Origin: Glycocaulis abyssi
GTDB lineage: Bacteria > Pseudomonadota > Alphaproteobacteria > Caulobacterales > Maricaulaceae
Assembly: GCF_041429775.1 (NCBI RefSeq)
Contig: NZ_CP163421.1
Span: 1,699,001-1,763,000 of the forward strand
DNA: 64,000 nucleotides
Direction: 5' to 3'
The translations under genes were made by a program, and so were the position numbers. A model generated the notes under the pieces. That model was not told the origin of the DNA and searched no databases. It worked only from the letters and a program-made list of their open reading frames with translations. Below, in pieces: positions 1 through 64,000 of the stretch. The first letter of the stretch is position 1. Each line of letters opens with the position of its first letter.

Positions 1-1691
1 ACGGCCAGTTCCACTTCGGTGCCGGTGGCGATCAGCACAATTTGCGGCGCACCGCCTTCGGCCTCGCGCAGCACATAGGCACCGCGTGCGGAGAGGTTTT
101 GCGATCCGTCATCCTCGCGCAGATGCGGCACACCCTGACGCGACAGGGCGAGGATGGCCGGGCCGTCATTGCGCTCCAGCGCGCAGGACCAGCTTTCGGC
201 TGTCTCCAGCGCGTCGCAGGGCCGCCAGGTTTCAACACCCGGAATGGCGCGCAGGGCCGAGAGGTGCTCGACCGGCTGGTGGGTCGGGCCGTCTTCGCCC
301 AGCCCGATGGAATCGTGGGTCAGCACATAGATGACGCTCTGGTTCATCAGCGCAGACAGGCGGATCGCCGGGCGGCAATAATCAGAAAAGATCAGGAAGG
401 TGCCGCCATAGGGCGTGATCCCGCCATGCAGGCTCATCCCGTTCATCGCGGCGGCCATGCCATGCTCGCGCACGCCGTAATGGATGTAGCCGCCGGAGAA
501 ATCGTCAGACCTGATGATGGCCTGCGAGCTCGCCTTGGTCAGGTTCGAGCCCGTGAGGTCTGCCGAGCCGCCGATCAGCGCGGGATAGTCCGCCGCAATC
601 GCTTCGAGCACCTTGCCGGACGCGGCGCGCGTAGCGAGCTTGGGCTTTTCGGCCACCACTTTGGCAATGTGCGCCTTCAGCGCTTCCTGCGCGGCCTTTG
701 GCACGCCGCCGGCCATGCGCGCGATGAAGGCATCGCGCACATTCGATGCCGCCAGACGGTCATTCCACGCCTTGCGGGCGGCGGCGCTGCGCGTGGCCAT
801 TTCCTGCCAGTCGGCATAGATGTTTTCCGGCACCTCGAACGGGCCGTGCTCCCAGCCGAGCGCCTTCCTTGCGCCTTCGATCTCTTCTGCACCCAGCGGC
901 GAGCCGTGCGAACCGGCAGTGCCCGCCTTTTTCGGTGCACCATACCCAATCGTGGTGCGGCAGGCGATCAGGACCGGGCGGTCACTGGCTTTGGCGCGCG
1001 TCAGCGCCGCGTCCACTGCTGCGGGATCATGGCCATCGACGCTGAGCGTATCCCAGCCCGCCGCTTCAAAGCGCGTCTTGTGATCGACCGTATCGGAGAG
1101 CTCGGTCGAGCCATCAATGGAGATGGAATTGTCGTCCCACAGCACAATGAGGCGGTTGAGTTTCAAATGGCCTGCCAGCGAAATGGCTTCCTGGCTGATC
1201 CCCTCCTGCAAATCGCCGTCTGATGCGATCACCCAGGTATGGTGATCGACCAGCGCATCGCCGAAATGCGCATTGAGGATACGCTCGGCCAGCGCCATGC
1301 CGACAGCGGTGGAAATGCCCTGCCCCAGCGGGCCGGTGGTGGTTTCGACGCCGGGCGTGTGGCCGAACTCCGGGTGGCCGGGCGTTTTCGAGCCGAGCTG
1401 CCGGAAGTTTTTCAGCTCATCGATGGTTACCCCGTCCACCCCGATCAGGTGCAGGATGGAGTAGATGAGCATGGAGCCATGGCCCGCCGACAGCACGAAC
1501 CGGTCCCGGTCGGGCCATTGCGGATCAGCCGGATCGAACTTGATATGCTTGCCCCAGAGCACCGCCGCCGCGTCGGCCATGCCCATCGGCATGCCCGGAT
1601 GGCCGGACTTGGCCTTCTCGACAGCGTCCATCGACAGGGCCCGGACCGCATTGGCCATCGGACGGATACGGTCAAGATCAGGAGCGGTCAT
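1..1691 (-). CDS. tkt: Transketolase (3' end beyond window)
   Basis: Transfers two-carbon ketol units between sugar phosphates in the pentose phosphate pathway; cytosolic, thiamine-diphosphate dependent. The 563 visible residues begin [19 protein letters not shown] and include the early [10 protein letters not shown] motif, the cofactor-binding GDLQEG...N block (about residues 155-190), the pyrimidine-domain glutamate region ([13 protein letters not shown]) and the start of the C-terminal domain ([16 protein letters not shown]). The frame is open to base 1; the family is about 660 residues, so roughly 100 are missing. It lies 39 bp downstream of pgi on the same strand, so the two probably share a transcript linking glycolysis and the pentose phosphate pathway. 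Recognition is secure. Confidence 0.96.
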
Positions 1692-1730
1692 GGGGATGGG
1701 CCTCTGGTGAGTTTCGCGAATATGGCGGCG

Positions 1731-3281
1731 TCAAAGCCTGAATAGCCGGGCAAGGTCAAGACTGGCACGGTCAAACCGGCTGTGATTACCTTCGAGGAGA
1801 TCGGTTGTGAGCCGCTTGCCCAGCTCTACCCCCCACTGGTCGAACGGGTTGAGGCCGTAGATCAGCCCCTCGCAGAACACTTTGTGTTCATGGACGGCGA
1901 TCAGCGCGCCCAGCCCTTCCGGGTCAAGGCATTCAAGCATGATGACAGAGCTGACGCGCCCGCCGGGCAGGGTCTTGTGGGCGGCCAGATCGCCCTCGCC
2001 CTGATGTCCGTCCAGAAGCGCCGCCGTCTGGGCCACCAGATTGGCGCCCAGCGCCTTTGCACGCTCATCCCCGCTGGCGTAAAGCGCCTGTACCGCAATG
2101 AAATCGACCGGTACTTCGTCCACGCCCTGGTGGAGCCACTGGAAGAAGGAGTGCTGGACGTCAGACCCCTTGCCGCCCCAGACAAGCTGGCCGCCGGAAT
2201 GCGCGGGCAGGGCCGAGCCATCGAGCCGCACCGCCTTGCCGAGGCTTTCCATTTCCAGCTGTTGCAGATAGGCGGGCAGAAGCTCCAGACGCGTTGAATA
2301 GGCGGCGACGCAGCGCGACAGCAGGCCGCGCCCGGCCCGGTTCCACACATCGATCAGCGCCTTGGCCAGCGGCAGATTGTCTTTCGCCGGAGCGGCTGCG
2401 AAATGCGCGTCAATCTGGCGCGCGCCTTCGAGGATACGCGCAAACACCTCCGGCCCCAGCACGATCTCAAGGCACAGCCCGGCTGCCGACCAGAAGGAGT
2501 AGCGCCCGCCCACGCCTTCCTCGAACGGGAAGATGCGCGCCGGTGCAATGCCAAAGCTTTCCGCCCTGTCGGGCGCAGCCGTGGCAGCAGCCATGCGGGC
2601 ATTGGCCGCCTCTTCGCCAAGGCTTGCCGCCAGCCACGCCTTGGCCGCGCGCGCATTCATCAGGGTTTCGGACGTGGTGAAGGATTTTGACGTGACACAG
2701 ACCAGCGTCGTTTCCGGGTCCGCGCCCTCAATGGCATCCTCAAGATCTGCCGGGTCCAGATTGGACACGAAGCGCAGATCGACGCCCTCGCGGCGGAACG
2801 CCTTCATGGCGCTGTAAACGAGGCGCGGGCCCAGATCAGACCCGCCAATGCCGATATTGATGATGCGCGTGACCGGCTTGCCGCCCGGCGCATCCGTGCC
2901 CTGACAGGCCCGCGCAAAGGCCGCCGTGCGCGCACGCGCCGCCTCGATACGTGCCGCCAGCGCCCGGTCTTTCAGCGCGGAGGCATCACGCAGCGCCGAA
3001 TGAAGCGCGGGACGCTCTTCTGTCGGATTGACGATATCGCCAGACAGCAGCGCGGCGCGCGCGGCGTCGAACCCTCGCGCCTCAGCCAGTGCGAAAAGCG
3101 CGTCCATCGCATCCGTATCAAGGCGCTGATGACGGGCATCGAGCGTCACAGTACCGGCCTGCCATTGCAGGGCCGCGTCACGCTGCCCGCCCGCGCGCAC
3201 CAGAGCGCCGAGCGGTTCGCCTGCAAGGCGCTTCACATGCGGTGCAAGCTGGCGGGCGATATCCATCGGAGGCGCGCTCAT
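1731..3281 (-). CDS. pgi: Glucose-6-phosphate isomerase
   Basis: Interconverts glucose 6-phosphate and fructose 6-phosphate in the cytosol. The 516-residue product is near the usual 540-550. Family blocks are present: IGIGGSDLGPR (phosphate binding, about residue 145), VTSKSFTTSET, the VGGRYSFWSAAGL signature and the C-terminal FDQWGVELGK with the catalytic lysine. The start is taken at the ATG whose first bases overlap the stop of the upstream ArsR-methyltransferase gene (ATGA); a TTG six codons earlier is possible but would lie inside the neighbour. The overlap implies translational coupling, and tkt follows on the same strand. Confidence 0.95.
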   Translation of the reverse strand: MSAPPMDIARQLAPHVKRLAGEPLGALVRAGGQRDAALQWQAGTVTLDARHQRLDTDAMDALFALAEARGFDAARAALLSGDIVNPTEERPALHSALRDASALKDRALAARIEAARARTAAFARACQGTDAPGGKPVTRIINIGIGGSDLGPRLVYSAMKAFRREGVDLRFVSNLDPADLEDAIEGADPETTLVCVTSKSFTTSETLMNARAAKAWLAASLGEEAANARMAAATAAPDRAESFGIAPARIFPFEEGVGGRYSFWSAAGLCLEIVLGPEVFARILEGARQIDAHFAAAPAKDNLPLAKALIDVWNRAGRGLLSRCVAAYSTRLELLPAYLQQLEMESLGKAVRLDGSALPAHSGGQLVWGGKGSDVQHSFFQWLHQGVDEVPVDFIAVQALYASGDERAKALGANLVAQTAALLDGHQGEGDLAAHKTLPGGRVSSVIMLECLDPEGLGALIAVHEHKVFCEGLIYGLNPFDQWGVELGKRLTTDLLEGNHSRFDRASLDLARLFRL

Positions 3282-4219
3282 GCCTTCGTCGCCGAACATA
3301 TCAGCACGGTCAGCCCGCCATCGCGGTTTGCGGCCTCAAGCGGATCGATACCCAGCGGCTGCAGCCCCGCCCCTTCCAGCCAGGCGCGCAACTCTGCCTG
3401 CTGGAAGCCCAGATGGGCGTGATGGTATTCGGCGCGGAAACCCTCAAAGTCGTGGGCCTCAAAGTCCGCGAGCAGCAGGAGCCCGCCCGGTGCCAGCACG
3501 CGCGCCCACTCAGCCAGCGCACGCTGCGGCTGGGCGATATAGTGGAGGACCTGATGCACGGTGATGAGGTCGGCAGAGCCGGTCTCCAGCGGCAGGGCGG
3601 TCGCATCGGCCTGACGCACCAGACGGTTAGCCAGCCCCGCCTCGCTCATCTTGGAGCGCGCGACGGTGAGCATTTCGCGGCTGAGATCGACACCCATGCC
3701 GTCCTCCGCCCGGTCGGCGAAAATCTCCAGCATGCGGCCCGTGCCTGTGCCGACATCCAGATGCAGGCGGAATTGACGTTCGCCTGCCGCTTTCAGCATG
3801 GCAGCCTCTACCGCCTCTTCGGAGAAGTGCAGGCCGCGGATACGCGCCCATTGTTCGGCGGCGACCTCGAAATATTTCTGCGCGGTCTCGGCGCGCAGGC
3901 GGCGCACCTCGCTCAGACGCGCCAGATCGCGCGCGACTTCCACATCATCGCTGCGCTCCATCTCTTCGAGCAGCGCAGCAAGGCGTTCGCCCACGCGTGA
4001 ACGGGCCAGCCGGTAGAACACCCAGCCCCCTTCGGGATAGCGCTCGCACAGCCCGGCATCGGCCAGGAGTTTGAGATGGCGGCTGACGCGCGGCTGGCTC
4101 TGCCCCAGCACCTGCATGATCTCGCTGACCGTCAGCTCGCCGCGCAGCAGCAAGGTGACGATACGCAACCGGGTCGGCTCGCCCAGTGCCTTCAGCTTGG
4201 TCAGCAACTCTGCGTGCAT
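3278..4219 (-). CDS. ArsR-family regulator fused to SAM methyltransferase
   Basis: A two-domain protein of 313 residues. Residues 1-90 form an ArsR/SmtB winged helix (LKALGEPTRLRIVTLL, then the recognition region GQSQPRVSRHLKLL). Residues about 110-313 form a class I methyltransferase with motif I DVGTGTGRM, acidic motif II GVDLS and a motif IV-like ADLITVHQVLHY. Such fusions are widespread in alphaproteobacteria, often near methionine or folate genes, but here it sits between an aldo/keto reductase and pgi. No metal-binding ArsR cysteine motif (CxC) is visible, so a metal-sensing role is unlikely. Substrate and operator are unknown. A GTG two codons upstream is an alternative start. Confidence 0.9.
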   Translation of the reverse strand: MHAELLTKLKALGEPTRLRIVTLLLRGELTVSEIMQVLGQSQPRVSRHLKLLADAGLCERYPEGGWVFYRLARSRVGERLAALLEEMERSDDVEVARDLARLSEVRRLRAETAQKYFEVAAEQWARIRGLHFSEEAVEAAMLKAAGERQFRLHLDVGTGTGRMLEIFADRAEDGMGVDLSREMLTVARSKMSEAGLANRLVRQADATALPLETGSADLITVHQVLHYIAQPQRALAEWARVLAPGGLLLLADFEAHDFEGFRAEYHHAHLGFQQAELRAWLEGAGLQPLGIDPLEAANRDGGLTVLICSATKA

Positions 4220-4287
4220 CGGCACCCTGTCAGTTGGGAAGACTCATCCGTCCACCGGCCATAGCCAGTCTCGCATGAAAAGTCGAT

Positions 4288-5115
4288 TCAGCCACCCGCG
4301 CCCAGCGCTGTCATGGCCGCGATATTGGCGGCGAGGTGCTCTTTGCGGGTCGTGGTCATCACCACGCAGTCAGCCAGCCCGTCAAGGACAGGGTCTGTCA
4401 GAGCGTCCGGCATGGCCGCGCGCGGACCGTCCGCCGCCCCCGACCGCAAGCGCCGGGCAAGGGCGTAGAGATCGGACATTTTGCGCGGCGGGCGCAAGGG
4501 CGGCGGACCATCGCCAGCGGCCTCAATTCCCATCACAGCGACGCCTGCGCCCCGCGCCGCCCGCAGGCGCGACCGCGCCGCCTCGCCAATGAAAGGATGA
4601 ACCGGCGCCATTAGGATTGTGAACGCGCCGGTCTCCAGCGCCGCATCCAGCTCGGCGCCCCTTCCGGCCACGCCGAGATGGCGGAAGGCTCCGGCAGATT
4701 TCATGTCAGACAGGCGCGCCAGCAGGGCCGGGGTCAGCTCTAAAGGTGCCGGGCCATGCAGGACCAACCCGTCCACGCCCTCGAGGCCAAGCCGGGAGAG
4801 GCTGGCGCGGATGGAGCGCTCGATACCATCAGGTGAGAAGTCGCGAACGCGCCGGGCAAGACCGGCACTGGTCACCCCCGCCTTGGTGGTGATGAAAAGC
4901 TCGTCGCGTGGCAGGCCGGCCAGCGCCTTGCCCAGCCGCTTTTCCGCTTCGCCCGCGCCGTAGGCTGGCGCGGTATCGAACACGCGCACCCCTCCTGCAA
5001 ACGCCTGCTCGACAAGCATCCGTGTTGCGCGGGAGGGCAGCAGTGCCGTGCCATGCGGGCCGGACACACCAAATCCGAGGCGGGAGGGTAGCGCTGGGGG
5101 CGGCAAAGCGTTCAT
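4288..5115 (-). CDS. Aldo/keto reductase family protein
   Basis: A 275-residue (beta/alpha)8 NADPH-dependent oxidoreductase. The AKR tetrad is recognisable: Asp in VFDTAPAYG (about 47), Tyr in the same motif, Lys in FITTKAG (about 77) and His in LVLHGPAP. It most resembles the D-threo-aldose 1-dehydrogenase / L-fucose dehydrogenase-like branch (GFGVSGPHG near the N terminus). The substrate cannot be predicted. It lies about 70 bp upstream of the ArsR-methyltransferase gene on the same strand and 47 bp downstream of cmk, so it may be part of a longer transcript. Confidence 0.88.
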   Translation of the reverse strand: MNALPPPALPSRLGFGVSGPHGTALLPSRATRMLVEQAFAGGVRVFDTAPAYGAGEAEKRLGKALAGLPRDELFITTKAGVTSAGLARRVRDFSPDGIERSIRASLSRLGLEGVDGLVLHGPAPLELTPALLARLSDMKSAGAFRHLGVAGRGAELDAALETGAFTILMAPVHPFIGEAARSRLRAARGAGVAVMGIEAAGDGPPPLRPPRKMSDLYALARRLRSGAADGPRAAMPDALTDPVLDGLADCVVMTTTRKEHLAANIAAMTALGAGG

Positions 5116-5162
5116 GACTTCTGGCTATAACGCGGCAAGCGCGCTGCCAACCGCAATTCGCC

Positions 5163-5783
5163 TCAGCGTGCGGCCTCGACGATGGCGATGGCGGCGCGGA
5201 TGGCTTCGCCCTCATCCATGTCGGTCGTATCCAGCTCGACCGCATCATCGGCCTTCATCAGCGGCGCATCGGGACGCGAGGCGTCGCGCCCGTCACGCTC
5301 GGCAAGCTGGCTCATTATCTGTTCCAGGCTGACCGTCTCGCCGCGCCCGACCAGCTCGTTCCAGCGGCGCGAAGCGCGCACTTCGGCGCTGGCGGTAACG
5401 AACAGCTTCACATCGGCGTCAGGGGCAATCACGGTGCCGATATCGCGCCCGTCCAGCACTGCGCCGCCCGGCTGGCGGGCAAAAGCCTGCTGCACGTCTT
5501 TCAGGGCCGCGCGCACTTTGGGGTGAGCCGATACGATAGAGGCGGCAGCGCCCGCGCCAGCAGTGCGGATTTTCGCTTCATCAATGCGGGCAGGATCAAG
5601 CGCGCGCGCGGCCGCCTCGGCGGCGCCAGCGTCAGCCGGGTCATTGCCTGCATCCAGCACAGCCACCGCGACCGCGCGGTAGAGCGTGCCGGTATCGAGA
5701 TGGGGAAGGTCGAAGCGTGCCGAAAGCGCCCGCGCAATCGTGCCCTTGCCCGAGGCCAGCGGTCCATCAACGGCAATCAGCAT
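5163..5783 (-). CDS. cmk: Cytidylate kinase
   Basis: Phosphorylates CMP and dCMP with ATP; cytosolic pyrimidine salvage. The product is 206 residues, close to the family norm of 220-230. The Walker A loop GPLASGKGT is at residues 7-15, followed by DTGTLYRA (nucleotide binding) and DGRDIGTVI, both typical of bacterial Cmk; the lid region is SRRWNELVGRG. The ATG at 5783 is preferred over a GTG three codons upstream because a GGAGAG ribosome site is 8 bases before the ATG but abuts the GTG. Usual neighbours aroA and rpsA are absent; yebC is immediately upstream instead. Confidence 0.94.
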   Translation of the reverse strand: MLIAVDGPLASGKGTIARALSARFDLPHLDTGTLYRAVAVAVLDAGNDPADAGAAEAAARALDPARIDEAKIRTAGAGAAASIVSAHPKVRAALKDVQQAFARQPGGAVLDGRDIGTVIAPDADVKLFVTASAEVRASRRWNELVGRGETVSLEQIMSQLAERDGRDASRPDAPLMKADDAVELDTTDMDEGEAIRAAIAIVEAAR

Positions 5784-5810
5784 GCCTGTCACTCTCCGTC
5801 GCGCGGCCCT

Positions 5811-6575
5811 CTAGGAGGCGAGCTTGCCCATCTCGTCTTCGGAAATGTCGAAATTGGCGTAGACATTCGACACATCATCGAGGTCTTCGAGCGCTTCCAT
5901 CAGCTTCATCAGCGTGGCCGCCTTGTCGCCGTCCACCTCGATCAGGTTTTGCGGACGCCAGATGATATTGGCCGACTTGGCCTCGCCAAAGCGGCCTTCC
6001 AGCGCCTCACTCACCTCGGCCAGGTCCTCACGGGCACAGAAGATGACGTGTTCGCCCTCTTCATCCTCGCTGCCCTCTTCCTGCGTCACGTCCTCGGCGC
6101 CAGCCTCGATAGCGGCTTCCAGAACGGCTTCCTCGTCACCAATGGAGAGGGGGAAGCGTATCTCGCCGACCTGATCGAACATGAAGGAGACAGAGCCGGT
6201 CTCGCCCAGATTGCCGCCATTCTTGGAGAAGGCGGCGCGCACGTCAGAGGCGGCGCGGTTCTTGTTGTCGGTGGAGGCTTCCACGATCAGGCCGACACCG
6301 GCAGGGCCAAAGCCCTCATAGCGGATCTCGAAATACTCCTCGACATCCCCGCCCTGGCCCTTCTTGATCGCGCGCTCGATATTGTCCTTGGGCATGGACT
6401 GGCCCTTGGCGTTGGCGACGGCGAGGCGCAGGCGCGGGTTCATGTCCGGGTCGGGGCCACCCATTTTCGAGGCAATGGTGATTTCCTTGGAGAGTTTGGA
6501 AAACAGCTTCGCGCGCGCCTTGTCCTGACGGCCCTTGCGATGCTGGATATTGGCCCATTTGGAATGCCCGGCCAT
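5811..6575 (-). CDS. yebC: YebC/PmpR-family protein
   Basis: A 254-residue member of the YebC/PmpR family, known both as DNA-binding regulators and as factors that help ribosomes through difficult sequences. The N terminus [19 protein letters not shown] is the diagnostic signature, followed by the conserved [11 protein letters not shown] and the [19 protein letters not shown] segment. An acidic stretch in the last domain ([11 protein letters not shown]) is common in the family. It sits 27 bp upstream of cmk on the same strand. In many alphaproteobacteria yebC is next to ruvC, which is not the case here. Confidence 0.94.
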
Positions 6576-6675
6576 GGGGAACCTCCTGCAAACATGTCTG
6601 CCCGCCAGAGCGGGGAGCGCGCCTTCTATCGCATAGGCCGGGCTTGGGCAAACCCGCTGCTGGCAGCGTTGTGAA

Positions 6676-6709
6676 AAAGTGCCGTCCGGCTTGCCGGACG
6701 CCGCTTTTC
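6676..6709. other. Hairpin in divergent promoter region
   Basis: Within the 173-bp gap between the divergent yebC and methyltransferase genes, a 7-bp perfect stem (GTCCGGC/GCCGGAC, two-base loop) is flanked by an A-rich stretch on the left and CTTTTC on the right. It could terminate antisense transcripts or be part of a regulatory site; nothing else stands out in the gap. Confidence 0.4.
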
Positions 6710-6748
6710 CCGGCTATGCGTTGAACAGGCTCTCGAAAGGCTTGGCTG

Positions 6749-7477
6749 ATGCGCATCTGGTTGAAGCGGCTGCAATCGCGATTGCAGGACCCCCGCCAGT
6801 TCTCCGTACCGAAGATGAAGCGCGAATGCCCGATCTGCGGATATGAAGGCGTGTTTCTGGCGCTGGGGACGCCGCCGCGCTGGGACGGGCGCTGCCCGAA
6901 CTGTTCCTCGCGCGAACGCCACCGGCTGATCCACCTCTTCCTTGAGCGCGAGCAGATTGATCTCACCCGGCTCGGCACCATCCTGCATTTTGCGCCTGAA
7001 AAGCACGTCAAGCGGATGCTGTCGGCCCACCCTGGATACAAGGCCGCCGACATCGTGCCCGGCAAGGCCGACCTGACCATGGACATTGCCGACATCACCC
7101 TGCCGGAAGGCTCCGTCGACATGGTGGTGGCCAATCACGTACTTGAGCACGTTCCCGATGACCGCAAGGCGATGGCCGGGATTGGCCGCTGCCTGGCACC
7201 GGGCGGGATGGCGATCATCACCGTGCCGCAGAACTGGGCGCGCGAAGAGACGTTCGAGGCCGCGCCCGATATCAGCGAAGCGGAACGCTTTGCCCATTAC
7301 GACGATACCGGCCATGTGCGCTATTACGGGCGTGATTTCGCGCAGCGCTTTGCCGATGCCAGCGGGCTGGATGTCGAGGTCTGGCGCCTGCCGCCGGAGG
7401 AGGAGCCGCGCTGGGGGTTGTTCCGCGGCGATGTGCTCTATATTGGCCGCAAGCCGCAGGCGGCCGCAGCCGCATGA
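6749..7477 (+). CDS. Class I SAM-dependent methyltransferase with CxxC zinc-finger-like N terminus
   Basis: A 242-residue methyltransferase. Two Cys pairs near residues 26-29 (CPIC) and 51-54 (CPNC) look like a small zinc ribbon, followed by RERHRLIHLFL. The SAM core has HFAPEKHVKRML, KADLTMDIADITLPEGSVD and VVANHVLEHVPDD. This architecture (metal ribbon plus Methyltransf_11-like core) recurs in polysaccharide and envelope clusters of alphaproteobacteria. It overlaps the KdsB-like gene by ATGA and starts the plus-strand polysaccharide run. A sugar or lipid-linked glycan substrate is an inference. Confidence 0.87.
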   Translation: MRIWLKRLQSRLQDPRQFSVPKMKRECPICGYEGVFLALGTPPRWDGRCPNCSSRERHRLIHLFLEREQIDLTRLGTILHFAPEKHVKRMLSAHPGYKAADIVPGKADLTMDIADITLPEGSVDMVVANHVLEHVPDDRKAMAGIGRCLAPGGMAIITVPQNWAREETFEAAPDISEAERFAHYDDTGHVRYYGRDFAQRFADASGLDVEVWRLPPEEEPRWGLFRGDVLYIGRKPQAAAAA

Positions 7478-8253
7478 GCGTGATCGCCGTCATTCCGGCG
7501 CGCTACGGCTCCACGCGCTTTCCCGGCAAGCCCCTGCACGAGATTGCAGGCGTACCCATGGTGGAGCGTGTGCGCCGCCTCGCGCTCGCCGCCGGCAGCG
7601 TGGGCCAGGTGATCGTCGCCACGGATGATGCCCGCATTCTGGACGCCGTTGCCGCGCAAGGCGGGCAGGCCGTGATGACGCCGGAAACCTGCCGCAACGG
7701 GACTGAACGCGCCTATGAGGCCGTGAAGGGCTTTGCCAAACCTGATGATGTCATCATCAATCTGCAGGGCGATGCGCCGCTGACCCCGCCCTGGGTGATC
7801 GAGGCGGTGGCGGCGGAGATGGCGGCCAATCCGGATCTTGCCCTGGCAACCCCGGCTGTGGCGCTGTCAGAGGGTGCCTACGCGAAAATGGCCGACGCCA
7901 AGGCGAAGGGCGAGGTTGGCGGCACAACAGTCGTCTTCGACCGGCAGATGAACGCGCTCTACTTTTCAAAGGCGGTCATCCCCTTCCAGCGCGAAAAGAG
8001 TGCCGGTACGCCCGTCTACAAGCATATCGGGCTTTACGCCTATCGCTTTGCCACGCTTGCCCGGCTGGTGGCGATGGAGCCGACGCCGCTGGAAAAGGCA
8101 GAAAGCCTGGAGCAATTGCGCGCTCTGGAAAACGGCATACCGATCCGCATTGTACTGACCAGCTATCAGGGGCGCACGCCATGGTCGGTGGACAGTCCGC
8201 GCGACGCTGAAATCGCCGCCAGCATCATCGCCGCAGAAGGCGAGATCGTCTGA
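7474..8253 (+). CDS. kdsB: 3-deoxy-manno-octulosonate cytidylyltransferase family (KdsB-like)
   Basis: Activates Kdo or a related acidic sugar as CMP-sugar for envelope glycans. The 259-residue protein has the cytidylyltransferase N-terminal motif IPARYGSTRFPGKPL and the second motif NLQGDAPLTPP, followed by KHIGLYAYR and EQLRALENG, both typical of KdsB. The usual QGDEP acid is Ala here (QGDAP), and the typical PSGTDR segment reads RNGTER. The protein is therefore clearly in the family, but may belong to a capsule-type or modified-Kdo branch. It is coupled by overlaps to the methyltransferase upstream and the phosphatase downstream (TGATG). Confidence 0.88.
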   Translation: MSVIAVIPARYGSTRFPGKPLHEIAGVPMVERVRRLALAAGSVGQVIVATDDARILDAVAAQGGQAVMTPETCRNGTERAYEAVKGFAKPDDVIINLQGDAPLTPPWVIEAVAAEMAANPDLALATPAVALSEGAYAKMADAKAKGEVGGTTVVFDRQMNALYFSKAVIPFQREKSAGTPVYKHIGLYAYRFATLARLVAMEPTPLEKAESLEQLRALENGIPIRIVLTSYQGRTPWSVDSPRDAEIAASIIAAEGEIV

Positions 8254-8897
8254 TGCGCCTGATCCTTGCCCGTCACGGCAATACGTTCGGACCGGGAGAC
8301 ATTCCGGTCTGGGTCGGCGCGGCCGAAGATTTGCCACTCACCGACACCGGCCGCGTGCAGTCTGTACAGTTCGGCCTGGCCCTGAAAGAGGCTGGTATCA
8401 TCCCGGCCCGCATCATCGCCGGGCCGCTGCAGCGCACGGCCAATGGCGCGCAGCTTGCCGCCGCCGAGTGCGGTTTTGACAGCGAGATTGAAATCGATAC
8501 CCGGCTGCGCGAGATCGACTATGGCAGCTGGGGCGGGCGCAGCGATGCCGAGATCGCCGCTAGGTGGGGCGAGAAGGCCATCGACGACTGGCGTGAACGG
8601 TCCATAGTGCCTGCCGGGGCCGGCTGGACGCCGCAGCCCGCAGACATCGCCGCCAATGCACAGGCGGTTCTTCAGGGGATCACGGGCGCAGCCAAAGCCG
8701 GAGATACGGTTCTGCTGATCTCGTCCAACGGTATTCTGCGCTATTTTCATGCGCTGCTGGGCGGCGATCCGGGGCGGCCGGAAGCGTCCAAGATGCGCAC
8801 CGGACACTGGAGTGTTGCAGCCTACAGCCCGGCTGGCTGGGCGCTTGAGGTGTGGAACGCACCCCCGCACCCGGAAGCGCTGGGAGGGGCAGGCTGA
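8253..8897 (+). CDS. Histidine phosphatase superfamily protein
   Basis: A 214-residue phosphoglycerate-mutase-like phosphatase. The catalytic RHG triad is present at LARHGNTF (residues 6-8), followed by LTDTGRVQSVQFG, the second Arg region PLQRTANGAQLA and EIDYGSWGG with the proton-donor glutamate region. The C-terminal histidine is less canonical (SSNGILRYFHALLGG), so activity depends on which His is used. It is translationally coupled on both sides (TGATG). In this setting a sugar-phosphate phosphatase role is plausible, but the substrate is unknown. Confidence 0.86.
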   Translation: MRLILARHGNTFGPGDIPVWVGAAEDLPLTDTGRVQSVQFGLALKEAGIIPARIIAGPLQRTANGAQLAAAECGFDSEIEIDTRLREIDYGSWGGRSDAEIAARWGEKAIDDWRERSIVPAGAGWTPQPADIAANAQAVLQGITGAAKAGDTVLLISSNGILRYFHALLGGDPGRPEASKMRTGHWSVAAYSPAGWALEVWNAPPHPEALGGAG

Positions 8898-10132
8898 TGG
8901 GCCAGATCCTGCGCGCCGTGCTGAGCGAGGAGAACCGGGCGCTCTGGTCATGGCTCTGCGTCATGGTGCTATCTGCCCTGCTGGTTCCCGCTGGCGGGCT
9001 GGGACTGGCATCGGCTGCCGGCCTGTTTGCCATATTCGCCTTTCCGGGCGGAACGCTGGCGGCACAGCTGCGCTCACCGGGCGCGGCCACCCTTCTGACG
9101 GCTCTTGCGCTGGTCTGGATGACGGCCAGCTATGCCTGGTCGCCCAACCGCGATCCTGAAGAGGTGCTCAAGCTGGCCCTGCTGACGCCGCTCTACATCA
9201 TCGTGCCGGTGGCCGCCGCGCGGGTGCGCGCCGCTGACCTGCCGCTTGCCCGCGCCGCGCTCATCGCCTCAGCCGTCTTCATCCTGTGTGTGATGGCGCT
9301 CGAGGCCGTGACCGGCGGTGAACTGTCACGCAGCTACAAGCTCGCGGTGGAGGGCTTTGATGATGGCCGCACGGACCTCGACATACGTGTCAACACCACG
9401 CTCAGCCGCGCCGCCACCGCGGCCATCATGCTGGCGGGTGTGGCCATCATCATGTTGTGGACGCAGCGCAGTGCGCCCTTGCGGGCGCTGGCGGCTCTGG
9501 CCGGCATCATCACCATCGCCATCGCGCTGGATTTCGGCGTCCATGCCAATGCGGTTGCACTTGGCGCGGCCATCATAGTCACCGCACTCGCCTGGCGCTG
9601 GCCGACCCTGACGCTCCGGCTATTGCTGGCCGGGCTGGCCATCTTCATCCTGGCCGGGCCTCTCCTGTTTATCGGGCTGCTCGCCCTCATCAGCCCGGAG
9701 ACGGGCGCAGCCATGCCCATGTCGTGGGAATGGCGGCTGGAGATATGGCGGTTTGCCCTTGAACGGATTGGCGAGGCACCGCTGGCCGGGCACGGGATTG
9801 GCGCCGCGCGTGCGATTGACGGGTCGATGGAGCTGCGCGGGTACGAGATCGATCTGCTTCCCCTGCACGCCCACAACGCCGCCCTGACCATCTGGCTTGA
9901 AACCGGGCTGGTGGGCGCGGCGCTTGTCGCCTTGGTGCTTGCCGCCCTTGCCCGCGCCCTGCCTTCGGCTGAGACCCTCACCCGGCCTGTGATAATGATG
10001 ATCGCGTTCGCGGTCACGGTCTGGTCGGTGAACGTAGTGGTCAGCTATGGCGTCTGGCAGGAATGGCATCATGGCGCGCTGGCCCTTGCCATAGCCGCCG
10101 CCTTCATCGCCCGCACCCGTCCCGGCGGCTAA
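8897..10132 (+). CDS. O-antigen ligase / Wzy-type polytopic membrane protein
   Basis: A 411-residue integral inner-membrane protein with about ten to twelve hydrophobic segments. A large loop at about residues 270-335 carries WRLEIWRFALERIGEAPLAGHGIG followed by PLHAHNAALTIWLETG, the pattern of the Wzy_C/O-antigen ligase domain with its conserved R and H residues. Members join or polymerise lipid-linked glycans on the periplasmic face. The start is the ATG overlapping the previous stop (TGATG), which leaves a short cytosolic N terminus. Whether it acts as WaaL ligase or Wzy polymerase cannot be told from sequence alone. Confidence 0.85.
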   Translation: MGQILRAVLSEENRALWSWLCVMVLSALLVPAGGLGLASAAGLFAIFAFPGGTLAAQLRSPGAATLLTALALVWMTASYAWSPNRDPEEVLKLALLTPLYIIVPVAAARVRAADLPLARAALIASAVFILCVMALEAVTGGELSRSYKLAVEGFDDGRTDLDIRVNTTLSRAATAAIMLAGVAIIMLWTQRSAPLRALAALAGIITIAIALDFGVHANAVALGAAIIVTALAWRWPTLTLRLLLAGLAIFILAGPLLFIGLLALISPETGAAMPMSWEWRLEIWRFALERIGEAPLAGHGIGAARAIDGSMELRGYEIDLLPLHAHNAALTIWLETGLVGAALVALVLAALARALPSAETLTRPVIMMIAFAVTVWSVNVVVSYGVWQEWHHGALALAIAAAFIARTRPGG

Positions 10133-10201
10133 CCGGCAGGATTCTTGCGTCTTCTGAGCAAAATCCGGTGCAGAACGCGCCGGACTGCCCGGGAGAGCGT
10201 G

Positions 10202-11638
10202 ATGGCGTATCAATATGGATCAGACAGCGCCCTGAACACAGCTGGCAAGACCAGCGCCGGCGAGCTCCTGCGTCCTGTCTTGCGGCGCGCAAACGTGCTG
10301 CGCGCGTTCGGTTTCAGCGATCTGCTGGCCTTCTCGATCTGCCTTTGCATCACCATGCCCATGGCCTCGCCCCAGCAGGACGATCTGCAGATGCTGCGCC
10401 ATGCCGGTGCCAGTCTCGCCCTGTTTGGCGTGGTCATGCTCTGGCTACGCTCGCGCGGGCATTATCGCGCCCGTCAGGGCCTCGCCAACCAGATCCGCCC
10501 TGTCCTGACCGCATCGCTGCTCGCCCTTCTGGGCGCTGGCACCATCCACATGATGAGCGGCGAGCCGGGCCTGCGGACAGCGACGCTTGTGCTGTGGGTG
10601 GCGCTTCCCGCGATGATGATGATTTTGCGCTTTGGCACGCGCGCGGCGCTGGAGGCATCGGGCCAGTGGGAGCAGCCCGTCACCCTGCTGACCGCTGCCG
10701 CCCAGCGCACCGAACAGCTGACGATCCTTAAGCGCAATGCCGATCACGGACTTGCCGCTGCCACTGCCGTCCCGCTGGAGAGCCTGCAATCGCTTGACGA
10801 CACGGCGCTGGCGCGCTGGCTCGATACGCTGGACGACATGCCGGCCTTCCTGGCACCGGACGAGGCAACCCAAGGGGTCGCAAACCGGATTGCCAGCCTG
10901 CTCAGCGCGCGCGGCGAATGCTTCTACTACCAGCCGTCGATTGGCCGCATCCCCACGCAGAATATCGACCTGATCGACTACCCGCCTGCCGACGGGTTCG
11001 TGTTCCGTATCGGTGACAGCCTGGACCGCCCGCTGGCCCAGCGCGCCAAGCGCGCTTTCGATCTGGCTGCGAGCGCGCTCGGCCTGCTGCTCATCGCGCC
11101 GGCCATGCTGGCCTTCGCGTGGGCGATCCGGCGTGATGGCGGCCCGGCCCTGTTTGTCCAGCCGCGTGTCGGCAAGGACGGCAAGACGTTCGGCTGCCTG
11201 AAATTCCGCACGATGTGCGTCGACGCCGAGGAGAAGCTGGCCGCAGTACTGGCGCAGGACGCTGAACGCGCCGCGCAGTGGCACACCTTCAAGAAGCTGG
11301 ATGACGACCCGCGCATTACCGGGACGGGGCACTGGCTGCGCAAGTTCAGCCTTGATGAACTGCCCCAGCTCATCAACGTGTTCAAGGGCGATATGAGCCT
11401 TGTCGGCCCGCGCCCGATGACGCTGGACCAGCAGGCCGATTACGGGCCGTCGCTGAGCGCCTATGTGCGCATGCGCCCCGGCATTACCGGGCTGTGGCAG
11501 GTCAATGGACGCAACACGACCAGCTTTGCCGAACGCGCCCGGCTGGATGACTGGTATGCCCGCAACTGGTCGCTCTGGCGCGACGCCGTGATCCTGGTGC
11601 GGACATTGCGGGAAATCGTGATCCCGTCAGGGCGGTGA
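10202..11638 (+). CDS. Polyprenyl-phosphate sugar phosphotransferase (WbaP/HfsE type)
   Basis: A 478-residue enzyme that starts exopolysaccharide or O-antigen repeats by moving a sugar phosphate to undecaprenyl phosphate at the inner membrane. The N-terminal half has about four hydrophobic segments and a soluble CoA-binding-like part. At about residue 290 the reentrant helix begins (RAKRAFDLAASALGLLL), followed by the Bac_transf core: KFRTM, FSLDELPQLINVFKGDMSLVGPRP, RPGITGLWQVNGR. The gene is 70 bp after the O-antigen-ligase gene. The ATG preceded by GGGAGAG is chosen; an in-frame upstream TTG is weaker. It resembles Caulobacter holdfast enzymes in layout, but no other holdfast gene is near. 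Confidence 0.92.
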   Translation: MAYQYGSDSALNTAGKTSAGELLRPVLRRANVLRAFGFSDLLAFSICLCITMPMASPQQDDLQMLRHAGASLALFGVVMLWLRSRGHYRARQGLANQIRPVLTASLLALLGAGTIHMMSGEPGLRTATLVLWVALPAMMMILRFGTRAALEASGQWEQPVTLLTAAAQRTEQLTILKRNADHGLAAATAVPLESLQSLDDTALARWLDTLDDMPAFLAPDEATQGVANRIASLLSARGECFYYQPSIGRIPTQNIDLIDYPPADGFVFRIGDSLDRPLAQRAKRAFDLAASALGLLLIAPAMLAFAWAIRRDGGPALFVQPRVGKDGKTFGCLKFRTMCVDAEEKLAAVLAQDAERAAQWHTFKKLDDDPRITGTGHWLRKFSLDELPQLINVFKGDMSLVGPRPMTLDQQADYGPSLSAYVRMRPGITGLWQVNGRNTTSFAERARLDDWYARNWSLWRDAVILVRTLREIVIPSGR

Positions 11639-11723
11639 CAACGGGGACCGGCCATGCCAAAAGAGCGGTCATCGACCCCGTAATTCTGAACGCAAGCCCT
11701 GCCTGGGAGGCAGTTCCGGCACC

Positions 11724-12335
11724 ATGATGTCCAGGCTCGCCACACTAGGCCGGATCAATATTCCTGACTGGGCCTTCTATCCGTCAGCCGCCGCGCTGGC
11801 CGGCCTGATGATCGCGCTCGCCCTGGTCATGCAGCCGCGCAATGCGGGCGCAAGCGTGAGCGAGCGTGAACTGGTCTTTCAGGGCGCTGCGCTCACTGAT
11901 CTTGTCAACGGGCCGGGTACCAGTGTCCGCTTCGACCCCGGACATAGCGACGGCCCCGTGACGCGCGCCTCCTCGGCGGCCAGTTTCGAGATGGCCGGCA
12001 ATATGTCGGCCGGTGTGGCCGCCTTCGTGCCCGACGCGTTCGAAACCCGCATTTCAGGGCGCCGCGTCCGGGTGGAGTTTGAAGTGCGTGCCTCCGGCAC
12101 AAACGGGCCGGATACGGTCCAGATCGCGTATTTCACGACCGGATATGGTGATAGCGGATGGCGCGAACGGCCCATATCACCGCAATACTCGACGATCTCC
12201 TTTGAGTGGGACGCGCCCGTTCACCAGGGTCAGGAATTCAACGAGGCTGTTGGCATCTGGCCCGACCCGCAAGGGGAAAACCGGGAAATCCTGATCCGGC
12301 GTATCCGCGTCTTCATCCTCCCTGACAACTCCTAG
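11724..12335 (+). CDS. Membrane-anchored protein with predicted beta-sandwich domain, unknown function
   Basis: Not recognised as a named family. The 203-residue protein has one hydrophobic segment (about residues 18-38, [16 protein letters not shown]) and then a periplasmic domain with alternating hydrophobic strands, including [31 protein letters not shown] and [12 protein letters not shown], the look of a jelly-roll or carbohydrate-binding module. A GGGAGG ribosome site precedes the ATG. Its position straight after the glycosylphosphotransferase suggests it handles or anchors an extracellular polysaccharide; this is inference from context and fold only. Confidence 0.7.
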
Positions 12336-12346
12336 GGTCCATACTC

Positions 12347-13009
12347 ATGCAGCTTTTCCTCGATACCGCAGATATCTCGCAGATCACCGCGCGCATGGAA
12401 GGCGGGCTGGTGGACGGCATCACCACCAACCCGTCCCTGATCGCAAAATCGGGCGCAGACATTATGGAGCGCATCGCGGAAATCTGCGCCGTGGTGCCGG
12501 GCCCGGTATCGGCAGAAGTCGTCGCCACGGGCTTTGAGGGCATGCTGGAAGAGGGGCGCCGCCTGCGGGCCATTGCGGACAATGTGGTGGTCAAGCTGCC
12601 GCTCACGACAGACGGGCTGAAAGCGTGCCGGACCTTTGCCGATGAAGGCATTCCCACCAATGTCACGCTATGCTTCTCGCTGAACCAGGCGCTGCTGGCG
12701 GCCAAGGCCGGGGCCACATTCGTGTCGCCCTTCGTCGGCCGGATTGACGATATGGGCGGCGACGGGCTGGGCCTTCTGGAGGCCATCCGGGAGGTCTATG
12801 ACCAGTACGGATACGAAACGGGCATTCTTGCAGCCTCCCTGCGCTCTGTTACACATGTGGAGATGGCGGCCAGAATTGGCTGCGATGCGGCCACGCTGCC
12901 GCCGGGGATATTCGATTCAATGGTGAACCATCCACTGACCGATAGCGGGTTGAAGGCATTTCTCGACGACTGGAAAAAGACAGGGCGCAGCGGGTTGAGC
13001 CAGGGGTAG
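12347..13009 (+). CDS. fsa: Transaldolase-like / fructose-6-phosphate aldolase (TalC class)
   Basis: A 220-residue short-form transaldolase-family enzyme. Motifs: [32 protein letters not shown] with the Schiff-base lysine (about 85), [28 protein letters not shown] and [10 protein letters not shown]. Short proteins of this kind act either as transaldolase or as fructose-6-phosphate aldolase; a Tyr/Phe position distinguishes them and I have not assigned it. It lies 7 bp upstream of glmM. With pgi and transketolase at the window start it completes the fructose-6-phosphate branch. Confidence 0.9.
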
Positions 13010-13015
13010 GCATCC

Positions 13016-14368
13016 ATGATTAAACGCTATTTCGGAACAGACGGCGTTCGCGGCACGACCAACCAGTCGGTGATGACCGCTGAAACCGCCCTGCGTCTGG
13101 GCATGGCCGCCGCGCACTATTTCAAGCGCGAGAACGGCCGCCGGCATACGGTCGTGATCGGCAAGGACACCCGCCTGTCGGGCTATATGATTGAATCGGC
13201 GCTGGTCGCGGGCTTCACCTCTGCGGGTATGGATGTCTACCAGTTCGGACCGGTGCCGACCCCGGCCACGGCCATGCTGACGCGCTCGCTGCGCGCCGAT
13301 ATGGGCGTGATGATTACCGCTTCGCACAATCTCTTCCATGATAACGGCATCAAGCTGTTTGGCCCGGACGGGTACAAGCTGGACGACGCAGCCGAGCTCG
13401 AAATCGAGCGCATGATGGACGCCGATACGGCCGATCATCTGGTCTCGCCCAAACATATCGGCCGCGCCAAGCGCATTGATGACGCCGAAGCGCGCTATAT
13501 GGAAATCGCCAAGGCCACCCTGCCGCGCGCCATGCGCCTTGCCGGGCTTCGCATCGTGATCGATTGCGCCAATGGCGCCGCCTACAAGGTGGCCCCGAAA
13601 GTGCTGTGGGAGCTGGGCGCGGATGTCGTGCCGCTGCACAACAGCCCCAATGGCTTCAATATCAACGAGGATTGCGGCGCTACCGCGCCCCAGGACCTTG
13701 CCGAGAATGTGAAGCGCTACCGCGCGGATCTGGGCATTGCGCTCGATGGTGATGCCGACCGCGTCATCCTGTGCGACGAACGCGGCAAGCTTGTTGATGG
13801 CGACCAGATTATCGGCCTTCTGGCCACCGCCTGGAAAGCCAGCGGCAAGCTGAATGGCGACACGGTGGTCACCACCCAGATGTCCAATCTGGGCCTTGAG
13901 CAATATCTCGAGAAGCAGAAGATCAAGCTGCAGCGCACACAGGTGGGTGACCGCTATGTGGTCGAGGCAATGCGTGCCTCCGGCGCCAATCTGGGCGGCG
14001 AGCAGTCCGGCCACGTGGTCTTGAGCGATTTTGCCACGACCGGTGACGGGCTGATCGCGGCGCTGCAGGTGCTCTCCTTGCTTATCGAGTCTGGCAAACC
14101 CGCCAGCCAGCTTCTGAAAGTCTTCACGCCCGCACCGCAAATCCTCAAAAATGTGCGCTATACCAATGGCGCGCTGCCGCTGGAGAATACACGGGTGAAA
14201 GAGGCGATTGCCGAGGGCGAGACGCGCCTGAACGGCAAGGGCCGCCTGCTGGTGCGCAAGTCCGGCACCGAACCGCTGATCCGCGTCATGGCCGAGGGCG
14301 ACCGCAAGATGATTGAGGCGGTGGTGAGCGATATCTGCATGGCGCTGGAGAATACCAAGGGGGCTTGA
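13016..14368 (+). CDS. glmM: Phosphoglucosamine mutase
   Basis: Converts glucosamine 6-phosphate to glucosamine 1-phosphate for UDP-GlcNAc, and so feeds peptidoglycan and lipid A. The 450-residue product has the usual length. It begins [15 protein letters not shown], has the catalytic phosphoserine loop [15 protein letters not shown] (about residue 100), the metal-binding LDGDADRVI (about 243) and the C-terminal phosphate-binding [15 protein letters not shown]. Essential in most bacteria. In many alphaproteobacteria glmM follows ftsH and folP, which is not the case here. Confidence 0.97.
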
Positions 14369-14385
14369 GGTAACACGCCCTCGTG

Positions 14386-14547
14386 CTTCGAGACGCTTTC
14401 TTCGAAAGCCCTCAGCATGAGGGCTTGTGGTGCTTTCCCTCATCCTGAGGGTGAGCGAAGCGAACGTCTCGAAGGATCAGGGAAAAGCCATCTCTCAGGC
14501 ATGGTTGGCCCGGACACCCGCCTGCGCGGGCGCAGGCAAGCCGGGCC
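14386..14547. repeat. Intergenic palindromic repeat elements after glmM
   Basis: The 195-bp gap between convergent glmM and the phosphoesterase holds two compact elements. The first is bounded by a 10-bp inverted repeat (CTTCGAGACG at 14386, its complement at 14465) enclosing two perfect hairpins (8-bp stem at 14407-14425 and 6-bp stem at 14437-14451). The second is a 7-bp stem (14507-14513 with 14541-14547) with an inner 7-bp stem. Similar GC-rich palindromes occur as dispersed repeats in alphaproteobacterial genomes; here they may also serve as bidirectional terminators. Confidence 0.75.
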
Positions 14548-14563
14548 ATGACAGTTATCTTCC

Positions 14564-15382
14564 TCAAACCACCGGCAAAGCTTCCGACAACACGCCGCCA
14601 AAGCGGATAGGCTCCACGCGCACCGCAAGCCCGGTGCGGTCATCGGTTTCGACATACACACCGCAAGCGGTTGCCGGGCCGCTGGCCGCCTGCATCCGGC
14701 CTGAGCGCATATGCGTCGTGAAGCGGCGCAGCGGCTCTTCCTTGTCCATGCCGATCACGGAATCATAGCTGCCGCACATGCCCGCATCGGTCTGATAGGC
14801 CGTGCCGCCCGCGAGTATCTGGTGGTCAGCGGTCGGGATATGGGTATGCGTGCCGACGACAAGGCTCGCCCGCCCGTCGCAGAAATGGCCCATGGCGTGC
14901 TTTTCGCTCGTCGCCTCGCCATGCGCATCGACGATGATGGCATCGGCCACCTGCCCCAGCGGCGAGGCCGACAGCGCCTCATCCACGCAGGCGAACGGAT
15001 CGTCCAGCGGCTGCATGTAGAGACGCAGGAGCACGTTCATCACCATGACGCGCGCGCCTGATCTGGTCTCGTAGAGTCCGGTCCCCCGCCCCGGCGCGGT
15101 ACCGCTGGGATAGTTGGCCGGGCGAAGCAGGCGCGGCTCACGCTCGATATAGGTCAGCGCTTCGGACTGATCCCAGGAGTGATTACCAAGGGTGAGCACG
15201 TCCGCGCCGGCATCAAACAGCTCGATGGCCGTGCGTTCGGTAATGCCAAAACCGCCTGCGGCATTCTCGGCATTGACCACCACGAAATCGAGCTTCAGCC
15301 GGTCACGGAAAGCGCTGAGCTCCTCCACCAGCACGTCGCGGCCCGACTTGCCAACCACATCTCCGAAAAACGCCAAGCGCAT
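14564..15382 (-). CDS. YmdB-type metallophosphoesterase
   Basis: A 272-residue member of the TIGR00282/YmdB family of dinuclear-metal phosphoesterases, some of which hydrolyse cyclic nucleotides. Metal-binding motifs are visible in order: FFGDVVGKSGRD (Asp), VVNAENAAGGFGI (Asn/Glu), TLGNHSWDQSEA (GNH), VDAHGEATSEKHAMG and VVGTHTHIPTADHQIL. The family length is about 260-270. It sits 9 bp downstream of the ferredoxin-NADP reductase gene on the same strand; in other alphaproteobacteria it commonly neighbours the 5-formyl-THF cyclo-ligase, also present just upstream. The cellular role is uncertain. Confidence 0.92.
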   Translation of the reverse strand: MRLAFFGDVVGKSGRDVLVEELSAFRDRLKLDFVVVNAENAAGGFGITERTAIELFDAGADVLTLGNHSWDQSEALTYIEREPRLLRPANYPSGTAPGRGTGLYETRSGARVMVMNVLLRLYMQPLDDPFACVDEALSASPLGQVADAIIVDAHGEATSEKHAMGHFCDGRASLVVGTHTHIPTADHQILAGGTAYQTDAGMCGSYDSVIGMDKEEPLRRFTTHMRSGRMQAASGPATACGVYVETDDRTGLAVRVEPIRFGGVLSEALPVV

Positions 15383-15391
15383 GGTCTGTTC

Positions 15392-16156
15392 CTATCCCAC
15401 AAACGCCTTCTCGACCACAAATGCGCCGGGGCGGGCATTGGAGCCTTCCTCCAGCCCGGCCGCTTCCACGCGCGCCTTGCAGTCATTGATCATGTTGATG
15501 GAGCCGCAGATCATCACCCGGTCAGTTGCCGGGTCCAGCGGCCCGCCCGTCTCGTCCCAGAGCTGGCCGGTATCCATCAGCGCGGTGATACGCCCCCTGC
15601 GCGGATGATCCTGGCGCGTCAGCGAGGTGTAGTGGACCAGCTTGTGGGCATGTTCGCCCACCAGCGGATCGTCTTTCAGCGATGCCACCAGCTCCTCGCC
15701 ATAGGCGAGTTCGGCGGCTTCCCGGCAGGTATGGGTCAGGATCACCTGCTCGAAGCGCTCATAGGTTTCAGGATCGCGTATAATGCTGGCAAAGGGGGCT
15801 ATGCCGGTGCCGGTGGAGAGCAGGAAAAGCCGCTTTCCCGGCAGCAGCGCATCATGGACCAGCGTGCCGACGGACTTGGTCCCCAGAAGGATTTCGTCAC
15901 CCTCCTTGATGCCCTGCAGGCGCGAGGTCAGCGGACCGTCAGCCACCTTGATCGAGAAAAAGTCCAGCCCGTCATCCCAGGCCGGGCTGGCCATCGAATA
16001 GGCGCGCAGGAGCGGCTTGCCATCGACCTTGAGGCCCAGCATCACGAACTCGCCGGAGCGGAAGCGGAAGCTCGCGGGGCGCGTAACGCGGAACGAGAAA
16101 AGACTGCCGGTCCAGTGGCGCACCGAGAGGACGCGCTGTTCGCTGAAAGCTGCCAT
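15392..16156 (-). CDS. fpr: Ferredoxin-NADP+ reductase
   Basis: A 254-residue FAD enzyme that passes electrons between NADPH and ferredoxin or flavodoxin. Seen: the FAD-binding RAYSMASPAWDD (RxYS), the GPLTSRLQGIKEGDEILLG region, the NADP-binding LLSTGTGIAPFASIIRDP and VMICGS, and a C terminus GAFVVEKAFVG ending in the extended tail typical of bacterial subclass I Fpr. The start MAAFSEQRVL is preferred over an upstream start adding 22 residues of poor similarity. In alphaproteobacteria Fpr commonly supports oxidative-stress and iron-sulfur metabolism. Confidence 0.9.
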   Translation of the reverse strand: MAAFSEQRVLSVRHWTGSLFSFRVTRPASFRFRSGEFVMLGLKVDGKPLLRAYSMASPAWDDGLDFFSIKVADGPLTSRLQGIKEGDEILLGTKSVGTLVHDALLPGKRLFLLSTGTGIAPFASIIRDPETYERFEQVILTHTCREAAELAYGEELVASLKDDPLVGEHAHKLVHYTSLTRQDHPRRGRITALMDTGQLWDETGGPLDPATDRVMICGSINMINDCKARVEAAGLEEGSNARPGAFVVEKAFVG

Positions 16157-16254
16157 GGGGGAAGAGGTCTCGCATCTGGGCCGGTTGCAAATCTGGTGCG
16201 GGATGTAGCGGCTTAGCCCCATTTCGCCAATGCCTGCCGGTGAGATCGGCGGTG

Positions 16255-16827
16255 TCAGACTGCCCGGTAGCAGCCCGCCTCCGTCACCACATAGTCCAGC
16301 GCCACATCATGGCGCCCTGCCGGCACCCTGGCGACGCGCTGGCCCTCATAGGCAAGCCCGACCGCCACCACAGGTCCGCTGGCGCGCAGTGCGCTTAGCG
16401 TGCGGTCATAAAAGCCCGCCCCATAGCCGATGCGGTGGCAGCGCGTGTCGAACGCCACCAGAGGCACCAGCAGGAGGGTGGGTGTGAGCACCGGACGTTT
16501 CGCCCCCGGCACGTCTATGCCGAACGCGCCCGCCTCCAGCACATCGTCCGGGTGCCAGGCGCGGAACTGCAGGGGTGCATCCCTGGCCATCACCACCGGC
16601 AGGGCAAGTTGGGCCTGTTCCAGCAGGAAGGTCTCCATGAGAGGACGCGGATCGATCTCGCCGCGCACCGGCCAGTAACCGGCAACAACCGCGTTCACGG
16701 CGGGCCATGCGGCGTCAGGAAAATGGCCGGCGAGCATTTGGCCCGCATCGCCCTGCGCCGCGGCCAGCGCGATCCGGCGCGCCAGCGCCTTGCGCCGCAG
16801 ACGGTTTTTCTGCCAGCCGCTCAACAT
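16255..16827 (-). CDS. fau: 5-formyltetrahydrofolate cyclo-ligase
   Basis: Uses ATP to convert 5-formyl-THF to 5,10-methenyl-THF; cytosolic. The 190-residue product has the usual length. It starts with a basic helix (QKNRLRRKALARR), then VVAGYWPVRGEIDPRPLM, LVPLVAFDTRCHRIGYGAGFYDRTL (ATP-binding signature) and GLAYEGQRV. The ATG at 16827 is chosen because it begins the conserved basic helix; an upstream in-frame ATG at 16887 would lie within the 6S RNA end. Position downstream of 6S RNA and zapA is a classic proteobacterial arrangement (the ygfA locus). Confidence 0.93.
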   Translation of the reverse strand: MLSGWQKNRLRRKALARRIALAAAQGDAGQMLAGHFPDAAWPAVNAVVAGYWPVRGEIDPRPLMETFLLEQAQLALPVVMARDAPLQFRAWHPDDVLEAGAFGIDVPGAKRPVLTPTLLLVPLVAFDTRCHRIGYGAGFYDRTLSALRASGPVVAVGLAYEGQRVARVPAGRHDVALDYVVTEAGCYRAV

Positions 16828-16879
16828 GGGCAGGTACAGGCAGGCAAAGGTGTGGCGGCACCAGACGGGCCGTTGGCTA

Positions 16880-17025
16880 TGTAACAACCCTGATGACCCG
16901 GACTACCAGGTGGGCGCCGCGTGATGGAGGCCACGGCCAGCATCAGAGGCAGCTCCCGTTCAGAGATGTAAGGTCGCCGGGATGTGAGAGCCTGACGAGA
17001 ACTCCAGTCACCGCCACAGGGATGA
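16880..17025 (-). ncRNA. ssrS: 6S RNA
   Basis: The roughly 220-bp space between zapA and the cyclo-ligase gene has no convincing ORF, and this is the standard site of 6S RNA in proteobacteria. On the minus strand the 134-nt core runs from CCCTGTGGCGG (17021) to a complementary CAGGG (16888), giving a closing stem. Between lie segments typical of alphaproteobacterial 6S as I remember them (GGCGACCTTACATCTCTGAAC, GGGAGCTGCCTC, GGCGCCCACCTGG) arranged as a long interrupted hairpin with a central bubble. 6S RNA sequesters the housekeeping sigma holoenzyme in stationary phase. Ends are approximate; co-transcription with the cyclo-ligase gene is likely. Confidence 0.85.
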
Positions 17026-17049
17026 AGATGGGCCTTCACGGGGCTTTGC

Positions 17050-17412
17050 TCAAGCCTCACTGCCATCTGCCCCTGCAAGCGCTTCCAGACGCTCTGCAGC
17101 CTTGACGATGGTTTCCGCTGCACGGGCGCGGTCAGCGCGCCGGCGCGCCTCGCCCTGCGAGATGGTCCCCTTGGCATCCAGCAGGTCGGACTCCAGCGCC
17201 TCCACCCTGCCTTGCGCCTCACGCATCTCGTCGGCGACGATCAGGGAGGCCATCAGCAGAAGGCGCAGCTCGCCGATCTGGCCAACCTTCTCGGCCAGGT
17301 CACGCACATGGGTATCGAGATGCCCGGCCAGCTCCTTGAGATAGGCTTGCTGGCCCTCTTCACATCCGATGGTGAAGGGGCGTCCGTTGAGGGAGATCGT
17401 GACCTTCGACAT
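17050..17412 (-). CDS. zapA: Cell division protein ZapA
   Basis: A 120-residue FtsZ-associated protein that bundles protofilaments at midcell. The N-terminal domain has VTISLNGRPFTIGCEEGQ and YLKELAGHLDTHVRDLAEKVGQIGELRLLLMASLIVADEM, the family core, followed by a coiled-coil tail (EAQGRVEALESDLLDAKG...). It is the typical alphaproteobacterial long form. The upstream gene's stop overlaps its start (TAATG), so the two are coupled, and 6S RNA follows downstream. Confidence 0.92.
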   Translation of the reverse strand: MSKVTISLNGRPFTIGCEEGQQAYLKELAGHLDTHVRDLAEKVGQIGELRLLLMASLIVADEMREAQGRVEALESDLLDAKGTISQGEARRRADRARAAETIVKAAERLEALAGADGSEA

Positions 17413-17759
17413 TAGCGGCCCACCTCCCCGAACAGATCGTCCGGCCCGCTATCGGCAAGCCCGGCACCGGCAATCGCCGCTTTCAGCTCGCTCATCGCCT
17501 CTGCCAGCGCTGCGCTGGCTTCGCTGGCGGCTTCGGCCAGCTCCGCTTCGCTGGAGCGCGCGGCATCAAGCTGTTCGGCCAGCCGTGAACGGTCCTCATC
17601 GGCATGGCGGGCGGCGCGCGCATCGCCTTCTGCCTCGCCCATGCGGCTGACGAGCTGCCCTAGCCGGGTTTCGACCGCGCTGATGGCGGCCAGCAGCCGC
17701 GCCTCGGCCTGGGTGAGAGGATCGCTATCGGGCGTTTCGGCAGGCGGGGTTGTGGTCAT
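17412..17759 (-). CDS. Small coiled-coil protein upstream of zapA (DUF4164-like)
   Basis: A 115-residue acidic, Ala/Glu-rich protein predicted to be mostly one long coiled coil (about residues 15-100) with a short C-terminal tail DSGPDDLFGEVGR. In many alphaproteobacteria a small DUF4164-type coiled-coil gene precedes zapA, and the TAATG overlap with zapA argues that the two products are made together. A helper role in division is plausible but rests on position only. The start MTTTPPAETP is preferred over a longer in-frame start 12 codons upstream. Confidence 0.72.
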   Translation of the reverse strand: MTTTPPAETPDSDPLTQAEARLLAAISAVETRLGQLVSRMGEAEGDARAARHADEDRSRLAEQLDAARSSEAELAEAASEASAALAEAMSELKAAIAGAGLADSGPDDLFGEVGR

Positions 17760-17903
17760 GGACGTCAAAATCCGCTCTTGCGCACAAAAGTTCAAGTGTC
17801 AGATGAGGTGTGCAGGCGCTTCTATACACCGGGTTTTCAATTCCGTCCCCGTCCACTAGACAGGCCGCGGCGGGATAAGGCCGGTTATTGAAGGGGTTGA
17901 CGC

Positions 17904-18698
17904 GTGGGACAGGAACGAGACGGGCTTGCCAAGGCGTTTGCCGATATCTGCCTGAAGGCCGCCATCGAGGTGATGGATGTCTATGAAAGCGGCTTTATCG
18001 CTCAGTCCAAGGATGATCGCTCGCCCGTTACCGCCGCCGACACCCGCGCCGAGGCGGTCATTCTTGAAGCGCTCAGACATGTAATACCCGGCGTGCCGGT
18101 GCTGGCCGAGGAAAGCTTCTCTGCTGGCGTGCGGCCCGACATTAATGGCGATTTCCTGCTGGTCGATCCGGTCGATGGCACCAAGGAATTCATCAACCGC
18201 AATGGTGAGTTCACCATCAATATCGCCCTCGTCTCCGGGCGGGTGCCAATAGCGGGCTGCGTCTACGCACCGGCCATGAAACGCATATTCATTGGCGGGA
18301 AGTCAGGCTTTAGCGGGACTTTTCCGCCGGGCGCAAAACTGGACGCAGGCGCGCTGTCTCCCATGCAGGCACGCGCCATGCCGCAATCGGGCCGTATCGC
18401 CGTGATGAGCCGCTCGCACGCCGATGAACAGACCCGCGCCTTTGCCGCCGCCGAAGGGGTAAGCGAGACGGTCAGCGCCGGGTCATCGCTGAAATTCTGC
18501 CTGGTCGCGGATGGCAACGCAGACCTCTATCCGCGTTTCGGCCCCACCATGGAGTGGGACACGGCAGCCGGTCATGCTGTCGTGCTGGCGGCGGGCGGCA
18601 GCGTCACCCGCCCGGACGGATCGCCCTTCCTCTACGGCAAGACCGAGACCGGCTATCTCAATGGCGCGTTTGTCGTACGCGGGCGCCAACCGGCCTGA
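17904..18698 (+). CDS. cysQ: 3'(2'),5'-bisphosphate nucleotidase (CysQ)
   Basis: Hydrolyses 3'-phosphoadenosine 5'-phosphate formed during sulfate assimilation; Mg-dependent inositol-monophosphatase fold. The 264-residue protein shows the metal ligands in order: VLAEES (Glu), LLVDPVDGTKEFINRNGEFT (DPxDGT) and TMEWDTAAGHAV (WDxAAG). The PVTAADTRAEAV segment is also typical. It begins with GTG. Its 3' end overlaps the convergent glycosyltransferase gene by 41 bp. Confidence 0.92.
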   Translation: MGQERDGLAKAFADICLKAAIEVMDVYESGFIAQSKDDRSPVTAADTRAEAVILEALRHVIPGVPVLAEESFSAGVRPDINGDFLLVDPVDGTKEFINRNGEFTINIALVSGRVPIAGCVYAPAMKRIFIGGKSGFSGTFPPGAKLDAGALSPMQARAMPQSGRIAVMSRSHADEQTRAFAAAEGVSETVSAGSSLKFCLVADGNADLYPRFGPTMEWDTAAGHAVVLAAGGSVTRPDGSPFLYGKTETGYLNGAFVVRGRQPA

Positions 18699-19662
18699 CC
18701 AGAGGCCGCCGGGTCAACAAATCCAGCGGGCTATAGGCCAGCATGCGGGCGAAACCTGCTGCCGTGACCTTGCGGTCAGACTGCACCGCCCGGCGCTTGG
18801 CCCACAGGCCCGGCAGTCCCTTGAACGCGTTTTTGAGCGCGCGGCCAAACAGGGCAAAATGCCCGAAGCGCGCCGCCGATACCCATAGCACCAGCGTCAT
18901 CGCCAAGTGTAGCGGCAGGGTTAGAACGAGCAGCGGAAACGGCATGATCTTCACATAGGTCCACAGCCGGTTGCGCGTACCGTGATAGGTGGCAAACACC
19001 GAACGCCGCCCGCTGGAACCGTAGCCGACATGATCGACCACCGCATTCTGCACATGGACCGCAGTGTGACCGGCCAGACGCGCGCGGGCGGCCAGGTCCA
19101 CATCCTCCACATAGCAGAAATAGTCTTCATCAAAGCCGTTCAGGCCCTCGAACACATCGCGGCGGATCATCATGGCCGCCGCGCAGGGTGCGAAAATTTC
19201 GCCATCAGGCGGGGAGGCCATCTGGCGTCCATAAGCGCCGCGATAGGGGATGCCGGTAATGTGCCAGACATCGCCCGCCCCATCGAGTACACCCTGATGT
19301 CCGTAAGCGCGCTGGGTGGAGCCAAAGAGGCTGGCGTGTGGATAACGCTCCGCCGCCGCCATCAGCTGTGCCAGCCAGTCCGGCGCAGGGAAAGCATCCG
19401 GATTGAGCAGGACCAGCCAGCGCGTATCGGCCATCGCCGCCAGCCGGTTATTGCCGCCCGCAAAGCCCAGATTGGTGTCAGAGACGACCAGCTCGATCCC
19501 GCCTGGCATGTCAGCCGGGGTCAGCTTGCCGGTCTGCGAGCCGTTTTCCAGCACCAGTATGCGCGCGGGGCGAAGGGACTGCGCAGCGAGGGCGGCTTTG
19601 AGCTGCGCCCAGTGCTGCGCGCTCTCATAGGCAACGATCAGGATCGTTACGTCCGCAACCAC
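18658..19662 (-). CDS. Family 2 glycosyltransferase (rhamnosyltransferase-like)
   Basis: A 334-residue GT-A glycosyltransferase. N terminus VTILIVAYESAQHW and VLENGSQ bind the nucleotide sugar; VSDTNLGFAGGNNRLA and LLNPDAFP (DxD-like region) follow; the acceptor domain has FDEDYFCYVEDVDLAARARLAGH, very typical of the WcaE/rhamnosyltransferase branch. A hydrophobic pair near residues 250-285 suggests membrane association. It starts 2 bp after serA on the same strand, an odd metabolic pairing, and converges on cysQ. The glycan target is unknown; lipopolysaccharide or exopolysaccharide is likely. Confidence 0.9.
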   Translation of the reverse strand: MVADVTILIVAYESAQHWAQLKAALAAQSLRPARILVLENGSQTGKLTPADMPGGIELVVSDTNLGFAGGNNRLAAMADTRWLVLLNPDAFPAPDWLAQLMAAAERYPHASLFGSTQRAYGHQGVLDGAGDVWHITGIPYRGAYGRQMASPPDGEIFAPCAAAMMIRRDVFEGLNGFDEDYFCYVEDVDLAARARLAGHTAVHVQNAVVDHVGYGSSGRRSVFATYHGTRNRLWTYVKIMPFPLLVLTLPLHLAMTLVLWVSAARFGHFALFGRALKNAFKGLPGLWAKRRAVQSDRKVTAAGFARMLAYSPLDLLTRRPLVRPVGARVRQTRH

Positions 19663-19664
19663 CG

Positions 19665-20897
19665 CTAGCCCTCTGCCGGGCCGGGCAGCAGGCGCGCGCG
19701 TATCGTGCCGTCCAGCGCATTGATCCGGTCAAGGAAATCTGCCGGCAGATCGCCTTCGAGGTCGGCAAGCGCATAGCCGATCTCGGCATCGGTCTGCAGG
19801 AACTGGGCGGCGACGTTGGCGCCTGCCTTTTCGGCGGCATCATTGAGGCGGCGCAGGAAACCCGGCGCGTTGATATGGGGCACCGCCACGCGGGTGCGGC
19901 CCGGCTTGATTGGCCCCGGCTCAACCTGCGGGAAGTTCACCGCATGGCCGGTCGAGCCCAGATAGAGATATTTGGCCAGCTTGATCGCGCTGTCCTGACC
20001 GATGGCGGCCTGCGCCTCCAGCGTCGAGCCGCCAATGTGCGGGGTAAGAATTACATTCCTGAAGCGCTGCAGTGGCGATTCAAACCGGTCGCCTTTCGCG
20101 CTCGGTTCCACCGGGAACACATCCACCGCCGCGCCGGCGATATGCCCGCTTTCCAGCGCCGCCGCCAGCGCATCAATGTCGACGAGATCGCCGCGTGCCT
20201 GATTGATAAGGAAGCTGCCCGGCTTCATGGCGCGGATGCGCTGCGCATTCATCAGATTGCGCGTCTGCGCGCTGGACGGCACGTGCAGCGTGACCACATC
20301 GCACTCGGCCAGCAGCGCCTCCAGGCTCTCCATGGGCCGTGCATTGCCGTGCGCGAGCTTCGGCTCGACATCGTAAAAATAGACATGCATGCCGAGTCCC
20401 GACGCCAGCACGGAGAGCTGGGTGCCGATATTGCCGTAGCCGACAATGCCGAGCTTCTTCTTGCGCACTTCGTTCGAGCCTTCGGCCGTTTTCAGCCAAC
20501 CGCCCTCATGGATGGCGAACATCTTCTCCGGTACGCGGCGCATCAGCATGATGATGGAGGCAAGCGTCAACTCCGCCACCGAGCGCGTATTGGCAAAGGG
20601 CGCGTTGAACACCGGAATGCCCCGGCGCGCAGCCTCGGCCAGATCGACCTGATTGGTGCCGATGCAGAAACACCCCACCGCTTGCAGGTCCGGCGCGGCA
20701 TCGAGGATGTCTGCATCGATATGGGTGCGCGAACGGATACCCAGCACTGATGCGCCTTTAAGCGCGGCCTTGAGCTCACTCACATCGGGTGAACCTGCCA
20801 TCCGGGTAATATCCATCGGCCCATAGCTGGTAAGCGCGCTATCAGCATCGGGATGAACATTTTCGACAAGGAGGGCGCTGAATGGAGTGGTGCTCAC
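19665..20897 (-). CDS. serA: D-3-phosphoglycerate dehydrogenase
   Basis: First step of serine synthesis: oxidises 3-phosphoglycerate with NAD+. At 410 residues it is the SerA class with one C-terminal ACT domain, as in E. coli. Seen: SRTHIDADIL, GCFCIGTNQVDL, the NAD-binding GIVGYGNIGTQLSVLA (about 150), NQARGDLVD, TPHIGGSTLEAQAAIG with the catalytic His, and the ACT domain from about residue 335 (NAPGFLRRLNDAAEKAG). The start is GTG. The ACT domain suggests serine feedback inhibition. Confidence 0.94.
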   Translation of the reverse strand: MSTTPFSALLVENVHPDADSALTSYGPMDITRMAGSPDVSELKAALKGASVLGIRSRTHIDADILDAAPDLQAVGCFCIGTNQVDLAEAARRGIPVFNAPFANTRSVAELTLASIIMLMRRVPEKMFAIHEGGWLKTAEGSNEVRKKKLGIVGYGNIGTQLSVLASGLGMHVYFYDVEPKLAHGNARPMESLEALLAECDVVTLHVPSSAQTRNLMNAQRIRAMKPGSFLINQARGDLVDIDALAAALESGHIAGAAVDVFPVEPSAKGDRFESPLQRFRNVILTPHIGGSTLEAQAAIGQDSAIKLAKYLYLGSTGHAVNFPQVEPGPIKPGRTRVAVPHINAPGFLRRLNDAAEKAGANVAAQFLQTDAEIGYALADLEGDLPADFLDRINALDGTIRARLLPGPAEG

Positions 20898-20986
20898 GGG
20901 AGGAACGGGCCTTCATGCTGGAGTTGCTGCACTGCGGCACAAAGCATGCGCCTGCTCTGCGGCAACTTGCAACACCCTTGCTGGAA

Positions 20987-21814
20987 TCAGGAGGGCGGAC
21001 CGGGCAATTGAACACTCACCGGCTGGCCGTCCACCGTCACCGGCTGATCTGCCGCCTCCAGCCGGTCCACGCGCAGCAGAGCCAGCGCGAAGCCCTGCCC
21101 GCCGGACAGTATCTCGCCCAACGGCGTCTCGCCTGCCGTGACGGCAAGGCCGCTGGCAAAAGCACCATCCCCGGTGAGATACACGGTCCGCTTTCTCACC
21201 CCACCCTTGCGGTGCATGCGGCTGGCCACTTCCTGCCCGACAAAGCAGCCCTTCTTGTAATTGATCATGTGCAGAAGATCGTGGTTCACATCGGTGGAGA
21301 AGACCTCCGCCGGGCCATAATCGTGCGGCATCTCAGTGACGCACGCCGCCGCCTTGGCCGCGAAATAGCCGGCTGTGTCGTCACTGATATTTGCGCTGGC
21401 CGGAACGATCGCGCGCATGCCCAGCCCCGGCCCGCGCGGGTCCGGCGCCATGGTCAGCGCGGCTGCTTCCAGTGCTGCAACGGCATCACCACGCGCCGCC
21501 GCAACGGCCAGATCATCACGCAAGCCAAGCTCTGCCTTGGCGCGTAGCCGGTAGAGCGTGAAGCGTTTCAGGAGGGCATCGGCTTCACCCGCCGGAACGT
21601 CCACGAACAGCCCGCCCTCGCCATCATCAAGGAAGATGAAATCGGCGAGCACCTTGCCTTGCGGGGTCAAAAGCGCGGACCCAAGCACCTTGCCGGGCGT
21701 GACGCCCTGCGGACCATTGGTGACGACGCGCTGCAGGAAATCGCGCGCATCCGCTCCGGTGATATGGATCACGGCACGGTGGGAAAGACGGGTGAGGAAG
21801 CCGGTGTCTGACAT
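20987..21814 (-). CDS. ygfZ: YgfZ/GcvT-domain folate-binding protein
   Basis: A 275-residue tetrahydrofolate-binding protein that assists iron-sulfur cluster enzymes such as MiaB. The hallmark KGCFVGQE is at about residue 185 in YKKGCFVGQEVASRMHRKG, preceded by the folate-fold region FLQRVVTNGPQG and a GcvT-like PQGKVLADFIFL. It is transcribed away from the unknown helical gene at 21926. The residue spacing and single GcvT-type domain fit YgfZ/IBA57 rather than the glycine-cleavage T protein. Confidence 0.92.
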   Translation of the reverse strand: MSDTGFLTRLSHRAVIHITGADARDFLQRVVTNGPQGVTPGKVLGSALLTPQGKVLADFIFLDDGEGGLFVDVPAGEADALLKRFTLYRLRAKAELGLRDDLAVAAARGDAVAALEAAALTMAPDPRGPGLGMRAIVPASANISDDTAGYFAAKAAACVTEMPHDYGPAEVFSTDVNHDLLHMINYKKGCFVGQEVASRMHRKGGVRKRTVYLTGDGAFASGLAVTAGETPLGEILSGGQGFALALLRVDRLEAADQPVTVDGQPVSVQLPGPPS

Positions 21815-21925
21815 GGCTCCGATGTGGCCTATCTGCGGCCCTGCCGCAAGGGCGTCAGTGGCGTGTCATTTGCCCCTTGCCGCATTATCGGCAATCATCG
21901 CCCACCGGCATTGAAGGAGGGGGCG

Positions 21926-22666
21926 ATGTTTGGACGGGGCAAGGACCGCCTGCGCGGTGCCAGAGCCAGCTTTCAGGACGTGCTGACGGCTCTGCCCTAC
22001 CGGCAGGCGATATCGTTCGATCCCGGCCAGCCCAACCTCATCACGCACCAGCTCAAGCATGGCGACTATCTGGCAGGTGTCGGCACCGATAGTCTCGGCT
22101 CGGCCATCGCCATTATGAAAAAATTCCGCGACTGGGCGAGCGTGCGGGCCAGCACGACCCTTTTACGCAAGGTGGAAGCGGTCTGCCCCGACATCCTGTT
22201 TGATCTGGAACAGAAGCTCTCCTTCACCAGCAATCTGGTGGAATACTCGCTGGATTTCATGGACTGGGCACAAAAAGCCCTGCAGGCCGTCGAAGATGCG
22301 CAGGCCGCAGGCGATGAGCAGCGCACGGCGGACGCGCTTGTTACGCTCATCACCGGCTTTGCCGCCTATATCAGCCAGATCGGCAGCTATTACCATGATT
22401 TCCAGAGCTATTTTGGCAAGGAAACCTATGACCGCTACCGGGAAAATCTGAACACGCTGGCCAATGATGACCGGCGGGCCATCCACGCCTTCTACGCGCA
22501 TTTCGAGGTCGCCGTGGCCAGCATGGGGCGCATATACGGCCAGGAGATTCCCGCCATCCGGGCCATGGGCGAGATACCGCCTGCCTTCATCGTCAAATGG
22601 GCGCTCTCGCTCGCAGGCTCGATCCAGAAGCTCTATGGCAGCGCTCTCGATCTGCTGCAGCGCTGA
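21926..22666 (+). CDS. Predicted all-helical cytosolic protein, unknown function
   Basis: I do not recognise this family. The ATG is preceded by a strong AAGGAGG six bases upstream, giving 246 residues without signal peptide or membrane segment. The sequence looks almost entirely alpha-helical and amphipathic, with aromatic-rich stretches (GFAAYISQIGSYYHDFQSYFG at about 150-170, FYAHFEVAVASMGRIYG at about 190) resembling a helical-bundle scaffold such as a BAR- or tetratricopeptide-like fold, but no repeats are visible. It is divergent from ygfZ and upstream of a heptosyltransferase-like gene and pyrC. No function is proposed. Confidence 0.75.
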   Translation: MFGRGKDRLRGARASFQDVLTALPYRQAISFDPGQPNLITHQLKHGDYLAGVGTDSLGSAIAIMKKFRDWASVRASTTLLRKVEAVCPDILFDLEQKLSFTSNLVEYSLDFMDWAQKALQAVEDAQAAGDEQRTADALVTLITGFAAYISQIGSYYHDFQSYFGKETYDRYRENLNTLANDDRRAIHAFYAHFEVAVASMGRIYGQEIPAIRAMGEIPPAFIVKWALSLAGSIQKLYGSALDLLQR

Positions 22667-22722
22667 CCTGACGCGGCGGCTTGATCTGGCGGGCAGGCCC
22701 GCTCTGCGCTAAGCCACGCGCC

Positions 22723-23682
22723 ATGACGCGAATTCTCTTCATCACCGCGACGCGCATTGGCGACGCGATCCTCTCCAGCGGTTTGCTGGACCATGTGCTG
22801 CGCACTTACCCTGATCCGCGCGTGACGATTGCCTGCGGGCCGCTGGCCGCGCCGCTCTTCCGCGCCGTGCCTGGTCTGGAGCGCGTGATCGTGATGACCA
22901 AGAAAAAGGGCGGCGGCCACTGGTTCGATCTGTGGCTTAACACCGTCACGCATCGCTGGGACATCGTCATTGACCTGCGCGAGAGCGCGACGAGCTGGTT
23001 CCTGCTCGCGGGCAAGCGCCATGTGAAGCGCAACTGGCCGGGTGACGGCACGCCGGTTCACCGCGTCGAGGAGGCGGCGGCCTTTCTGGGCGTATCGCCC
23101 GCGCCCTCGCCCGTGCTCTGGCTGGATGATCTGGCACACGCGCGCGCACGCGCCCTGATGCCCGATGCGCCAGTGCTGGCGCTGGCCCCGGCGGCCGCCG
23201 CACGCTTCAAGGAATGGGCGCCGGAGCGCTTTGCCGGGCTGGCACTGGCGCTGACTGGACCCGATGGCGCGCTGGCGGGGGCGCATGTGGCGATTTTCGG
23301 CGGGCCGGGCGATGAGGCGACCGCGCGCGCCGTCACCTCGAAGCTGGACCCTGAACGCACGCACGACTTTACTGGCCAGCTTGATCTGGTGGAAACCGGG
23401 GCCTGCCTGTCACAAGCCGCGCTGTTTGCCGGCAATGATAGCGGGCTGATGCATATGGCGGCGGCAGCCGGCACGCCGACGCTCGGCCTGTTCGGGCCGA
23501 CCGATGAACGCGTCTACGGGCCTTGGGGCCGCAGAACCGCGACCGTACGCGCGGGCGATCAGGCCGATGAGCGCACACGCGACCGGCTGAAAACGTCTGA
23601 GACCAGCCTGCTGGCCGATCTGGAGCTTGCGCCCGTGCTGGCAGCGGCAGACAATCTGATCAGACAGGAGAGCACGCCATGA
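22723..23682 (+). CDS. Family 9 glycosyltransferase (heptosyltransferase-like)
   Basis: A 319-residue GT-B enzyme of the ADP-heptose:LPS heptosyltransferase family. It opens ILFITATRIGDAILSSGLLDHVLRTYPD (the family start), and the C-terminal nucleotide-sugar domain has SQAALFAGNDSGLMHMAAAAGTPTLGLFGPTDE, the diagnostic D-S-G-x-x-H-x-A-A block. The ATG 14 codons into the longest frame matches the family start. The stop overlaps the dihydroorotase start by ATGA. Whether it transfers heptose to Kdo in this organism is not established. Confidence 0.92.
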   Translation: MTRILFITATRIGDAILSSGLLDHVLRTYPDPRVTIACGPLAAPLFRAVPGLERVIVMTKKKGGGHWFDLWLNTVTHRWDIVIDLRESATSWFLLAGKRHVKRNWPGDGTPVHRVEEAAAFLGVSPAPSPVLWLDDLAHARARALMPDAPVLALAPAAAARFKEWAPERFAGLALALTGPDGALAGAHVAIFGGPGDEATARAVTSKLDPERTHDFTGQLDLVETGACLSQAALFAGNDSGLMHMAAAAGTPTLGLFGPTDERVYGPWGRRTATVRAGDQADERTRDRLKTSETSLLADLELAPVLAAADNLIRQESTP

Positions 23683-25016
23683 GCGAGACATTCGACACCC
23701 TCATCAAGGGCGGCACAATCGTCAGCCATGCCGGGCGCACGAAGGCCGATATTGGCATTCGCGATGGCCGCTTTGCCGCCATGGGCGATCTCTCTGCCGC
23801 CAGCGCGGGCGAAGTGATCGATGCGACCGGCCTGCACGTCCTGCCCGGCGTGATCGACACGCAGGTTCACTTCCGCGAGCCGGGCCTTGAGTGGAAGGAA
23901 GACCTTGAAAGCGGCAGCCGGGCTGCGGCTCTTGGAGGCGTGGTGTGCGTCTTTGAAATGCCCAACACCAACCCGGCGACCACCACGCCGGAGCTGATGG
24001 CCGACAAGGTGAAGCGCGGCCACCACCGCATGCACACCGATTTTGCCTTCTATGCAGGCGCGACCAAGGAAAACGTCCATCTCCTGCGCGAGATGGAGCT
24101 GATGGCCGGGTGCTGCGGCGTGAAGGTGTTCATGGGCGCCTCCACCGGCGATCTGCTGGTCGATACCGACGAAGGCGTAGCGGCAGTCCTGAACGTGATC
24201 GAGCGGCGCGCCGCCTTCCATTCGGAGGACGAATTCCGCCTCGCGGACCGGCGCGCGCTGGCCCGTCATGGCGACTGGACAAGCCATGTGGAGGTACGTG
24301 ACGACATCGCCGCCATGCAGAGCACGCAGCGCCTGGTGCGCCTGGCGCGCGCGGCCGGCAAGCGCATCCACGTGCTGCACATCTCCACCGCCGACGAGAT
24401 CGAATATCTCCAGCACCACAAGGATATTGCCAGCGTGGAGGTGACGCCCCAGCACCTGACCCTGGCTGCGCCGGAATGCTATGAGCGCCTTGGCGCCTAC
24501 GCCCAGATGAACCCGCCCGTGCGCAACGCAAAGCATCGCGAGGGGCTGTGGCGCGGCGTCGATCAGGGCATTGCCGATATTCTCGGCTCTGACCACGCGC
24601 CACACACCGTGGAAGAAAAATCCAAGCCCTATCCGGCCTCCCCGTCCGGCATGCCGGGCGTGCAGACGCTGGTGCCGCTGATGCTGGATCATGTGAGCAA
24701 GGGCAGACTGACGCTGGAGCGCTTTGTCGACCTGACGAGCCACGGGCCGCAGCGCGTGTTCGGTCTCGCCAACAAGGGCCGCATTGCCGCCGGCTATGAC
24801 GCCGATCTGACGCTGGTCGATCTGCATGCGGTGCGCACTATCGAGGAAAGCTGGCTGGCCTCGCGCTGCGGCTGGTCGCCCTTTACCGGCGATACCGTCA
24901 CCGGCTGGCCGATGGCAACAATCGTGCGCGGCAAGGTCGTGATGCGCGATGACGAGCTGGTCACGCCGTCTGTCGGAGAGCCTGCGCGCTATGTGGAGAC
25001 GCTAGGGGCGGTTTAG
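23679..25016 (+). CDS. pyrC: Dihydroorotase, class I
   Basis: Closes carbamoyl aspartate to dihydroorotate in pyrimidine synthesis. The 445-residue amidohydrolase has the N-terminal metal pair in VIDTQVHFREPGLEWKED (HxxR variant of class I), the carbamylated lysine region GVKVFMGASTGD, metal-binding His in HVLHIST and the catalytic Asp in LGSDHAPH. Allantoinase and hydantoinase share the fold, but HFREPG with this layout fits dihydroorotase. It is coupled (ATGA) to the upstream glycosyltransferase, an unusual partner. pyrB is not in the window, so a second class II enzyme elsewhere cannot be excluded. Confidence 0.9.
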   Translation: MSETFDTLIKGGTIVSHAGRTKADIGIRDGRFAAMGDLSAASAGEVIDATGLHVLPGVIDTQVHFREPGLEWKEDLESGSRAAALGGVVCVFEMPNTNPATTTPELMADKVKRGHHRMHTDFAFYAGATKENVHLLREMELMAGCCGVKVFMGASTGDLLVDTDEGVAAVLNVIERRAAFHSEDEFRLADRRALARHGDWTSHVEVRDDIAAMQSTQRLVRLARAAGKRIHVLHISTADEIEYLQHHKDIASVEVTPQHLTLAAPECYERLGAYAQMNPPVRNAKHREGLWRGVDQGIADILGSDHAPHTVEEKSKPYPASPSGMPGVQTLVPLMLDHVSKGRLTLERFVDLTSHGPQRVFGLANKGRIAAGYDADLTLVDLHAVRTIEESWLASRCGWSPFTGDTVTGWPMATIVRGKVVMRDDELVTPSVGEPARYVETLGAV

Positions 25017-25073
25017 GCAGGTTCTAGCTCGGGGAACTGGGAACCACGGCGTTTATCACCGATCTTCTCAACC

Positions 25074-25243
25074 GGGTTCCCGGGCTTGCCTGTCCCCATG
25101 AAAACGGGGAACCCGGGATCCATATTTTCAGCTATCGAGTATTCCCATGGGTCCCCCGTCGGGGCGGGGGACCCCGGCGGAACAGCCTGTTAGCGCTGGG
25201 TTATCCTGCACGAGGTCCCGGATCGCACTACGCGCGTCCGGGA
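25074..25243. repeat. Cluster of GC palindromes between pyrC and ridA
   Basis: The 245-bp gap between convergent pyrC and ridA has no gene. It carries three perfect inverted repeats: 8-bp stem GGGTTCCC/GGGAACCC (25074-25114, with an inner CCCC/GGGG), 8-bp stem GTCCCCCG/CGGGGGAC (25151-25172) and 7-bp stem TCCCGGA/TCCGGGA (25216-25243). These look like members of the dispersed intergenic repeats seen elsewhere in the window and could end both transcripts. Confidence 0.7.
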
Positions 25244-25261
25244 TTTCAGCGAAAAAAGCCC

Positions 25262-25723
25262 TCACCCCAGCTCAATCACCGCATCGACCTCCACCGCTGC
25301 ACCGAGCGGCAGGACCGGGCAAGCGACGGCGGAGCGGGCGTGACGGCCCGCATCGCCAAACACTTCCACCATCAGGTCTGAACAGCCATTGATGACTTTG
25401 GGAATGTCGGTGAAGGCCGGGTCTGCCGCCACGAAGCTGCCAAGGCGCACCACGCGTTTTACCCGGTCCAGATCACCCTCACAGGCGGCGGCAAACTGGG
25501 CGATGAGATTGAGCCCGCACAGGCGCGCAGCAGCCTGCCCGGCGGCCACATCCATGTCCTGCCCCAGCGTGCCCTTCACAAGGCCGTCCGGCCCGATGGA
25601 GACCTGGCCGGACACGAACACCAGATTGCCGGAGCGCACGAAAGGCACGTAATTGGCCACCGGCGCGACGGCCTGCGGCAGGGTGATGGCGAGCTCTGCA
25701 AGGCGTTTGGCGATCTGGGACAT
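25262..25723 (-). CDS. RidA family protein
   Basis: A 153-residue Rid/YjgF protein; family members hydrolyse reactive enamine/imine intermediates from PLP enzymes. Seen: YVPFVRSGNLVFVSGQVSIGPDG, AAGQAAARLCGLNLIAQFAAACEGDLDRVKRVVRLG, and GDAGRHARSAVACPVLPLGAAVEVDAVIELG. The arginine in GRHARSAV corresponds to the catalytic Arg that binds the carboxylate in archetypal RidA. The longer N terminus and segment layout are those of the Rid subgroup often called YjgF-like in alphaproteobacteria. Confidence 0.9.
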   Translation of the reverse strand: MSQIAKRLAELAITLPQAVAPVANYVPFVRSGNLVFVSGQVSIGPDGLVKGTLGQDMDVAAGQAAARLCGLNLIAQFAAACEGDLDRVKRVVRLGSFVAADPAFTDIPKVINGCSDLMVEVFGDAGRHARSAVACPVLPLGAAVEVDAVIELG

Positions 25724-25762
25724 GGGGAACTCCTGACTGCGTATGCCCTCTCAAGCCTGTCA

Positions 25763-25861
25763 TCACCCGCTTCATGCGGGTGACCCAGCCCGGAGAGGTT
25801 CCGCTTGTACGTTCGTTGCAGGCATGGCTCCCCCGGACCTCGCTTACGCTCGGCCGGGGGA
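25763..25861. repeat. Intergenic palindromic repeat between thiolase and ridA
   Basis: Two hairpins occupy most of the 152-bp gap: TCACCCGC/GCGGGTGA (8-bp stem, 25763-25783) and TCCCCCGG/CCGGGGGA (8-bp stem, 25829-25861). The wording resembles dispersed intergenic repeats of alphaproteobacteria. They sit between two genes on the same strand and may act as a terminator of the upstream thiolase transcript. Confidence 0.65.
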
Positions 25862-25875
25862 TGACACTATTGAGC

Positions 25876-27060
25876 CTAAAACCGCTCCACAGCCATCGCC
25901 GTGGCTTCGCCGCCACCGATGCAGAGCGAGGCAACGCCGCGCTTCTGATCGTGCTTTTCCAGCGCCGCCAGCAGCGTGACGAGGATGCGGGCACCGGAGG
26001 CCCCGATCGGGTGGCCGAGCGCGCACGCACCGCCGTTTACGTTGATCACGTCGTGCGACAGGCTCAAGTCCTTCATCGCGATCATCGGCACGCTGGCGAA
26101 CGCCTCATTGATCTCGAACAGGTCCACATCCTTGGTCGACCAGCCCGCACGCTCCATCACCTTGCGCATGGCCGGCACCGGCGCGGTCATGAAGTAGGCC
26201 GGCTCGTGGGCGTGGGCCGCCGTGGCGACGATTTTCGCGATGGGTTTCAGACCCCGGCGTTCAGCCTCTGACAGGCGCATCATCACAAGCGCCGCCGCGC
26301 CATCAGAGATGGCCGAGGCATTGGCCGCCGTCACCGTGCCGTCCTTGGTGAAGGCCGCGCGCAGTTCCGGGATTTTCTCGGGGCGTGCCTTGCCGGGCAG
26401 TTCGTCATGCTCGACCGTCACATCGCCCTTGCGGGTGGAGATGGTGACGGGGGCAATCTCGCGCTTGAAAATGCCGTCCTCGGTCGCCTTCTTGGCGCGC
26501 GAGAGCGTCTCGATGGCGTAGGCGTCCTGGTCCTCGCGGGTGAACTGGTATTCCTGGGCCACCATGTCGGCATAGACGCCCATCGCCTTGTGCTCATAGG
26601 CATCTTCAAGCCCGTCGAGCGCCATGTGATCCTTCAACGTGTCGTGGCCATATTTGAAGCCGCCGCGATGGGTCGGCAGAAGGTGCGGCGCGTTGGTCAT
26701 GGATTCCATGCCGCCCGCCACGATCACGTCGGCTTCGCCAGAGGCGATCATTGCGCGGCCATAGATCGCCGCCTGCATGCCGGACCCGCACACCTTGTTG
26801 AGCGTGGTGGCCTGAGCGGATTTCGGCAGGCCCGCCTTGATGGCGGCCTGACGGGCGGGCGCCTGGCCCTGACCGGCGCTCAGCACATTGCCCATGAAGA
26901 CCATGTTGACATCGTCGCCGGCGACACCGGCTTCGGCCAGAGCGGCCTTGATGGCGATGGAGCCAAGCTCCGGCGCGGCCATGGCCGCCAGATCGCCCAG
27001 CAGCCCGCCCATGGGGGTGCGCGCCATGCCCACAATGACGATGGGATCGTCTGCGCTCAT
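25876..27060 (-). CDS. Acetyl-CoA acetyltransferase (thiolase)
   Basis: A 394-residue biosynthetic-type thiolase that condenses or cleaves acetoacetyl-CoA. Catalytic residues are visible: Cys in NKVCGSGMQAA (about 90), the NEAFASVP motif, His in GGACALGHPIGASGARI (about 350) and the second Cys in LCIGGGEATAM. Length matches AtoB/PhaA. No PHB synthesis (phaB, phaC) or acetoacetate genes are adjacent, so the pathway (storage, ketone use or isoleucine degradation) is open. Confidence 0.94.
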   Translation of the reverse strand: MSADDPIVIVGMARTPMGGLLGDLAAMAAPELGSIAIKAALAEAGVAGDDVNMVFMGNVLSAGQGQAPARQAAIKAGLPKSAQATTLNKVCGSGMQAAIYGRAMIASGEADVIVAGGMESMTNAPHLLPTHRGGFKYGHDTLKDHMALDGLEDAYEHKAMGVYADMVAQEYQFTREDQDAYAIETLSRAKKATEDGIFKREIAPVTISTRKGDVTVEHDELPGKARPEKIPELRAAFTKDGTVTAANASAISDGAAALVMMRLSEAERRGLKPIAKIVATAAHAHEPAYFMTAPVPAMRKVMERAGWSTKDVDLFEINEAFASVPMIAMKDLSLSHDVINVNGGACALGHPIGASGARILVTLLAALEKHDQKRGVASLCIGGGEATAMAVERF

Positions 27061-27166
27061 GTTTGTCTCTCCTGTTTCAGGATGAAAGGGGTATGCGTTC
27101 TAAAAAACTGGCGCGCATGTGAAGGCCCCGCGCCGCGCCGCGTCAAGGCTTTTCGCAGGTGCAATG

Positions 27167-27505
27167 TCAGGCGCGGTCCAGCGCAACCGCCTCGGCGAGG
27201 ATGACGGCCAGCCCGTCATCGAGATCATCGCCCGAGTAAATCTTCACATGGCGCATGGCCTTGCCACTGCCTTCCACGCGCACATGACCGGCCAGTTCAG
27301 CACCGCGGGAAAACTGCAAATTGATGTGCGCCTTGTGAGGCACGATGGCGCAGACCAGTGCCTCGCCCTGATACCAGGGATAGCCCCATTTGAGTATTTC
27401 GGTCAGATGCGGCGCACGCGCCCGGATCCAGCCGCGCAAAGCCCGTGCGAGCGGCGCGCTGGCCTTTTCCCGGTCGAGCTTGTCGAAATAGGCATCTGCG
27501 CTCAT
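27167..27505 (-). CDS. DUF1801 family protein
   Basis: A 112-residue member of DUF1801 (YdhG-like). Seen: [42 protein letters not shown] and the C-terminal [26 protein letters not shown], both characteristic. Biochemical role unknown. The start overlaps the end of mnmA (ATGA), so it is translated from the mnmA transcript; a longer in-frame start 28 codons upstream lies within mnmA and is rejected. Confidence 0.82.
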
Positions 27506-28749
27506 TCGGCTTTGTCCTCGCTTCTGGTGGCCATGATCCACCCGCCGCCCAGCACGCGGGTATCCTCGTCCACGCTGTAGAAGACGCAAGCCTGACCGGG
27601 CGCCACACCTTCCTCGCCCGCCGCCAGCGTCACACTGACAGCGCCGTCTGCACCCACATGCAGGCTGGCGGGGCTGGGCGGCCGTGTGGAGCGCACTTTC
27701 ACGGCGATCTCCATCCCGTCAGCATCGGCCAGCGCGCCATCGCCAATCCAGTTCACATCGGCAAGCTGGATGGTGCGCACGGCGAGGGCCTCGCGCGGAC
27801 CGACAATGACCTGCGCCTCGGCGGCATCCAGCCGGATCACGTAGAGCGGCTCGCCGGTGGCCACACCAAGCCCTCGGCGCTGACCTACCGTGTAGTGGAT
27901 CACGCCATCATGGGTGCCGAGCACCCGGCCATCTTCATGGACGATCTCGCCGGGCCGGGCGGCATCGGGGCGCAGGCGTTTCACGACGCTGGCATAATCG
28001 CCATCGGGCACAAAGCAGATGTCCTGACTATCAGGCTTGGCCGCCACGATCAGGCCCAGCGCCAGGGCCAGCTCGCGCGTCTGGTCCTTGGTCAGATGAC
28101 CCAGCGGGAAGCGCAAGTAATCGAGTTGCTCACGCGTGGTCGCGAACAGGAAATAGGACTGATCCTTGCCGTGATCTTCGGCGCGCAGCAGCACCGGTCC
28201 GCCCGCGCGGTCTTCGCGGCGGATATAATGGCCCGTCACCAGTGCAGCCGCGCCCAGTTGCTGCGCCGTGCTGAGCAGATCAGCGAACTTCACAGACTGG
28301 TTGCAGCGCACGCACGGAATGGGCGTGGAGCCCGCCAGATAGGTATCGGCGAAGTCTTCCATCACCGCTTCGCGGAAACGGCTTTCATAGTCGAGCACGT
28401 AATGGGCAAAGCCCATGGCCTCGGCCACCCGGCGGGCATCATGGATGTCCTGCCCGGCGCAGCACGCGCCCTTGCGGTGGATGGCAGCGCCATGATCGTA
28501 AAGCTGCAGCGTCATGCCGACGACCTGATAGCCCGCACGGTGCAAAATGGCCCCGACGACAGAAGAGTCCACGCCGCCAGACATGGCCGCGACAACGCGG
28601 TGATCTTGCGGGTTTCCGCCCAGCCCCAGAAACTCGCCGGTCAGGCCGAACTCGGCCATCAGCGCGTCCACACGCGCCTTATCGGCAGCCGGGTTTGCAG
28701 AACGGGTGTCACGCGACCCTGCGGGGCGCGCCTGAATAAGGGTCGTCAT
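27502..28749 (-). CDS. mnmA: tRNA-specific 2-thiouridylase MnmA
   Basis: Makes 2-thiouridine at U34 of glutamate, glutamine and lysine tRNAs. The 415-residue protein has the PP-loop [18 protein letters not shown], first catalytic Cys in [11 protein letters not shown], second Cys in [10 protein letters not shown], and the C-terminal [21 protein letters not shown]. The start MTTLIQARP is preceded by an A/G-rich GGAAAGAG site; the frame runs 65 codons further upstream, without similarity. DUF1801 follows coupled. Confidence 0.95.
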
Positions 28750-28856
28750 CTCTCTTTCCTTTCCCGCCGGTTCAAGGCCGGTGGCAATGGGCGTCAGGCG
28801 CGGCATATAGCGCATGGACGCGGCAAATAGAAGGCATGGCCGCGCCGCGCGCGCCG

Positions 28857-28872
28857 TTAGCATGGCGTTTAC
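28857..28872 (+). promoter_or_regulatory. CtrA-like box upstream of rod-like gene
   Basis: TTAG-N7-TTTAC lies 54 bp before the ATG of the orphan flagellar-rod-like gene. It matches the CtrA consensus TTAA-N7-TTAAC with one mismatch in each half. CtrA is the cell-cycle regulator of flagellar genes in Caulobacter relatives. A chance match is quite possible for so short a site. Confidence 0.4.
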
Positions 28873-28925
28873 GATTATTACGGGTTTCGATGGATTTCGG
28901 GCGGCCTTGGGCGCATCGTTGTCCC

Positions 28926-29240
28926 ATGAACGCTGCCTTCGCATCCGGTGTTTCGGGCTTTGCCTCTGCCGCGGCTCTTATGAACCGCGCGGCAGACCGG
29001 GTGTCCGGCGTTCGTGACCTGACCATCCCCGACCGCTCTTCCCGCGCGGTCAACACTCCAGGCGCGCCTGCCGGTCCTTCCCCTCAAAACCCCGCACCCG
29101 GCGGGCGCGTCACTCCTTCCCCCGACTACGCTGCAGCCGCCGTGGACATGATCCAGGCGCGCAATCTCGCCGCTGCATCGTGCGCCATCGTGCGTGCCGC
29201 TGACGACATGGTCGGCGCGCTGCTGGATGTGAAAGCCTAG
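28926..29240 (+). CDS. Small protein with flagellar-rod C-terminal-like segment
   Basis: A 104-residue protein. The last 37 residues ([19 protein letters not shown]..., [13 protein letters not shown]) look like the C-terminal helix shared by FlgB/C/F/G/E/K (compare the window's own FlgE end, IITQRAYSASSRIITTADEMM). The N-terminal part [24 protein letters not shown] resembles the N-terminal rod helix, and a Pro-rich linker joins the two, so nearly all of the D1 domain is missing. No signal peptide. It is away from the flagellar cluster, with a CtrA-like box upstream. It may be an exported rod or hook accessory or a remnant; function not known. Confidence 0.7.
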
Positions 29241-29293
29241 CTTGCACACATCAGGGCTAGGCCCGATGCCCTGCAGCGCATAGTTTGCAGGCC

Positions 29294-29953
29294 ATGAGCG
29301 ACGTTCAGGTAGATCTTGTCCTTGATCCGGTATGTCCCTGGTGCTGGCTTGGCCATCGCTACTGGCAAGCCGCGCAGGAGCTCGTACCGGAAATCCCGGT
29401 GGAGACCGTGCTGCGCCCGTTCCAGCTGGATGCCTCCATCCCGAAAGCGGGACTGCCCTATCAGGACTATATGAGGAAGCGTTTCGGCGGCGATCCGTCC
29501 GGGCGCTTCAAGGCCATGCGCGAGCATCTGGAAGCGGCCGGACCCGCGGCCGGTATCGTCTTCAATTTCGATGAAATCACCATGCGCCCCAACACGATGG
29601 ACGCGCACCGCCTGATCCGCTGGGCGCAAGGCCAGGGCAAGGGGGCAGAGGCCGCCGAGGCGCTGTTCAAAGCGTATTTCGAGGAGCGGCGCGATATCGG
29701 CGCGGCCACAGAACTGACCGCGATCGCGGAGGCTATCGGCCTTGACGTCAATCTGGTGGCAGAGCTGCTGGCCACCCATCGCGACAAGGAGGCGCTGGAG
29801 CGCGAGGAGAAATTCTACCGCTCGCTGGGCGTGGCGGGTGTGCCCTGCTTCATTTTCAACGGTGCATTTGCCGTCTCGGGGGCCGAGGCACCAGAGGTGC
29901 TGGCAGACGCCATCCGCAAGGCCGCCAGTCTGCCACCGGAGGAAGACGCATGA
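29294..29953 (+). CDS. DsbA-family oxidoreductase (FrnE-like)
   Basis: A 219-residue thioredoxin-fold protein of the FrnE/DsbA type, cytosolic (no signal peptide). The active site CPWC is in LVLDPVCPWCWLGHRYW at residues 10-13, and the cis-Pro loop is GVAGVPCFIFNGAFAVSGAEAPEVL. The central helical insert is typical of FrnE. The start MSDVQVDL is preferred over an ATG three codons earlier. The next gene overlaps by ATGA. Confidence 0.9.
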   Translation: MSDVQVDLVLDPVCPWCWLGHRYWQAAQELVPEIPVETVLRPFQLDASIPKAGLPYQDYMRKRFGGDPSGRFKAMREHLEAAGPAAGIVFNFDEITMRPNTMDAHRLIRWAQGQGKGAEAAEALFKAYFEERRDIGAATELTAIAEAIGLDVNLVAELLATHRDKEALEREEKFYRSLGVAGVPCFIFNGAFAVSGAEAPEVLADAIRKAASLPPEEDA

Positions 29954-30273
29954 TGCGCGCGCTTCCCGCTCTTGCCGCTGGCCTGCTGGCTGCCTGTTCG
30001 CCCGGCCAGCGCACGCCGCCGGACGGGGCCGAGCAGGCCCGTTTCATTGCCGTATGCACAGAGCGTTTCGACTATGGCGATGAAGCCTGCGCCTGCCTGT
30101 CAGAGCGCGCCGCGCGCCGCTTTGATGCGGTGGCCTACTCGATCCTGATCGACTCCATGACCGGCGAGCCTGTCCGCGCGCGCATGGATGCCGCCGGGCT
30201 CAACTCCAGCGTCCAGGGCGCGCTCAGCCGCTTCGTCGCCGAAACCGCCCTCACCTGTTATCCGGAAACCTGA
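29950..30273 (+). CDS. Small predicted lipoprotein
   Basis: A 107-residue protein with a lipoprotein signal (basic start, hydrophobic stretch, lipobox LLAAC at residues 12-16). The mature part has four more cysteines (positions 36, 47, 49 and near the C terminus), suggesting disulfides in the periplasm. No family recognised. The ATGA overlap with the FrnE-like gene implies co-translation, and thiol chemistry links the two, though FrnE is cytosolic. Confidence 0.7.
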   Translation: MMRALPALAAGLLAACSPGQRTPPDGAEQARFIAVCTERFDYGDEACACLSERAARRFDAVAYSILIDSMTGEPVRARMDAAGLNSSVQGALSRFVAETALTCYPET

Positions 30274-30349
30274 TTGCGCCTGCGTCCGGCGCACCCGATA
30301 GTGCGCTGCAAAGGCTGAACTCAATCAGCCCTGCGGGAGGGTTATCACC

Positions 30350-30742
30350 ATGACACCAGTGGCCGTCGCCGGTCTCTATATCGGCATCAATCTGCTCATT
30401 CTGCTCGCTCTGGCCTGGAACGTCATCGACGGCCGGCGAAGCAGCAAGGTCGGCTTTGGCGATGGTGGTGATGAAAGCCTCGCCCGCCGCATCCGCGTGC
30501 ATGCCAATGCGACCGAATGGGTGCCGGGCATGCTGATCGGCCTGCTGACGCTGGCGCTACTCGACGCGCATATCTACATCCTGCACGCGCTGGGTATCGC
30601 CCTGACGCTGGCACGCGTGCTGCACGCCTTCGGCCTGACGGGCAGTTCGGGCACCAGCTTTGGCCGGTTCGGCGGCGCGCTCATCACCCTCATCGTCTAT
30701 CTGGCAGGCGGTATTGCCATTTTGTGGTACGCGCTGAGCTGA
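30350..30742 (+). CDS. MAPEG family membrane protein
   Basis: A 130-residue membrane protein with four predicted helices. The motif RIRVHANATEWVPGMLIGLLTLAL (about 46-70) matches the MAPEG signature (R-x2-A/H-x2-N-x2-E-x2-P), and a later LHALGIALTLARVLHAFGL matches the second conserved helix. Eukaryotic relatives are glutathione transferases or eicosanoid enzymes; the bacterial role is unclear. GGGAGGG lies just before the ATG. Confidence 0.88.
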   Translation: MTPVAVAGLYIGINLLILLALAWNVIDGRRSSKVGFGDGGDESLARRIRVHANATEWVPGMLIGLLTLALLDAHIYILHALGIALTLARVLHAFGLTGSSGTSFGRFGGALITLIVYLAGGIAILWYALS

Positions 30743-30794
30743 ACGGACTGCGGGCCGTTGCGGGGCAGCAGTCCCGCCGTTATAGCCGGTGGCC

Positions 30795-32180
30795 ATGACC
30801 GATAAAAACGCAAACGCTCCCGCCTCGCCCGCCAGCGGACCGGACACCAATGTCCTGTTGCCGCTGGCTGAAAGCCTGCTCAAACGGGCCATGGCCGCTG
30901 GGGCGGATGCCGCCGAAGTGATCCTTGGCGAATCCCGCTCACTGGAGGTTTCGGTACGCGAAGGCGCGCTGGAAGATGTCGAGCGCTCTGAGGGGCGCAG
31001 CGCGGGCCTGCGCGTCTTTATCGGCAAGCGCATGGCAGGCACCAGTTTTTCCGACCTGACCGACGAGGGCGCGAGCCTGGCGGTGGAGCGCGCCATCGCC
31101 ATGGCCCGCGTCGCGCCCGAAGACCCGTATTGCGGCCTTGTCGAGCCTGACCAGCTTGCCCGCACCATCCCCCATATCGATCTTTACGAGGATATGGACT
31201 GGGACGCGGCCGCGCTGGAGGCCGAAGCGCTGGAAATGGAAGCGGCCGGGCGCGCGGTTGAGGGCGTTGCCATGGTTGCCAGCTCCGGCGCGAGCCTGTC
31301 GGCCAGCGCCGCCGTGATCGTCACCTCCACTGGCTTTACCGGTGCCAAGCGCGGCTCCATGGCGTCGCGCGGGATCGCCGCCATCGCAAAATCGGGCGAG
31401 ACGATGGAGCGCGATTACGACCAGCATTCCATGCGCCAGCGCGCCGCCCTGCGCAGCGCAGCGCAGCTCGGCCGCTCTGCCGGTGAGCGCGCCGTTGCCC
31501 GCCTTGGCGCAGAAAAGATGACATCCGGCAAGATGCCGGTTGTCTTTGATGAACGCGTAGCCACCAGCTTCCTCGGCGCGCTGCTGGGTGCGATCTCCGG
31601 GCCGTCAATTGCGCGCGGCACATCCTTCCTGCGCGACAAGAATGGCACGCAGATTTTCGCCGAAGGCATCGACATTATCGAAGACCCGCTAAAGCCATGG
31701 GGCCATGGCAGCCGCGCCTTTGACGGCGAAGGCATTGCCACACGCCCGCGCGCCATCATCGAGGATGGTGTGCTGACTGGCTGGCTCATGAACGCCGCCA
31801 GCGCCCGCCAGCTGGGCCTGCCCCTGACCGGCCATGCCAGCGCCAATCCGGGCGGCCCGCCGGGGGTGAGCGTGTCCAATCTGCACCTCGCACCGGGCGA
31901 GCGTTCGCGCGTCGAACTCATCGCTGATGCGGGCAATGGCCTGCTGGTGACAGAGATGTTTGGCGCCTCGCTCAACTCCAATACCGGCGACTGGTCGGTG
32001 GGTGTGGCCGGCCACCGCATCGAGAACGGCAAGATCACCGGCGCGATCAGCGAGAGCACGGTGGCCGGGAACATGCTGGATATTTTCGCCCGGCTGCAGC
32101 CCGGCAATGATCTGGAATTCTCTGGCCGGATCAATGCGCCGAGCGTGCTGGTGGACGCGCTTTCCGTTGGCGGGCGCTAG
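30795..32180 (+). CDS. pmbA: PmbA (TldE) protease subunit
   Basis: Partner of TldD in a heterodimeric metallopeptidase that trims unfolded or modified peptides. The 461-residue protein has the PmbA pattern GADAAEVILGESRSLEVSVREGALEDVERSEGR near the start and VVFDERVATSFLGALLGAISG in the middle; no HExxxH zinc motif is seen, as expected for PmbA as opposed to TldD. tldD is not in the window. It is the first gene of a string that continues into lipid A genes; in other alphaproteobacteria pmbA precedes an inositol-monophosphatase gene, as here. Confidence 0.93.
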   Translation: MTDKNANAPASPASGPDTNVLLPLAESLLKRAMAAGADAAEVILGESRSLEVSVREGALEDVERSEGRSAGLRVFIGKRMAGTSFSDLTDEGASLAVERAIAMARVAPEDPYCGLVEPDQLARTIPHIDLYEDMDWDAAALEAEALEMEAAGRAVEGVAMVASSGASLSASAAVIVTSTGFTGAKRGSMASRGIAAIAKSGETMERDYDQHSMRQRAALRSAAQLGRSAGERAVARLGAEKMTSGKMPVVFDERVATSFLGALLGAISGPSIARGTSFLRDKNGTQIFAEGIDIIEDPLKPWGHGSRAFDGEGIATRPRAIIEDGVLTGWLMNAASARQLGLPLTGHASANPGGPPGVSVSNLHLAPGERSRVELIADAGNGLLVTEMFGASLNSNTGDWSVGVAGHRIENGKITGAISESTVAGNMLDIFARLQPGNDLEFSGRINAPSVLVDALSVGGR

Positions 32181-32952
32181 CGCCGATCTCGATCTTCTGG
32201 CCGGGGCGGCGCGCGATGCCGGCCACCTCGTCATGGAGTATTTCGGTGAAGGCGCGCGCCTTAAGCACTGGGAAAAGCGCCCCGGCGATCCGGTCAGCGC
32301 AGCCGACATGGCCGCCGATGCCTTCCTGAAAGACACGCTGCTTAACGCCCGCCCCGATTATGGCTGGCTGTCAGAGGAAAGCCGGGCCGAACCGGGCTCA
32401 TCGGGCCGCATCTTTGTCGTCGATCCGATTGACGGCACCCGCGCCTTCATCAAGGGGCGTACCGATTTCTGCATCTCGCTGGCCGTCGTGGACAACGGCC
32501 AGCCGGTCATTGCCGTGATCTGTGCGCCTGCGCGTGAGGAGTTTTACACCAGCATCAAGGGCGAAGGCGCGCTGTGTAATGGCGACCGCCTGCAGGTCTC
32601 GCAGCAAACCGCCATTGCGGGCGCAAAGCTGCTGGGCGATGCCGGAAGGCTGGGTGATCTGCGCGCTATCGGGGCTGAAACGATCCACGTCAATTCTGTT
32701 GCGCTAAGGCTCGCCCTCACCGCCAGCGGACAGGCCGACGGGCTGGTGGCGGTGCGCCCGAAAAACGACTGGGATCTGGCAGCGGGCCACCTCATCGTGA
32801 CGCAGGCGGGTGGACGCCTCTCCTCGCCGGACGGCGCGACGCTCAGCTATGATGACCAAAGCCACCGCCAGCCAGCGCCCATCGCGGCTGGTCCGGCGCT
32901 CCATGCTTTGCTATTGCAGCAGCTTGCCGGACGGATAAAGGAATCACCATGA
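32167..32952 (+). CDS. Inositol monophosphatase family protein
   Basis: A 261-residue Mg-dependent phosphatase with metal ligands in SEESRAE, VVDPIDGTRAFIKGRTDFC and NDWDLAAGHLIVTQAGG. No ATG exists near the expected start; the best is TTG at 32167, which lies inside the last codons of pmbA and begins the family-like ADLDLLAGAARDAGHLVMEYF. It differs from the CysQ at 17.9 kb, so the genome has at least two such phosphatases. In alphaproteobacteria this gene sits at the head of lipid A clusters, where a role in 3'-phosphoadenosine phosphate or sugar-phosphate metabolism has been suggested. Confidence 0.85.
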   Translation: MAGASADLDLLAGAARDAGHLVMEYFGEGARLKHWEKRPGDPVSAADMAADAFLKDTLLNARPDYGWLSEESRAEPGSSGRIFVVDPIDGTRAFIKGRTDFCISLAVVDNGQPVIAVICAPAREEFYTSIKGEGALCNGDRLQVSQQTAIAGAKLLGDAGRLGDLRAIGAETIHVNSVALRLALTASGQADGLVAVRPKNDWDLAAGHLIVTQAGGRLSSPDGATLSYDDQSHRQPAPIAAGPALHALLLQQLAGRIKESP

Positions 32953-33188
32953 GCCAGCAGCTTCTCCATCTCGTGATCGGCGGCGAACTGACAGAGGTTC
33001 GCCCCGATGTCCACGAGTTCAAGGATCTGGGTGCGGTAGAGTTTGTCGGCGCGTTTCCCGACTATGAAAGCGCGCGCATGGCCTGGAAGGCCGCCGCCCA
33101 GCGCACCGTGGACAATGCGCATATGCGTTTTTTCATCATCCACGCCCACAAGCTGCTGGATCCCGCCAATGGCGGGCCGCAGGGCTAA
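32949..33188 (+). CDS. DUF4170 domain protein
   Basis: A 79-residue small protein of family DUF4170, typically found between an IMPase gene and lipid A genes in alphaproteobacteria. Seen: LHLVIGGELTEVRPDVHEFKDLGAVEFVGAFPDYESARMAWKAAAQRTVDNAHMRFFIIHAHKLLDP, the whole family pattern. The fold and conserved order point to a housekeeping role near the envelope, but no function is known. Start overlaps the IMPase stop (ATGA). Confidence 0.87.
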   Translation: MSQQLLHLVIGGELTEVRPDVHEFKDLGAVEFVGAFPDYESARMAWKAAAQRTVDNAHMRFFIIHAHKLLDPANGGPQG

Positions 33189-33200
33189 GAGGCCAGGACG

Positions 33201-34994
33201 CTGAGCGATCCCGCCCTTCCGGCAAGGTCCGGCCCGCAATCGGCCGGAACGCTCGCGCTCGCCGCGCGGCTGTTTTCCGGCTGGATCGCGCCCAGATGGC
33301 CTTTACTCCTGCTGGGCCTTTTCCTGTCTGCCGTAACGGCCGCCTCTGTAAGCGGCTATGCGCTGGTGGTGCGCGAGATGACAGCGCTGATGGAGCTGCG
33401 CGATGCGCGCGTCATCTGGCTGGCACCGGCCATCGTGCTGCCGCTGGTGCTGATCCGCAGCTTAAGCCTCTACTGGCAGACGCTGGCCACCAACAGGCTG
33501 GCGCTGGGCGTCATGCGCGATCTGCAGACGGCCATGTATGCCCGCCTGATGGACGCCGACTTTGCCCGCCTGCAGGGCGAGGGCGCAGGCTCCCTCGTCT
33601 CGCGCTTCACCAATGACATCACCACCCTGCGCGAGAGCCTGGTGCGCGCCGCCAACAATCTGACCCGCGACACCCTGCAGGTGATTGGCGGGGTGGCGGT
33701 GATGATCTGGCTGGACTGGGTGCTGGCCCTTTTGCTGCTGCTGATCCTGCCGCTGGCCGGTGCGCCGGTGCTGCGCCTTGGCGCTATCATCCGCAAGCGC
33801 TCGCTCAGCGTGATGAGCCAGATGGGCAATGTGACGAGCTTTCTGGAAGAGACCCTGAGCGGGACGCGCCTCATCAAGACCTTCTCGCTGGAAAACTACG
33901 CACGCGGGCGCTCACGCACGGCCTTTCAGGAACGCTTCAGGCTCTTGCAGGCCATGGTGCGTGACCGCTCCAAGATCGAACCTCTGATGGAAATGGCTGG
34001 CGGCGTGGCGCTGGCCGGTATTTTTGCTGTCGCGGGCTGGCGCATGGCGACAGGCGATAGCGATGTGGGCCGCTTTCTCGGCGTAATCGCAGCGCTTCTC
34101 ATCGTCAGCCCGGCCTTGCGCGCGCTCGGCTCGCTGGCCGGTGCGATACAGGAAGGCATGGGCGTGCTGGAGCGTGTCTTCAACCTGCTCGATGAAGACC
34201 CGCGCCTGGTGGAGCGCTCAGGGGCAAAGCCGCTGAAACTCAAAGGCGGGGCGATAGCACTCAAAGACGTGCACTTCGCCTATGGCCCGGAGGCCCCGGC
34301 CCTCAATGGTGTCTCTCTGGAGGTGCCTGCTGGCAAGACGGTCGCGCTTGTCGGACCGTCCGGTTCGGGCAAGACCAGCGTTCTCAACCTCATCGCGCGC
34401 CTGTTTGATCCGCAATCGGGCCATGTGGAGATTGACGGGCAGGACATTGCAGCCGCCACGCTGGCCAGCGTACGCGGCTCTCTGGCGCTGGTCAGTCAGG
34501 ACACGACCCTCTTTGACGACACCATTGCCGCCAATATCGGCTTTGGCGCGCTGGAGGCCGATCAGGACGCCATCGAGGCCGCCGCAAAGGCTGCCGACGC
34601 GCATGACTTCATTGCCAGCCTGCCGGGCGGGTATGAATTCCGCGCCGGGCCGCGCGGCAATCAGCTCTCCGGCGGGCAACGCCAGCGTATCGCCATCGCC
34701 CGTGCGCTCCTGAAGGACGCCCCCATATTGCTGCTGGACGAGGCCACGTCGGCCCTCGATGCGCAGTCAGAGGAACGCGTGCAGGCCGCTCTGGAGCATC
34801 TGAGCGAAGGGCGCACCACACTCGTCATCGCCCACCGGCTCTTCACCGTGCGCAATGCGGACTGGATCTATGTGATGGATCAGGGCCGGGTGGTCGAACA
34901 AGGCCGCCATGACGATCTGGTGGCGGCAGGCGGGCTTTATGCCCAGCTGTGCCGTATCCAGTTCCGCGAGGATGGCGGCGCTCAGGCGACGTAG
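33201..34994 (+). CDS. msbA: MsbA-type ABC exporter (probable lipid A-core flippase)
   Basis: A half-size ABC transporter of about 597 residues: membrane domain with six helices, then the ATPase domain with Walker A GPSGSGKTS, signature LSGGQRQR, Walker B ILLLDEATSALD and H-loop IAHR. The frame is open from 33189 and has no ATG or GTG before 33366, which would delete the first membrane helix (WPLLLLGLFLSAVTAASVSGYAL). The likely start is CTG at 33201, with AAGAGG eight bases upstream. The neighbouring DUF4170, DUF374, waaA, lpxK and LpxL genes support a lipid A flippase. Its 3' end overlaps the convergent STAS-like gene by 13 bp. Confidence 0.9.
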   Translation: MSDPALPARSGPQSAGTLALAARLFSGWIAPRWPLLLLGLFLSAVTAASVSGYALVVREMTALMELRDARVIWLAPAIVLPLVLIRSLSLYWQTLATNRLALGVMRDLQTAMYARLMDADFARLQGEGAGSLVSRFTNDITTLRESLVRAANNLTRDTLQVIGGVAVMIWLDWVLALLLLLILPLAGAPVLRLGAIIRKRSLSVMSQMGNVTSFLEETLSGTRLIKTFSLENYARGRSRTAFQERFRLLQAMVRDRSKIEPLMEMAGGVALAGIFAVAGWRMATGDSDVGRFLGVIAALLIVSPALRALGSLAGAIQEGMGVLERVFNLLDEDPRLVERSGAKPLKLKGGAIALKDVHFAYGPEAPALNGVSLEVPAGKTVALVGPSGSGKTSVLNLIARLFDPQSGHVEIDGQDIAAATLASVRGSLALVSQDTTLFDDTIAANIGFGALEADQDAIEAAAKAADAHDFIASLPGGYEFRAGPRGNQLSGGQRQRIAIARALLKDAPILLLDEATSALDAQSEERVQAALEHLSEGRTTLVIAHRLFTVRNADWIYVMDQGRVVEQGRHDDLVAAGGLYAQLCRIQFREDGGAQAT

Positions 34995-35374
34995 AGCGTG
35001 TCCGCGTCAGCTTCCGAGCGCAGCCAGGCATCGGCTTCGGCAACCGACTCAAAGACGAGGGCTTCATGGCCGGTAGCGCTCAGGCCGCGCCGCCAGACAC
35101 GGGCATAGGCGCAATCAAGTTCGCGCGCCACGATGGCAACCCGGCTGGCGGGCATTTGCCGGCCACAGGCTTCCGCCAGATGCATGGCCTTGCCGCTGTC
35201 GAGCGCGGCGTAGGCGAGCCTTGTGTCAAACAGCACCTTGCGGGCAGGCTGGGAGAGGAAAAATTCGAGGAAGTCGGGCGTGCTCTGTGAATAGGTTGAG
35301 GTGTCACGGGCGCCGGAAACGGCGACAATCACAGTTGAGCGGTCCGGGCTCAGTGATATGTGGTGACGGCCCAT
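34982..35374 (-). CDS. Small STAS/SpoIIAA-like protein
   Basis: A 130-residue cytosolic protein. The order of strands and helices (VIVAVSGARDT, KVLFDTRLAYAALDSGKAMHLAEACG, SRVAIVARELDCAYARVWRRG, ALVFESVAEADAWLRS) resembles the STAS/SpoIIAA-like fold with the final FxSxxxAxxWL segment. Start MGRHHISLSP has GGGAGGG four bases before it; a TTG four codons earlier is rejected. It is on minus between msbA and the PTP-type phosphatase. Function unknown. Confidence 0.68.
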   Translation of the reverse strand: MGRHHISLSPDRSTVIVAVSGARDTSTYSQSTPDFLEFFLSQPARKVLFDTRLAYAALDSGKAMHLAEACGRQMPASRVAIVARELDCAYARVWRRGLSATGHEALVFESVAEADAWLRSEADADTLYVA

Positions 35375-35442
35375 TTGCCCTCCCAATGGAGAGCCATACT
35401 GCCATGGGAAAGGTTAATATCCCGTGGCCCCTGATACCGGTA

Positions 35443-36105
35443 TCATTCCCGGCGCAGCAGGCGTTCTGTGAGGATTGAGCCCCACCAGCTGGCCATGAAG
35501 CCGTCATGGCAAGCCTGGCGGTCATACTCGGTCCTGACCCAGGTCAGGAAATCGATGGGTTCTTGCGCATTGCGGTCAAGATAGAGCTGGAAGAAATGGT
35601 CCAGCATGCCGGTTTTGCCGTGCTTTACATGGCCGTATCTGAGCGAGAGATGCGAGACCGCCTCTTCCACCGGCTTTCCCTCATGCAGGATGAGGTACAT
35701 CACGGCGACAATACCCGCCCGGTCGGAGCCTGACTTGCAGTGCATGAAGGCGGGATACTTGATCGTGTTGAACACCTCGGTCAGGCGTTCGATACGCTCC
35801 ACATAGGGCGCTTCACGTGATCCCCAGCCCAGATCGATCACCGTCAGGCCGTGCTTTTTCGCCGCCCAGTGCTCCAGATCGTAATAGGCCCTGCCGGGCT
35901 GCACGCCGCGCAGGTTGAGGATGGTACGAAAGCCCTGCCCGGCCAGCCAGGCTATACGTTCAGGGTCCGGTTGGTTGCCGCGCCACATCTGCCCGCCCAC
36001 ATGGCGGTGATTGTGCCAGGCCCGGCGCAGCACGCCATGATCGTCCCACATCAGGCTACGGCGGGCGCGGGCGAGAATCGCCGGATCGTCAAAATTGGCT
36101 GTCAT
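35443..36105 (-). CDS. PTP-type (CX5R) phosphatase, possible lipid A phosphatase of the CtpA kind
   Basis: A 220-residue cysteine phosphatase. The P-loop HCKSGSDRAG (C-x5-R) is at about residue 125, with upstream FRTILNLRGVQPGRAYYDLEHWAAKKHG and the general-acid region DLGWGSREA. No signal peptide. It lies between msbA and the DUF374/waaA/lpxK run. Caulobacter CtpA, a PTP-family protein important for envelope integrity, has been linked to removal of lipid A phosphates; this gene could be the equivalent, an inference from family and place rather than a proven orthology. A protein-tyrosine phosphatase is the alternative. Confidence 0.8.
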   Translation of the reverse strand: MTANFDDPAILARARRSLMWDDHGVLRRAWHNHRHVGGQMWRGNQPDPERIAWLAGQGFRTILNLRGVQPGRAYYDLEHWAAKKHGLTVIDLGWGSREAPYVERIERLTEVFNTIKYPAFMHCKSGSDRAGIVAVMYLILHEGKPVEEAVSHLSLRYGHVKHGKTGMLDHFFQLYLDRNAQEPIDFLTWVRTEYDRQACHDGFMASWWGSILTERLLRRE

Positions 36106-36189
36106 GGGGCGGGACTTAAGCGGTGATGGCGCCACGCGCAACAACACTTGATGCTTGACGTAAGGCGGCGCTCTGGCCAGCAACAGGAC

Positions 36190-36933
36190 ATGGCAAGGTC
36201 CGTCTTGAGCTTTACGCCTGTCCAGATCGCGCTCGGCGCGCTGATGGGCGGGTACATGTCCCTCGTCCAGCACACCACGCGCTGGGAGGTGCGGCGCAGC
36301 GAAGCCATGCGCGAGATTGCTGCGCGCGGCGGCGGTGCCATTGGCGCGTTCTGGCATGGACGCCTGCTGATGAGCATTGCGCTCTGGCCGCCACGCACCC
36401 AGCCGCCCGCCATTCTGGTTTCGCGCTCTGCCGATGGCGACATTATCGCGCGCGCCGCCGCCCACCACAAAGTGGCCGGCATTCGCGGCTCGACGCGCAA
36501 GCGCCGCCGCGATGGCAGTTTCGACGACAAGGGCGCGATGAGCGCCTACCGCGCCATGGTGCGTCATGTGGAAGATGGCGGCGTGATGGCGATTACACCG
36601 GACGGTCCCAAAGGCCCGCGCATGCGGGTGACGCCCGGCGCGCTAAGGCTGGCAGAAGCCACGGGCGCGCCCCTGCTGGCTGTCACCTGGTCGATCCGCT
36701 GGCGCAAGGTGTTCAACTCCTGGGACCGCTTTGTACTGCCCTTCCCGTTTTCGCGCGGCGTCATCATCTGGAGCGAGCCCTACCAGCTGCCGGATAATCC
36801 CACCGCCGAAGACCGCGAAGCGGCCCGTGTCTGGCTGGAGGAGACGCTGATCGCGCTGACGCGTGAGGCGGACCTGGCCTGCGGTGTGGAGCCGGTTGAA
36901 CCGGCACCGCCAGGAGGGGCGCGCAAAGCATGA
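36190..36933 (+). CDS. DUF374 lysophospholipid acyltransferase family protein
   Basis: A 247-residue membrane-associated acyltransferase-like protein. Conserved DUF374 features: IGAFWHGRLLM (HX4D-like, H-G-R), ILVSRSADGDIIARAAAHHKVAGIRGSTRKRRRDG and MAITPDGPKGPRMRV. The start MARSVLSF has an ACAGGA ribosome site. In alphaproteobacteria DUF374 immediately precedes waaA, as here (ATGA overlap). A related DUF374 protein (LpxJ) in epsilonproteobacteria adds a secondary acyl chain to lipid A, making such a role plausible. Confidence 0.87.
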   Translation: MARSVLSFTPVQIALGALMGGYMSLVQHTTRWEVRRSEAMREIAARGGGAIGAFWHGRLLMSIALWPPRTQPPAILVSRSADGDIIARAAAHHKVAGIRGSTRKRRRDGSFDDKGAMSAYRAMVRHVEDGGVMAITPDGPKGPRMRVTPGALRLAEATGAPLLAVTWSIRWRKVFNSWDRFVLPFPFSRGVIIWSEPYQLPDNPTAEDREAARVWLEETLIALTREADLACGVEPVEPAPPGGARKA

Positions 36934-38219
36934 CCGGCCTGCCTCCTGCCCTTTCCCTCTATCGCCTTGCATCCGGATTGGCCGCGCCGCTGGCCCCTGC
37001 CCTGTTGTCGTCGCGCGCGGCCAAAGGCAAGGAAGATGAGAGCCGGATTGGCGAGCGCCTCGGTCACGCCTCCCTGCCCCGGCCCGATGGCAGCCTTGTC
37101 TGGATCCATGGCGCCAGCGTTGGCGAAAGCCGTGTCGCGCTTACCCTTGCCGCTGCGCTGATCGAGGCGCGGCCCGGGCTCAACGTGCTGCTGACCTCCG
37201 GCACCATCACCTCAGCCGCGCTTGTGGGCCGCGAAGCACCGCCCGGCGTGATCCATCAATACGTGCCGGCCGACACCCCAAAGGCGGCACGGCGCTTCGC
37301 CGCGCACTGGAAGCCGGATGTGGCCGCCTTTGTGGAGAGCGAGCTCTGGCCCAATCTCATCCTCGAAACGGCGCGCTCTGGCGCACGTCTGGCGCTGGTC
37401 AATGCGCGGATGAACGCGGCGTCCTTGCGGCGCTGGCAGCGCTGGCAGCGCTCGGGCAAGGCACTGGTCAGCCAGTTTGACTGGATCAGCCCGGCAGATG
37501 GGCGCACCGCGCGCGGGCTGGGACATTTGCTGGGCCGCAAGCTGTCTGTCGCAGGCAATCTGAAGCTGGAAGTCCTGCCCCCCATGCCATCCAGGGACAA
37601 GCTGGATGCTGCACGGACCATAGTGAACGGGCGGCCCATCTGGGTGGCGGCGAGCACGCATGCGGGCGAGGAGGAGATCGTGCTGGATGCCCATCAGCAC
37701 CTGCTCGCCCGCCATCGTGACGCCCTGCTGATACTGGTGCCGCGCCACCCCGACCGCGCCGATTCCATTGCCACGCTGCTTGACCAGCGCCAGCTCGAAT
37801 TCGCCCGGCGCTCCCTTCGCGAGGCGCCGCGCCAGGATGTGCCAGTCTGGCTGGCTGACACGCTGGGCGAAATGGCGCTCTGGTTCGAGCTGGCTCCTGC
37901 CGCGCTGATTGCAGGCAGTCTCAAACCGGGCATTGGCGGGCATAACCCGATCGAGGCGACAAGGCTGGGCTGCGCGGCGATTTCCGGTCCCTGGCGCGAC
38001 AGCTTCTCCGACATTTACGACGCCTATGAGGCGCATGGCGCTGTGACAACGGTGCAGGATGCAGGCGGGCTTGCCGAAGCGGTCCGGCACGTATGGGCCG
38101 GTGAAGGAGAAGGTGTGGCGGCAGCTCAGATCGCCCTGGAAGCCCTGACGGGCAATGTGCTGGAGACCACTACGCGCAAACTGCTATCCCTTCTCGATAC
38201 GCGTTCGGAGGCACGCTGA
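36930..38219 (+). CDS. waaA: Kdo transferase WaaA (KdtA)
   Basis: Transfers Kdo from CMP-Kdo to lipid A precursor at the inner-membrane inner face. The 429-residue GT-B enzyme shows the N-terminal SRIGERLGHAS and WIHGASVGESRVAL, then FVESELWPNLI, LVNARMNAASLRRW and the C-terminal GGHNPIEATRLGC block. Length is usual (about 420). The KdsB-like enzyme at 7.5 kb could supply its donor. It overlaps DUF374 by ATGA and lpxK by TGATG. Confidence 0.95.
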   Translation: MTGLPPALSLYRLASGLAAPLAPALLSSRAAKGKEDESRIGERLGHASLPRPDGSLVWIHGASVGESRVALTLAAALIEARPGLNVLLTSGTITSAALVGREAPPGVIHQYVPADTPKAARRFAAHWKPDVAAFVESELWPNLILETARSGARLALVNARMNAASLRRWQRWQRSGKALVSQFDWISPADGRTARGLGHLLGRKLSVAGNLKLEVLPPMPSRDKLDAARTIVNGRPIWVAASTHAGEEEIVLDAHQHLLARHRDALLILVPRHPDRADSIATLLDQRQLEFARRSLREAPRQDVPVWLADTLGEMALWFELAPAALIAGSLKPGIGGHNPIEATRLGCAAISGPWRDSFSDIYDAYEAHGAVTTVQDAGGLAEAVRHVWAGEGEGVAAAQIALEALTGNVLETTTRKLLSLLDTRSEAR

Positions 38220-39229
38220 TGCGCCCGCCCGCTTTCTGGAATGACAAGGCTGGCCGCTCCTCCGGCGCGGTCACGCGGGCGCTCCTGTCCCCGCTGGGCT
38301 GGGCCTATGCGGCCGCGGGTGCCGCGCGCATCGCCCGCACAACGCCCTTCAAGGCGGACGTGCCGGTGATCTGTGTGGGCAATCTTACCCTTGGCGGCAC
38401 CGGCAAGACTCCCGTCAGCGCGGCCCTGCTGTCCATGCTCGGCGAGATGGGGGCCACACCGTTTGCCCTGTCGCGCGGCTGGGGCGGGCGGCTGAAAGGG
38501 CCTGCAAGGGTCGATCCGGCCCGCCACAGCGCCGATGATGTGGGCGATGAGCCGCTTTTGCTGGCGCGCGTGGCGCCTGCGGTCATCTCACCGGACAGGC
38601 CCGCCGGTGCGCAGCTGGCGGCCCGTGAAGGTGCCAGCATCATCGTCATGGATGACGGCCACCAGAACCCCACCCTCCACAAGGATTTTTCCTTCGTCGT
38701 GGTTGATGGCGAGACAGGCTGGGGGCCGGGGACGATCTTCCCGGCAGGGCCTTTGCGCGAGCCTGTCAGCGCCGGGCTTGCCCGCGCCGACGCGGTGATC
38801 GTGATGATGCCCGATAGCGAGACCTTGCCGGACCTTGCAAAGCTGAAGCTCGATACGCTGGACAGGCCGGTTTTCCGCGCCTGGCTTACCGCCACCGGGC
38901 CGGTGCCGCAAGGCAAGCTGCTGGCCTTTGCCGGCATTGGCCGGCCGCAGAAATTCTTCGATGGGCTCAAAGCGGCGGGCGGTGACATTGCCGATGCCAT
39001 CCAGTTTCCCGATCATCACCGCTTTACCGCCAGCGATCTCAAACGCCTTGCCGATCTGGCAGAGAGCTGGGATGCGCGCCTGATTACCACGGGCAAGGAT
39101 CATGTCCGCCTGCCCGCCGGGTTCCGCGACACGGTGCTGGACTATCCGGTGCAGGCAGTGTTTGCCGACGAGGCGCGGATCAGGGATTGTCTGGACGCGG
39201 TTCGCAGCGGGGTAAAGATGCAGCCATGA
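38219..39229 (+). CDS. lpxK: Tetraacyldisaccharide 4'-kinase
   Basis: Phosphorylates the 4' position of the lipid A disaccharide. The 336-residue product has Walker A VGNLTLGGTGKTPVSAALL (about 52-70), then SRGWGGRLKGP and MDDGHQNPTLHKDFSFVVVDG, FPAGPLREP and FPDHHRFTASDL, all LpxK family blocks. Coupled to waaA (TGATG) and the LpxL-type acyltransferase (ATGA). Confidence 0.96.
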   Translation: MRPPAFWNDKAGRSSGAVTRALLSPLGWAYAAAGAARIARTTPFKADVPVICVGNLTLGGTGKTPVSAALLSMLGEMGATPFALSRGWGGRLKGPARVDPARHSADDVGDEPLLLARVAPAVISPDRPAGAQLAAREGASIIVMDDGHQNPTLHKDFSFVVVDGETGWGPGTIFPAGPLREPVSAGLARADAVIVMMPDSETLPDLAKLKLDTLDRPVFRAWLTATGPVPQGKLLAFAGIGRPQKFFDGLKAAGGDIADAIQFPDHHRFTASDLKRLADLAESWDARLITTGKDHVRLPAGFRDTVLDYPVQAVFADEARIRDCLDAVRSGVKMQP

Positions 39230-40137
39230 GTTCGGTTCTCAAACGTGCGGGCTGGCGCGCGGAAGCGGCCCTGTTCGACGGATATGAAGCGTCGATGCGC
39301 GCGCTGGGCATGGAGCGGGCCAGCGATACCGGCTCGGCCATTGTCTCGCGGCTGGGACCGCTGATGCGCCAGCACCAGATCGCCCGGCGCAATATGGAAC
39401 TGGTGTTTCCGCACGCGAACCCCGGCGAGATCGACGCCCTGCTGGGCGCGATGTGGGACAATATTGGCCGCGTGGCCGGGGAGTTGCCGCTGCTGGGCCG
39501 CATGGATCTCAGCGGACAGGGCGAGCAGGTCCGCATTGAGGGGCTGGACATATTGCGTGAGCTGCAGCGCCAGCAGCGCCCCATCCTGCTTTTCGGCGGG
39601 CATTTCGCCAACTGGGAAGTGCTGGTGGGTACGGTGGCTACGCAAGTGCCCGATTGCTGCCTGGTCTACCGGCATCTGAACAACCCCTATATCGACGCCC
39701 GGCTGCGTGGCCGGCGCGCCTCCATGGGCGGGCATGTCTTTGCGCCCAAGGGAGATGCCGGCGCGCGCATCATCCTCAAATCCATGCAGGAAGCCCGGCC
39801 TGTGGCGATGATGGTCGATCAGAAGATGAATGACGGGATCGAGGCGCCCTTCTTCGGCATGCCCGCCATGTGTGCATCCGGCGGCGCGCGCATGGCGCTG
39901 CGCTATGACGCCGCCATGATCCCGATGTCGATTGCCCGCACGCAGGGACCAAATTTCATCGTGCGCATACACGAGCCGCTCGCTCCGCCCAAAGCCACCG
40001 AGCGCAATGCCGCTGTGACCGAAACGATGACGGCAATGAACCGCTTTATCGAGGAACGGATTCTGGCCACGCCGGCCCAGTGGTTCTGGGTGCACCGGCG
40101 CTTTGCCAAGGATGTTTACCGCAAGGCGGAGGGCTGA
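39226..40137 (+). CDS. LpxL/HtrB-type lipid A acyltransferase
   Basis: A 303-residue lysophospholipid acyltransferase superfamily protein. The catalytic HX4E motif is in GGHFANWEVL (about residue 125), followed by VYRHLNNPYID and VDQKMNDGIEAPFFG, characteristic of the late lipid A acyltransferases. The start MSSVLKRAGW overlaps the lpxK stop by ATGA and is preferred over an upstream ATG within lpxK. Which acyl chain it adds is not predictable. Confidence 0.88.
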   Translation: MSSVLKRAGWRAEAALFDGYEASMRALGMERASDTGSAIVSRLGPLMRQHQIARRNMELVFPHANPGEIDALLGAMWDNIGRVAGELPLLGRMDLSGQGEQVRIEGLDILRELQRQQRPILLFGGHFANWEVLVGTVATQVPDCCLVYRHLNNPYIDARLRGRRASMGGHVFAPKGDAGARIILKSMQEARPVAMMVDQKMNDGIEAPFFGMPAMCASGGARMALRYDAAMIPMSIARTQGPNFIVRIHEPLAPPKATERNAAVTETMTAMNRFIEERILATPAQWFWVHRRFAKDVYRKAEG

Positions 40138-40925
40138 ACGTCCAGCGTGGCGAACGGGTCGACATTGCGCCCGTGCCAGCGGATACGCCAGCACAGGTGC
40201 GGGCCGGTGGAGCGCCCGGTCGAGCCGACGCGCGCGATGAGCTGGCCCTGCTCGACCACATCACCTTCTTCCACGAGCACTTCGGACAGGTGCAGATAGG
40301 CCGAGTTGAAGCCCTGCCCGTGATCGATGAAAATCAGCCCGCCTTCGAAATACATGTCCGTATCGGCCAGCCTGACGATGCCGCCAGCCGGTGCCAGCAC
40401 AGGCGTGCCGGTCGGCGCGGCGATATCGACGCCATAATGAGGGGTGCGCGGCTCGCCATTATAGATGCGCTGGCCGCCAAACCGGCTGGAGATACGCCCC
40501 TCTACCGGCTGGATGAAGCCTGACAGGAACCCGTCCCCCTCCCAGCGCGAGGCGTGGGCCTGGCCTTTGCGCACGCCTTCGGCGCGAATGCGCTCCAGCA
40601 CCTCCGGCGGCGGGCTGACCATGGCGGGCGGCAGGCCGTCAATGCGCTGGATGGCATACTCGGCCGGTGCCACATCATAGCGCGCGTCGAACACCCATTC
40701 GCCATCGACGCGCACGCGCAGGCGCGTCTCGGCGGGCGCATCGCGGTCATGGCCAAGAATGACCCAGCCCTCGTCATTGGCGCGGGTGTCTACCTCATCC
40801 AGCCGGACCAGCGCGCCAGGCGCCGTACGGCAGACCAGCACGCCGCCCTGACGATGTTCACCGCTGCACGCAATCGCGGGCTCAGGGCTGGCAACGGACA
40901 GAAGGAGCGCCAGAAGTCCGGTCAT
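40116..40925 (-). CDS. M23-family metallopeptidase, exported
   Basis: A 269-residue protein with an N-terminal signal (TGLLALLLSVASPEPAIA) and a C-terminal M23 domain. Zinc-site motifs: HYGVDIAAP (HxxxD) and GPHLCWRI, where the common HLHW second His is Cys; this HLCW form also occurs in other proteobacterial relatives. Between lie SSRFGGQRIYNGEPR and YLHLSEVLVEEGDVVEQGQ. It likely acts on peptidoglycan in the periplasm if metal binding holds. It converges on the acyltransferase gene (22-bp overlap) and is coupled to the DUF2093 gene upstream. Confidence 0.88.
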   Translation of the reverse strand: MTGLLALLLSVASPEPAIACSGEHRQGGVLVCRTAPGALVRLDEVDTRANDEGWVILGHDRDAPAETRLRVRVDGEWVFDARYDVAPAEYAIQRIDGLPPAMVSPPPEVLERIRAEGVRKGQAHASRWEGDGFLSGFIQPVEGRISSRFGGQRIYNGEPRTPHYGVDIAAPTGTPVLAPAGGIVRLADTDMYFEGGLIFIDHGQGFNSAYLHLSEVLVEEGDVVEQGQLIARVGSTGRSTGPHLCWRIRWHGRNVDPFATLDVQPSALR

Positions 40926-41152
40926 GTCTGCATTCCCGGCTCTGAGTGGATTTCCAGCCAGCGTTTGGTCGCGGCCTGTGCGTCCTTGAAGGCTTCCTGC
41001 AGCTCGGAGCTCCAGTAGCGCAGCTGGTTCAGGGGGATTTTCTCACCCGTGACCGCGCACAGCACATAGGCACCCGGCTCCAGTATCATAAAGTCGGCAT
41101 CGCCATATTCCAGCTTGGCTTCGCCGGTGAAGTCGCGGTCAAACCGGTTCAT
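40922..41152 (-). CDS. DUF2093 protein
   Basis: A 76-residue protein of DUF2093, an alphaproteobacterial family usually next to lpxK. Seen: NRFDRDFTGEAKLEYGDADFMILEPGAYVLCAVTGEKIPLNQLRYWSSELQEAF. The start MNRFDRDF is chosen; 19 extra upstream codons have no similarity. Overlaps the M23 gene (ATGA). Function unknown, but its presence supports the identity of the surrounding lipid A locus. Confidence 0.86.
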   Translation of the reverse strand: MNRFDRDFTGEAKLEYGDADFMILEPGAYVLCAVTGEKIPLNQLRYWSSELQEAFKDAQAATKRWLEIHSEPGMQT

Positions 41153-41298
41153 GCTCTCTCCCGCACTGTCCTGATGGTCCTGTCTATCACGGGCGCTGCG
41201 CTGCATCAAAGTGGGAGACAGCGCCTTGACCGCAGTGCAACATACGCCATCTGTTCAGGACACCTCCTTTCATCCCTTCATCCGTCCGGGATTTCTCC

Positions 41299-42399
41299 AT
41301 GACCAATGCTGCCGCCCTGTTCCAGCCCTTCCAGCTGGGCTCGCTCTCCCTTGCCAATCGTATCGTGATGGCCCCGATGACGCGCTCCTTCTCGCCGGGC
41401 GGCGTGCCGGGCGATGACGTAGCGGCCTATTATCGCCGCCGGGCAGAAAATGCGGTCGGCCTTATCATCACCGAAGGCACCACGATTGACCGTGCAGGCG
41501 CTAGCTTTGATGCCAACGTGCCGAACTTCCATGCCCCGGAATCGCTCGCTGGCTGGAAAAAGGTCGTCGACGCCGTCCACGCCGCAGGCGGCAAGATTGC
41601 TCCCCAGCTCTGGCATGTGGGCCTTGCCCGCCGTCCCGGCACCGGCCCCCACCCTGATGCCCCCTCCGACAGCCCGTCGGGCATTCTTCCCAATGGCAAG
41701 ACCGTTGGCGAGCCGATGAGCGAGGAGGACATTGCCGACACGATCCACGCCTTTGCCAAGGCTGCAAAAGCCGCTGCCAGCATTGGGTTTGATGCGATCG
41801 AGCTGCACGGCGCGCATGGCTATCTGATCGACCAGTTCTTCTGGGAAGGGCTCAACCGGCGCTCCGACCGGTTTGGCGGTGATATGAAGGGGCGTCTTAC
41901 CTTCGCCGAGGAAATCATCCGCGCGGTACGCGCCGAAATGCCCGCCGCCATGCCGCTCATCCTGCGCTATTCGCAGTGGAAGCAGCAGGATTATGGCGCG
42001 CGCCTGGCCGAAACGCCGCAAGAGCTGGAAGCCTTCCTCAGCCCGCTCTCCGACGCTGGCGTGGACATTTTCCATGCCTCGACGCGGCGCTTCTGGATTC
42101 CCGAATTTGAAGGCTCTGACCTCAATCTGGCGGGCTGGACGAAAAAGCTCACCGGCAAGCCGGTCATTACCGTCGGCTCGGTGGGCCTCAATTCAGATTT
42201 CCTCGGCGCCTTCATGGGCGAGGGTTCTCCGGCGGCGTCTCTGGATGGCCTGCTGAAACGCTTTGAGGATGGCGAGTTTGATCTCGTCGCGATTGGCCGG
42301 GCGCTGCTGTCCGATCCGCAGTGGGCCGCGAAGGTCCGCGATGGCCGGTTTGACGAACTGGCTGATTTTTCGGCTGAAGCGCTTAAAGAGCTGGTATAG
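41299..42399 (+). CDS. Old yellow enzyme-type NADH:flavin oxidoreductase
   Basis: A 366-residue FMN enzyme of the OYE family that reduces activated double bonds. Motifs: LANRIVMAPMTRSF at the start, LIITEGTTID, APQLWHVG, the His/His-type substrate site and DAIELHGAHGYLIDQFFWEGLNRRSDRFGGD (the family signature), and VAIGRALLSDPQW near the C terminus. Natural substrate unknown. It starts a two-gene plus-strand unit with MaoC. Confidence 0.92.
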   Translation: MTNAAALFQPFQLGSLSLANRIVMAPMTRSFSPGGVPGDDVAAYYRRRAENAVGLIITEGTTIDRAGASFDANVPNFHAPESLAGWKKVVDAVHAAGGKIAPQLWHVGLARRPGTGPHPDAPSDSPSGILPNGKTVGEPMSEEDIADTIHAFAKAAKAAASIGFDAIELHGAHGYLIDQFFWEGLNRRSDRFGGDMKGRLTFAEEIIRAVRAEMPAAMPLILRYSQWKQQDYGARLAETPQELEAFLSPLSDAGVDIFHASTRRFWIPEFEGSDLNLAGWTKKLTGKPVITVGSVGLNSDFLGAFMGEGSPAASLDGLLKRFEDGEFDLVAIGRALLSDPQWAAKVRDGRFDELADFSAEALKELV

Positions 42400-42434
42400 G
42401 CATCAAGCCTGACAACAATAAGGGGAGACAAGGC

Positions 42435-42887
42435 ATGAGCCTTCTGGAGCAGTACGCAAGCCGCATCGGCGAAACCGTCACCTCGGACTGGTTTGAGGTG
42501 GATCAGGCACGGGTGAACGCCTTTGCCGACGTGACGCTGGATCATCAGTTTATCCATGTGGACCCGGAACGGGCAGCAAAGGAAACGCCGTTCGGCGGAC
42601 CGATTGCGCACGGCTTTCTGACGCTCTCTCTGCTCTCCCATTTTGCCGAATCCAGCCTGCCGGCCTTTCCTGACAAGGTGATCGGCATCAATTACGGCTT
42701 CGACAAGGTGCGCTTCCTCTCCCCGGTCCGGGTGGGCTCGCGCATCCGGGGCAAGTTCACGCTGGCAAAAGCCGAAGAGCGCAAGCCCGGCCAGATCCAG
42801 CTGGTGCAAAGCTGCGCGGTGGAGATTGAGGGCTCGCAGACCCCTGCCCTCGCCGCCGAGTGGCTGAGCCTGGTGGTTTACGGCTAG
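42435..42887 (+). CDS. MaoC-like (R)-hydratase family protein
   Basis: A 150-residue hot-dog-fold protein. The hydratase signature is FADVTLDHQFIHVDPERAAKETPFGGPIAHGFLTLSLL (Asp and His catalytic residues at about 35 and 40). Similar proteins hydrate enoyl-CoA, here perhaps in fatty-acid or PHA metabolism. It ends 8 bp from the convergent flgL end. GGGGAGA precedes the start. Confidence 0.9.
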   Translation: MSLLEQYASRIGETVTSDWFEVDQARVNAFADVTLDHQFIHVDPERAAKETPFGGPIAHGFLTLSLLSHFAESSLPAFPDKVIGINYGFDKVRFLSPVRVGSRIRGKFTLAKAEERKPGQIQLVQSCAVEIEGSQTPALAAEWLSLVVYG

Positions 42888-42895
42888 CGCAAACC

Positions 42896-43807
42896 CTAGC
42901 GCAGGAAGGGCAGGAGCGAGACCTGGCTCATGTCGGAGAATACGAGCGCTGAGACCTGAACGGCGGCCTGTGCCTGTGCCAGGCGGGTCGCGGCCTCCGC
43001 CATGTCGGCCTCCTCCAGCCCGGCAATCATGCCGGTGAGATAGTCCGAGCGCTGGGCGTTACTGCGCTGTGCGTTTTCCAGACGTGCCTGCATCGAGCCG
43101 TTCTTGCCAAGGGCGACGGAAATATTCTCGAACGCCGCGATGACATTGCCGATCTCGGTGGAGAGGAAGTTCTGCTGCGCCTCGGTGACGGTGCCATCGA
43201 ACGGGCCGTCCGGGCCGTCATTGAAATCGGCAATGCGGGCGAAAATCTCCATCAGCTCTGTCGCCAGATCACTGGCCAGAAACCCGGTCTCGACCGTGGT
43301 GTTCTCCTCGATCCGCCCGGTCTGGGCCTTGGCGGAGTTCTGGAACAGATCGGCTATGTCGGCTGCGCCCTGAACCTGCCCGATCGTGTCAGCGGTAAAG
43401 GGAAGCGCATCGGTGCGCGTGCCGCCAAAGATGAAAGAGCCGTTGAACTGCGTGTTTATCGCCGCCGTAAAACGGCTGAAGGCCGACTGCACGTCATTCA
43501 TCAGGAAGGTGCCGTCATTGGTCGTCAGCGCCAGGCGCAAGTCCTGTACGGCGTCCGACATCTCGTTCAGCGCCAGATCCTGCACATCCAGCCGGCTGGC
43601 CAGGCGCTTGCTGGCATCGACAAAATTGTCCGAACGGGCCAGCGCGCCGCGCGCGAACAGGATCGTCTCGGCCTGATTGCCATAGCCTTTCAGGTCCGGC
43701 GCCTTCATGCCGGTCGAAATCTGCTGGCTGGATTCATACAGTTCGCGCTGCGCGCGCATCAGGTCCATGAGCGCGGACTGGGAGGCGGCCTGTGTTGAAA
43801 TGCGCAT
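42896..43807 (-). CDS. flgL: Flagellar hook-filament junction protein FlgL
   Basis: A 303-residue junction protein between hook and filament. Flagellin-like N terminus MRISTQAASQSALMDLMRAQRELYESSQQISTG and C terminus EADMAEAATRLAQAQAAVQVSALVFSDMSQVSLLPFLR frame a variable middle (GSFIFGGTRTDALPF). The ATG is used because AGGAGG is ten bases upstream; a TTG three codons before lies too close to that site. It follows flgK by 21 bp on the same strand. Confidence 0.93.
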   Translation of the reverse strand: MRISTQAASQSALMDLMRAQRELYESSQQISTGMKAPDLKGYGNQAETILFARGALARSDNFVDASKRLASRLDVQDLALNEMSDAVQDLRLALTTNDGTFLMNDVQSAFSRFTAAINTQFNGSFIFGGTRTDALPFTADTIGQVQGAADIADLFQNSAKAQTGRIEENTTVETGFLASDLATELMEIFARIADFNDGPDGPFDGTVTEAQQNFLSTEIGNVIAAFENISVALGKNGSMQARLENAQRSNAQRSDYLTGMIAGLEEADMAEAATRLAQAQAAVQVSALVFSDMSQVSLLPFLR

Positions 43808-43828
43808 CGCGGTCAAACCTCCTGGCTA

Positions 43829-45961
43829 TTAGCGGCCCATATTCAGCAATACGTCAGTCATTTCCTTGGACGCCTGGATCATCCGCGCGGCAGCGTTATA
43901 CGCCTGCTGATAGAGGATCATGTTGGCCAGTTCCTCATCCATGTTGACGCCCTCGACATCCATGCGCTTGCGGTCGGCCGCTTCCTTGACCGACAGGGCG
44001 GAATCCGCGGCCCTCTCCGCGCGCGCGGCACGCGTGCCGACATCGCCGGCCAGCCGCGCGCCATATTCCTGCAAATTGGCCGTGCCCGCAGCAAACCCGC
44101 CCGCCCCGTCAAAGCGGCGTGAGCTGGAAAACGCGTTGTAAAGCGCCTGCCCGCCCCGCCCGTCACCCTCGGTCAGCACCAGATCGCCCGGCACGGTGCC
44201 TGCGCCGATATCCAGCTGCGAGAAAGCGATGGCGGAGGAATTGCTGCGCAGATCATTACGCACCGAGAACGCTTCGGAGCGCGACATGCGCGCCGCATCG
44301 CCAATGCCAAACAGCTGTGACAGGGCAAGACCTGTATCGCCGCGCGAGCTGGTGTCGCCGACAAGATCGAAATCGTAATTGGCATAGGCCCCCGACGGGG
44401 TGAAGTTGAGCGCGCCATCGCCATTGAGCGACCAGGTGCCAAACCCGCCCATGCCGGTGGCCGGATCGTTCAGCGCGTTGACGAAATCGCCAAGGCTCGC
44501 CTGATCGGCCGGAATGGTGATCTCGGTGGAGGAGCGCCCGTCCGGTGTGGAGATGCGGAAGGTCATCTCCTGCCCGGCGCCGGTGCCCAGCGGTGTGGCG
44601 GCGCCCAGCCCCGTATCGAAGAAGGATGGCCGCGGCGAGGTGATGATGTCATTCAGGCCGAAAAAGTGCGCAAAGCCCCGTCCGCCGCCGAGATCGGACG
44701 GGCTGTCCTCGTCCTGCACCGCGGCAAGCCCGGTTCCCGGCGCGGTGGCATTGATAACCAGACGCCCGCCAGAGAAGCTGGCTGTGCCGTCCCCGCCCAG
44801 CGCTGCGTTGAGCTGGGTGACAAGATCATCAACGGTGGTTCCGGCATTGCCATTGACCGTGAAACCACCAGCGGTGAATTCCAGGTCAATCCGGTTCACC
44901 AGCTCGCCGCCGTCTGTGACAACGGCCAGCGTGGCCTCGCCTGATCCGCTCAGCAGATCAGTGGCGATCAGCCCGGTATTGCGCCCGTTCATGGTGGAAG
45001 GCGGCGGATAGGAGACGGAGTTATTGTGCGCGGCGTTGAGCGCATCGGCGGTGCCGGAGGTGAACTCGGCCAGCTGGGCGGCGATGGCCGGCAGCTCGAT
45101 ATCGCGCATATCCATCAGCGCGCGCAGCTCTCCCGACCGGATCGAGCTGGTCAGGTCAACCGTGGCGCCCGAGGACGAGACCACCGCTGTGATGCGCCCG
45201 TAATCGGCACCATAAGCGCCCGTTCCGGACGGCACATAGCTTAGTTGCAGCCGGGCATTGTCCAAAAGGGCCGTGCCGTTCTCGGTGCGTACGAAAAGCC
45301 GCCCGTCGGGCTGCACCTCTGCGCGGATATCCATCAGGCCGGACAGCTCATCAAGCAGTTCGGCCTGCCGGTTGGTCACGCCGGTGGAATCCGAACCCGA
45401 CGCGTTGAGCGTCTGGGCCTGTGTGTTGAGCGATTGCAGCTCGGTGAGGATTTCATTGACGCGTTCCACGCCGCTGCCAATGCGCCGGTCGGTTTCATCG
45501 CGCAGCGCGCGTACCTCGGCTGACAGACGGGTGGCTTCATCGAAAAAGGATTGCAGGTCAGAGGCCGCCGAAAGACGGGCAACCTTTTCGGCCGGGTCGA
45601 CCGCCGCCGCGCCGATGGATTCAAATGCCTTCACCAGCCGGCCATAAAGCGATCCGGCATCATTGGTGCCGCCAAACTGGCTCTGCAGCCGGTCGAGAAT
45701 GGCGGCGCTGGCCGTGGCTTTTGACGCATCGGAACCGGCGCGCAGGGAGGCCGCCTGCAGGAAGACATCGGCCACGCGCGTAATGCCCGCCACCTGGACG
45801 CCCATGCCCATCCCGGCCGCCGAGCGGGCGATGAGATCAACCTTGGTGCGCGCATAGCCGGGCGTGTTGACGTTGGCGATATTGTTGGAGACCGAACGCA
45901 TCCCCAGCTGGCTGGCCTGGATGCCGGACATCGCATTGCCGAGAATTCCGTTCAGCGCCAT
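43829..45961 (-). CDS. flgK: Flagellar hook-associated protein FlgK
   Basis: First junction protein between hook and filament, 710 residues. The rod-type N terminus LSNIANVNTPGYARTK-like motif reads MRSVSNNIANVNTPGYARTKVDL (about 21-43), and the C terminus MDEELANMILYQQAYNAAARMIQASKEMTDVLLNMGR is the conserved coiled coil. The middle is long and Ser/Gly/Asp-rich, as in alphaproteobacterial forms. It is divergent from fliK across a 497-bp promoter region. Confidence 0.95.
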   Translation of the reverse strand: MALNGILGNAMSGIQASQLGMRSVSNNIANVNTPGYARTKVDLIARSAAGMGMGVQVAGITRVADVFLQAASLRAGSDASKATASAAILDRLQSQFGGTNDAGSLYGRLVKAFESIGAAAVDPAEKVARLSAASDLQSFFDEATRLSAEVRALRDETDRRIGSGVERVNEILTELQSLNTQAQTLNASGSDSTGVTNRQAELLDELSGLMDIRAEVQPDGRLFVRTENGTALLDNARLQLSYVPSGTGAYGADYGRITAVVSSSGATVDLTSSIRSGELRALMDMRDIELPAIAAQLAEFTSGTADALNAAHNNSVSYPPPSTMNGRNTGLIATDLLSGSGEATLAVVTDGGELVNRIDLEFTAGGFTVNGNAGTTVDDLVTQLNAALGGDGTASFSGGRLVINATAPGTGLAAVQDEDSPSDLGGGRGFAHFFGLNDIITSPRPSFFDTGLGAATPLGTGAGQEMTFRISTPDGRSSTEITIPADQASLGDFVNALNDPATGMGGFGTWSLNGDGALNFTPSGAYANYDFDLVGDTSSRGDTGLALSQLFGIGDAARMSRSEAFSVRNDLRSNSSAIAFSQLDIGAGTVPGDLVLTEGDGRGGQALYNAFSSSRRFDGAGGFAAGTANLQEYGARLAGDVGTRAARAERAADSALSVKEAADRKRMDVEGVNMDEELANMILYQQAYNAAARMIQASKEMTDVLLNMGR

Positions 45962-46458
45962 GACGCGCCTCCCCTGGCGGTTGCGGCACGCTCAAAGGCC
46001 CGCAGATAGGCAAAACCCTCCACAGGGCGGCAAGTCCTGCCGGTGGCAGGGAGTGTCACTAATGACCGCTCCGTCCAGGTTTTGATTGCACAAGCCATTG
46101 TAATCACGTGCCTTAAACTTCTTCTGCGCCTGATACGCGAAGCTGAGCGGATCAGAAGCCGTCTCTGTAAGGGGCAAAAGCCGGGCCAGAAGCGGGATGA
46201 GGCATCATGCGCCGCTGACGGGCGCGCAACCCGGCAAGACTCGGCACGGTGACAGGGGAATTTTTGCCGCCCGGCAGGCACGCACCGGCGCGCTCTCCAT
46301 ATTATCTAATTGCTTTTATTGATATATCTGAAAACCTTTCACTGGCATGAAGCTTGAAAGCCATGGCCTGACCGGCTCCTGCCCCAAGGGCATGAAACGC
46401 CGCCCGCCGCAAAATGCGCGCAACATCCTGATCGTCTTGCCGAAGGACTGCCGCGCCC
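45962..46458. promoter_or_regulatory. Divergent flgK/fliK promoter region
   Basis: This 497-bp gap has no convincing gene. It should carry two promoters, for flgK (minus) and fliK (plus). The stretch 46300-46345 is AT-rich, unlike its surroundings. A partial sigma-54-like motif (TGGCAT-N5-TTGA) lies at 46343-46358 on plus, where the -12 element deviates from TTGC. FlbD-dependent control is expected from Caulobacter, but no FlbD site was defined. Confidence 0.45.
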
Positions 46459-48186
46459 ATGCTGCCTGGCTTTGCCATTGCTGACATGCTGTTTGCCAAC
46501 CCGGCTACGGGCCGCGGCGATGCTGCGCGCGCCTCTGGCGGCGAGGCAGAAGGGGCAGGCGATTTCGAGGCCCTGCTTGCCGGCGAGGCTGGTGACAAGG
46601 CCACATCGGCAAAATCATCTGCCAGTCAGTCAGGCGGCCAGGAGCGGACCGCCACCACTCAGGTAAGCGCTGAAATTCGCGGGCAGGGCGCACCCGCGCC
46701 GTCACCGGTGCCGGAGCCTGACGCGCCGGAATTGCTGGCGCCGGAACTGCTGCCCGGCGAGGACGACAGCGAAACCGCCACTGATACCGGCGCTGCCGCC
46801 ATACAGTCTGAAGACAGCGCGGACCCCGATAGCGGCGAAACCATCCCGGCTGACGAATCCGAGCCGTCCGCTTTCCGCCCCGACAGCCTGTTTGACGGAC
46901 AGCCCCCGGCTGCAGGCGTGCAGACCGACACAGCTGAAGCTGGCCCATCTGAAAACGACAGCTCAGACGATGCCAGCGATGCGGCCGGCAAGGGCGAAGA
47001 CGCCAAGAGCGCCGGGGCCGAACCGGCTGCCCCTGCGGCTCCAGCTAAAGACGCCGCGCCCCCGCCCGCCAGCAACGAGCAGCGCCAGACCACCGAGCCG
47101 CGAACCCCGCAGGCCGAGCCAGGGCCGACCACGGCTCCGCAAGCTACGGCCCAGCCAGCAACAGGCACCTCCGGGCAGGGCGCAGCCCAGCCAGGACCGG
47201 ACGCCGCCCAGCAGGGCGCGGCTGAACGCCCGGCTCCGCCGCCTGCACCGGCCAGCGACCAGACAGGCGTCACGCGCACGGCAGAAGCCCAGCAGGCTGG
47301 CACCGCGCAAGGCGCGCAGCAGGCAAAAACTGACCTTGCCGCCCAGCCCGCAAAAGCTGACGGCGAGGTCTCCAATGCCGCCGCCATCCGGCGTGAGATG
47401 GAGCGCGGCGGCACGCGCGGCGGGGGCGATTTCGAGAATGCCCGCGTGATGGCTGAAAAAGCAGAATCCGCCTCGAAAGAGGCACCTGCGCCCCAGCGCA
47501 CAGCCATGAGCGCGCCTGCGCTCGCACCGGCTGCTGCCAGCACGCCGCAACCGGCCATCCCTGCCGCCCAGTCGATGGCCGCCATGCTGACCGCCCTGCA
47601 AACCGGGCTTCCGGCCCAGGAATTGCCGGACCTGCACCAGAGCAGCGAGGGCGGCGAGATCCGCCTTGAAAGCAGCTCTGCGCTGCTGGCCCGCAATGAG
47701 AGCGCCAGCGTGGCTGGCACGCGCACTACATCGGCCATGCCGCATTTGCGCATGGCATCGGGTCATGTGGCCGAGCTTGGCCAGATGATCGCCCGGCGCT
47801 TTGCCGACGGATCGCGCAGCTTTGATATCCGCCTCGACCCGCCAGATCTCGGCCGGGTGCAAGTGCGCCTGGAGATCGGGGCTGACCGCTCTGTCCAGGC
47901 CATGCTGACGGCCGACAAGCCCGAAGCGCTCGCCGAGCTGCAGCGCAATGCGCGCGAGCTGGAAAAGGCGCTGGCCGATGCCGGGCTGGATCTCGGTGAA
48001 AACGCGATCAGTTTTGCCCTGAGCGAAGGCGGCGGGGATGAGGAGCGGTCTGCGGACCGCGAAGAGGACACCTCCGCACCCGAGGCCACCAGCAATTTGA
48101 CCCTTTCAGACAATTCCACCTCCGCGCCGGCAAGCCGTTACGGCTTTCTCATGGCCGGGCGGGCAGGCGTGGATATGAGGATTTGA
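46459..48186 (+). CDS. fliK: Flagellar hook-length control protein FliK
   Basis: A 575-residue secreted molecular ruler that sets hook length and switches export substrate. The first 30 residues and a very long Ala/Pro/Gln/Glu-rich region (about 60-370) are disordered; the C-terminal Flg_hook domain spans about 440-535: RRFADGSRSFDIRLDPPDLGRVQVRLEIGADRSVQAMLTADKPEALAELQRNARELEKALADAGL. Longer than E. coli FliK (375), mainly through the linker. flgD follows by 4 bp. Confidence 0.93.
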   Translation: MLPGFAIADMLFANPATGRGDAARASGGEAEGAGDFEALLAGEAGDKATSAKSSASQSGGQERTATTQVSAEIRGQGAPAPSPVPEPDAPELLAPELLPGEDDSETATDTGAAAIQSEDSADPDSGETIPADESEPSAFRPDSLFDGQPPAAGVQTDTAEAGPSENDSSDDASDAAGKGEDAKSAGAEPAAPAAPAKDAAPPPASNEQRQTTEPRTPQAEPGPTTAPQATAQPATGTSGQGAAQPGPDAAQQGAAERPAPPPAPASDQTGVTRTAEAQQAGTAQGAQQAKTDLAAQPAKADGEVSNAAAIRREMERGGTRGGGDFENARVMAEKAESASKEAPAPQRTAMSAPALAPAAASTPQPAIPAAQSMAAMLTALQTGLPAQELPDLHQSSEGGEIRLESSSALLARNESASVAGTRTTSAMPHLRMASGHVAELGQMIARRFADGSRSFDIRLDPPDLGRVQVRLEIGADRSVQAMLTADKPEALAELQRNARELEKALADAGLDLGENAISFALSEGGGDEERSADREEDTSAPEATSNLTLSDNSTSAPASRYGFLMAGRAGVDMRI

Positions 48187-48190
48187 TACG

Positions 48191-48946
48191 ATGACTGAGC
48201 TGAACCCCATCGCGCAGGCCCAGCAGGCGGCCGCCGGCGTCAACCAGACGAACACGGCCTCGTCTTCAGAGAGCCTGACGGAGAATTTCGACACCTTCCT
48301 GACCCTGCTGACCTCCCAGCTGCAGAACCAGGACCCGCTAAGCCCGATGGAATCGCAGGAATTCGTCTCCCAGCTGGTGCAGTTCTCCTCCGTCGAGCAG
48401 CAAATCCAGTCCACACAGGCCATTCAGGCGCTTCTGAACGTTCAGGCCGCGCTCGCCCAGCTCTCCAGCGTCGATTACATCGGCAAGTACGCGCTGGTGG
48501 AAACCACTGGCTCGCTGCTCAATGAAGGCCGCGCCGAGTGGACCTACCAGCTGCCGCAGGACGCCACCTCCACCCAGCTTGTCATCACCAATGAGCAAGG
48601 CGCGACGGTTGGCACGATCAATGGCCAGACCGGCGCCGGTGACCACCGCCTGGTCTGGGATGGCAAGGACACGGAAGGCAATGACCTGCCTGACGGCGTC
48701 TATCATCTTGAAGTTGTCGCCTATGACGCGGACGGCGAGCGCATCGAGGATGTCAGCGTTCTCGTTGGCGGCCGCGTGACCGGCGTGGAGCTGAGCAATG
48801 GCCAGGCCATTGTCGAGGTGGGCGGCATGCAGGTGCCGGCCTCGCGCATTGTCCGCCTGCGTGAGGTACCCCCCGACCCGGTTGAACAACCACCCGTGAC
48901 CGACCCCATCGATGATGAAGAGGACGAGCCTGAAGCCGTCTCCTAA
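48191..48946 (+). CDS. flgD: Hook capping protein FlgD
   Basis: Scaffold at the growing hook tip, lost when the hook is complete. The 251-residue protein has the conserved N-terminal NFDTFLTLLTSQLQNQDPLSPMESQEFVSQLVQFSSVEQQIQ, followed by FlgD Ig-like beta domains (TLVITN..., GTINGQTGAGDHRLVWDGKDTEGNDLPDGVYHLEVVAYDADG). The C-terminal tail is acidic (DDEEDEPEAVS). Cotranscribed with fliK and flgE. Confidence 0.94.
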   Translation: MTELNPIAQAQQAAAGVNQTNTASSSESLTENFDTFLTLLTSQLQNQDPLSPMESQEFVSQLVQFSSVEQQIQSTQAIQALLNVQAALAQLSSVDYIGKYALVETTGSLLNEGRAEWTYQLPQDATSTQLVITNEQGATVGTINGQTGAGDHRLVWDGKDTEGNDLPDGVYHLEVVAYDADGERIEDVSVLVGGRVTGVELSNGQAIVEVGGMQVPASRIVRLREVPPDPVEQPPVTDPIDDEEDEPEAVS

Positions 48947-49040
48947 CCCGATACCCGACAGGCCGTCCCAGAAAGGCTCCGGCCAGTAACCCCGCAACGC
49001 AGAACGTTCCAGAAAACCAAAAATAAGCAGGAGCAAGACA

Positions 49041-50435
49041 ATGAGCCTCAATTCAGCCCTGGCGGCCGGCGCCTCCGGCCTGATCTCCAACTCCTCCGCC
49101 CTGGCGGGGATTTCGGACAATATCGCCAACGTGAACACGGTCGGCTACAAGCGCGTGAACACGAATTTCTTCCCCAACTACTCGCTGACCTCCGGGGCGG
49201 GCGATGTGCGCTACGCAGCCGGCGGCACCTCGACGCTCTCCAAGCTGGATGTGTCGACCAGCGGGCTTTTGAACCCGGCCAGCTCCTCCACCGCGCTGGC
49301 GATTGACGGCAATGGCTTCTTCGTGGTGCGCCCGAACTCCCAGAACGCGACCGGGTTTGATCCGGTCCTGTTTACACGCTCGGGCAATTTCGAGACGGAC
49401 TCTGCCGGCTTCCTGCGCAATGCGGCGGGCATGTATCTCTATGGCTGGCCGGTGCAGGCCGACGGCACGGTCAATGCCAACCCGTCCAATCTGGACCAGC
49501 TTGAAGCCATCAACCTGTCCAATATCGGCGGCGCGGCCGAAGCGACATCCTCGGTGCGCATCAACGCCAATCTGCAGGCCAGCCAGGAAGTGTCTCCGGC
49601 TGCTGCCACCTATGATCCCACCGACCCGACGCTGAACATGGCGTCCGGCGCCGTGACGGCCGACTTCCAGCGCACCATCCAGATCTATGACAGCCAGGGG
49701 GGGGTGCGCTCGGTTACGCTATCGCTGCTGAAATCGGCCAATGCCAATGAGTGGCATGCCGAGCTGCACATCGACCCGGCGGCCGACATCACCACAGGCG
49801 CTGGCCTGAACTCCGGCCAGATCGCCACCGGTGTGCTTGCCTTCAACACCGATGGGCAGATCGATGTGGGCAACACCACCCTGCCGTCCAGCCTCAACTT
49901 CCTGGGGTCGGACAATGCCGCGCCGCTGGGTGCCAATGACTTCCAGTGGGCGGCGGCGACCGGTATCGGTGCGCAGGCGATCCAGCTGGATCTGGGCGCG
50001 GCCGGCACGCCGGGCGGCATCACCCAGTATGACAGCCCGTCCACGCTCAACTCCACGCGGGTCAATGGTGCGATATTCGGTTCCTTTGCCAGCGTGGACG
50101 TGGACACGCAGGGCTTTGTCTCGGCGCGCTTCACCAATGGCGTGGTGCGCCAGATCTACCAGATCCCGGTGGCTACGGTGGCCAACCCGAACGGGCTGGC
50201 AACGGCTGGCGGGTCGGCTTTCTACGTAACGCCGGAATCGGGCGCGTTCACGCTGAACCTTCCCGGTGCCGGTGCTTCGGGCCAGATCGCTCCCAAGGCG
50301 CTGGAAAACTCCAATGTCGATATCGCGACGGAGTTCTCCAATCTCATCATCACCCAGCGCGCCTATTCGGCATCCTCGCGTATCATCACCACGGCCGATG
50401 AGATGATGGCTGAAGCGATCCAGATGAAGCGGTAG
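49041..50435 (+). CDS. flgE: Flagellar hook protein FlgE
   Basis: Main hook subunit, 464 residues. N-terminal SLNSALAAGASGLISNSSALAGISDNIANVNTVGYKRVNTNFF is the rod/hook signature, the middle contains FVVRPNS and FTRSGNFETDSAGFLRNAAGMYLYGWPV, and the C-terminal NVDIATEFSNLIITQRAYSASSRIITTADEMMAEAIQMKR is the conserved coiled coil. A perfect terminator-like hairpin follows the stop. Hook-length control by FliK and capping by FlgD are encoded just upstream. Confidence 0.95.
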   Translation: MSLNSALAAGASGLISNSSALAGISDNIANVNTVGYKRVNTNFFPNYSLTSGAGDVRYAAGGTSTLSKLDVSTSGLLNPASSSTALAIDGNGFFVVRPNSQNATGFDPVLFTRSGNFETDSAGFLRNAAGMYLYGWPVQADGTVNANPSNLDQLEAINLSNIGGAAEATSSVRINANLQASQEVSPAAATYDPTDPTLNMASGAVTADFQRTIQIYDSQGGVRSVTLSLLKSANANEWHAELHIDPAADITTGAGLNSGQIATGVLAFNTDGQIDVGNTTLPSSLNFLGSDNAAPLGANDFQWAAATGIGAQAIQLDLGAAGTPGGITQYDSPSTLNSTRVNGAIFGSFASVDVDTQGFVSARFTNGVVRQIYQIPVATVANPNGLATAGGSAFYVTPESGAFTLNLPGAGASGQIAPKALENSNVDIATEFSNLIITQRAYSASSRIITTADEMMAEAIQMKR

Positions 50436-50463
50436 AGTTAAGACCACTTCCGGAGGCTGATTA

Positions 50464-50490
50464 TCACCCCGGTGGCTTCCATCGGGGTGA
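50464..50490 (+). terminator. Terminator-like hairpin after flgE
   Basis: TCACCCCG (50464-50471) pairs perfectly with CGGGGTGA (50483-50490), with an inner TGG/CCA extension in the loop. It lies 28 bp after the flgE stop. The following bases ATCATTTCTA are only weakly T-rich, so Rho-independent strength is moderate. Confidence 0.6.
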
Positions 50491-50521
50491 ATCATTTCTA
50501 AACCGCTGATTTGTAGAAAAT

Positions 50522-50548
50522 TTACCAAAGCGTTTAGGCCGTCGTTAA
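50522..50548 (+). promoter_or_regulatory. Two overlapping CtrA-like boxes upstream of sciP
   Basis: TTAC-N7-TTTA (50522-50536) and TTAG-N7-TTAA (50534-50548) lie about 70-100 bp before the sciP start. The second differs from the CtrA consensus TTAA-N7-TTAA by one base. CtrA control of sciP is known in Caulobacter; here the sites are pattern matches only. Confidence 0.45.
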
Positions 50549-50619
50549 AACGTCTCACGTATAACGGTCCCATCAAGAGCGCCATCAAGAGCGCCTTTAT
50601 GGTGGAAGGACCGGGTTGG

Positions 50620-50892
50620 ATGGAACGTCGTATCAAGAAAGAAAACTATGTGATCGGGCCGGATGGCAGCCCGCTCACGGTGGCTGACCTGCCGGCGGCC
50701 AACACCAAGCGCTGGGTCATCCGCCGCAAAGCGGAAGTGGTGGCTGCGGTACGCGGCGGGCTTATCAGCCTGGACGAGGCGTGCGAGCGCTATCGCCTGA
50801 CCGTCGAGGAGTTTCTCGGCTGGCAGCGCGCGATCGAACGTCATGGCCTGGCCGGCCTGCGCACGACCCGCATTCAGGATTACAGGCACTAG
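50620..50892 (+). CDS. sciP: SciP, CtrA inhibitory protein (DUF1153)
   Basis: A 90-residue helix-turn-helix protein. The stretch YVIGPDGSPLTVADLPAANTKRWVIRRKAEVVAAVRGGLISLDEACERYRLTVEEFLGWQRAIERHGLAGLRTTRIQ is the DUF1153/SciP pattern. In Caulobacter SciP binds CtrA and blocks its activation of target promoters early in the cell cycle. The ATG at 50620 has GGAAGGA nine bases upstream; an ATG seven codons earlier lacks one. Its place between flgE and fliF matches Caulobacter and ties flagellum timing to the cell cycle. Confidence 0.93.
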   Translation: MERRIKKENYVIGPDGSPLTVADLPAANTKRWVIRRKAEVVAAVRGGLISLDEACERYRLTVEEFLGWQRAIERHGLAGLRTTRIQDYRH

Positions 50893-50944
50893 ATACCTTA
50901 TCCTCCCCCACATCCGTGGGGTCGGTTCCGCGAAAAGTCGCGGG

Positions 50945-51450
50945 CGCGCGTTCGCGCTTTTCAGGCCGCTTTGCGGCCTGCAAGGCCAAGGGCCGTCCGA
51001 GCCTATGCGAGGAGCGACGCGCGGATGCGCGGAGCATCAATAAAAAACACGCGCGTTCGCGCTTGCGGCGGCCATAGGCCGCCGAAAAGGGCGACTGCCC
51101 GCCCGGCCTCGTGGCCGGAACATTGCAGCCCGGATGGGCTGCGCAGCCAAAGATCACGCGCGTTCGCGCTTTTCAGGCCGCTTTGCGGCCTGCAAGGCCA
51201 AGGGCCGTCCGAGCCTATGCGAGGAGCGACGCGCGGATGCGCGGAGCATCAATAAAAAACACGCGCGTTCGCGCTTGCGGCGGCCATAGGCCGCCGAAAA
51301 GGGCGACTGCCCGCCCGGCCTCGTGGCCGGAACATTGCAGCCCGGATGGGCTGCGCAGCCAAAGATCACGCGCGTTCGCGCTTTTCAGGCCGCTTTGCGG
51401 CCTGCAAGGCCAAGGGCCGTCCGCGCCTATGCGCGGAGCATCAGGAAAAA
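50945..51450. repeat. 212-bp tandem hairpin repeat array, about 2.4 copies
   Basis: Copies start at 50945, 51157 and 51369 and appear nearly identical; the third is cut after about 80 bp. Each unit splits into two sub-modules of 105 and 107 bp that both open with CGCGCGTTCGCGCTT (seen at 50945, 51050, 51157, 51262, 51369). Within copy one, perfect short hairpins stand side by side: 50964-50978, 51019-51030, 51067-51083, 51089-51100, 51103-51118 and 51125-51142, with 4-7 bp stems and 3-4 base loops. Because 212 is not a multiple of three, any translation changes frame from copy to copy, so a repeat protein is unlikely. Confidence 0.9.
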
Positions 51451-51576
51451 GCTGGGTCTCCCGTTCCCCGTTTTCACGGGGACAGGCGGTGCGGGAGACC
51501 CCGGCTGTGTTGGGGTTCCGCAATATTTCCTCGTCATTCCGGCAGCCGCGAAACGCAGAGCCGGAACCCAGCTTTT
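51447..51576. repeat. 130-bp element bounded by 11-bp inverted repeat
   Basis: AAAAGCTGGGT (51447-51457) is perfectly complementary to ACCCAGCTTTT (51566-51576). Inside are a nested hairpin (GTCTCCCG with CGGGAGAC, enclosing CCCCGT/ACGGGG) and a segment, CGTCATTCCGGCAGCC, resembling dispersed repeats of alphaproteobacteria. It directly follows the 212-bp array. It could be a MITE-like or REP-like unit; no transposase or clear target duplication was seen. Confidence 0.6.
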
Positions 51577-51788
51577 ATTAGCTCCGCAACGCAGCCCCGG
51601 CCCGCGCGGCACAGGCCGTCGCGTGCGGGTGTTTGACGCGTTTCACCGGCGCAAGCCGGTGCCCAGCCCTTCTGGACCCCGACTTTCGTCGGGGAAACGC
51701 AAAGGATATTCCCTTCCCCCGTTGAAAGCGCCCTGCTGGCAATAGCGGTGCTTTTCCACAGGCATGGGCTGGGATTTGGTAACTCTCG
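51577..51788. other. Intergenic DNA upstream of fliF, no gene seen
   Basis: About 210 bp between the repeats and the CtrA-like box. Short GC palindromes are present (for example CCGGCGCAAGCCGG near 51647) and the wording is again like dispersed repeat elements. No ORF with ribosome site or family similarity was found on either strand. The fliF promoter should lie toward the right-hand end. Confidence 0.5.
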
Positions 51789-51804
51789 TTAAACACTCGT
51801 TTAC
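51789..51804 (+). promoter_or_regulatory. CtrA-like box upstream of fliF
   Basis: TTAA-N7-TTTAC lies 75 bp before the fliF start. It matches the CtrA consensus TTAA-N7-TTAAC in all but one base. In Caulobacter fliF is a CtrA-dependent class II flagellar operon, so the position and match fit expectation. Confidence 0.6.
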
Positions 51805-51878
51805 GCGGGCAGTGGGAAAAACTTGCCTACCAGTCCGGCAAATCGCCGCGCTGGCCAGAGGGGCAAGGCTTTTCACCC

Positions 51879-53516
51879 GTGAACGCGCTATTTGAACAAC
51901 TGGCAAAGTTTGGCGTTGGGCGCCTGACGGCCATTCTCGGCCTGACCATCGGGGCGGCTGCCGCACTGGTCATCTTCACGATGAGCATGAATGGCTCACG
52001 CGAGGCATTGCTCTATTCGGGCCTGCAGCCGCAGGACGCGGCTGCCGTCAGCGAGCGCCTCGGCCAGGCCAATATCTCCTATACCTTGCGTGAGGGCGGC
52101 ACGGCCGTGTTTGTCGACCGCCAGCGGGTGGACGAGGCGCGCCTGCGCGTGGCGCAGGGCGGCGCGCTCGGCTTTGGCTCGGTCGGCTATGAAATCTTCG
52201 ACGAGACCGACGCGCTGGGAACCACCAGCTTTGTGCAGAACATCAATGCCAAGCGGGCGCTGGAAGGCGAGCTGGCGCGCACCATCAACACGATCGGCGT
52301 GGTCAGCGGCGCACGCGTGCATCTGGTACTGCCCGAACGGCGCCTGTTTTCCCAGCAGGTGCAGGAGCCGTCAGCCTCCGTCATCCTGACCTTGCGCGGC
52401 CAGATCACGCCTGAGCAGATCGCCACCGTTCGCGATCTGGTGGCAACGGCTGTCCCCGGCCTCGGCGCCGGACGCATCACCATTGCCGATGACCGGGGCC
52501 GCCTGCTGGCAAGCCCGTCGGAGGATGGTTCTGTTACCAGCGCCGCTCTGGAGGGACGCCGTTCCAGCCTGGAGTCCGAGCTGCGCGACCGTGTGCGCGA
52601 CGTGGTGGAGGGCATAGTCGGTCCGGGCGCTGCGCGCGTGGTCGTGACCGCTGATCTCAGCCGGGAGAGCGTGACCGAAAGCAGCCAGACCTATGACCCG
52701 GACGGTCAGGTGCGTTCGGGGCGCGAAATCAGCGAGGAATTCACCCGCGAGCCCGCAGGGCGCAATACCGGCGCTGTATCGGTGGCGGAAAACCTGCCTG
52801 AGGCGGGCGGCGGCGAGGAGGCTGCGGCCGGCCCGATGGCCGAAACGGGCCGCAACTCACGGGTGGAGAACTTCCTCAACTCCTCCACTACCCGCACGCG
52901 CGTCGTGGAAGCCGGCGCGATTGAACGCCTGTCGGTCTCTGTCGTTGTCGACGAGGTGATGACGCGCGGCGAGGACGGTTCGCCCGTGTTCACGCCGCGC
53001 AGCGAAGAGGAAATTGCCCGCATCCGCCAGCTGGCCGGTGTCGCAGCCGGGTTTAATGCCGAACGCGGAGACGTGATCGAAGTGGCGCAGCTGCGTTTCT
53101 CGCGCCCCGATCTGGATCTGGGTACGCCCGCCAGCTCCGGCTTCTCGCTCAATCGCGGCGACATATTGCGCATTGCCGAGATCGCCGTGCTGTTCATCAC
53201 CGCCCTGCTGATCGTGTTCATGGTCGCGCGCCCGCTCATCAAGGGGGCGATCAGCGGCCCGGCACCGGCACTGGCTGGCGCAGCTTCGGGCGGTGGCGCG
53301 CATGCCCTGCCCTCCCAGCCGCACCAGGCCGCCATCGCGCATTCGGGCGACGGCCAGCTGGCCCTGCCGGATTCCGGGGAGTCTGAGGAAACCATCGATA
53401 TCGCCCACATTGCCGGTCAGGTGAAAAAATCGTCGGTGAAAAAGGTGTCGACGCTTGTCGAGAAGCACCCCGACGAGTCGATGGCGATCCTGCGCACCTG
53501 GATGCACGAGAGTTAG
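51879..53516 (+). CDS. fliF: Flagellar MS-ring protein FliF
   Basis: Forms the inner-membrane MS ring. The 545-residue protein has N- and C-terminal membrane segments (about 20-38 and 430-450), the YscJ-like domain (GLQPQDAAAVSERLGQANISYTLREGGTAVFVDRQRVDEARLRVA), and a cytosolic tail that binds FliG (ESMAILRTWMHES). GTG start; the weak ribosome site GAGGGGCAAGG is upstream. Head of fliF-fliG-fliH-fliN-flbD, the same order as Caulobacter. Confidence 0.95.
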   Translation: MNALFEQLAKFGVGRLTAILGLTIGAAAALVIFTMSMNGSREALLYSGLQPQDAAAVSERLGQANISYTLREGGTAVFVDRQRVDEARLRVAQGGALGFGSVGYEIFDETDALGTTSFVQNINAKRALEGELARTINTIGVVSGARVHLVLPERRLFSQQVQEPSASVILTLRGQITPEQIATVRDLVATAVPGLGAGRITIADDRGRLLASPSEDGSVTSAALEGRRSSLESELRDRVRDVVEGIVGPGAARVVVTADLSRESVTESSQTYDPDGQVRSGREISEEFTREPAGRNTGAVSVAENLPEAGGGEEAAAGPMAETGRNSRVENFLNSSTTRTRVVEAGAIERLSVSVVVDEVMTRGEDGSPVFTPRSEEEIARIRQLAGVAAGFNAERGDVIEVAQLRFSRPDLDLGTPASSGFSLNRGDILRIAEIAVLFITALLIVFMVARPLIKGAISGPAPALAGAASGGGAHALPSQPHQAAIAHSGDGQLALPDSGESEETIDIAHIAGQVKKSSVKKVSTLVEKHPDESMAILRTWMHES

Positions 53517-53519
53517 ACA

Positions 53520-54554
53520 ATGATTGCAGCCGCTGCAAAACGAAAGCTGATCGACGACCCTTCCTCCCTGGAAGGGCCTGAAAAGGCGGCCGTCATCCTG
53601 ATGGCGCTGGGCGAGGAGCAGGCCGCCCTGTGGGAGATGATGGATGAGGAGGAAATCCGCATCGTCTCCCAGGCCATGGCGTCGCTCGGCAATGTCTCCT
53701 CGCAGGCGGTGGAAAAGCTGATCGTCGATTTTGTCGGCTCGATGTCGACAACCGGATCGATTTCCGGCTCGGTGGAGCGCACCCAGCGCCTGCTTTCCAG
53801 CTTCCTGCCCGAAGAGCGCGTCGAAGCCATCATGGAAGAGCTGCGCGGCCCGGCCGGGCGCACCATGTGGGACAAGCTGGGCAATGTGAACGAGATGGTT
53901 CTGGCCAACTATCTCAAGAACGAATACCCGCAGACTGTCGCGGTAGTCCTGTCCAAGGTGCGCGCCGAGCATGCCGCGCGCGTGCTGTCCGCCCTGCCGG
54001 AGGATTTCGCGCTGGAAGTGGTGCAGCGCATGCTGCGCATGGAGCCGGTGCAGCGCGAGATTCTCGACAAGATCGAGCAGACCCTGCGCACCGAATTCAT
54101 GAGCAATCTGGCGCGCACCTCCAAGCAGGACAGCCACGAAATGATGGCTGACATCTTCAACAATTTCGACCGGCAGACCGAGAACCGCTTCCTGGCCGCG
54201 CTTGAAGAACGCAACCGCGACAGCGCGGAGAAAATCCGCTCGCTCATGTTTGTCTTCGAGGATCTGGGCAAGCTGGACCCGCAAGGCATCCAGACGCTGC
54301 TGCGCGCCGTCAACAAGGACCAGCTGGCCCTGGCGCTCAAAGGCGCCTCGGACACGCTGCGCGACCTGTTCTTCTCCAACATGTCCGAGCGCGCCGCGAA
54401 AATCCTGCGCGAGGACATGCAGACCATGGGGCCGGTACGCCTGAAAGATGTCGATCAGGCCCAGCAGGCCATGGTCAACACCGCCAAGGACCTCGCCGCC
54501 AAGGGCGAAATACTCATCGCCGAAGGCGGCGGTGATGATGAGCTGATTTACTAG
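53520..54554 (+). CDS. fliG: Flagellar motor switch protein FliG
   Basis: Rotor protein that meets the stator and FliM. The 344-residue protein shows [22 protein letters not shown] near the start, the middle ARM domain with [43 protein letters not shown], and the C-terminal charged torque helix around [21 protein letters not shown] and [21 protein letters not shown]. Starts 3 bp after fliF. Confidence 0.96.
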
Positions 54555-54565
54555 GAAGGCATGTT

Positions 54566-55240
54566 TTGAACACGCGCCACACACCTTTCGGCTTTGACCG
54601 TGTCTTCGCATCGGATGGCACGGTGCTGCGCGATGGTGAGCGCGTCAAACGCATGCTCACCCTGTCGGAAGCGCAGGAAAAGGCCGACGCCGCCGCCGCC
54701 GAGGCGCTCAAAGCGGACAATGCCGAGGCCGCGCGCATCGCCGCCGAGGCGCTGAAAGTCCTGGCCGGGCGGATACAGGCCATTCTGGCGCGCATGGAAG
54801 CGGAATCTGAAGCGATGAGAGCGGATGCAGCCCGCCTGGCCGTGGCTGCTGCCCGCCAGATCGCCGGCGCGGCGCTGGCCGCCCATGGCGAGGACACGGT
54901 CCTGGAGTGCGCCCGCTCGATCATGGACGATCTCAGGGCTGAGCCGCGCATTGCGGTGCGCGTGACGCCCGATCTGGCCGACACCATCGCCGAACGTCTG
55001 CAGGCCGAAGCAGAGCGCCTCGGTCTTGAAGGCGCCGTCATCGTGCGCGCCGACGAGGAAGTGGCCACCGGAGACTGTGTGCTGGAATGGCGCTCAGGCT
55101 CCATTGAACGCACCGCAACAGACATTGAAGCGCGCATAGCCGAGCTGGTTGAACGCTGGCTGGCCACGCCGCGCGATGGCGTAAGCGAAACACAAAACTC
55201 AGACGAAGCCGAGCCGCTCAAGGAGCTCAACCATGGCTGA
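54566..55240 (+). CDS. fliH: Flagellar export regulator FliH (FlbE type)
   Basis: A 224-residue protein that controls the export ATPase FliI. It is mostly helical and charged, with Ala/Glu-rich coiled coil (LSEAQEKADAAAAEALKADNAEAARIAAEAL) and a C-terminal FliH-like region (TGDCVLEWRSGSIERTATDIEARIAELV). Start is TTG with AGGAAGG a few bases upstream; the ATG at 54561 hits a stop at once. In Caulobacter the gene in this place is called flbE/fliH. It overlaps fliN by 8 bp. fliI is not in the window. Confidence 0.85.
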   Translation: MNTRHTPFGFDRVFASDGTVLRDGERVKRMLTLSEAQEKADAAAAEALKADNAEAARIAAEALKVLAGRIQAILARMEAESEAMRADAARLAVAAARQIAGAALAAHGEDTVLECARSIMDDLRAEPRIAVRVTPDLADTIAERLQAEAERLGLEGAVIVRADEEVATGDCVLEWRSGSIERTATDIEARIAELVERWLATPRDGVSETQNSDEAEPLKELNHG

Positions 55241-55604
55241 TACAACCGATCTGGACCTGCCCGATCTCAATAATGGCGGCGGCGAGGCCGCGCCGGAGGA
55301 AACGGCCTCCGCTGATCTGCCATCCCAGTCACTGGTCGATGAGGCCATCCGCACCGCCGTTGATCTCGCGCCTGTCTATGACGTGCCGGTCAATATCTCT
55401 GCCGTGCTCGGCAAGACTCATATCGATGTGAACTCGCTATTGAAGCTCACCTCCGGCTCGGTGCTGGAGCTGGACCGCAAGGTCGGCGAGGCCATCGATA
55501 TCTATGTGAATAACCGCCTCGTGGCGCGCGGTGAGGTCGTCGTCGTCGATGACCGGCTGGGCGTGACCATGACCGAAATCATCAAGGACGGGGACTCCGC
55601 ATGA
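55233..55604 (+). CDS. fliN: Flagellar switch protein FliN
   Basis: A 123-residue C-ring subunit. The SpoA domain covers about 45-115: DVPVNISAVLGKTHIDVNSLLKLTSGSVLELDRKVGEAIDIYVNNRLVARGEVVVVDDRLGVTMTEII. The N-terminal acidic linker is typical. Overlaps fliH. Mediates CheY-driven switching together with FliG and FliM (not in the window). Confidence 0.95.
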   Translation: MADTTDLDLPDLNNGGGEAAPEETASADLPSQSLVDEAIRTAVDLAPVYDVPVNISAVLGKTHIDVNSLLKLTSGSVLELDRKVGEAIDIYVNNRLVARGEVVVVDDRLGVTMTEIIKDGDSA

Positions 55605-55645
55605 CCTCCGCCACCCCCATCCCCGCTGCAAGGAGAAACTGAGCC

Positions 55646-57004
55646 ATGCGTGTACTCATAGTCGGCTCGCTCGCAGGGCAATCAGGAACCGCCACCAAGA
55701 TGGCCATGGACCGGGGCGCGAAAGTCTCCCAGGTCGATACGCCAGCCCAGGCAACGGCCTATCTTCGCGCCGGGCGCGGGGCCGATCTGGTGATGGTCGA
55801 TGTCGGCCTGGACATCGGCGCCTTCATTGCCGCCAACGAGGCGGAGCGCATCACCGTGCCGGTCGTCGCCTGCGGGGTGAATGTGCGTCCCGAAGCCGCC
55901 GCTGCGGCCATACGCGCCGGGGCCAAGGAATTCATTCCGCTGCCCGCCGATGCCGAGCTGATGGCCGCCGTGCTGGAAGCGGTCAGTGATGATGAGCGCC
56001 CCATGGTGGCGCGCGATAAATCCATGCTGGCGGTCGTCGAACTGGCCAACCGGATTGCGGCGTCCGATGCCTCGGTGCTCATCACCGGGGAGAGCGGCGT
56101 CGGCAAGGAGGTGATGGCGCGCTTCCTTCACCGCAAGTCAAAGCGCGCGGCCAAGCCCTTCGTCTCGGTCAATTGCGCGGCCATCCCTGAAAACCTGTTG
56201 GAATCGGAACTCTTCGGTCACGAGAAGGGCGCGTTTACCGGCGCTGTGGCGCGCCGGGTCGGCAAGTTTGAAGAGGCTGATGGCGGCACGCTGCTGCTTG
56301 ACGAAATCTCCGAAATGGATGCCCGCCTGCAGGCCAAGCTCCTGCGCGCCCTGCAGGAGCGCGAGATTGACCGGGTGGGCGGCTCTGGCCCTGTAAAGGT
56401 CAATATCCGCGTTATCGCCACCTCCAACCGCGACCTGCAAAAGGCCGTGCGCGACGGTATTTTCCGCGAAGACCTGCTGTTCCGGCTGAATGTGGTGAAC
56501 CTTGCCATTCCGCCCTTGCGCGAACGCCCGGAGGACGCGCTGGCGCTGGCCGAGCATTTCCTGAAGAAATACGCCGCCGCCAACGGCCTGCCGCACCGCA
56601 CGCTCAACGAGGCGGCCAGGCTGCAGATCACCACGCGCAGCTGGACGGGGAATGTACGCGAGCTGGAAAACGCCATGCACCGCGCCGTGCTGCTGGCCTC
56701 AGGCACCGAGATCGGACCTGATGCCATCCGCGCGCCGGACGGCTCTGCCTTCCATTCCAGCGGCGGGGTGGCCCGGCAGGCGGCTGAAGCGGCCGATGCG
56801 GCCCACCACATGGTCGGGCGCACGGTGGCGGAAGTTGAACAGGACCTGATCCTGGACACGCTGGATCATTGCTTTGGCAACCGCACCCATGCCGCCAACA
56901 TTCTGGGCATCTCGATCCGCACGCTGCGCAACAAGCTCAAACTCTACACCGATCAGGGCATTCACGTGCCCGGACCCGGTGAGAGCCGCGCCGGGGCGGC
57001 GTAA
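55646..57004 (+). CDS. flbD: FlbD, sigma-54-dependent flagellar regulator
   Basis: A 452-residue NtrC-type activator. Domains: receiver-like residues 1-115, AAA+ core about 125-355 with Walker A GESGVGKE, the GAFTGA sigma-54 contact loop and Walker B GGTLLLDEISEMD, and a C-terminal Fis-type HTH (THAANILGISIRTLRNKLKLY). The receiver opens MRVLIVGSLAG and lacks the acidic pair of phosphorylated receivers, as known for Caulobacter FlbD, which is controlled by FliX instead. It activates late flagellar genes and can repress fliF. Confidence 0.93.
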   Translation: MRVLIVGSLAGQSGTATKMAMDRGAKVSQVDTPAQATAYLRAGRGADLVMVDVGLDIGAFIAANEAERITVPVVACGVNVRPEAAAAAIRAGAKEFIPLPADAELMAAVLEAVSDDERPMVARDKSMLAVVELANRIAASDASVLITGESGVGKEVMARFLHRKSKRAAKPFVSVNCAAIPENLLESELFGHEKGAFTGAVARRVGKFEEADGGTLLLDEISEMDARLQAKLLRALQEREIDRVGGSGPVKVNIRVIATSNRDLQKAVRDGIFREDLLFRLNVVNLAIPPLRERPEDALALAEHFLKKYAAANGLPHRTLNEAARLQITTRSWTGNVRELENAMHRAVLLASGTEIGPDAIRAPDGSAFHSSGGVARQAAEAADAAHHMVGRTVAEVEQDLILDTLDHCFGNRTHAANILGISIRTLRNKLKLYTDQGIHVPGPGESRAGAA

Positions 57005-57019
57005 GACGAAGGTTGATGT

Positions 57020-57128
57020 CCTCCCCCGCCTGCGGGGGAGGTGTCAGCGAAGCTGACGGAGGGGGGAGCTTGTTTCGTGCAATCCCCCCCTCGGCCCTCC
57101 GGGCCACTCCCCCCGTGAACGGGGGGAG
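57020..57128. repeat. Intergenic palindromic repeat between flbD and flhA
   Basis: Hairpins include CCTCCCCCG/CGGGGGAGG (9-bp stem, 57020-57041), GTCAGC/GCTGAC (57043-57057) and CTCCCCCC/GGGGGGAG (57107-57128). The element splits the flbD-flhA run and nearly touches the flhA ribosome site. It looks like the one at 62270-62345. Confidence 0.7.
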
Positions 57129-57157
57129 ACAGGAATGGAAGAAGGACAGAAACTCCC

Positions 57158-59266
57158 TTGGCTGACACACCCGCATCCGGCGCCTCTACGGGCCTCGACT
57201 GGCAGAAAATCGGCCAGCGTTTTGCGCGTGGTGATGTCGCCATGGCGGTGGGCGTGCTGGCGATCCTCGTCATGCTCATCCTGCCCATGCCGCGCGCGCT
57301 GCTGGACATTTCGCTGGCGATCTCGATCTGCTTTTCGGTGCTGATCCTGATGACGGCGCTGTTCATCCGCACGCCGCTGGAATTTACCGCCTTCCCGGCC
57401 ATTCTGCTGATCGCGACCATGCTGCGATTAGGGCTGAACGTCGCGTCCACGCGCCTCATCCTGTCGGAGGGCCATCAGGGCACGGCGGCTGCCGGTGACA
57501 TTATCCAGGCTTTTGGCGCCTTTGTGATGCAGGGCAATTTCGTCATCGGCATCATCGTTTTCATCATCCTGGTGATCGTGAACTTCGTGGTCATCACCAA
57601 GGGTTCGGGCCGGATCGCCGAGGTCGCCGCGCGCTTCACCCTTGATGCCATGCCCGGCAAGCAGATGGCGATTGACGCCGATCTTTCTGCCGGCCTGATA
57701 TCCGAGGACGAGGCCCGCACGCGCCGCAAGGAGCTGGAGGACAAGTCCAACTTCTTCGGGGCCATGGACGGTGCCTCAAAGTTCGTGCGTGGCGATGCGG
57801 TGGCAGGCATCCTCATCACCTCGATCAACCTGATCGGCGGCATGATTATCGGCGTGGCCCAGTCCGACATGGCGTTTGGCGATGCGGCCTCGACCTATTC
57901 CACGCTGACCATCGGCGATGGTCTGGTCTCGCAGATACCCGCCCTGATCGTCTCGCTGGCGGCCGGTCTTCTGGTCTCCAAGGCGGGCGTTGATGGCGAG
58001 GCGGACAAGGCTGTGTTCGGCCAACTCGCCGCCAACCCGACCGGCATGGCGATGGTGTCGGCAGCGGCGATTTCCATCGGGCTTCTGCCCGGCATGCCGC
58101 TTTTCCCGTTTGCGGCGCTGGCAGCAGCGGCGGGGACCACAGCCTTCATAATGAACCGGCGAAAGATACAGACCGCCGAGCGTGAGGCCACGGCCATCCA
58201 GACCGAGGCCGCCGAGGCGCAGCAGCAGACCGAAGCGCCGATCGAGGACTCCCTGCATATCGACGAGCTGAAGATCGAGCTGGGCTATGCGCTCCTGCCG
58301 CTCATCAATGATGTCGAGGGGCGCCGCCTGACCGACCAGATCAAGGCGCTGCGCCGCAATCTGGCGCAGGATACCGGCTTCATCCTGCCCAGCGTGCGCA
58401 TCATCGACAATATGCAGCTGACGGCGGAAGACTATGTGATCCGCATCAAGGAGATGGAGGCAGGCGCAGGCCAGCTGAAAATGCGCCATCTGCTGGTCAT
58501 GGACCCGTCCGGCCAGCAGGTCTCCATGCCCGGCGCCCATGTGAAGGAACCGGCCTTCGGCCTGCCCGCCACCTGGATCGAGGAAGAGGGCCGCGAGGAA
58601 GCCACTTTCCGCGGCTATACCATTGTCGATCCGGCGGCGGTGCTCGTCACGCACCTGACCGAATTGCTGCGCGAGCACCTGGCCGATCTGCTCTCCTACT
58701 CCGAAGTGGAGAAGCTGATCGACGGCCTGTCCAAGGAGCACAAGAAGCTGGTCGACGACATTACGCCGTCCCAGATCACCCGCGCAGGCATTCAGCGTGT
58801 GCTGCAGAACCTGCTGCGCGAGCGTGTCTCGATCCGCGATCTGGCGGGGATTATCGAGGGTATCGCAGAAGCCTCCGGCGCGACGCAGAACCTTGATGCG
58901 ATCACCGAGCATGTACGCACGCGCCTGGCCCGCCAGCTCTGCTTTGCCAATCGCGGCCCGGATGGCGCGCTGCCTGTGCTGAGCCTCTCCCCGCAATGGG
59001 AGCAGGCATTTGCCGAGGCGATGATCGGCGATGGCGAACGCCGCCAGCTCGCCCTTGCCCCGACGCGCCTGCGTGATTTCGTGGCCGCTGTGCGCGATGC
59101 GTTCGACCGGGCGGGCGCATCAGGCGATGTGCCGGTATTGCTGACCAGCCCCGCCATCCGCCCCTATGTGCGCTCGCTGACCGAGCGCTTCCGCCCGTCT
59201 ACAGTGGTAATGAGCCAGAACGAGATTCACCCCAGCGCGCGGCTGAAAACCGTCGGCGCGGTCTAG
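57158..59266 (+). CDS. flhA: Flagellar export gate protein FlhA
   Basis: A 702-residue inner-membrane channel subunit of the flagellar type III apparatus. Residues about 20-330 hold eight membrane segments, with the FHIPEP-like motif region ([64 protein letters not shown]) and [29 protein letters not shown]; the cytosolic domain follows, with [15 protein letters not shown] and [13 protein letters not shown] at the end. Start is TTG with GAAGGACAG upstream. flhB, fliP/Q/R are elsewhere. Confidence 0.95.
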   Translation: [702 protein letters not shown]

Positions 59267-59278
59267 AAAGGCAGCATC

Positions 59279-60286
59279 ATGCGCCTTCGCACCTTCACTG
59301 CCGCATCGATCAGCGAGGCCATGGCGCAGGTGCGCCGGGAGCTGGGGCCGGACGCCATCATCGTCGCCACGCAGGAACGCGCCGATGGCGGGGTGAGCAT
59401 ACGCGCGGCCGCCGAGGAAGGTGCGGTGCAGCCCTCCAAGGACTCGCCAAAGCTCGCCGCCAAGCGCCGCGAGGCCGAGCGCACGCGCGGGCGCGGCGAT
59501 AATGCAGACGGGCTGACCCGTATCGCCCGCGCGCTCGCCTGGCATGATGTGCCCGACAGCGCCGCCGAGGCCATCATGGACGCGGCGATCAGCCTGGAAG
59601 ATGCCGAGCCGACCGCCACCCTCGCCCATGCGCTGGATGCGCGCTACGCGGTGCATCCGGTCGAGATCATGCCCGCACGGCCCATCCTCTTTGCCGGTGC
59701 GCCGGGCGCTGGCAAATCCTCCGTCATGGCGCGCCTTGCCGCGCGCGCGGTCTCGCAAGGAATGACCCCGCTACTGGTCTCTTGCGATCAGCGCGCAGGC
59801 GCAGCCGCCCAGATGCAGACCTATGCCAAGGCGCTGCAGCTTGATTTCGAGGCCGCGCCCGGCGCACGCGAGCTGGATCTGGTTCTGGACGGTGCCAATG
59901 GCCGCCCGGTCTTCATCGATACCGGCGGGGTGAACCCGTTCGAGCTGGATGCGCTGGAAAGCCTCACTTATCTCGCCGCCACCGCCGATGCCGAGATCAT
60001 CGCGGTCATGGAAGCGGGCCAGATACCCGCCGACGCCGAAGACGCCGCCGCGCTTTTCACCTCCATCGGGGCGGCGCGCGTGATCTTCACCCGGCTCGAT
60101 ATTGCACGGCGCATGGGCGCGCTGCTGGCGGCCGGAGAGGCGGGGCTTTCCTACGCCCATATCGCCGCCTCGCCCTTTATCGGGTCGGGCCTGGCCCCCG
60201 CGACGCCCTTGCGGCTGGCGCGCGCGCTGCTTGAAGACCCGCATGACGATTCTGGCGAAGACGGGCCTGAGGAGGCCGCACCATGA
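59279..60286 (+). CDS. flhF: SRP-type GTPase FlhF
   Basis: Placement GTPase that sets the polar site of the flagellum in many bacteria. The 335-residue protein is short for the family (about 400-490). The N-terminal B domain (MRLRTFTAASISEAMAQVRRELGPDAIIVATQE) is followed by the G domain with P-loop GAPGAGKSS, DTGG in place of DTAG, and TRLD in place of TKLD. These deviations are modest but might affect GTP binding. Coupled to the FlhG gene (ATGA). Confidence 0.9.
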   Translation: MRLRTFTAASISEAMAQVRRELGPDAIIVATQERADGGVSIRAAAEEGAVQPSKDSPKLAAKRREAERTRGRGDNADGLTRIARALAWHDVPDSAAEAIMDAAISLEDAEPTATLAHALDARYAVHPVEIMPARPILFAGAPGAGKSSVMARLAARAVSQGMTPLLVSCDQRAGAAAQMQTYAKALQLDFEAAPGARELDLVLDGANGRPVFIDTGGVNPFELDALESLTYLAATADAEIIAVMEAGQIPADAEDAAALFTSIGAARVIFTRLDIARRMGALLAAGEAGLSYAHIAASPFIGSGLAPATPLRLARALLEDPHDDSGEDGPEEAAP

Positions 60287-61101
60287 AGCAGTATTTCAGC
60301 ACCAGCGCAGACGACCAGCCGCGTAAAGCCGGCTCGCTTCTGGCCATAGCCTCCGGCAAGGGCGGGGTCGGCAAGACGGTCGTCGCAGGCGCGCTCGCCA
60401 GCGCCTTTGCCGCCCGCCAGGAACGCACCCTGCTGGTCGATGGTGATCTGGGCATGGCCAATATCGATGTGCAGCTGGGCCTGGATCCGCGCGGGGATCT
60501 CTCCGGCGTCATGTCCGGTCAGATTTCGCTGGCCGAGGCCGTCTCCTGCGTCGCGGGTGGAGCCGACATGACCGGCGGGTTTGACGTCATCGCCGGGCGT
60601 TCCGGCTCAGCCGCGCTGGCGGGGCTCGACAGTGCAGGCGCGGCGCGCCTTGCCGCGGGAATTGCGGCGGCCTCCATGACCTATGACCGCACGCTGATCG
60701 ATCTGGCCGCCGGGGCCGACCGCGCGACGATCCGCCTTGCGGCGGCAGCAGATGACGTGGTGCTGGTCATGTCCGATGAGCCGACCTCGCTCACCGATGC
60801 CTATGCGTTTGTGAAGCTCCTGCGGCTGAGGGATGAGGGGGCGGCCCCCTTCATCATCATCAATAATGCGCCCGACAAGGCGAGCGCGGAGATGGCCTAT
60901 GCCTCGTTCGCGCGCACCTGCGAGAGCTTCCTCGGCTTCCGCCCGCCGCTGGCCGGCATTATCCGCCGGGACAGCAATGTGCCCAAAGCCATCCGCGCGC
61001 AGACGGCGCTCAAAACCCTCGCCCCCGGCACGCCTGCCATTCAGGATATTGAGGCCATTGCCGGACTTCTTGCTGCGGGGGCCGAGAGCGCTTACGCTTG
61101 A
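60283..61101 (+). CDS. flhG: FlhG/MinD-family ATPase
   Basis: A 272-residue ParA/MinD-like ATPase that limits flagellar number in partnership with FlhF. The deviant Walker A is ASGKGGVGKT (about 23-32), followed by VDGDLGMANIDVQLGL and the later INNAPDKASAEMAYASF. There is no C-terminal amphipathic MinD helix obvious; ends GLLAAGAESAYA. Adjacent to flhF, which supports FlhG rather than a general ParA. Confidence 0.9.
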   Translation: MKQYFSTSADDQPRKAGSLLAIASGKGGVGKTVVAGALASAFAARQERTLLVDGDLGMANIDVQLGLDPRGDLSGVMSGQISLAEAVSCVAGGADMTGGFDVIAGRSGSAALAGLDSAGAARLAAGIAAASMTYDRTLIDLAAGADRATIRLAAAADDVVLVMSDEPTSLTDAYAFVKLLRLRDEGAAPFIIINNAPDKASAEMAYASFARTCESFLGFRPPLAGIIRRDSNVPKAIRAQTALKTLAPGTPAIQDIEAIAGLLAAGAESAYA

Positions 61102-61140
61102 GCTTTCCGGTGGGGGCCGGTTTGAAAACCGGGGGGAACC

Positions 61141-61467
61141 ATGATCGAAGAATTCGCCACCCGGCTCATCGCCGGGTTCACACCTGCAACGCTGATCCTG
61201 TTAACGCTGGTTTCAATCGTGGCCGCGCTCGTCATGCGCCGCTGGAGCCAGCTTTACGCCGCGACGCTCTTTGCCTTCGCGGCTGACTGCGTAGCGCGCT
61301 ACCTGCTGGAGCTGGGCGCAGCCGACGGCGTGCCGGTCAATTTCGCCATGGAACTCGCCATGACGCGGCTCGACGCAGGCGCGATCAGCGCCATGGCCCG
61401 CCCCTTCCTCTATCTCGCCGTCATCGCCGCCCTGTTCTGGGTGAAGAAGCGATATGGGGGGCGGTAG
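61141..61467 (+). CDS. Small inner-membrane protein downstream of flhG
   Basis: A 108-residue protein with three likely membrane segments (about 14-31, 40-56 and 82-101) and a basic C terminus WVKKRYGGR. No family recognised. It is 39 bp after flhG on the same strand, with a CCGGTTT/AAACCGG hairpin and GGGGGAA just before its start. A flagellar link is only suggested by location. Confidence 0.65.
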   Translation: MIEEFATRLIAGFTPATLILLTLVSIVAALVMRRWSQLYAATLFAFAADCVARYLLELGAADGVPVNFAMELAMTRLDAGAISAMARPFLYLAVIAALFWVKKRYGGR

Positions 61468-61517
61468 GGGGGTCACAGGGCGCGACGCGATTCAGCTTAG
61501 TCAAGCACGCTTGGTGA

Positions 61518-61925
61518 CTAGCGCGAAGGAAGCGGACCCTCGCACAAATGATATTCCCCATTGCGCGGCTCTACACGCCAAACAGAATCCACGACACCTC
61601 CAGGCGAATACAGGGCCGTTAGATAAACGTCACAACTTTCTACAATAATCCGGTCAACACACGAGTTGAATGCTGCGAGCTCTTCATTAAGAATTACCGA
61701 AAAGAGCGGTCCGCGTTCGTCAGAAAACTCATAACCACTCTGATTTCGCGCCAAACACCCAATAAAAACATACATTGTTCGCTCATTTAACGAACTGCCT
61801 TCAATCAGGGATCGTTGGCTTTCAACTGAAAGGTGAATGAAATCATCGTCCTCGGAGCAACCGGTGAAGAGAAACAATAAAGTAACGAGCGCTATAACCG
61901 GCGTTTTCACTCCAAATTTATGCAT
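61518..61925 (-). CDS. Predicted lipoprotein, AT-richer than neighbours
   Basis: A 135-residue protein with a lipoprotein signal (MHKFGVKTPVIALVTLLFLFTGC, lipobox LFTGC). The mature region has an acidic patch (EDDD) and five further cysteines. No family recognised. Base composition is clearly lower in GC than the surrounding genes, with many A/T third positions, suggesting recent acquisition. The start at MHKFGVK begins the signal; 27 codons upstream are not used. Confidence 0.65.
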   Translation of the reverse strand: MHKFGVKTPVIALVTLLFLFTGCSEDDDFIHLSVESQRSLIEGSSLNERTMYVFIGCLARNQSGYEFSDERGPLFSVILNEELAAFNSCVDRIIVESCDVYLTALYSPGGVVDSVWRVEPRNGEYHLCEGPLPSR

Positions 61926-62154
61926 GCGCCGCTCTCCCTGCCCGTAATCTCGCCAGCCGCGTTGGGGTGCCTGATACCAATCGGTCGTCAAACTTGTCCC
62001 CTGCATCTTGGGAGAGTGGTTGGGCCATATTCGCCCTCATCTCCCGCCGGTCATCACATTGCCCGGTCAGACACATACTACACCCGTCAGAGACCGGGGT
62101 GGATAAGTTTAAGAATGCCGTGTTTGGGAAAGGTCGGGACGCGGTTGCCCCTCT

Positions 62155-62345
62155 CCGGGTCATGGATCCCGGGTCAAGCCCGGGACCCCTGTGGAGAGGT
62201 CAGTGTTAAACTGGCAAGGCAATGGATACCGGCACCACAATCCGGGGCCCCGGCCCCCGAGCCGGGGTCCACATTCAATTTCGTGCAGGGTCTGACCGTC
62301 CCCCTCGCCCCCTTCGGGGGCACTCCCCCCGTAAACGGGGGGAGA
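62155..62345. repeat. Cluster of GC palindromes
   Basis: Within the 522-bp gap between the lipoprotein and DUF6607 genes are ATCCCGGGTCAAGCCCGGGA-type (near 62165-62190), CCCCGGCCCCCGAGCCGGGG (near 62250) and CTCCCCCC/GGGGGGAG (near 62323-62344) hairpins. Text resembles the flbD-flhA element. No gene in the rest of the gap (61926-62154) was supported. Confidence 0.6.
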
Positions 62346-62380
62346 CACCGGCACCCTGACCACTTCTACCCCCCAAGAAA

Positions 62381-62414
62381 CTGCGGCGCGCGTCAGGGCA
62401 AACGCGCGCCGCAG
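62381..62414 (-). terminator. Terminator downstream of DUF6607 gene
   Basis: A perfect 13-bp stem (CTGCGGCGCGCGT with its complement) has an 8-base loop. On the minus strand it is followed by TTTCTT, giving a standard intrinsic terminator 34 bp after the DUF6607 stop codon. Confidence 0.8.
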
Positions 62415-62447
62415 CATCTAACCGTCCGATGTAAAGGGACAATCCCT

Positions 62448-63551
62448 TCAGGGGAGGATATCGGCCGGCTGTCCGTTGGCCGTCACCCGCGTCTCGATGA
62501 TCGCGGCGGCATTGGCAAAGGCTTCTTCGGTCTCGCGCGCGCCCATGAACACGGCCTGACCTTCAGAGAGGACCGGGCCATAGAGCAGCGTGCCTTCGGC
62601 GTCGTCGTCGGCGGTGAAGACATCAGCCAGCATGATCTCGTCCCACGCGGCGCGCACCTCCGCCCAGTAATCGGCGGTAGCGGCCCAGTAGCGGTGGGCG
62701 TTTTCCACGCCGCTGAGCTCGGTACGGCGATAGGTGTTGATGCCGTGCTCGCGCACCAGCTCGCGAGGCTCGCCGTCACGCAGGACCAGCTTTGAATTGT
62801 CCTGCTCATGGGTCCAGCCCCAGGCGGTGATGGTGTGGCGGTTTACGGCTGCGATCGTGTCATAATCATCGCGCGTGGTGGCATCGCGGCGCGGCAGCGG
62901 ACGCCATGAAACAGCCGGCGTCCAGGTGGACGCGCCCACACCGTGCTCCCAGCGGGCAAGCCCGGCATAGCGCGGGGAATCGTCCACCTGATAGACGGTC
63001 TGCGACCATGCGCCCCGCGCATCCTCCGCGCTGACCGCTTCCATCTCCCAGCTGTTGAAGCCGCGATAGGCCATCAGGCGGGAGGGCTGATACTGCCAGT
63101 CCTGACGCCAGTGCTTGATGACCGTCGGGTCTTCACGGTCGCCCACCAGCAGGAGGTGTTGCAGCGAGATGAAGCCCGGCTCGTCGGCGATCACGATCAC
63201 CACTTCGCGCGCCGGTGTCTCGGTAGACGGGCGCAGCTCATAGCCTTCGGCAATCGGCAGATATTCATTGAAGGCGAAGGTGACGGCGTATTCGCCCTGC
63301 ATCGCCAGAATGGCCTGACGGTCGGCTTCAGCCGGAACACCGGCCTCGCCTTGCGTCTGCACGCTTTCCGCTACCGTCCCACCCAGCGCGGCGGCCGGTC
63401 CGGCCAGCATGGCCAGCGCCAGAAAACTGCCCGTCAGCCCTGTTACCACTCGTTTCACCGTCACATCTCCATCTGTTGCGTTGCTCAGCCCCGCAAGGGC
63501 TGCAGCGATCTCTGCCTGCCTCAGGGACGCGTAATTGTGTCCCTTGCGCAT
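62448..63551 (-). CDS. DUF6607-like exported protein
   Basis: A 367-residue protein in the longest frame. Residues about 32-56 form a signal-like segment (KRVVTGLTGSFLALAMLAGPAAA), so the true start may be GTG at 63458 (336 residues); the ATG at 63551 has a good GAGGGAG site and is retained. The mature part has GEYAVTFAFNEYLPIAEGYELR, SLQHLLLVGDREDPTVIKHWRQDWQYQ and YQVDDSPRYAGLARWEHG, which I recognise as the DUF6607 pattern seen near TonB receptors. It is divergent from such a receptor with a Fur-like site between. Role unknown; iron/heme related by context. Confidence 0.72.
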   Translation of the reverse strand: MRKGHNYASLRQAEIAAALAGLSNATDGDVTVKRVVTGLTGSFLALAMLAGPAAALGGTVAESVQTQGEAGVPAEADRQAILAMQGEYAVTFAFNEYLPIAEGYELRPSTETPAREVVIVIADEPGFISLQHLLLVGDREDPTVIKHWRQDWQYQPSRLMAYRGFNSWEMEAVSAEDARGAWSQTVYQVDDSPRYAGLARWEHGVGASTWTPAVSWRPLPRRDATTRDDYDTIAAVNRHTITAWGWTHEQDNSKLVLRDGEPRELVREHGINTYRRTELSGVENAHRYWAATADYWAEVRAAWDEIMLADVFTADDDAEGTLLYGPVLSEGQAVFMGARETEEAFANAAAIIETRVTANGQPADILP

Positions 63552-63575
63552 GGCCTACTCCCTCAATTGCAGTTT

Positions 63576-63645
63576 TGCAAACGATTCTGACTTGCATTCC
63601 TAAGATTGCCTCGACATAGATGCCGCAATTGAGACTTATTCGCAA
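63576..63645. promoter_or_regulatory. Fur-box-like sites in divergent promoter
   Basis: The 109-bp space between DUF6607 and the receptor has a near-palindrome TTGAGACTTATTCGCAA (63629-63645) close to the TGAGAATNATTCTCA form of the Fur box, and a weaker match TGCAAACGATTCTGA at 63576-63590. CTTATTCGCAATAAG (63634-63648) is a perfect 6-bp inverted repeat. Iron-dependent control of both genes is inferred. Confidence 0.55.
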
Positions 63646-63660
63646 TAAGGAAGCTGCATC

Positions 63661-64000
63661 ATGTCCTCCCCAATCCACACCCTTTCCCTTTCCGCCCGCG
63701 CGAGCCTGCTGGCCAGCGCTGCCGCTCTGGCCCTGCTGCCCGCTGCTGCGTTCGCCAATGATTCCGACACCGCGCAGGTGAACGAGGCGAGCGAGACGAT
63801 CATCGTCACCGCCACGCGCACCCGCCTGCCCAATTTTGATTATCCCGGCATGGCATCGGTGATTGATCTGGACTGGCTGGAATCCGAGCGCCCTTCAGAC
63901 CTGAACGACCTTCTGCGCGATACGCCGGGGCTTGAAGTCGCAGGCGGTCCGCGCCGGACGGGCCAGACGCTGTCTCTGCGCGGGTTTGGCCGCGAAAACA
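63661..64000 (+). CDS. TonB-dependent receptor (5' part)
   Basis: 113 residues of an outer-membrane receptor. Signal peptide about 1-31 (ASLLASAAALALLPAAAFA), then ETIIVTATRTRLPNFDYPG and the plug domain with LNDLLRDTPGLEVAGGPRRTGQTLSLRGFGREN, the standard family opening. The frame is open to the window end. GGAAGC lies shortly before the ATG, and the Fur-like site is 16 bp upstream. Likely ferric-siderophore or heme uptake. Confidence 0.93.
   Translation, partial: MSSPIHTLSLSARASLLASAAALALLPAAAFANDSDTAQVNEASETIIVTATRTRLPNFDYPGMASVIDLDWLESERPSDLNDLLRDTPGLEVAGGPRRTGQTLSLRGFGREN

Follow-up and report, generated by a model that had tools for sequence, protein, structure and literature searches.

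The gap between sciP and fliF in Glycocaulis abyssi is crowded with short hairpins, part of them in a tandem array, and this raises the question of whether the array serves the flagellar genes or is one copy of a repeat that occurs elsewhere as well. The window, which is the whole stretch of 64,000 nucleotides that was analyzed, comes from a genome of 3.05 Mb in two contigs. The nearest named relative of its FliF is that of Glycocaulis albus with 93% identity. Genes flanking the array region are a flgE-like gene, sciP, and fliF, and the profile matches on both sides of the array were SciP (NCBIfam CtrAInhibSciP, E = 1.5e-42) and FliF (TIGR00206, E = 8e-61). “G” numbers indicate genomes and “L” numbers loci or sequence stretches; L034 is from G. 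albus, L009 is from G001, and G002 is assumed to be G. albus. The features in and around the gap are as follows.

50599..50892, plus strand: sciP.
50897..51445, plus strand: the whole hairpin array, with a Z-type terminal hairpin, H2, and 2.3 tandem units (matches of covariance model R1 from 50897-51041 to 51329-51445; tandem repeat).
50906..50921, plus strand: H1, terminal hairpin CCCCAC-ATCC-GTGGGG (Z type), outside the tandem unit.
50928..50943, plus strand: H2, CCGCGA-AAAG-TCGCGG, outside the tandem unit.
50945..51156, plus strand: unit 1 of the 212-bp tandem.
50946..50957, plus strand: H3, GCGC-GTTC-GCGC, inside the 15-base start common to both sub-modules.
50963..50979, plus strand: H4, AGGCCGC-TTT-GCGGCCT, the element center, with the linkers TTTTC and GCAA on either side.
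50984..50994, plus strand: H5, GGCC-AAG-GGCC.
50997..51012, plus strand: H6, CCGAGC-CTAT-GCGAGG, with a tandem G/A mismatch.
51018..51047, plus strand: H7 (CGCGC-GGAT-GCGCG) plus the X-type end GAGCATCAATAAAAAA.
51051..51156, minus strand: second, inverted half-element of the unit, with five hairpins at 51051-51142 (R1 minus-strand match 51039-51150).
51157..51368, plus strand: unit 2, identical to unit 1.
51369..51439, plus strand: unit 3, partial, 71 bp, 97%.
51465..51486, minus strand: 22-bp CCTG-tagged hairpin in the loop of the hairpin at 51452-51501 (pattern match 51467-51486).
51532..51571, plus strand: hairpin repeat CGTCATTCC...GGAACCCAG, resembling the CGTC REP class by eye, as judged from an excerpt of PMC3733652.
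51789..51803, plus strand: CtrA-like box TTAAACACTCGTTTA upstream of fliF, outside the array.
51879..53516, plus strand: fliF.

The gap of 986 bp contained 19 non-overlapping hairpins with stems of at least 5 bp, compared to a mean of 3.6 and a maximum of 7 in shuffled sequences. Tandem Repeats Finder indicated a period of 212 bp, 2.3 copies, and 99% matches for positions 50945-51439. Together with the profiles of the flanking genes, this agrees with an earlier note made from the sequence alone, which had described a tandem array of hairpins between sciP and fliF with a 212-bp unit composed of sub-modules of 105 and 107 bp. Of the three nearly identical units listed there, two are indeed identical but the third is a fragment, and position 50945 is the start of the tandem but not of the feature, which begins at about 50897 with the two hairpins H1 and H2 (50906-50943) outside the tandem unit. 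The first 15 bases are the same in both sub-modules, as had been seen. A unit is composed of H3 to H7 of one element followed by the inverted half of another, so that both sub-modules start with H3; this explains the 15 shared bases and would offer a site for unequal recombination. At least six perfect hairpins of 4 to 7 bp had been counted per unit; nine were located, plus one with a tandem mismatch. Unit 3 differs from the full unit at only two positions over its 71 bp. Both are within H6, and the two base differences turn the mismatched CCGAGC-CTAT-GCGAGG into the perfect CCGCGC-CTAT-GCGCGG.

The predicted RNA fold of one unit had a z-score of −4.75 on the plus strand, with none of 200 shuffles equally good, and of −3.21 on the minus strand, with 1 of 200 shuffles reaching this level. 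Open frames run through the repeat, but the period of 212 bp changes the frame, so that a protein-coding array was set aside and the former assignment as non-coding is supported. Three matches were obtained with Rfam 15 for positions 50400-52000 at E values up to 1, the best with 19.5 bits compared to gathering scores of 40 and 74, and a known structured RNA was rejected, no match being near the threshold. The array is also no CRISPR, as the whole 212-bp unit is repeated and no unique spacers are present.

The plan of the element was derived from ten copies, each of them parsed into 29 blocks. It is about 150 bp long and consists of seven short hairpins in the mirror order H1-H2-H3-H4-H3'-H2'-H1', with shared loops and linkers. 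The 5' part contains H1 with the loop ATCC, H2, a two-base spacer, H3, and the linker TTTTC (or TTGC or TCTTC); the center is H4 with a loop of mostly 3 nt, followed by the linker GCAA (or GAAAA or GCGA); and the 3' part is formed by the inverted counterparts H5, H6, and H7, the last one with a loop that is mostly GGAT. Three types of ends, “X,” “Y,” and “Z,” exist, usually with T-rich DNA before and A-rich DNA after them.

For the covariance model R1, nine elements and the structure from the parse of one element were used, albeit with a MAFFT alignment of the nine (A1) that had put several stems wrongly. Running R1 over 45 sources gave 109 matches on both strands, which were reduced to 58 distinct sequences. 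In the best 30 of these 58 elements, 1,067 of 1,159 pair cells (92%) were Watson-Crick pairs, a figure biased towards the structure because the alignment was fitted to it, compared to a mean of 72% and a maximum of 74.5% in 500 shuffles of the 3' letters. With H6 excluded, 18 of 20 stem alleles seen at least twice were perfectly complementary; among the 28 singleton alleles, 7 were perfectly complementary, 17 were not, and 4 could not be scored. Stems change between copies in complementary pairs, and the structure is kept while the sequence is not. Since 27 of 30 seven-hairpin haplotypes were distinct and all four combinations were present in 12 of 21 hairpin pairs, the elements are mosaics. 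Among the 40 best elements, every one of the 17 inserts with a length of 10 nt or more was located in a loop, a count that was set aside, several of them being truncated elements forced into the model.

Searching the window genome with the unit resulted in 41 BLAST matches, and R1 found 81 matches on both strands; with only the better strand counted, these are 47, spread over 40 places. BLAST matches occurred in 6 of 61 genomes, which were all six of the genus, and in none of the 55 genomes outside; among 80 fliF loci, only L034, L035, L036, and L038 were matched. R1 matched 14 of 41 genomes, with 32 to 72 both-strand matches in each of the six from the genus and weak matches in 8 of 35 others. 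The weak matches outside the genus in G012, G019, G051, and G009, with 37.5 bits at best, may stem from a distantly related element or simply from DNA rich in hairpins.

The gene context was evaluated with a crude gene caller and for gaps no shorter than 100 bp. Convergent genes surrounded 18 of 37 element-bearing gaps, compared to 4 of 30 element-free gaps (p = 0.002), and divergent genes 4 of 37 compared to 14 of 30 (p = 0.001), the 30 baseline gaps being neighbors of elements plus those of the window and not a random genome sample. At several places, an element began 2 to 8 bp past a called stop codon. The family is a dispersed repeat of the genus Glycocaulis, with an excess between convergent genes and a deficit between divergent ones, and at the RNA level this placement behind genes would fit tolerance or a generic protective role. 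Read by eye, an element or remnant also starts a few bases behind the 3' end of a tRNA gene in L179 (about 2065-2090) and L116 (about 1500-1590).

The array in the sciP-fliF gap is thus probably a local amplification of an extragenic mosaic repeat that is dispersed through the genome and specific to the genus. For both the mosaic and the tandem, we favor an origin by ectopic recombination and by slippage among palindromes. The H3 modules of 15 bp that open both sub-modules may have recombined unequally to give the 212-bp tandem. Copies may trade modules through gene conversion or ectopic recombination, and an element could collapse to one hairpin if its equal stem arms recombine.

Orthologous sites allow a view on the turnover of the family. 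By reading, a single hairpin, TGTCCTCCCCCACATCCGTGGGGGAGGACA, is located behind sciP in G. albus, a compound element of two parts with outer ends of the Z type in G001, and other, shorter versions of the element in L035, L036, and L038; no recognizable element was read behind sciP in L037 (Marinicauda salina) and L039 (Oceanicaulis HTCC2633). The locus L038, with the title Oceanicaulis sp. HLUCCA04 and a FliF identity of 88%, was counted with the Glycocaulis type. The number of hairpins in the gap was 19 in the window, 14 in G001, 4 in G. albus, 3 in L035, 7 in L036, and 3 in L038; it was 3, 2, and 3 in the outgroups L037, L039, and L042, with L040 and L041 left out as unmeasurable. A copy number varying between strains had been considered possible, and the number of hairpins differs between species at this site. 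Only the window, G001, and L036 were above the shuffled maximum; the counts of 4, 3, and 3 in G. albus, L035, and L038 did not exceed the maximum of 4, so that the element in these three is based on reading the sequence.

At two more sites, the window genome has only a single hairpin where G001 has a full element or a double one (L207/L182, L020/L179). For 18 of the 40 places, the flank matched an element-bearing stretch from G001. Eighteen of the remaining 22 places were followed: an R1 match was present in 5 of these 18 in G001 and at the site in 7 of the 18 in G002, one G002 stretch (L266) being only 800 bases long. R1 also matched two more G002 stretches below 20 bits, off-site in at least one case (L274). 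This occupancy indicates that the presence of the element differs between species. In ten orthologous pairs, the identity of the element compared to that of its flanks was mixed, higher in some and lower in others, mainly due to indels. At L175, positions 2068-2188 differed from L270 (G002) at 5 positions in the 121-bp element, with flanks of 100% (354 bp) and 99.8% (500 bp) identity, which indicates that this copy changed faster than its surroundings.

A selected 3'-end device, meaning rows of hairpins kept for transcript stability or to block read-through between convergent genes, is a possible but rather doubtful reading. It would account for the convergent placement, for the positions just after called stops and just behind the tRNA genes of L116 and L179, and for the compensatory changes in the stems. 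On the other hand, many sites are vacant in relatives, as the occupancy in G001 and G002 indicates, and no T-run follows the array hairpins on the sciP strand. Hairpins with a T-run on the transcribed strand were not found in the array, all four terminator-like sites of which are on the minus strand, and intrinsic terminators were rejected for this reason; the 5 such sites in the scanned region were not striking, compared to 2.4 (standard deviation 1.8) in shuffled sequences. If the amplified mosaic repeat has an effect at the RNA level, it would most likely be that of any strong 3' structure, such as shielding of mRNA ends or damping of read-through, which is tolerated and not specific for sciP or fliF.

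The comparison with known repeats leads to the BIMEs of enterobacteria and Stenotrophomonas, which are tied to RAYT genes in the excerpt of PMC2817692. Forty places, 27 different haplotypes among 30, and a 212-bp tandem correspond to an extragenic dispersed mosaic of palindromic units and linkers with tandem forms. In line with the BIMEs as this excerpt presents them, the elements are extragenic palindromic mosaics in two orientations, with linker motifs, tandem variants, and complementary changes that keep the palindrome. They differ from that description by seven different hairpins in mirror order, by the lack of a detected Y1 gene in the genus, and by hairpins nested in loops. The array and its family represent an unusually complex BIME-like mosaic repeat, with the loop-nested insert as the interesting part.

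That they are REPINs or BIMEs proper, mobilized now or formerly by a RAYT (Y1) transposase that was perhaps lost since, is improbable despite the inverted hairpin mosaics with tandem variants that BIMEs also have (excerpt of PMC2817692). The RAYT (Y1/IS200) profile PF01797 had no match in the six genomes of the genus, with the positive control matching in 5 of 14 named genomes, and a RAYT-driven REPIN was rejected on this basis; moreover, the GTAG tag was absent from the ten parsed elements. The CGTC REPs of Alphaproteobacteria seem to have no dedicated transposase according to the excerpt of PMC3733652. Similar to the GTAG and CGTC REPs characterized there, the Glycocaulis repeats are short stem-loops mostly 3' of genes, between convergent or co-directional open reading frames, and the X-type end often contains CGTC. 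In most copies, this word straddles the junction between stem and linker. In contrast to the REPs of that excerpt, however, its CG is paired, the word is lost with AGCCC/GGGCT stems (3 of 30 elements), the other end types and linkers contain neither GTAG nor CGTC, and the 22-bp unit with a CCTG flank sits in loops. A MITE would have terminal inverted repeats and a target-site duplication; most parsed elements have a T-rich start, an A-rich end, and inverted terminal hairpins, and no clean target-site duplication was seen at L174, the clearest empty site.

A regulatory region specific for the flagellar genes or CtrA, which the earlier note had considered, is very improbable and largely refuted. 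In its favor are the location and the presence of an element or remnant after sciP in all six Glycocaulis-type loci (window, G001, L034, L035, L036, and L038; by reading). The sequence TTAA-N7-TTTA, which we take to be a CtrA-like box, precedes fliF by 82 to 96 bp at 14 of 15 loci, including the array-free L037 and L039, and is absent from L050; in the window, it is more than 340 bp past the array. The promoter box is therefore conserved without the array, and the content of the sciP-fliF site varies between the species compared. Many copies throughout the genome without a link to flagellar genes had been named beforehand as the outcome that would make the array a generic repeat, and the 47 matches at 40 places are this outcome. 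A flagellar regulator was rejected on the genome-wide count, the gene contexts with their depletion between divergent genes, and the promoter comparison. An assembly artifact in copy number is even less credible: two perfect 212-bp copies are hard for short reads, but G001, which consists of one contig, carries an independent compound array at this position, and the same modules recur elsewhere in the genome.

Other hairpin families are located in the vicinity. Within the window, such families occupy the intergenic gaps at 51532-51571, 51638-51700, 57005-57157, and 61468-62447. The repeat at 14369-14563 belongs to another family (GGCCCGG...CCGGGCC), contains a CCTG-type unit in a loop at 14517-14536, and adjoins a long CCCTCATCCTGAGGG...GTCTCGAAGG inverted repeat. 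In relatives, the orthologous gap is in several cases occupied by a different hairpin family.

An extra hairpin within a loop was found in several elements, and most of these inserts are of the form CCTGYSCCCG...CGGG. Just past the array, the hairpin at 51452-51501 is a CTGGGTCTCCCG hairpin repeat with a loop of 44 nt, compared to 22 nt in L034 and L009, and the exact 22-bp insert at 51465-51486 is absent at the orthologous locus from G. albus (L034) and G001 (L009). The element at L116 (3752-3922) and its G001 orthologue were identical in 148 of 171 alignment columns; they differ by one mismatch and by 22 bases of the H2 loop that are missing from G001, and G003 also lacks this insert. In the same kind of loop (H2), G002 is without the 22 bp at L172; at L133, the 22 bp are in a GGAT loop of G002 and missing from the window genome; at L127, one loop insert is common to the window genome and G001 and another one differs; and at L118, the insert is in G001 only, in H1. 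Filled and empty orthologous loci differ by the CCTG unit with base precision.

The CCTG pattern had 41 occurrences in the window genome and the reversed control had 7; the window itself has two of the pattern, with 0.10 expected. An excess over the control was present in five of the six genomes of the genus (41/7, 35/5, 32/2, 21/8, and 13/1) and not in G004 (20 compared to 21). Among the 55 genomes outside the genus, many were at the level of the control, and the clearest excesses were those of G012 (13/3), G014 (12/3), and G019 (18/7). The unit was enclosed by an outer stem of 6 bp or more in 23 of 35 distinct contexts, compared to a mean of 4.6 and a maximum of 11 in 200 flank swaps. By reading, 32 of the 35 contexts are loops of five kinds of hairpins, some of them with mismatches in the outer stem: 13 units are in H2/H6 and 4 in H1/H7 of the element, and three further repeat families account for 8, 5, and 2. 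The remaining 3 had no assignment. Deletion of 22 or 24 bp from unit-bearing copies reproduced unit-free hairpins of relatives, letter-exact over 24 nt, for 19 locus entries; lengths of 20 to 25 and three offsets were allowed, some entries are one place twice, and the hairpin of the relative is not necessarily orthologous.

Hosts in four repeat families suggest separate entries of the unit, and a single case may be a fresh insertion or a gene-conversion copy of a filled host. As a tentative explanation, to which we give somewhat less than an even chance, the 22-bp CCTG hairpin may be a miniature mobile element with the apical loop of other hairpins, and not a sequence, as its target, having entered five kinds of hairpins in four families by a non-Y1 activity on single-stranded DNA; it would land in the loop presumably when the host hairpin is extruded. 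The nearest description of such nesting is that of the Volvox organelles in the excerpt of PMC2670323, where a short palindrome inserted into another one leads to larger composites with loops of 3 to 5 nt. Unlike the Glycocaulis elements, those repeats are eukaryotic and organellar, AT-rich in mitochondrial DNA, and no seven-hairpin order is described in that excerpt. The hairpin elements of sponge mitochondria are likewise intergenic repeats, with GC-rich stems in some taxa; in the part of PMC2800124 concerned with them, stems are conserved and loops vary, whereas in Glycocaulis stems are swapped and loops and linkers recur. Palindromic repeats also serve at a fixed point as insertion targets for IS elements that target REPs, but the inserts treated in the excerpt of PMC1525189 are IS elements and not a 22-bp hairpin. 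A search of the open PMC literature, with subscription papers outside its scope, yielded no account of this family, nor of bacterial 22-bp hairpins that target loops.

For the biology of these bacteria, the data are a caution that tandem hairpin arrays beside regulatory genes need not be regulatory. With several hairpin families in one genus, no match for Y1, sites that are empty or filled with base precision, and loops as the location of a 22-bp unit, the question of loop-targeted insertion becomes testable, and targets, insert, and host strains are all defined in the case of Glycocaulis.
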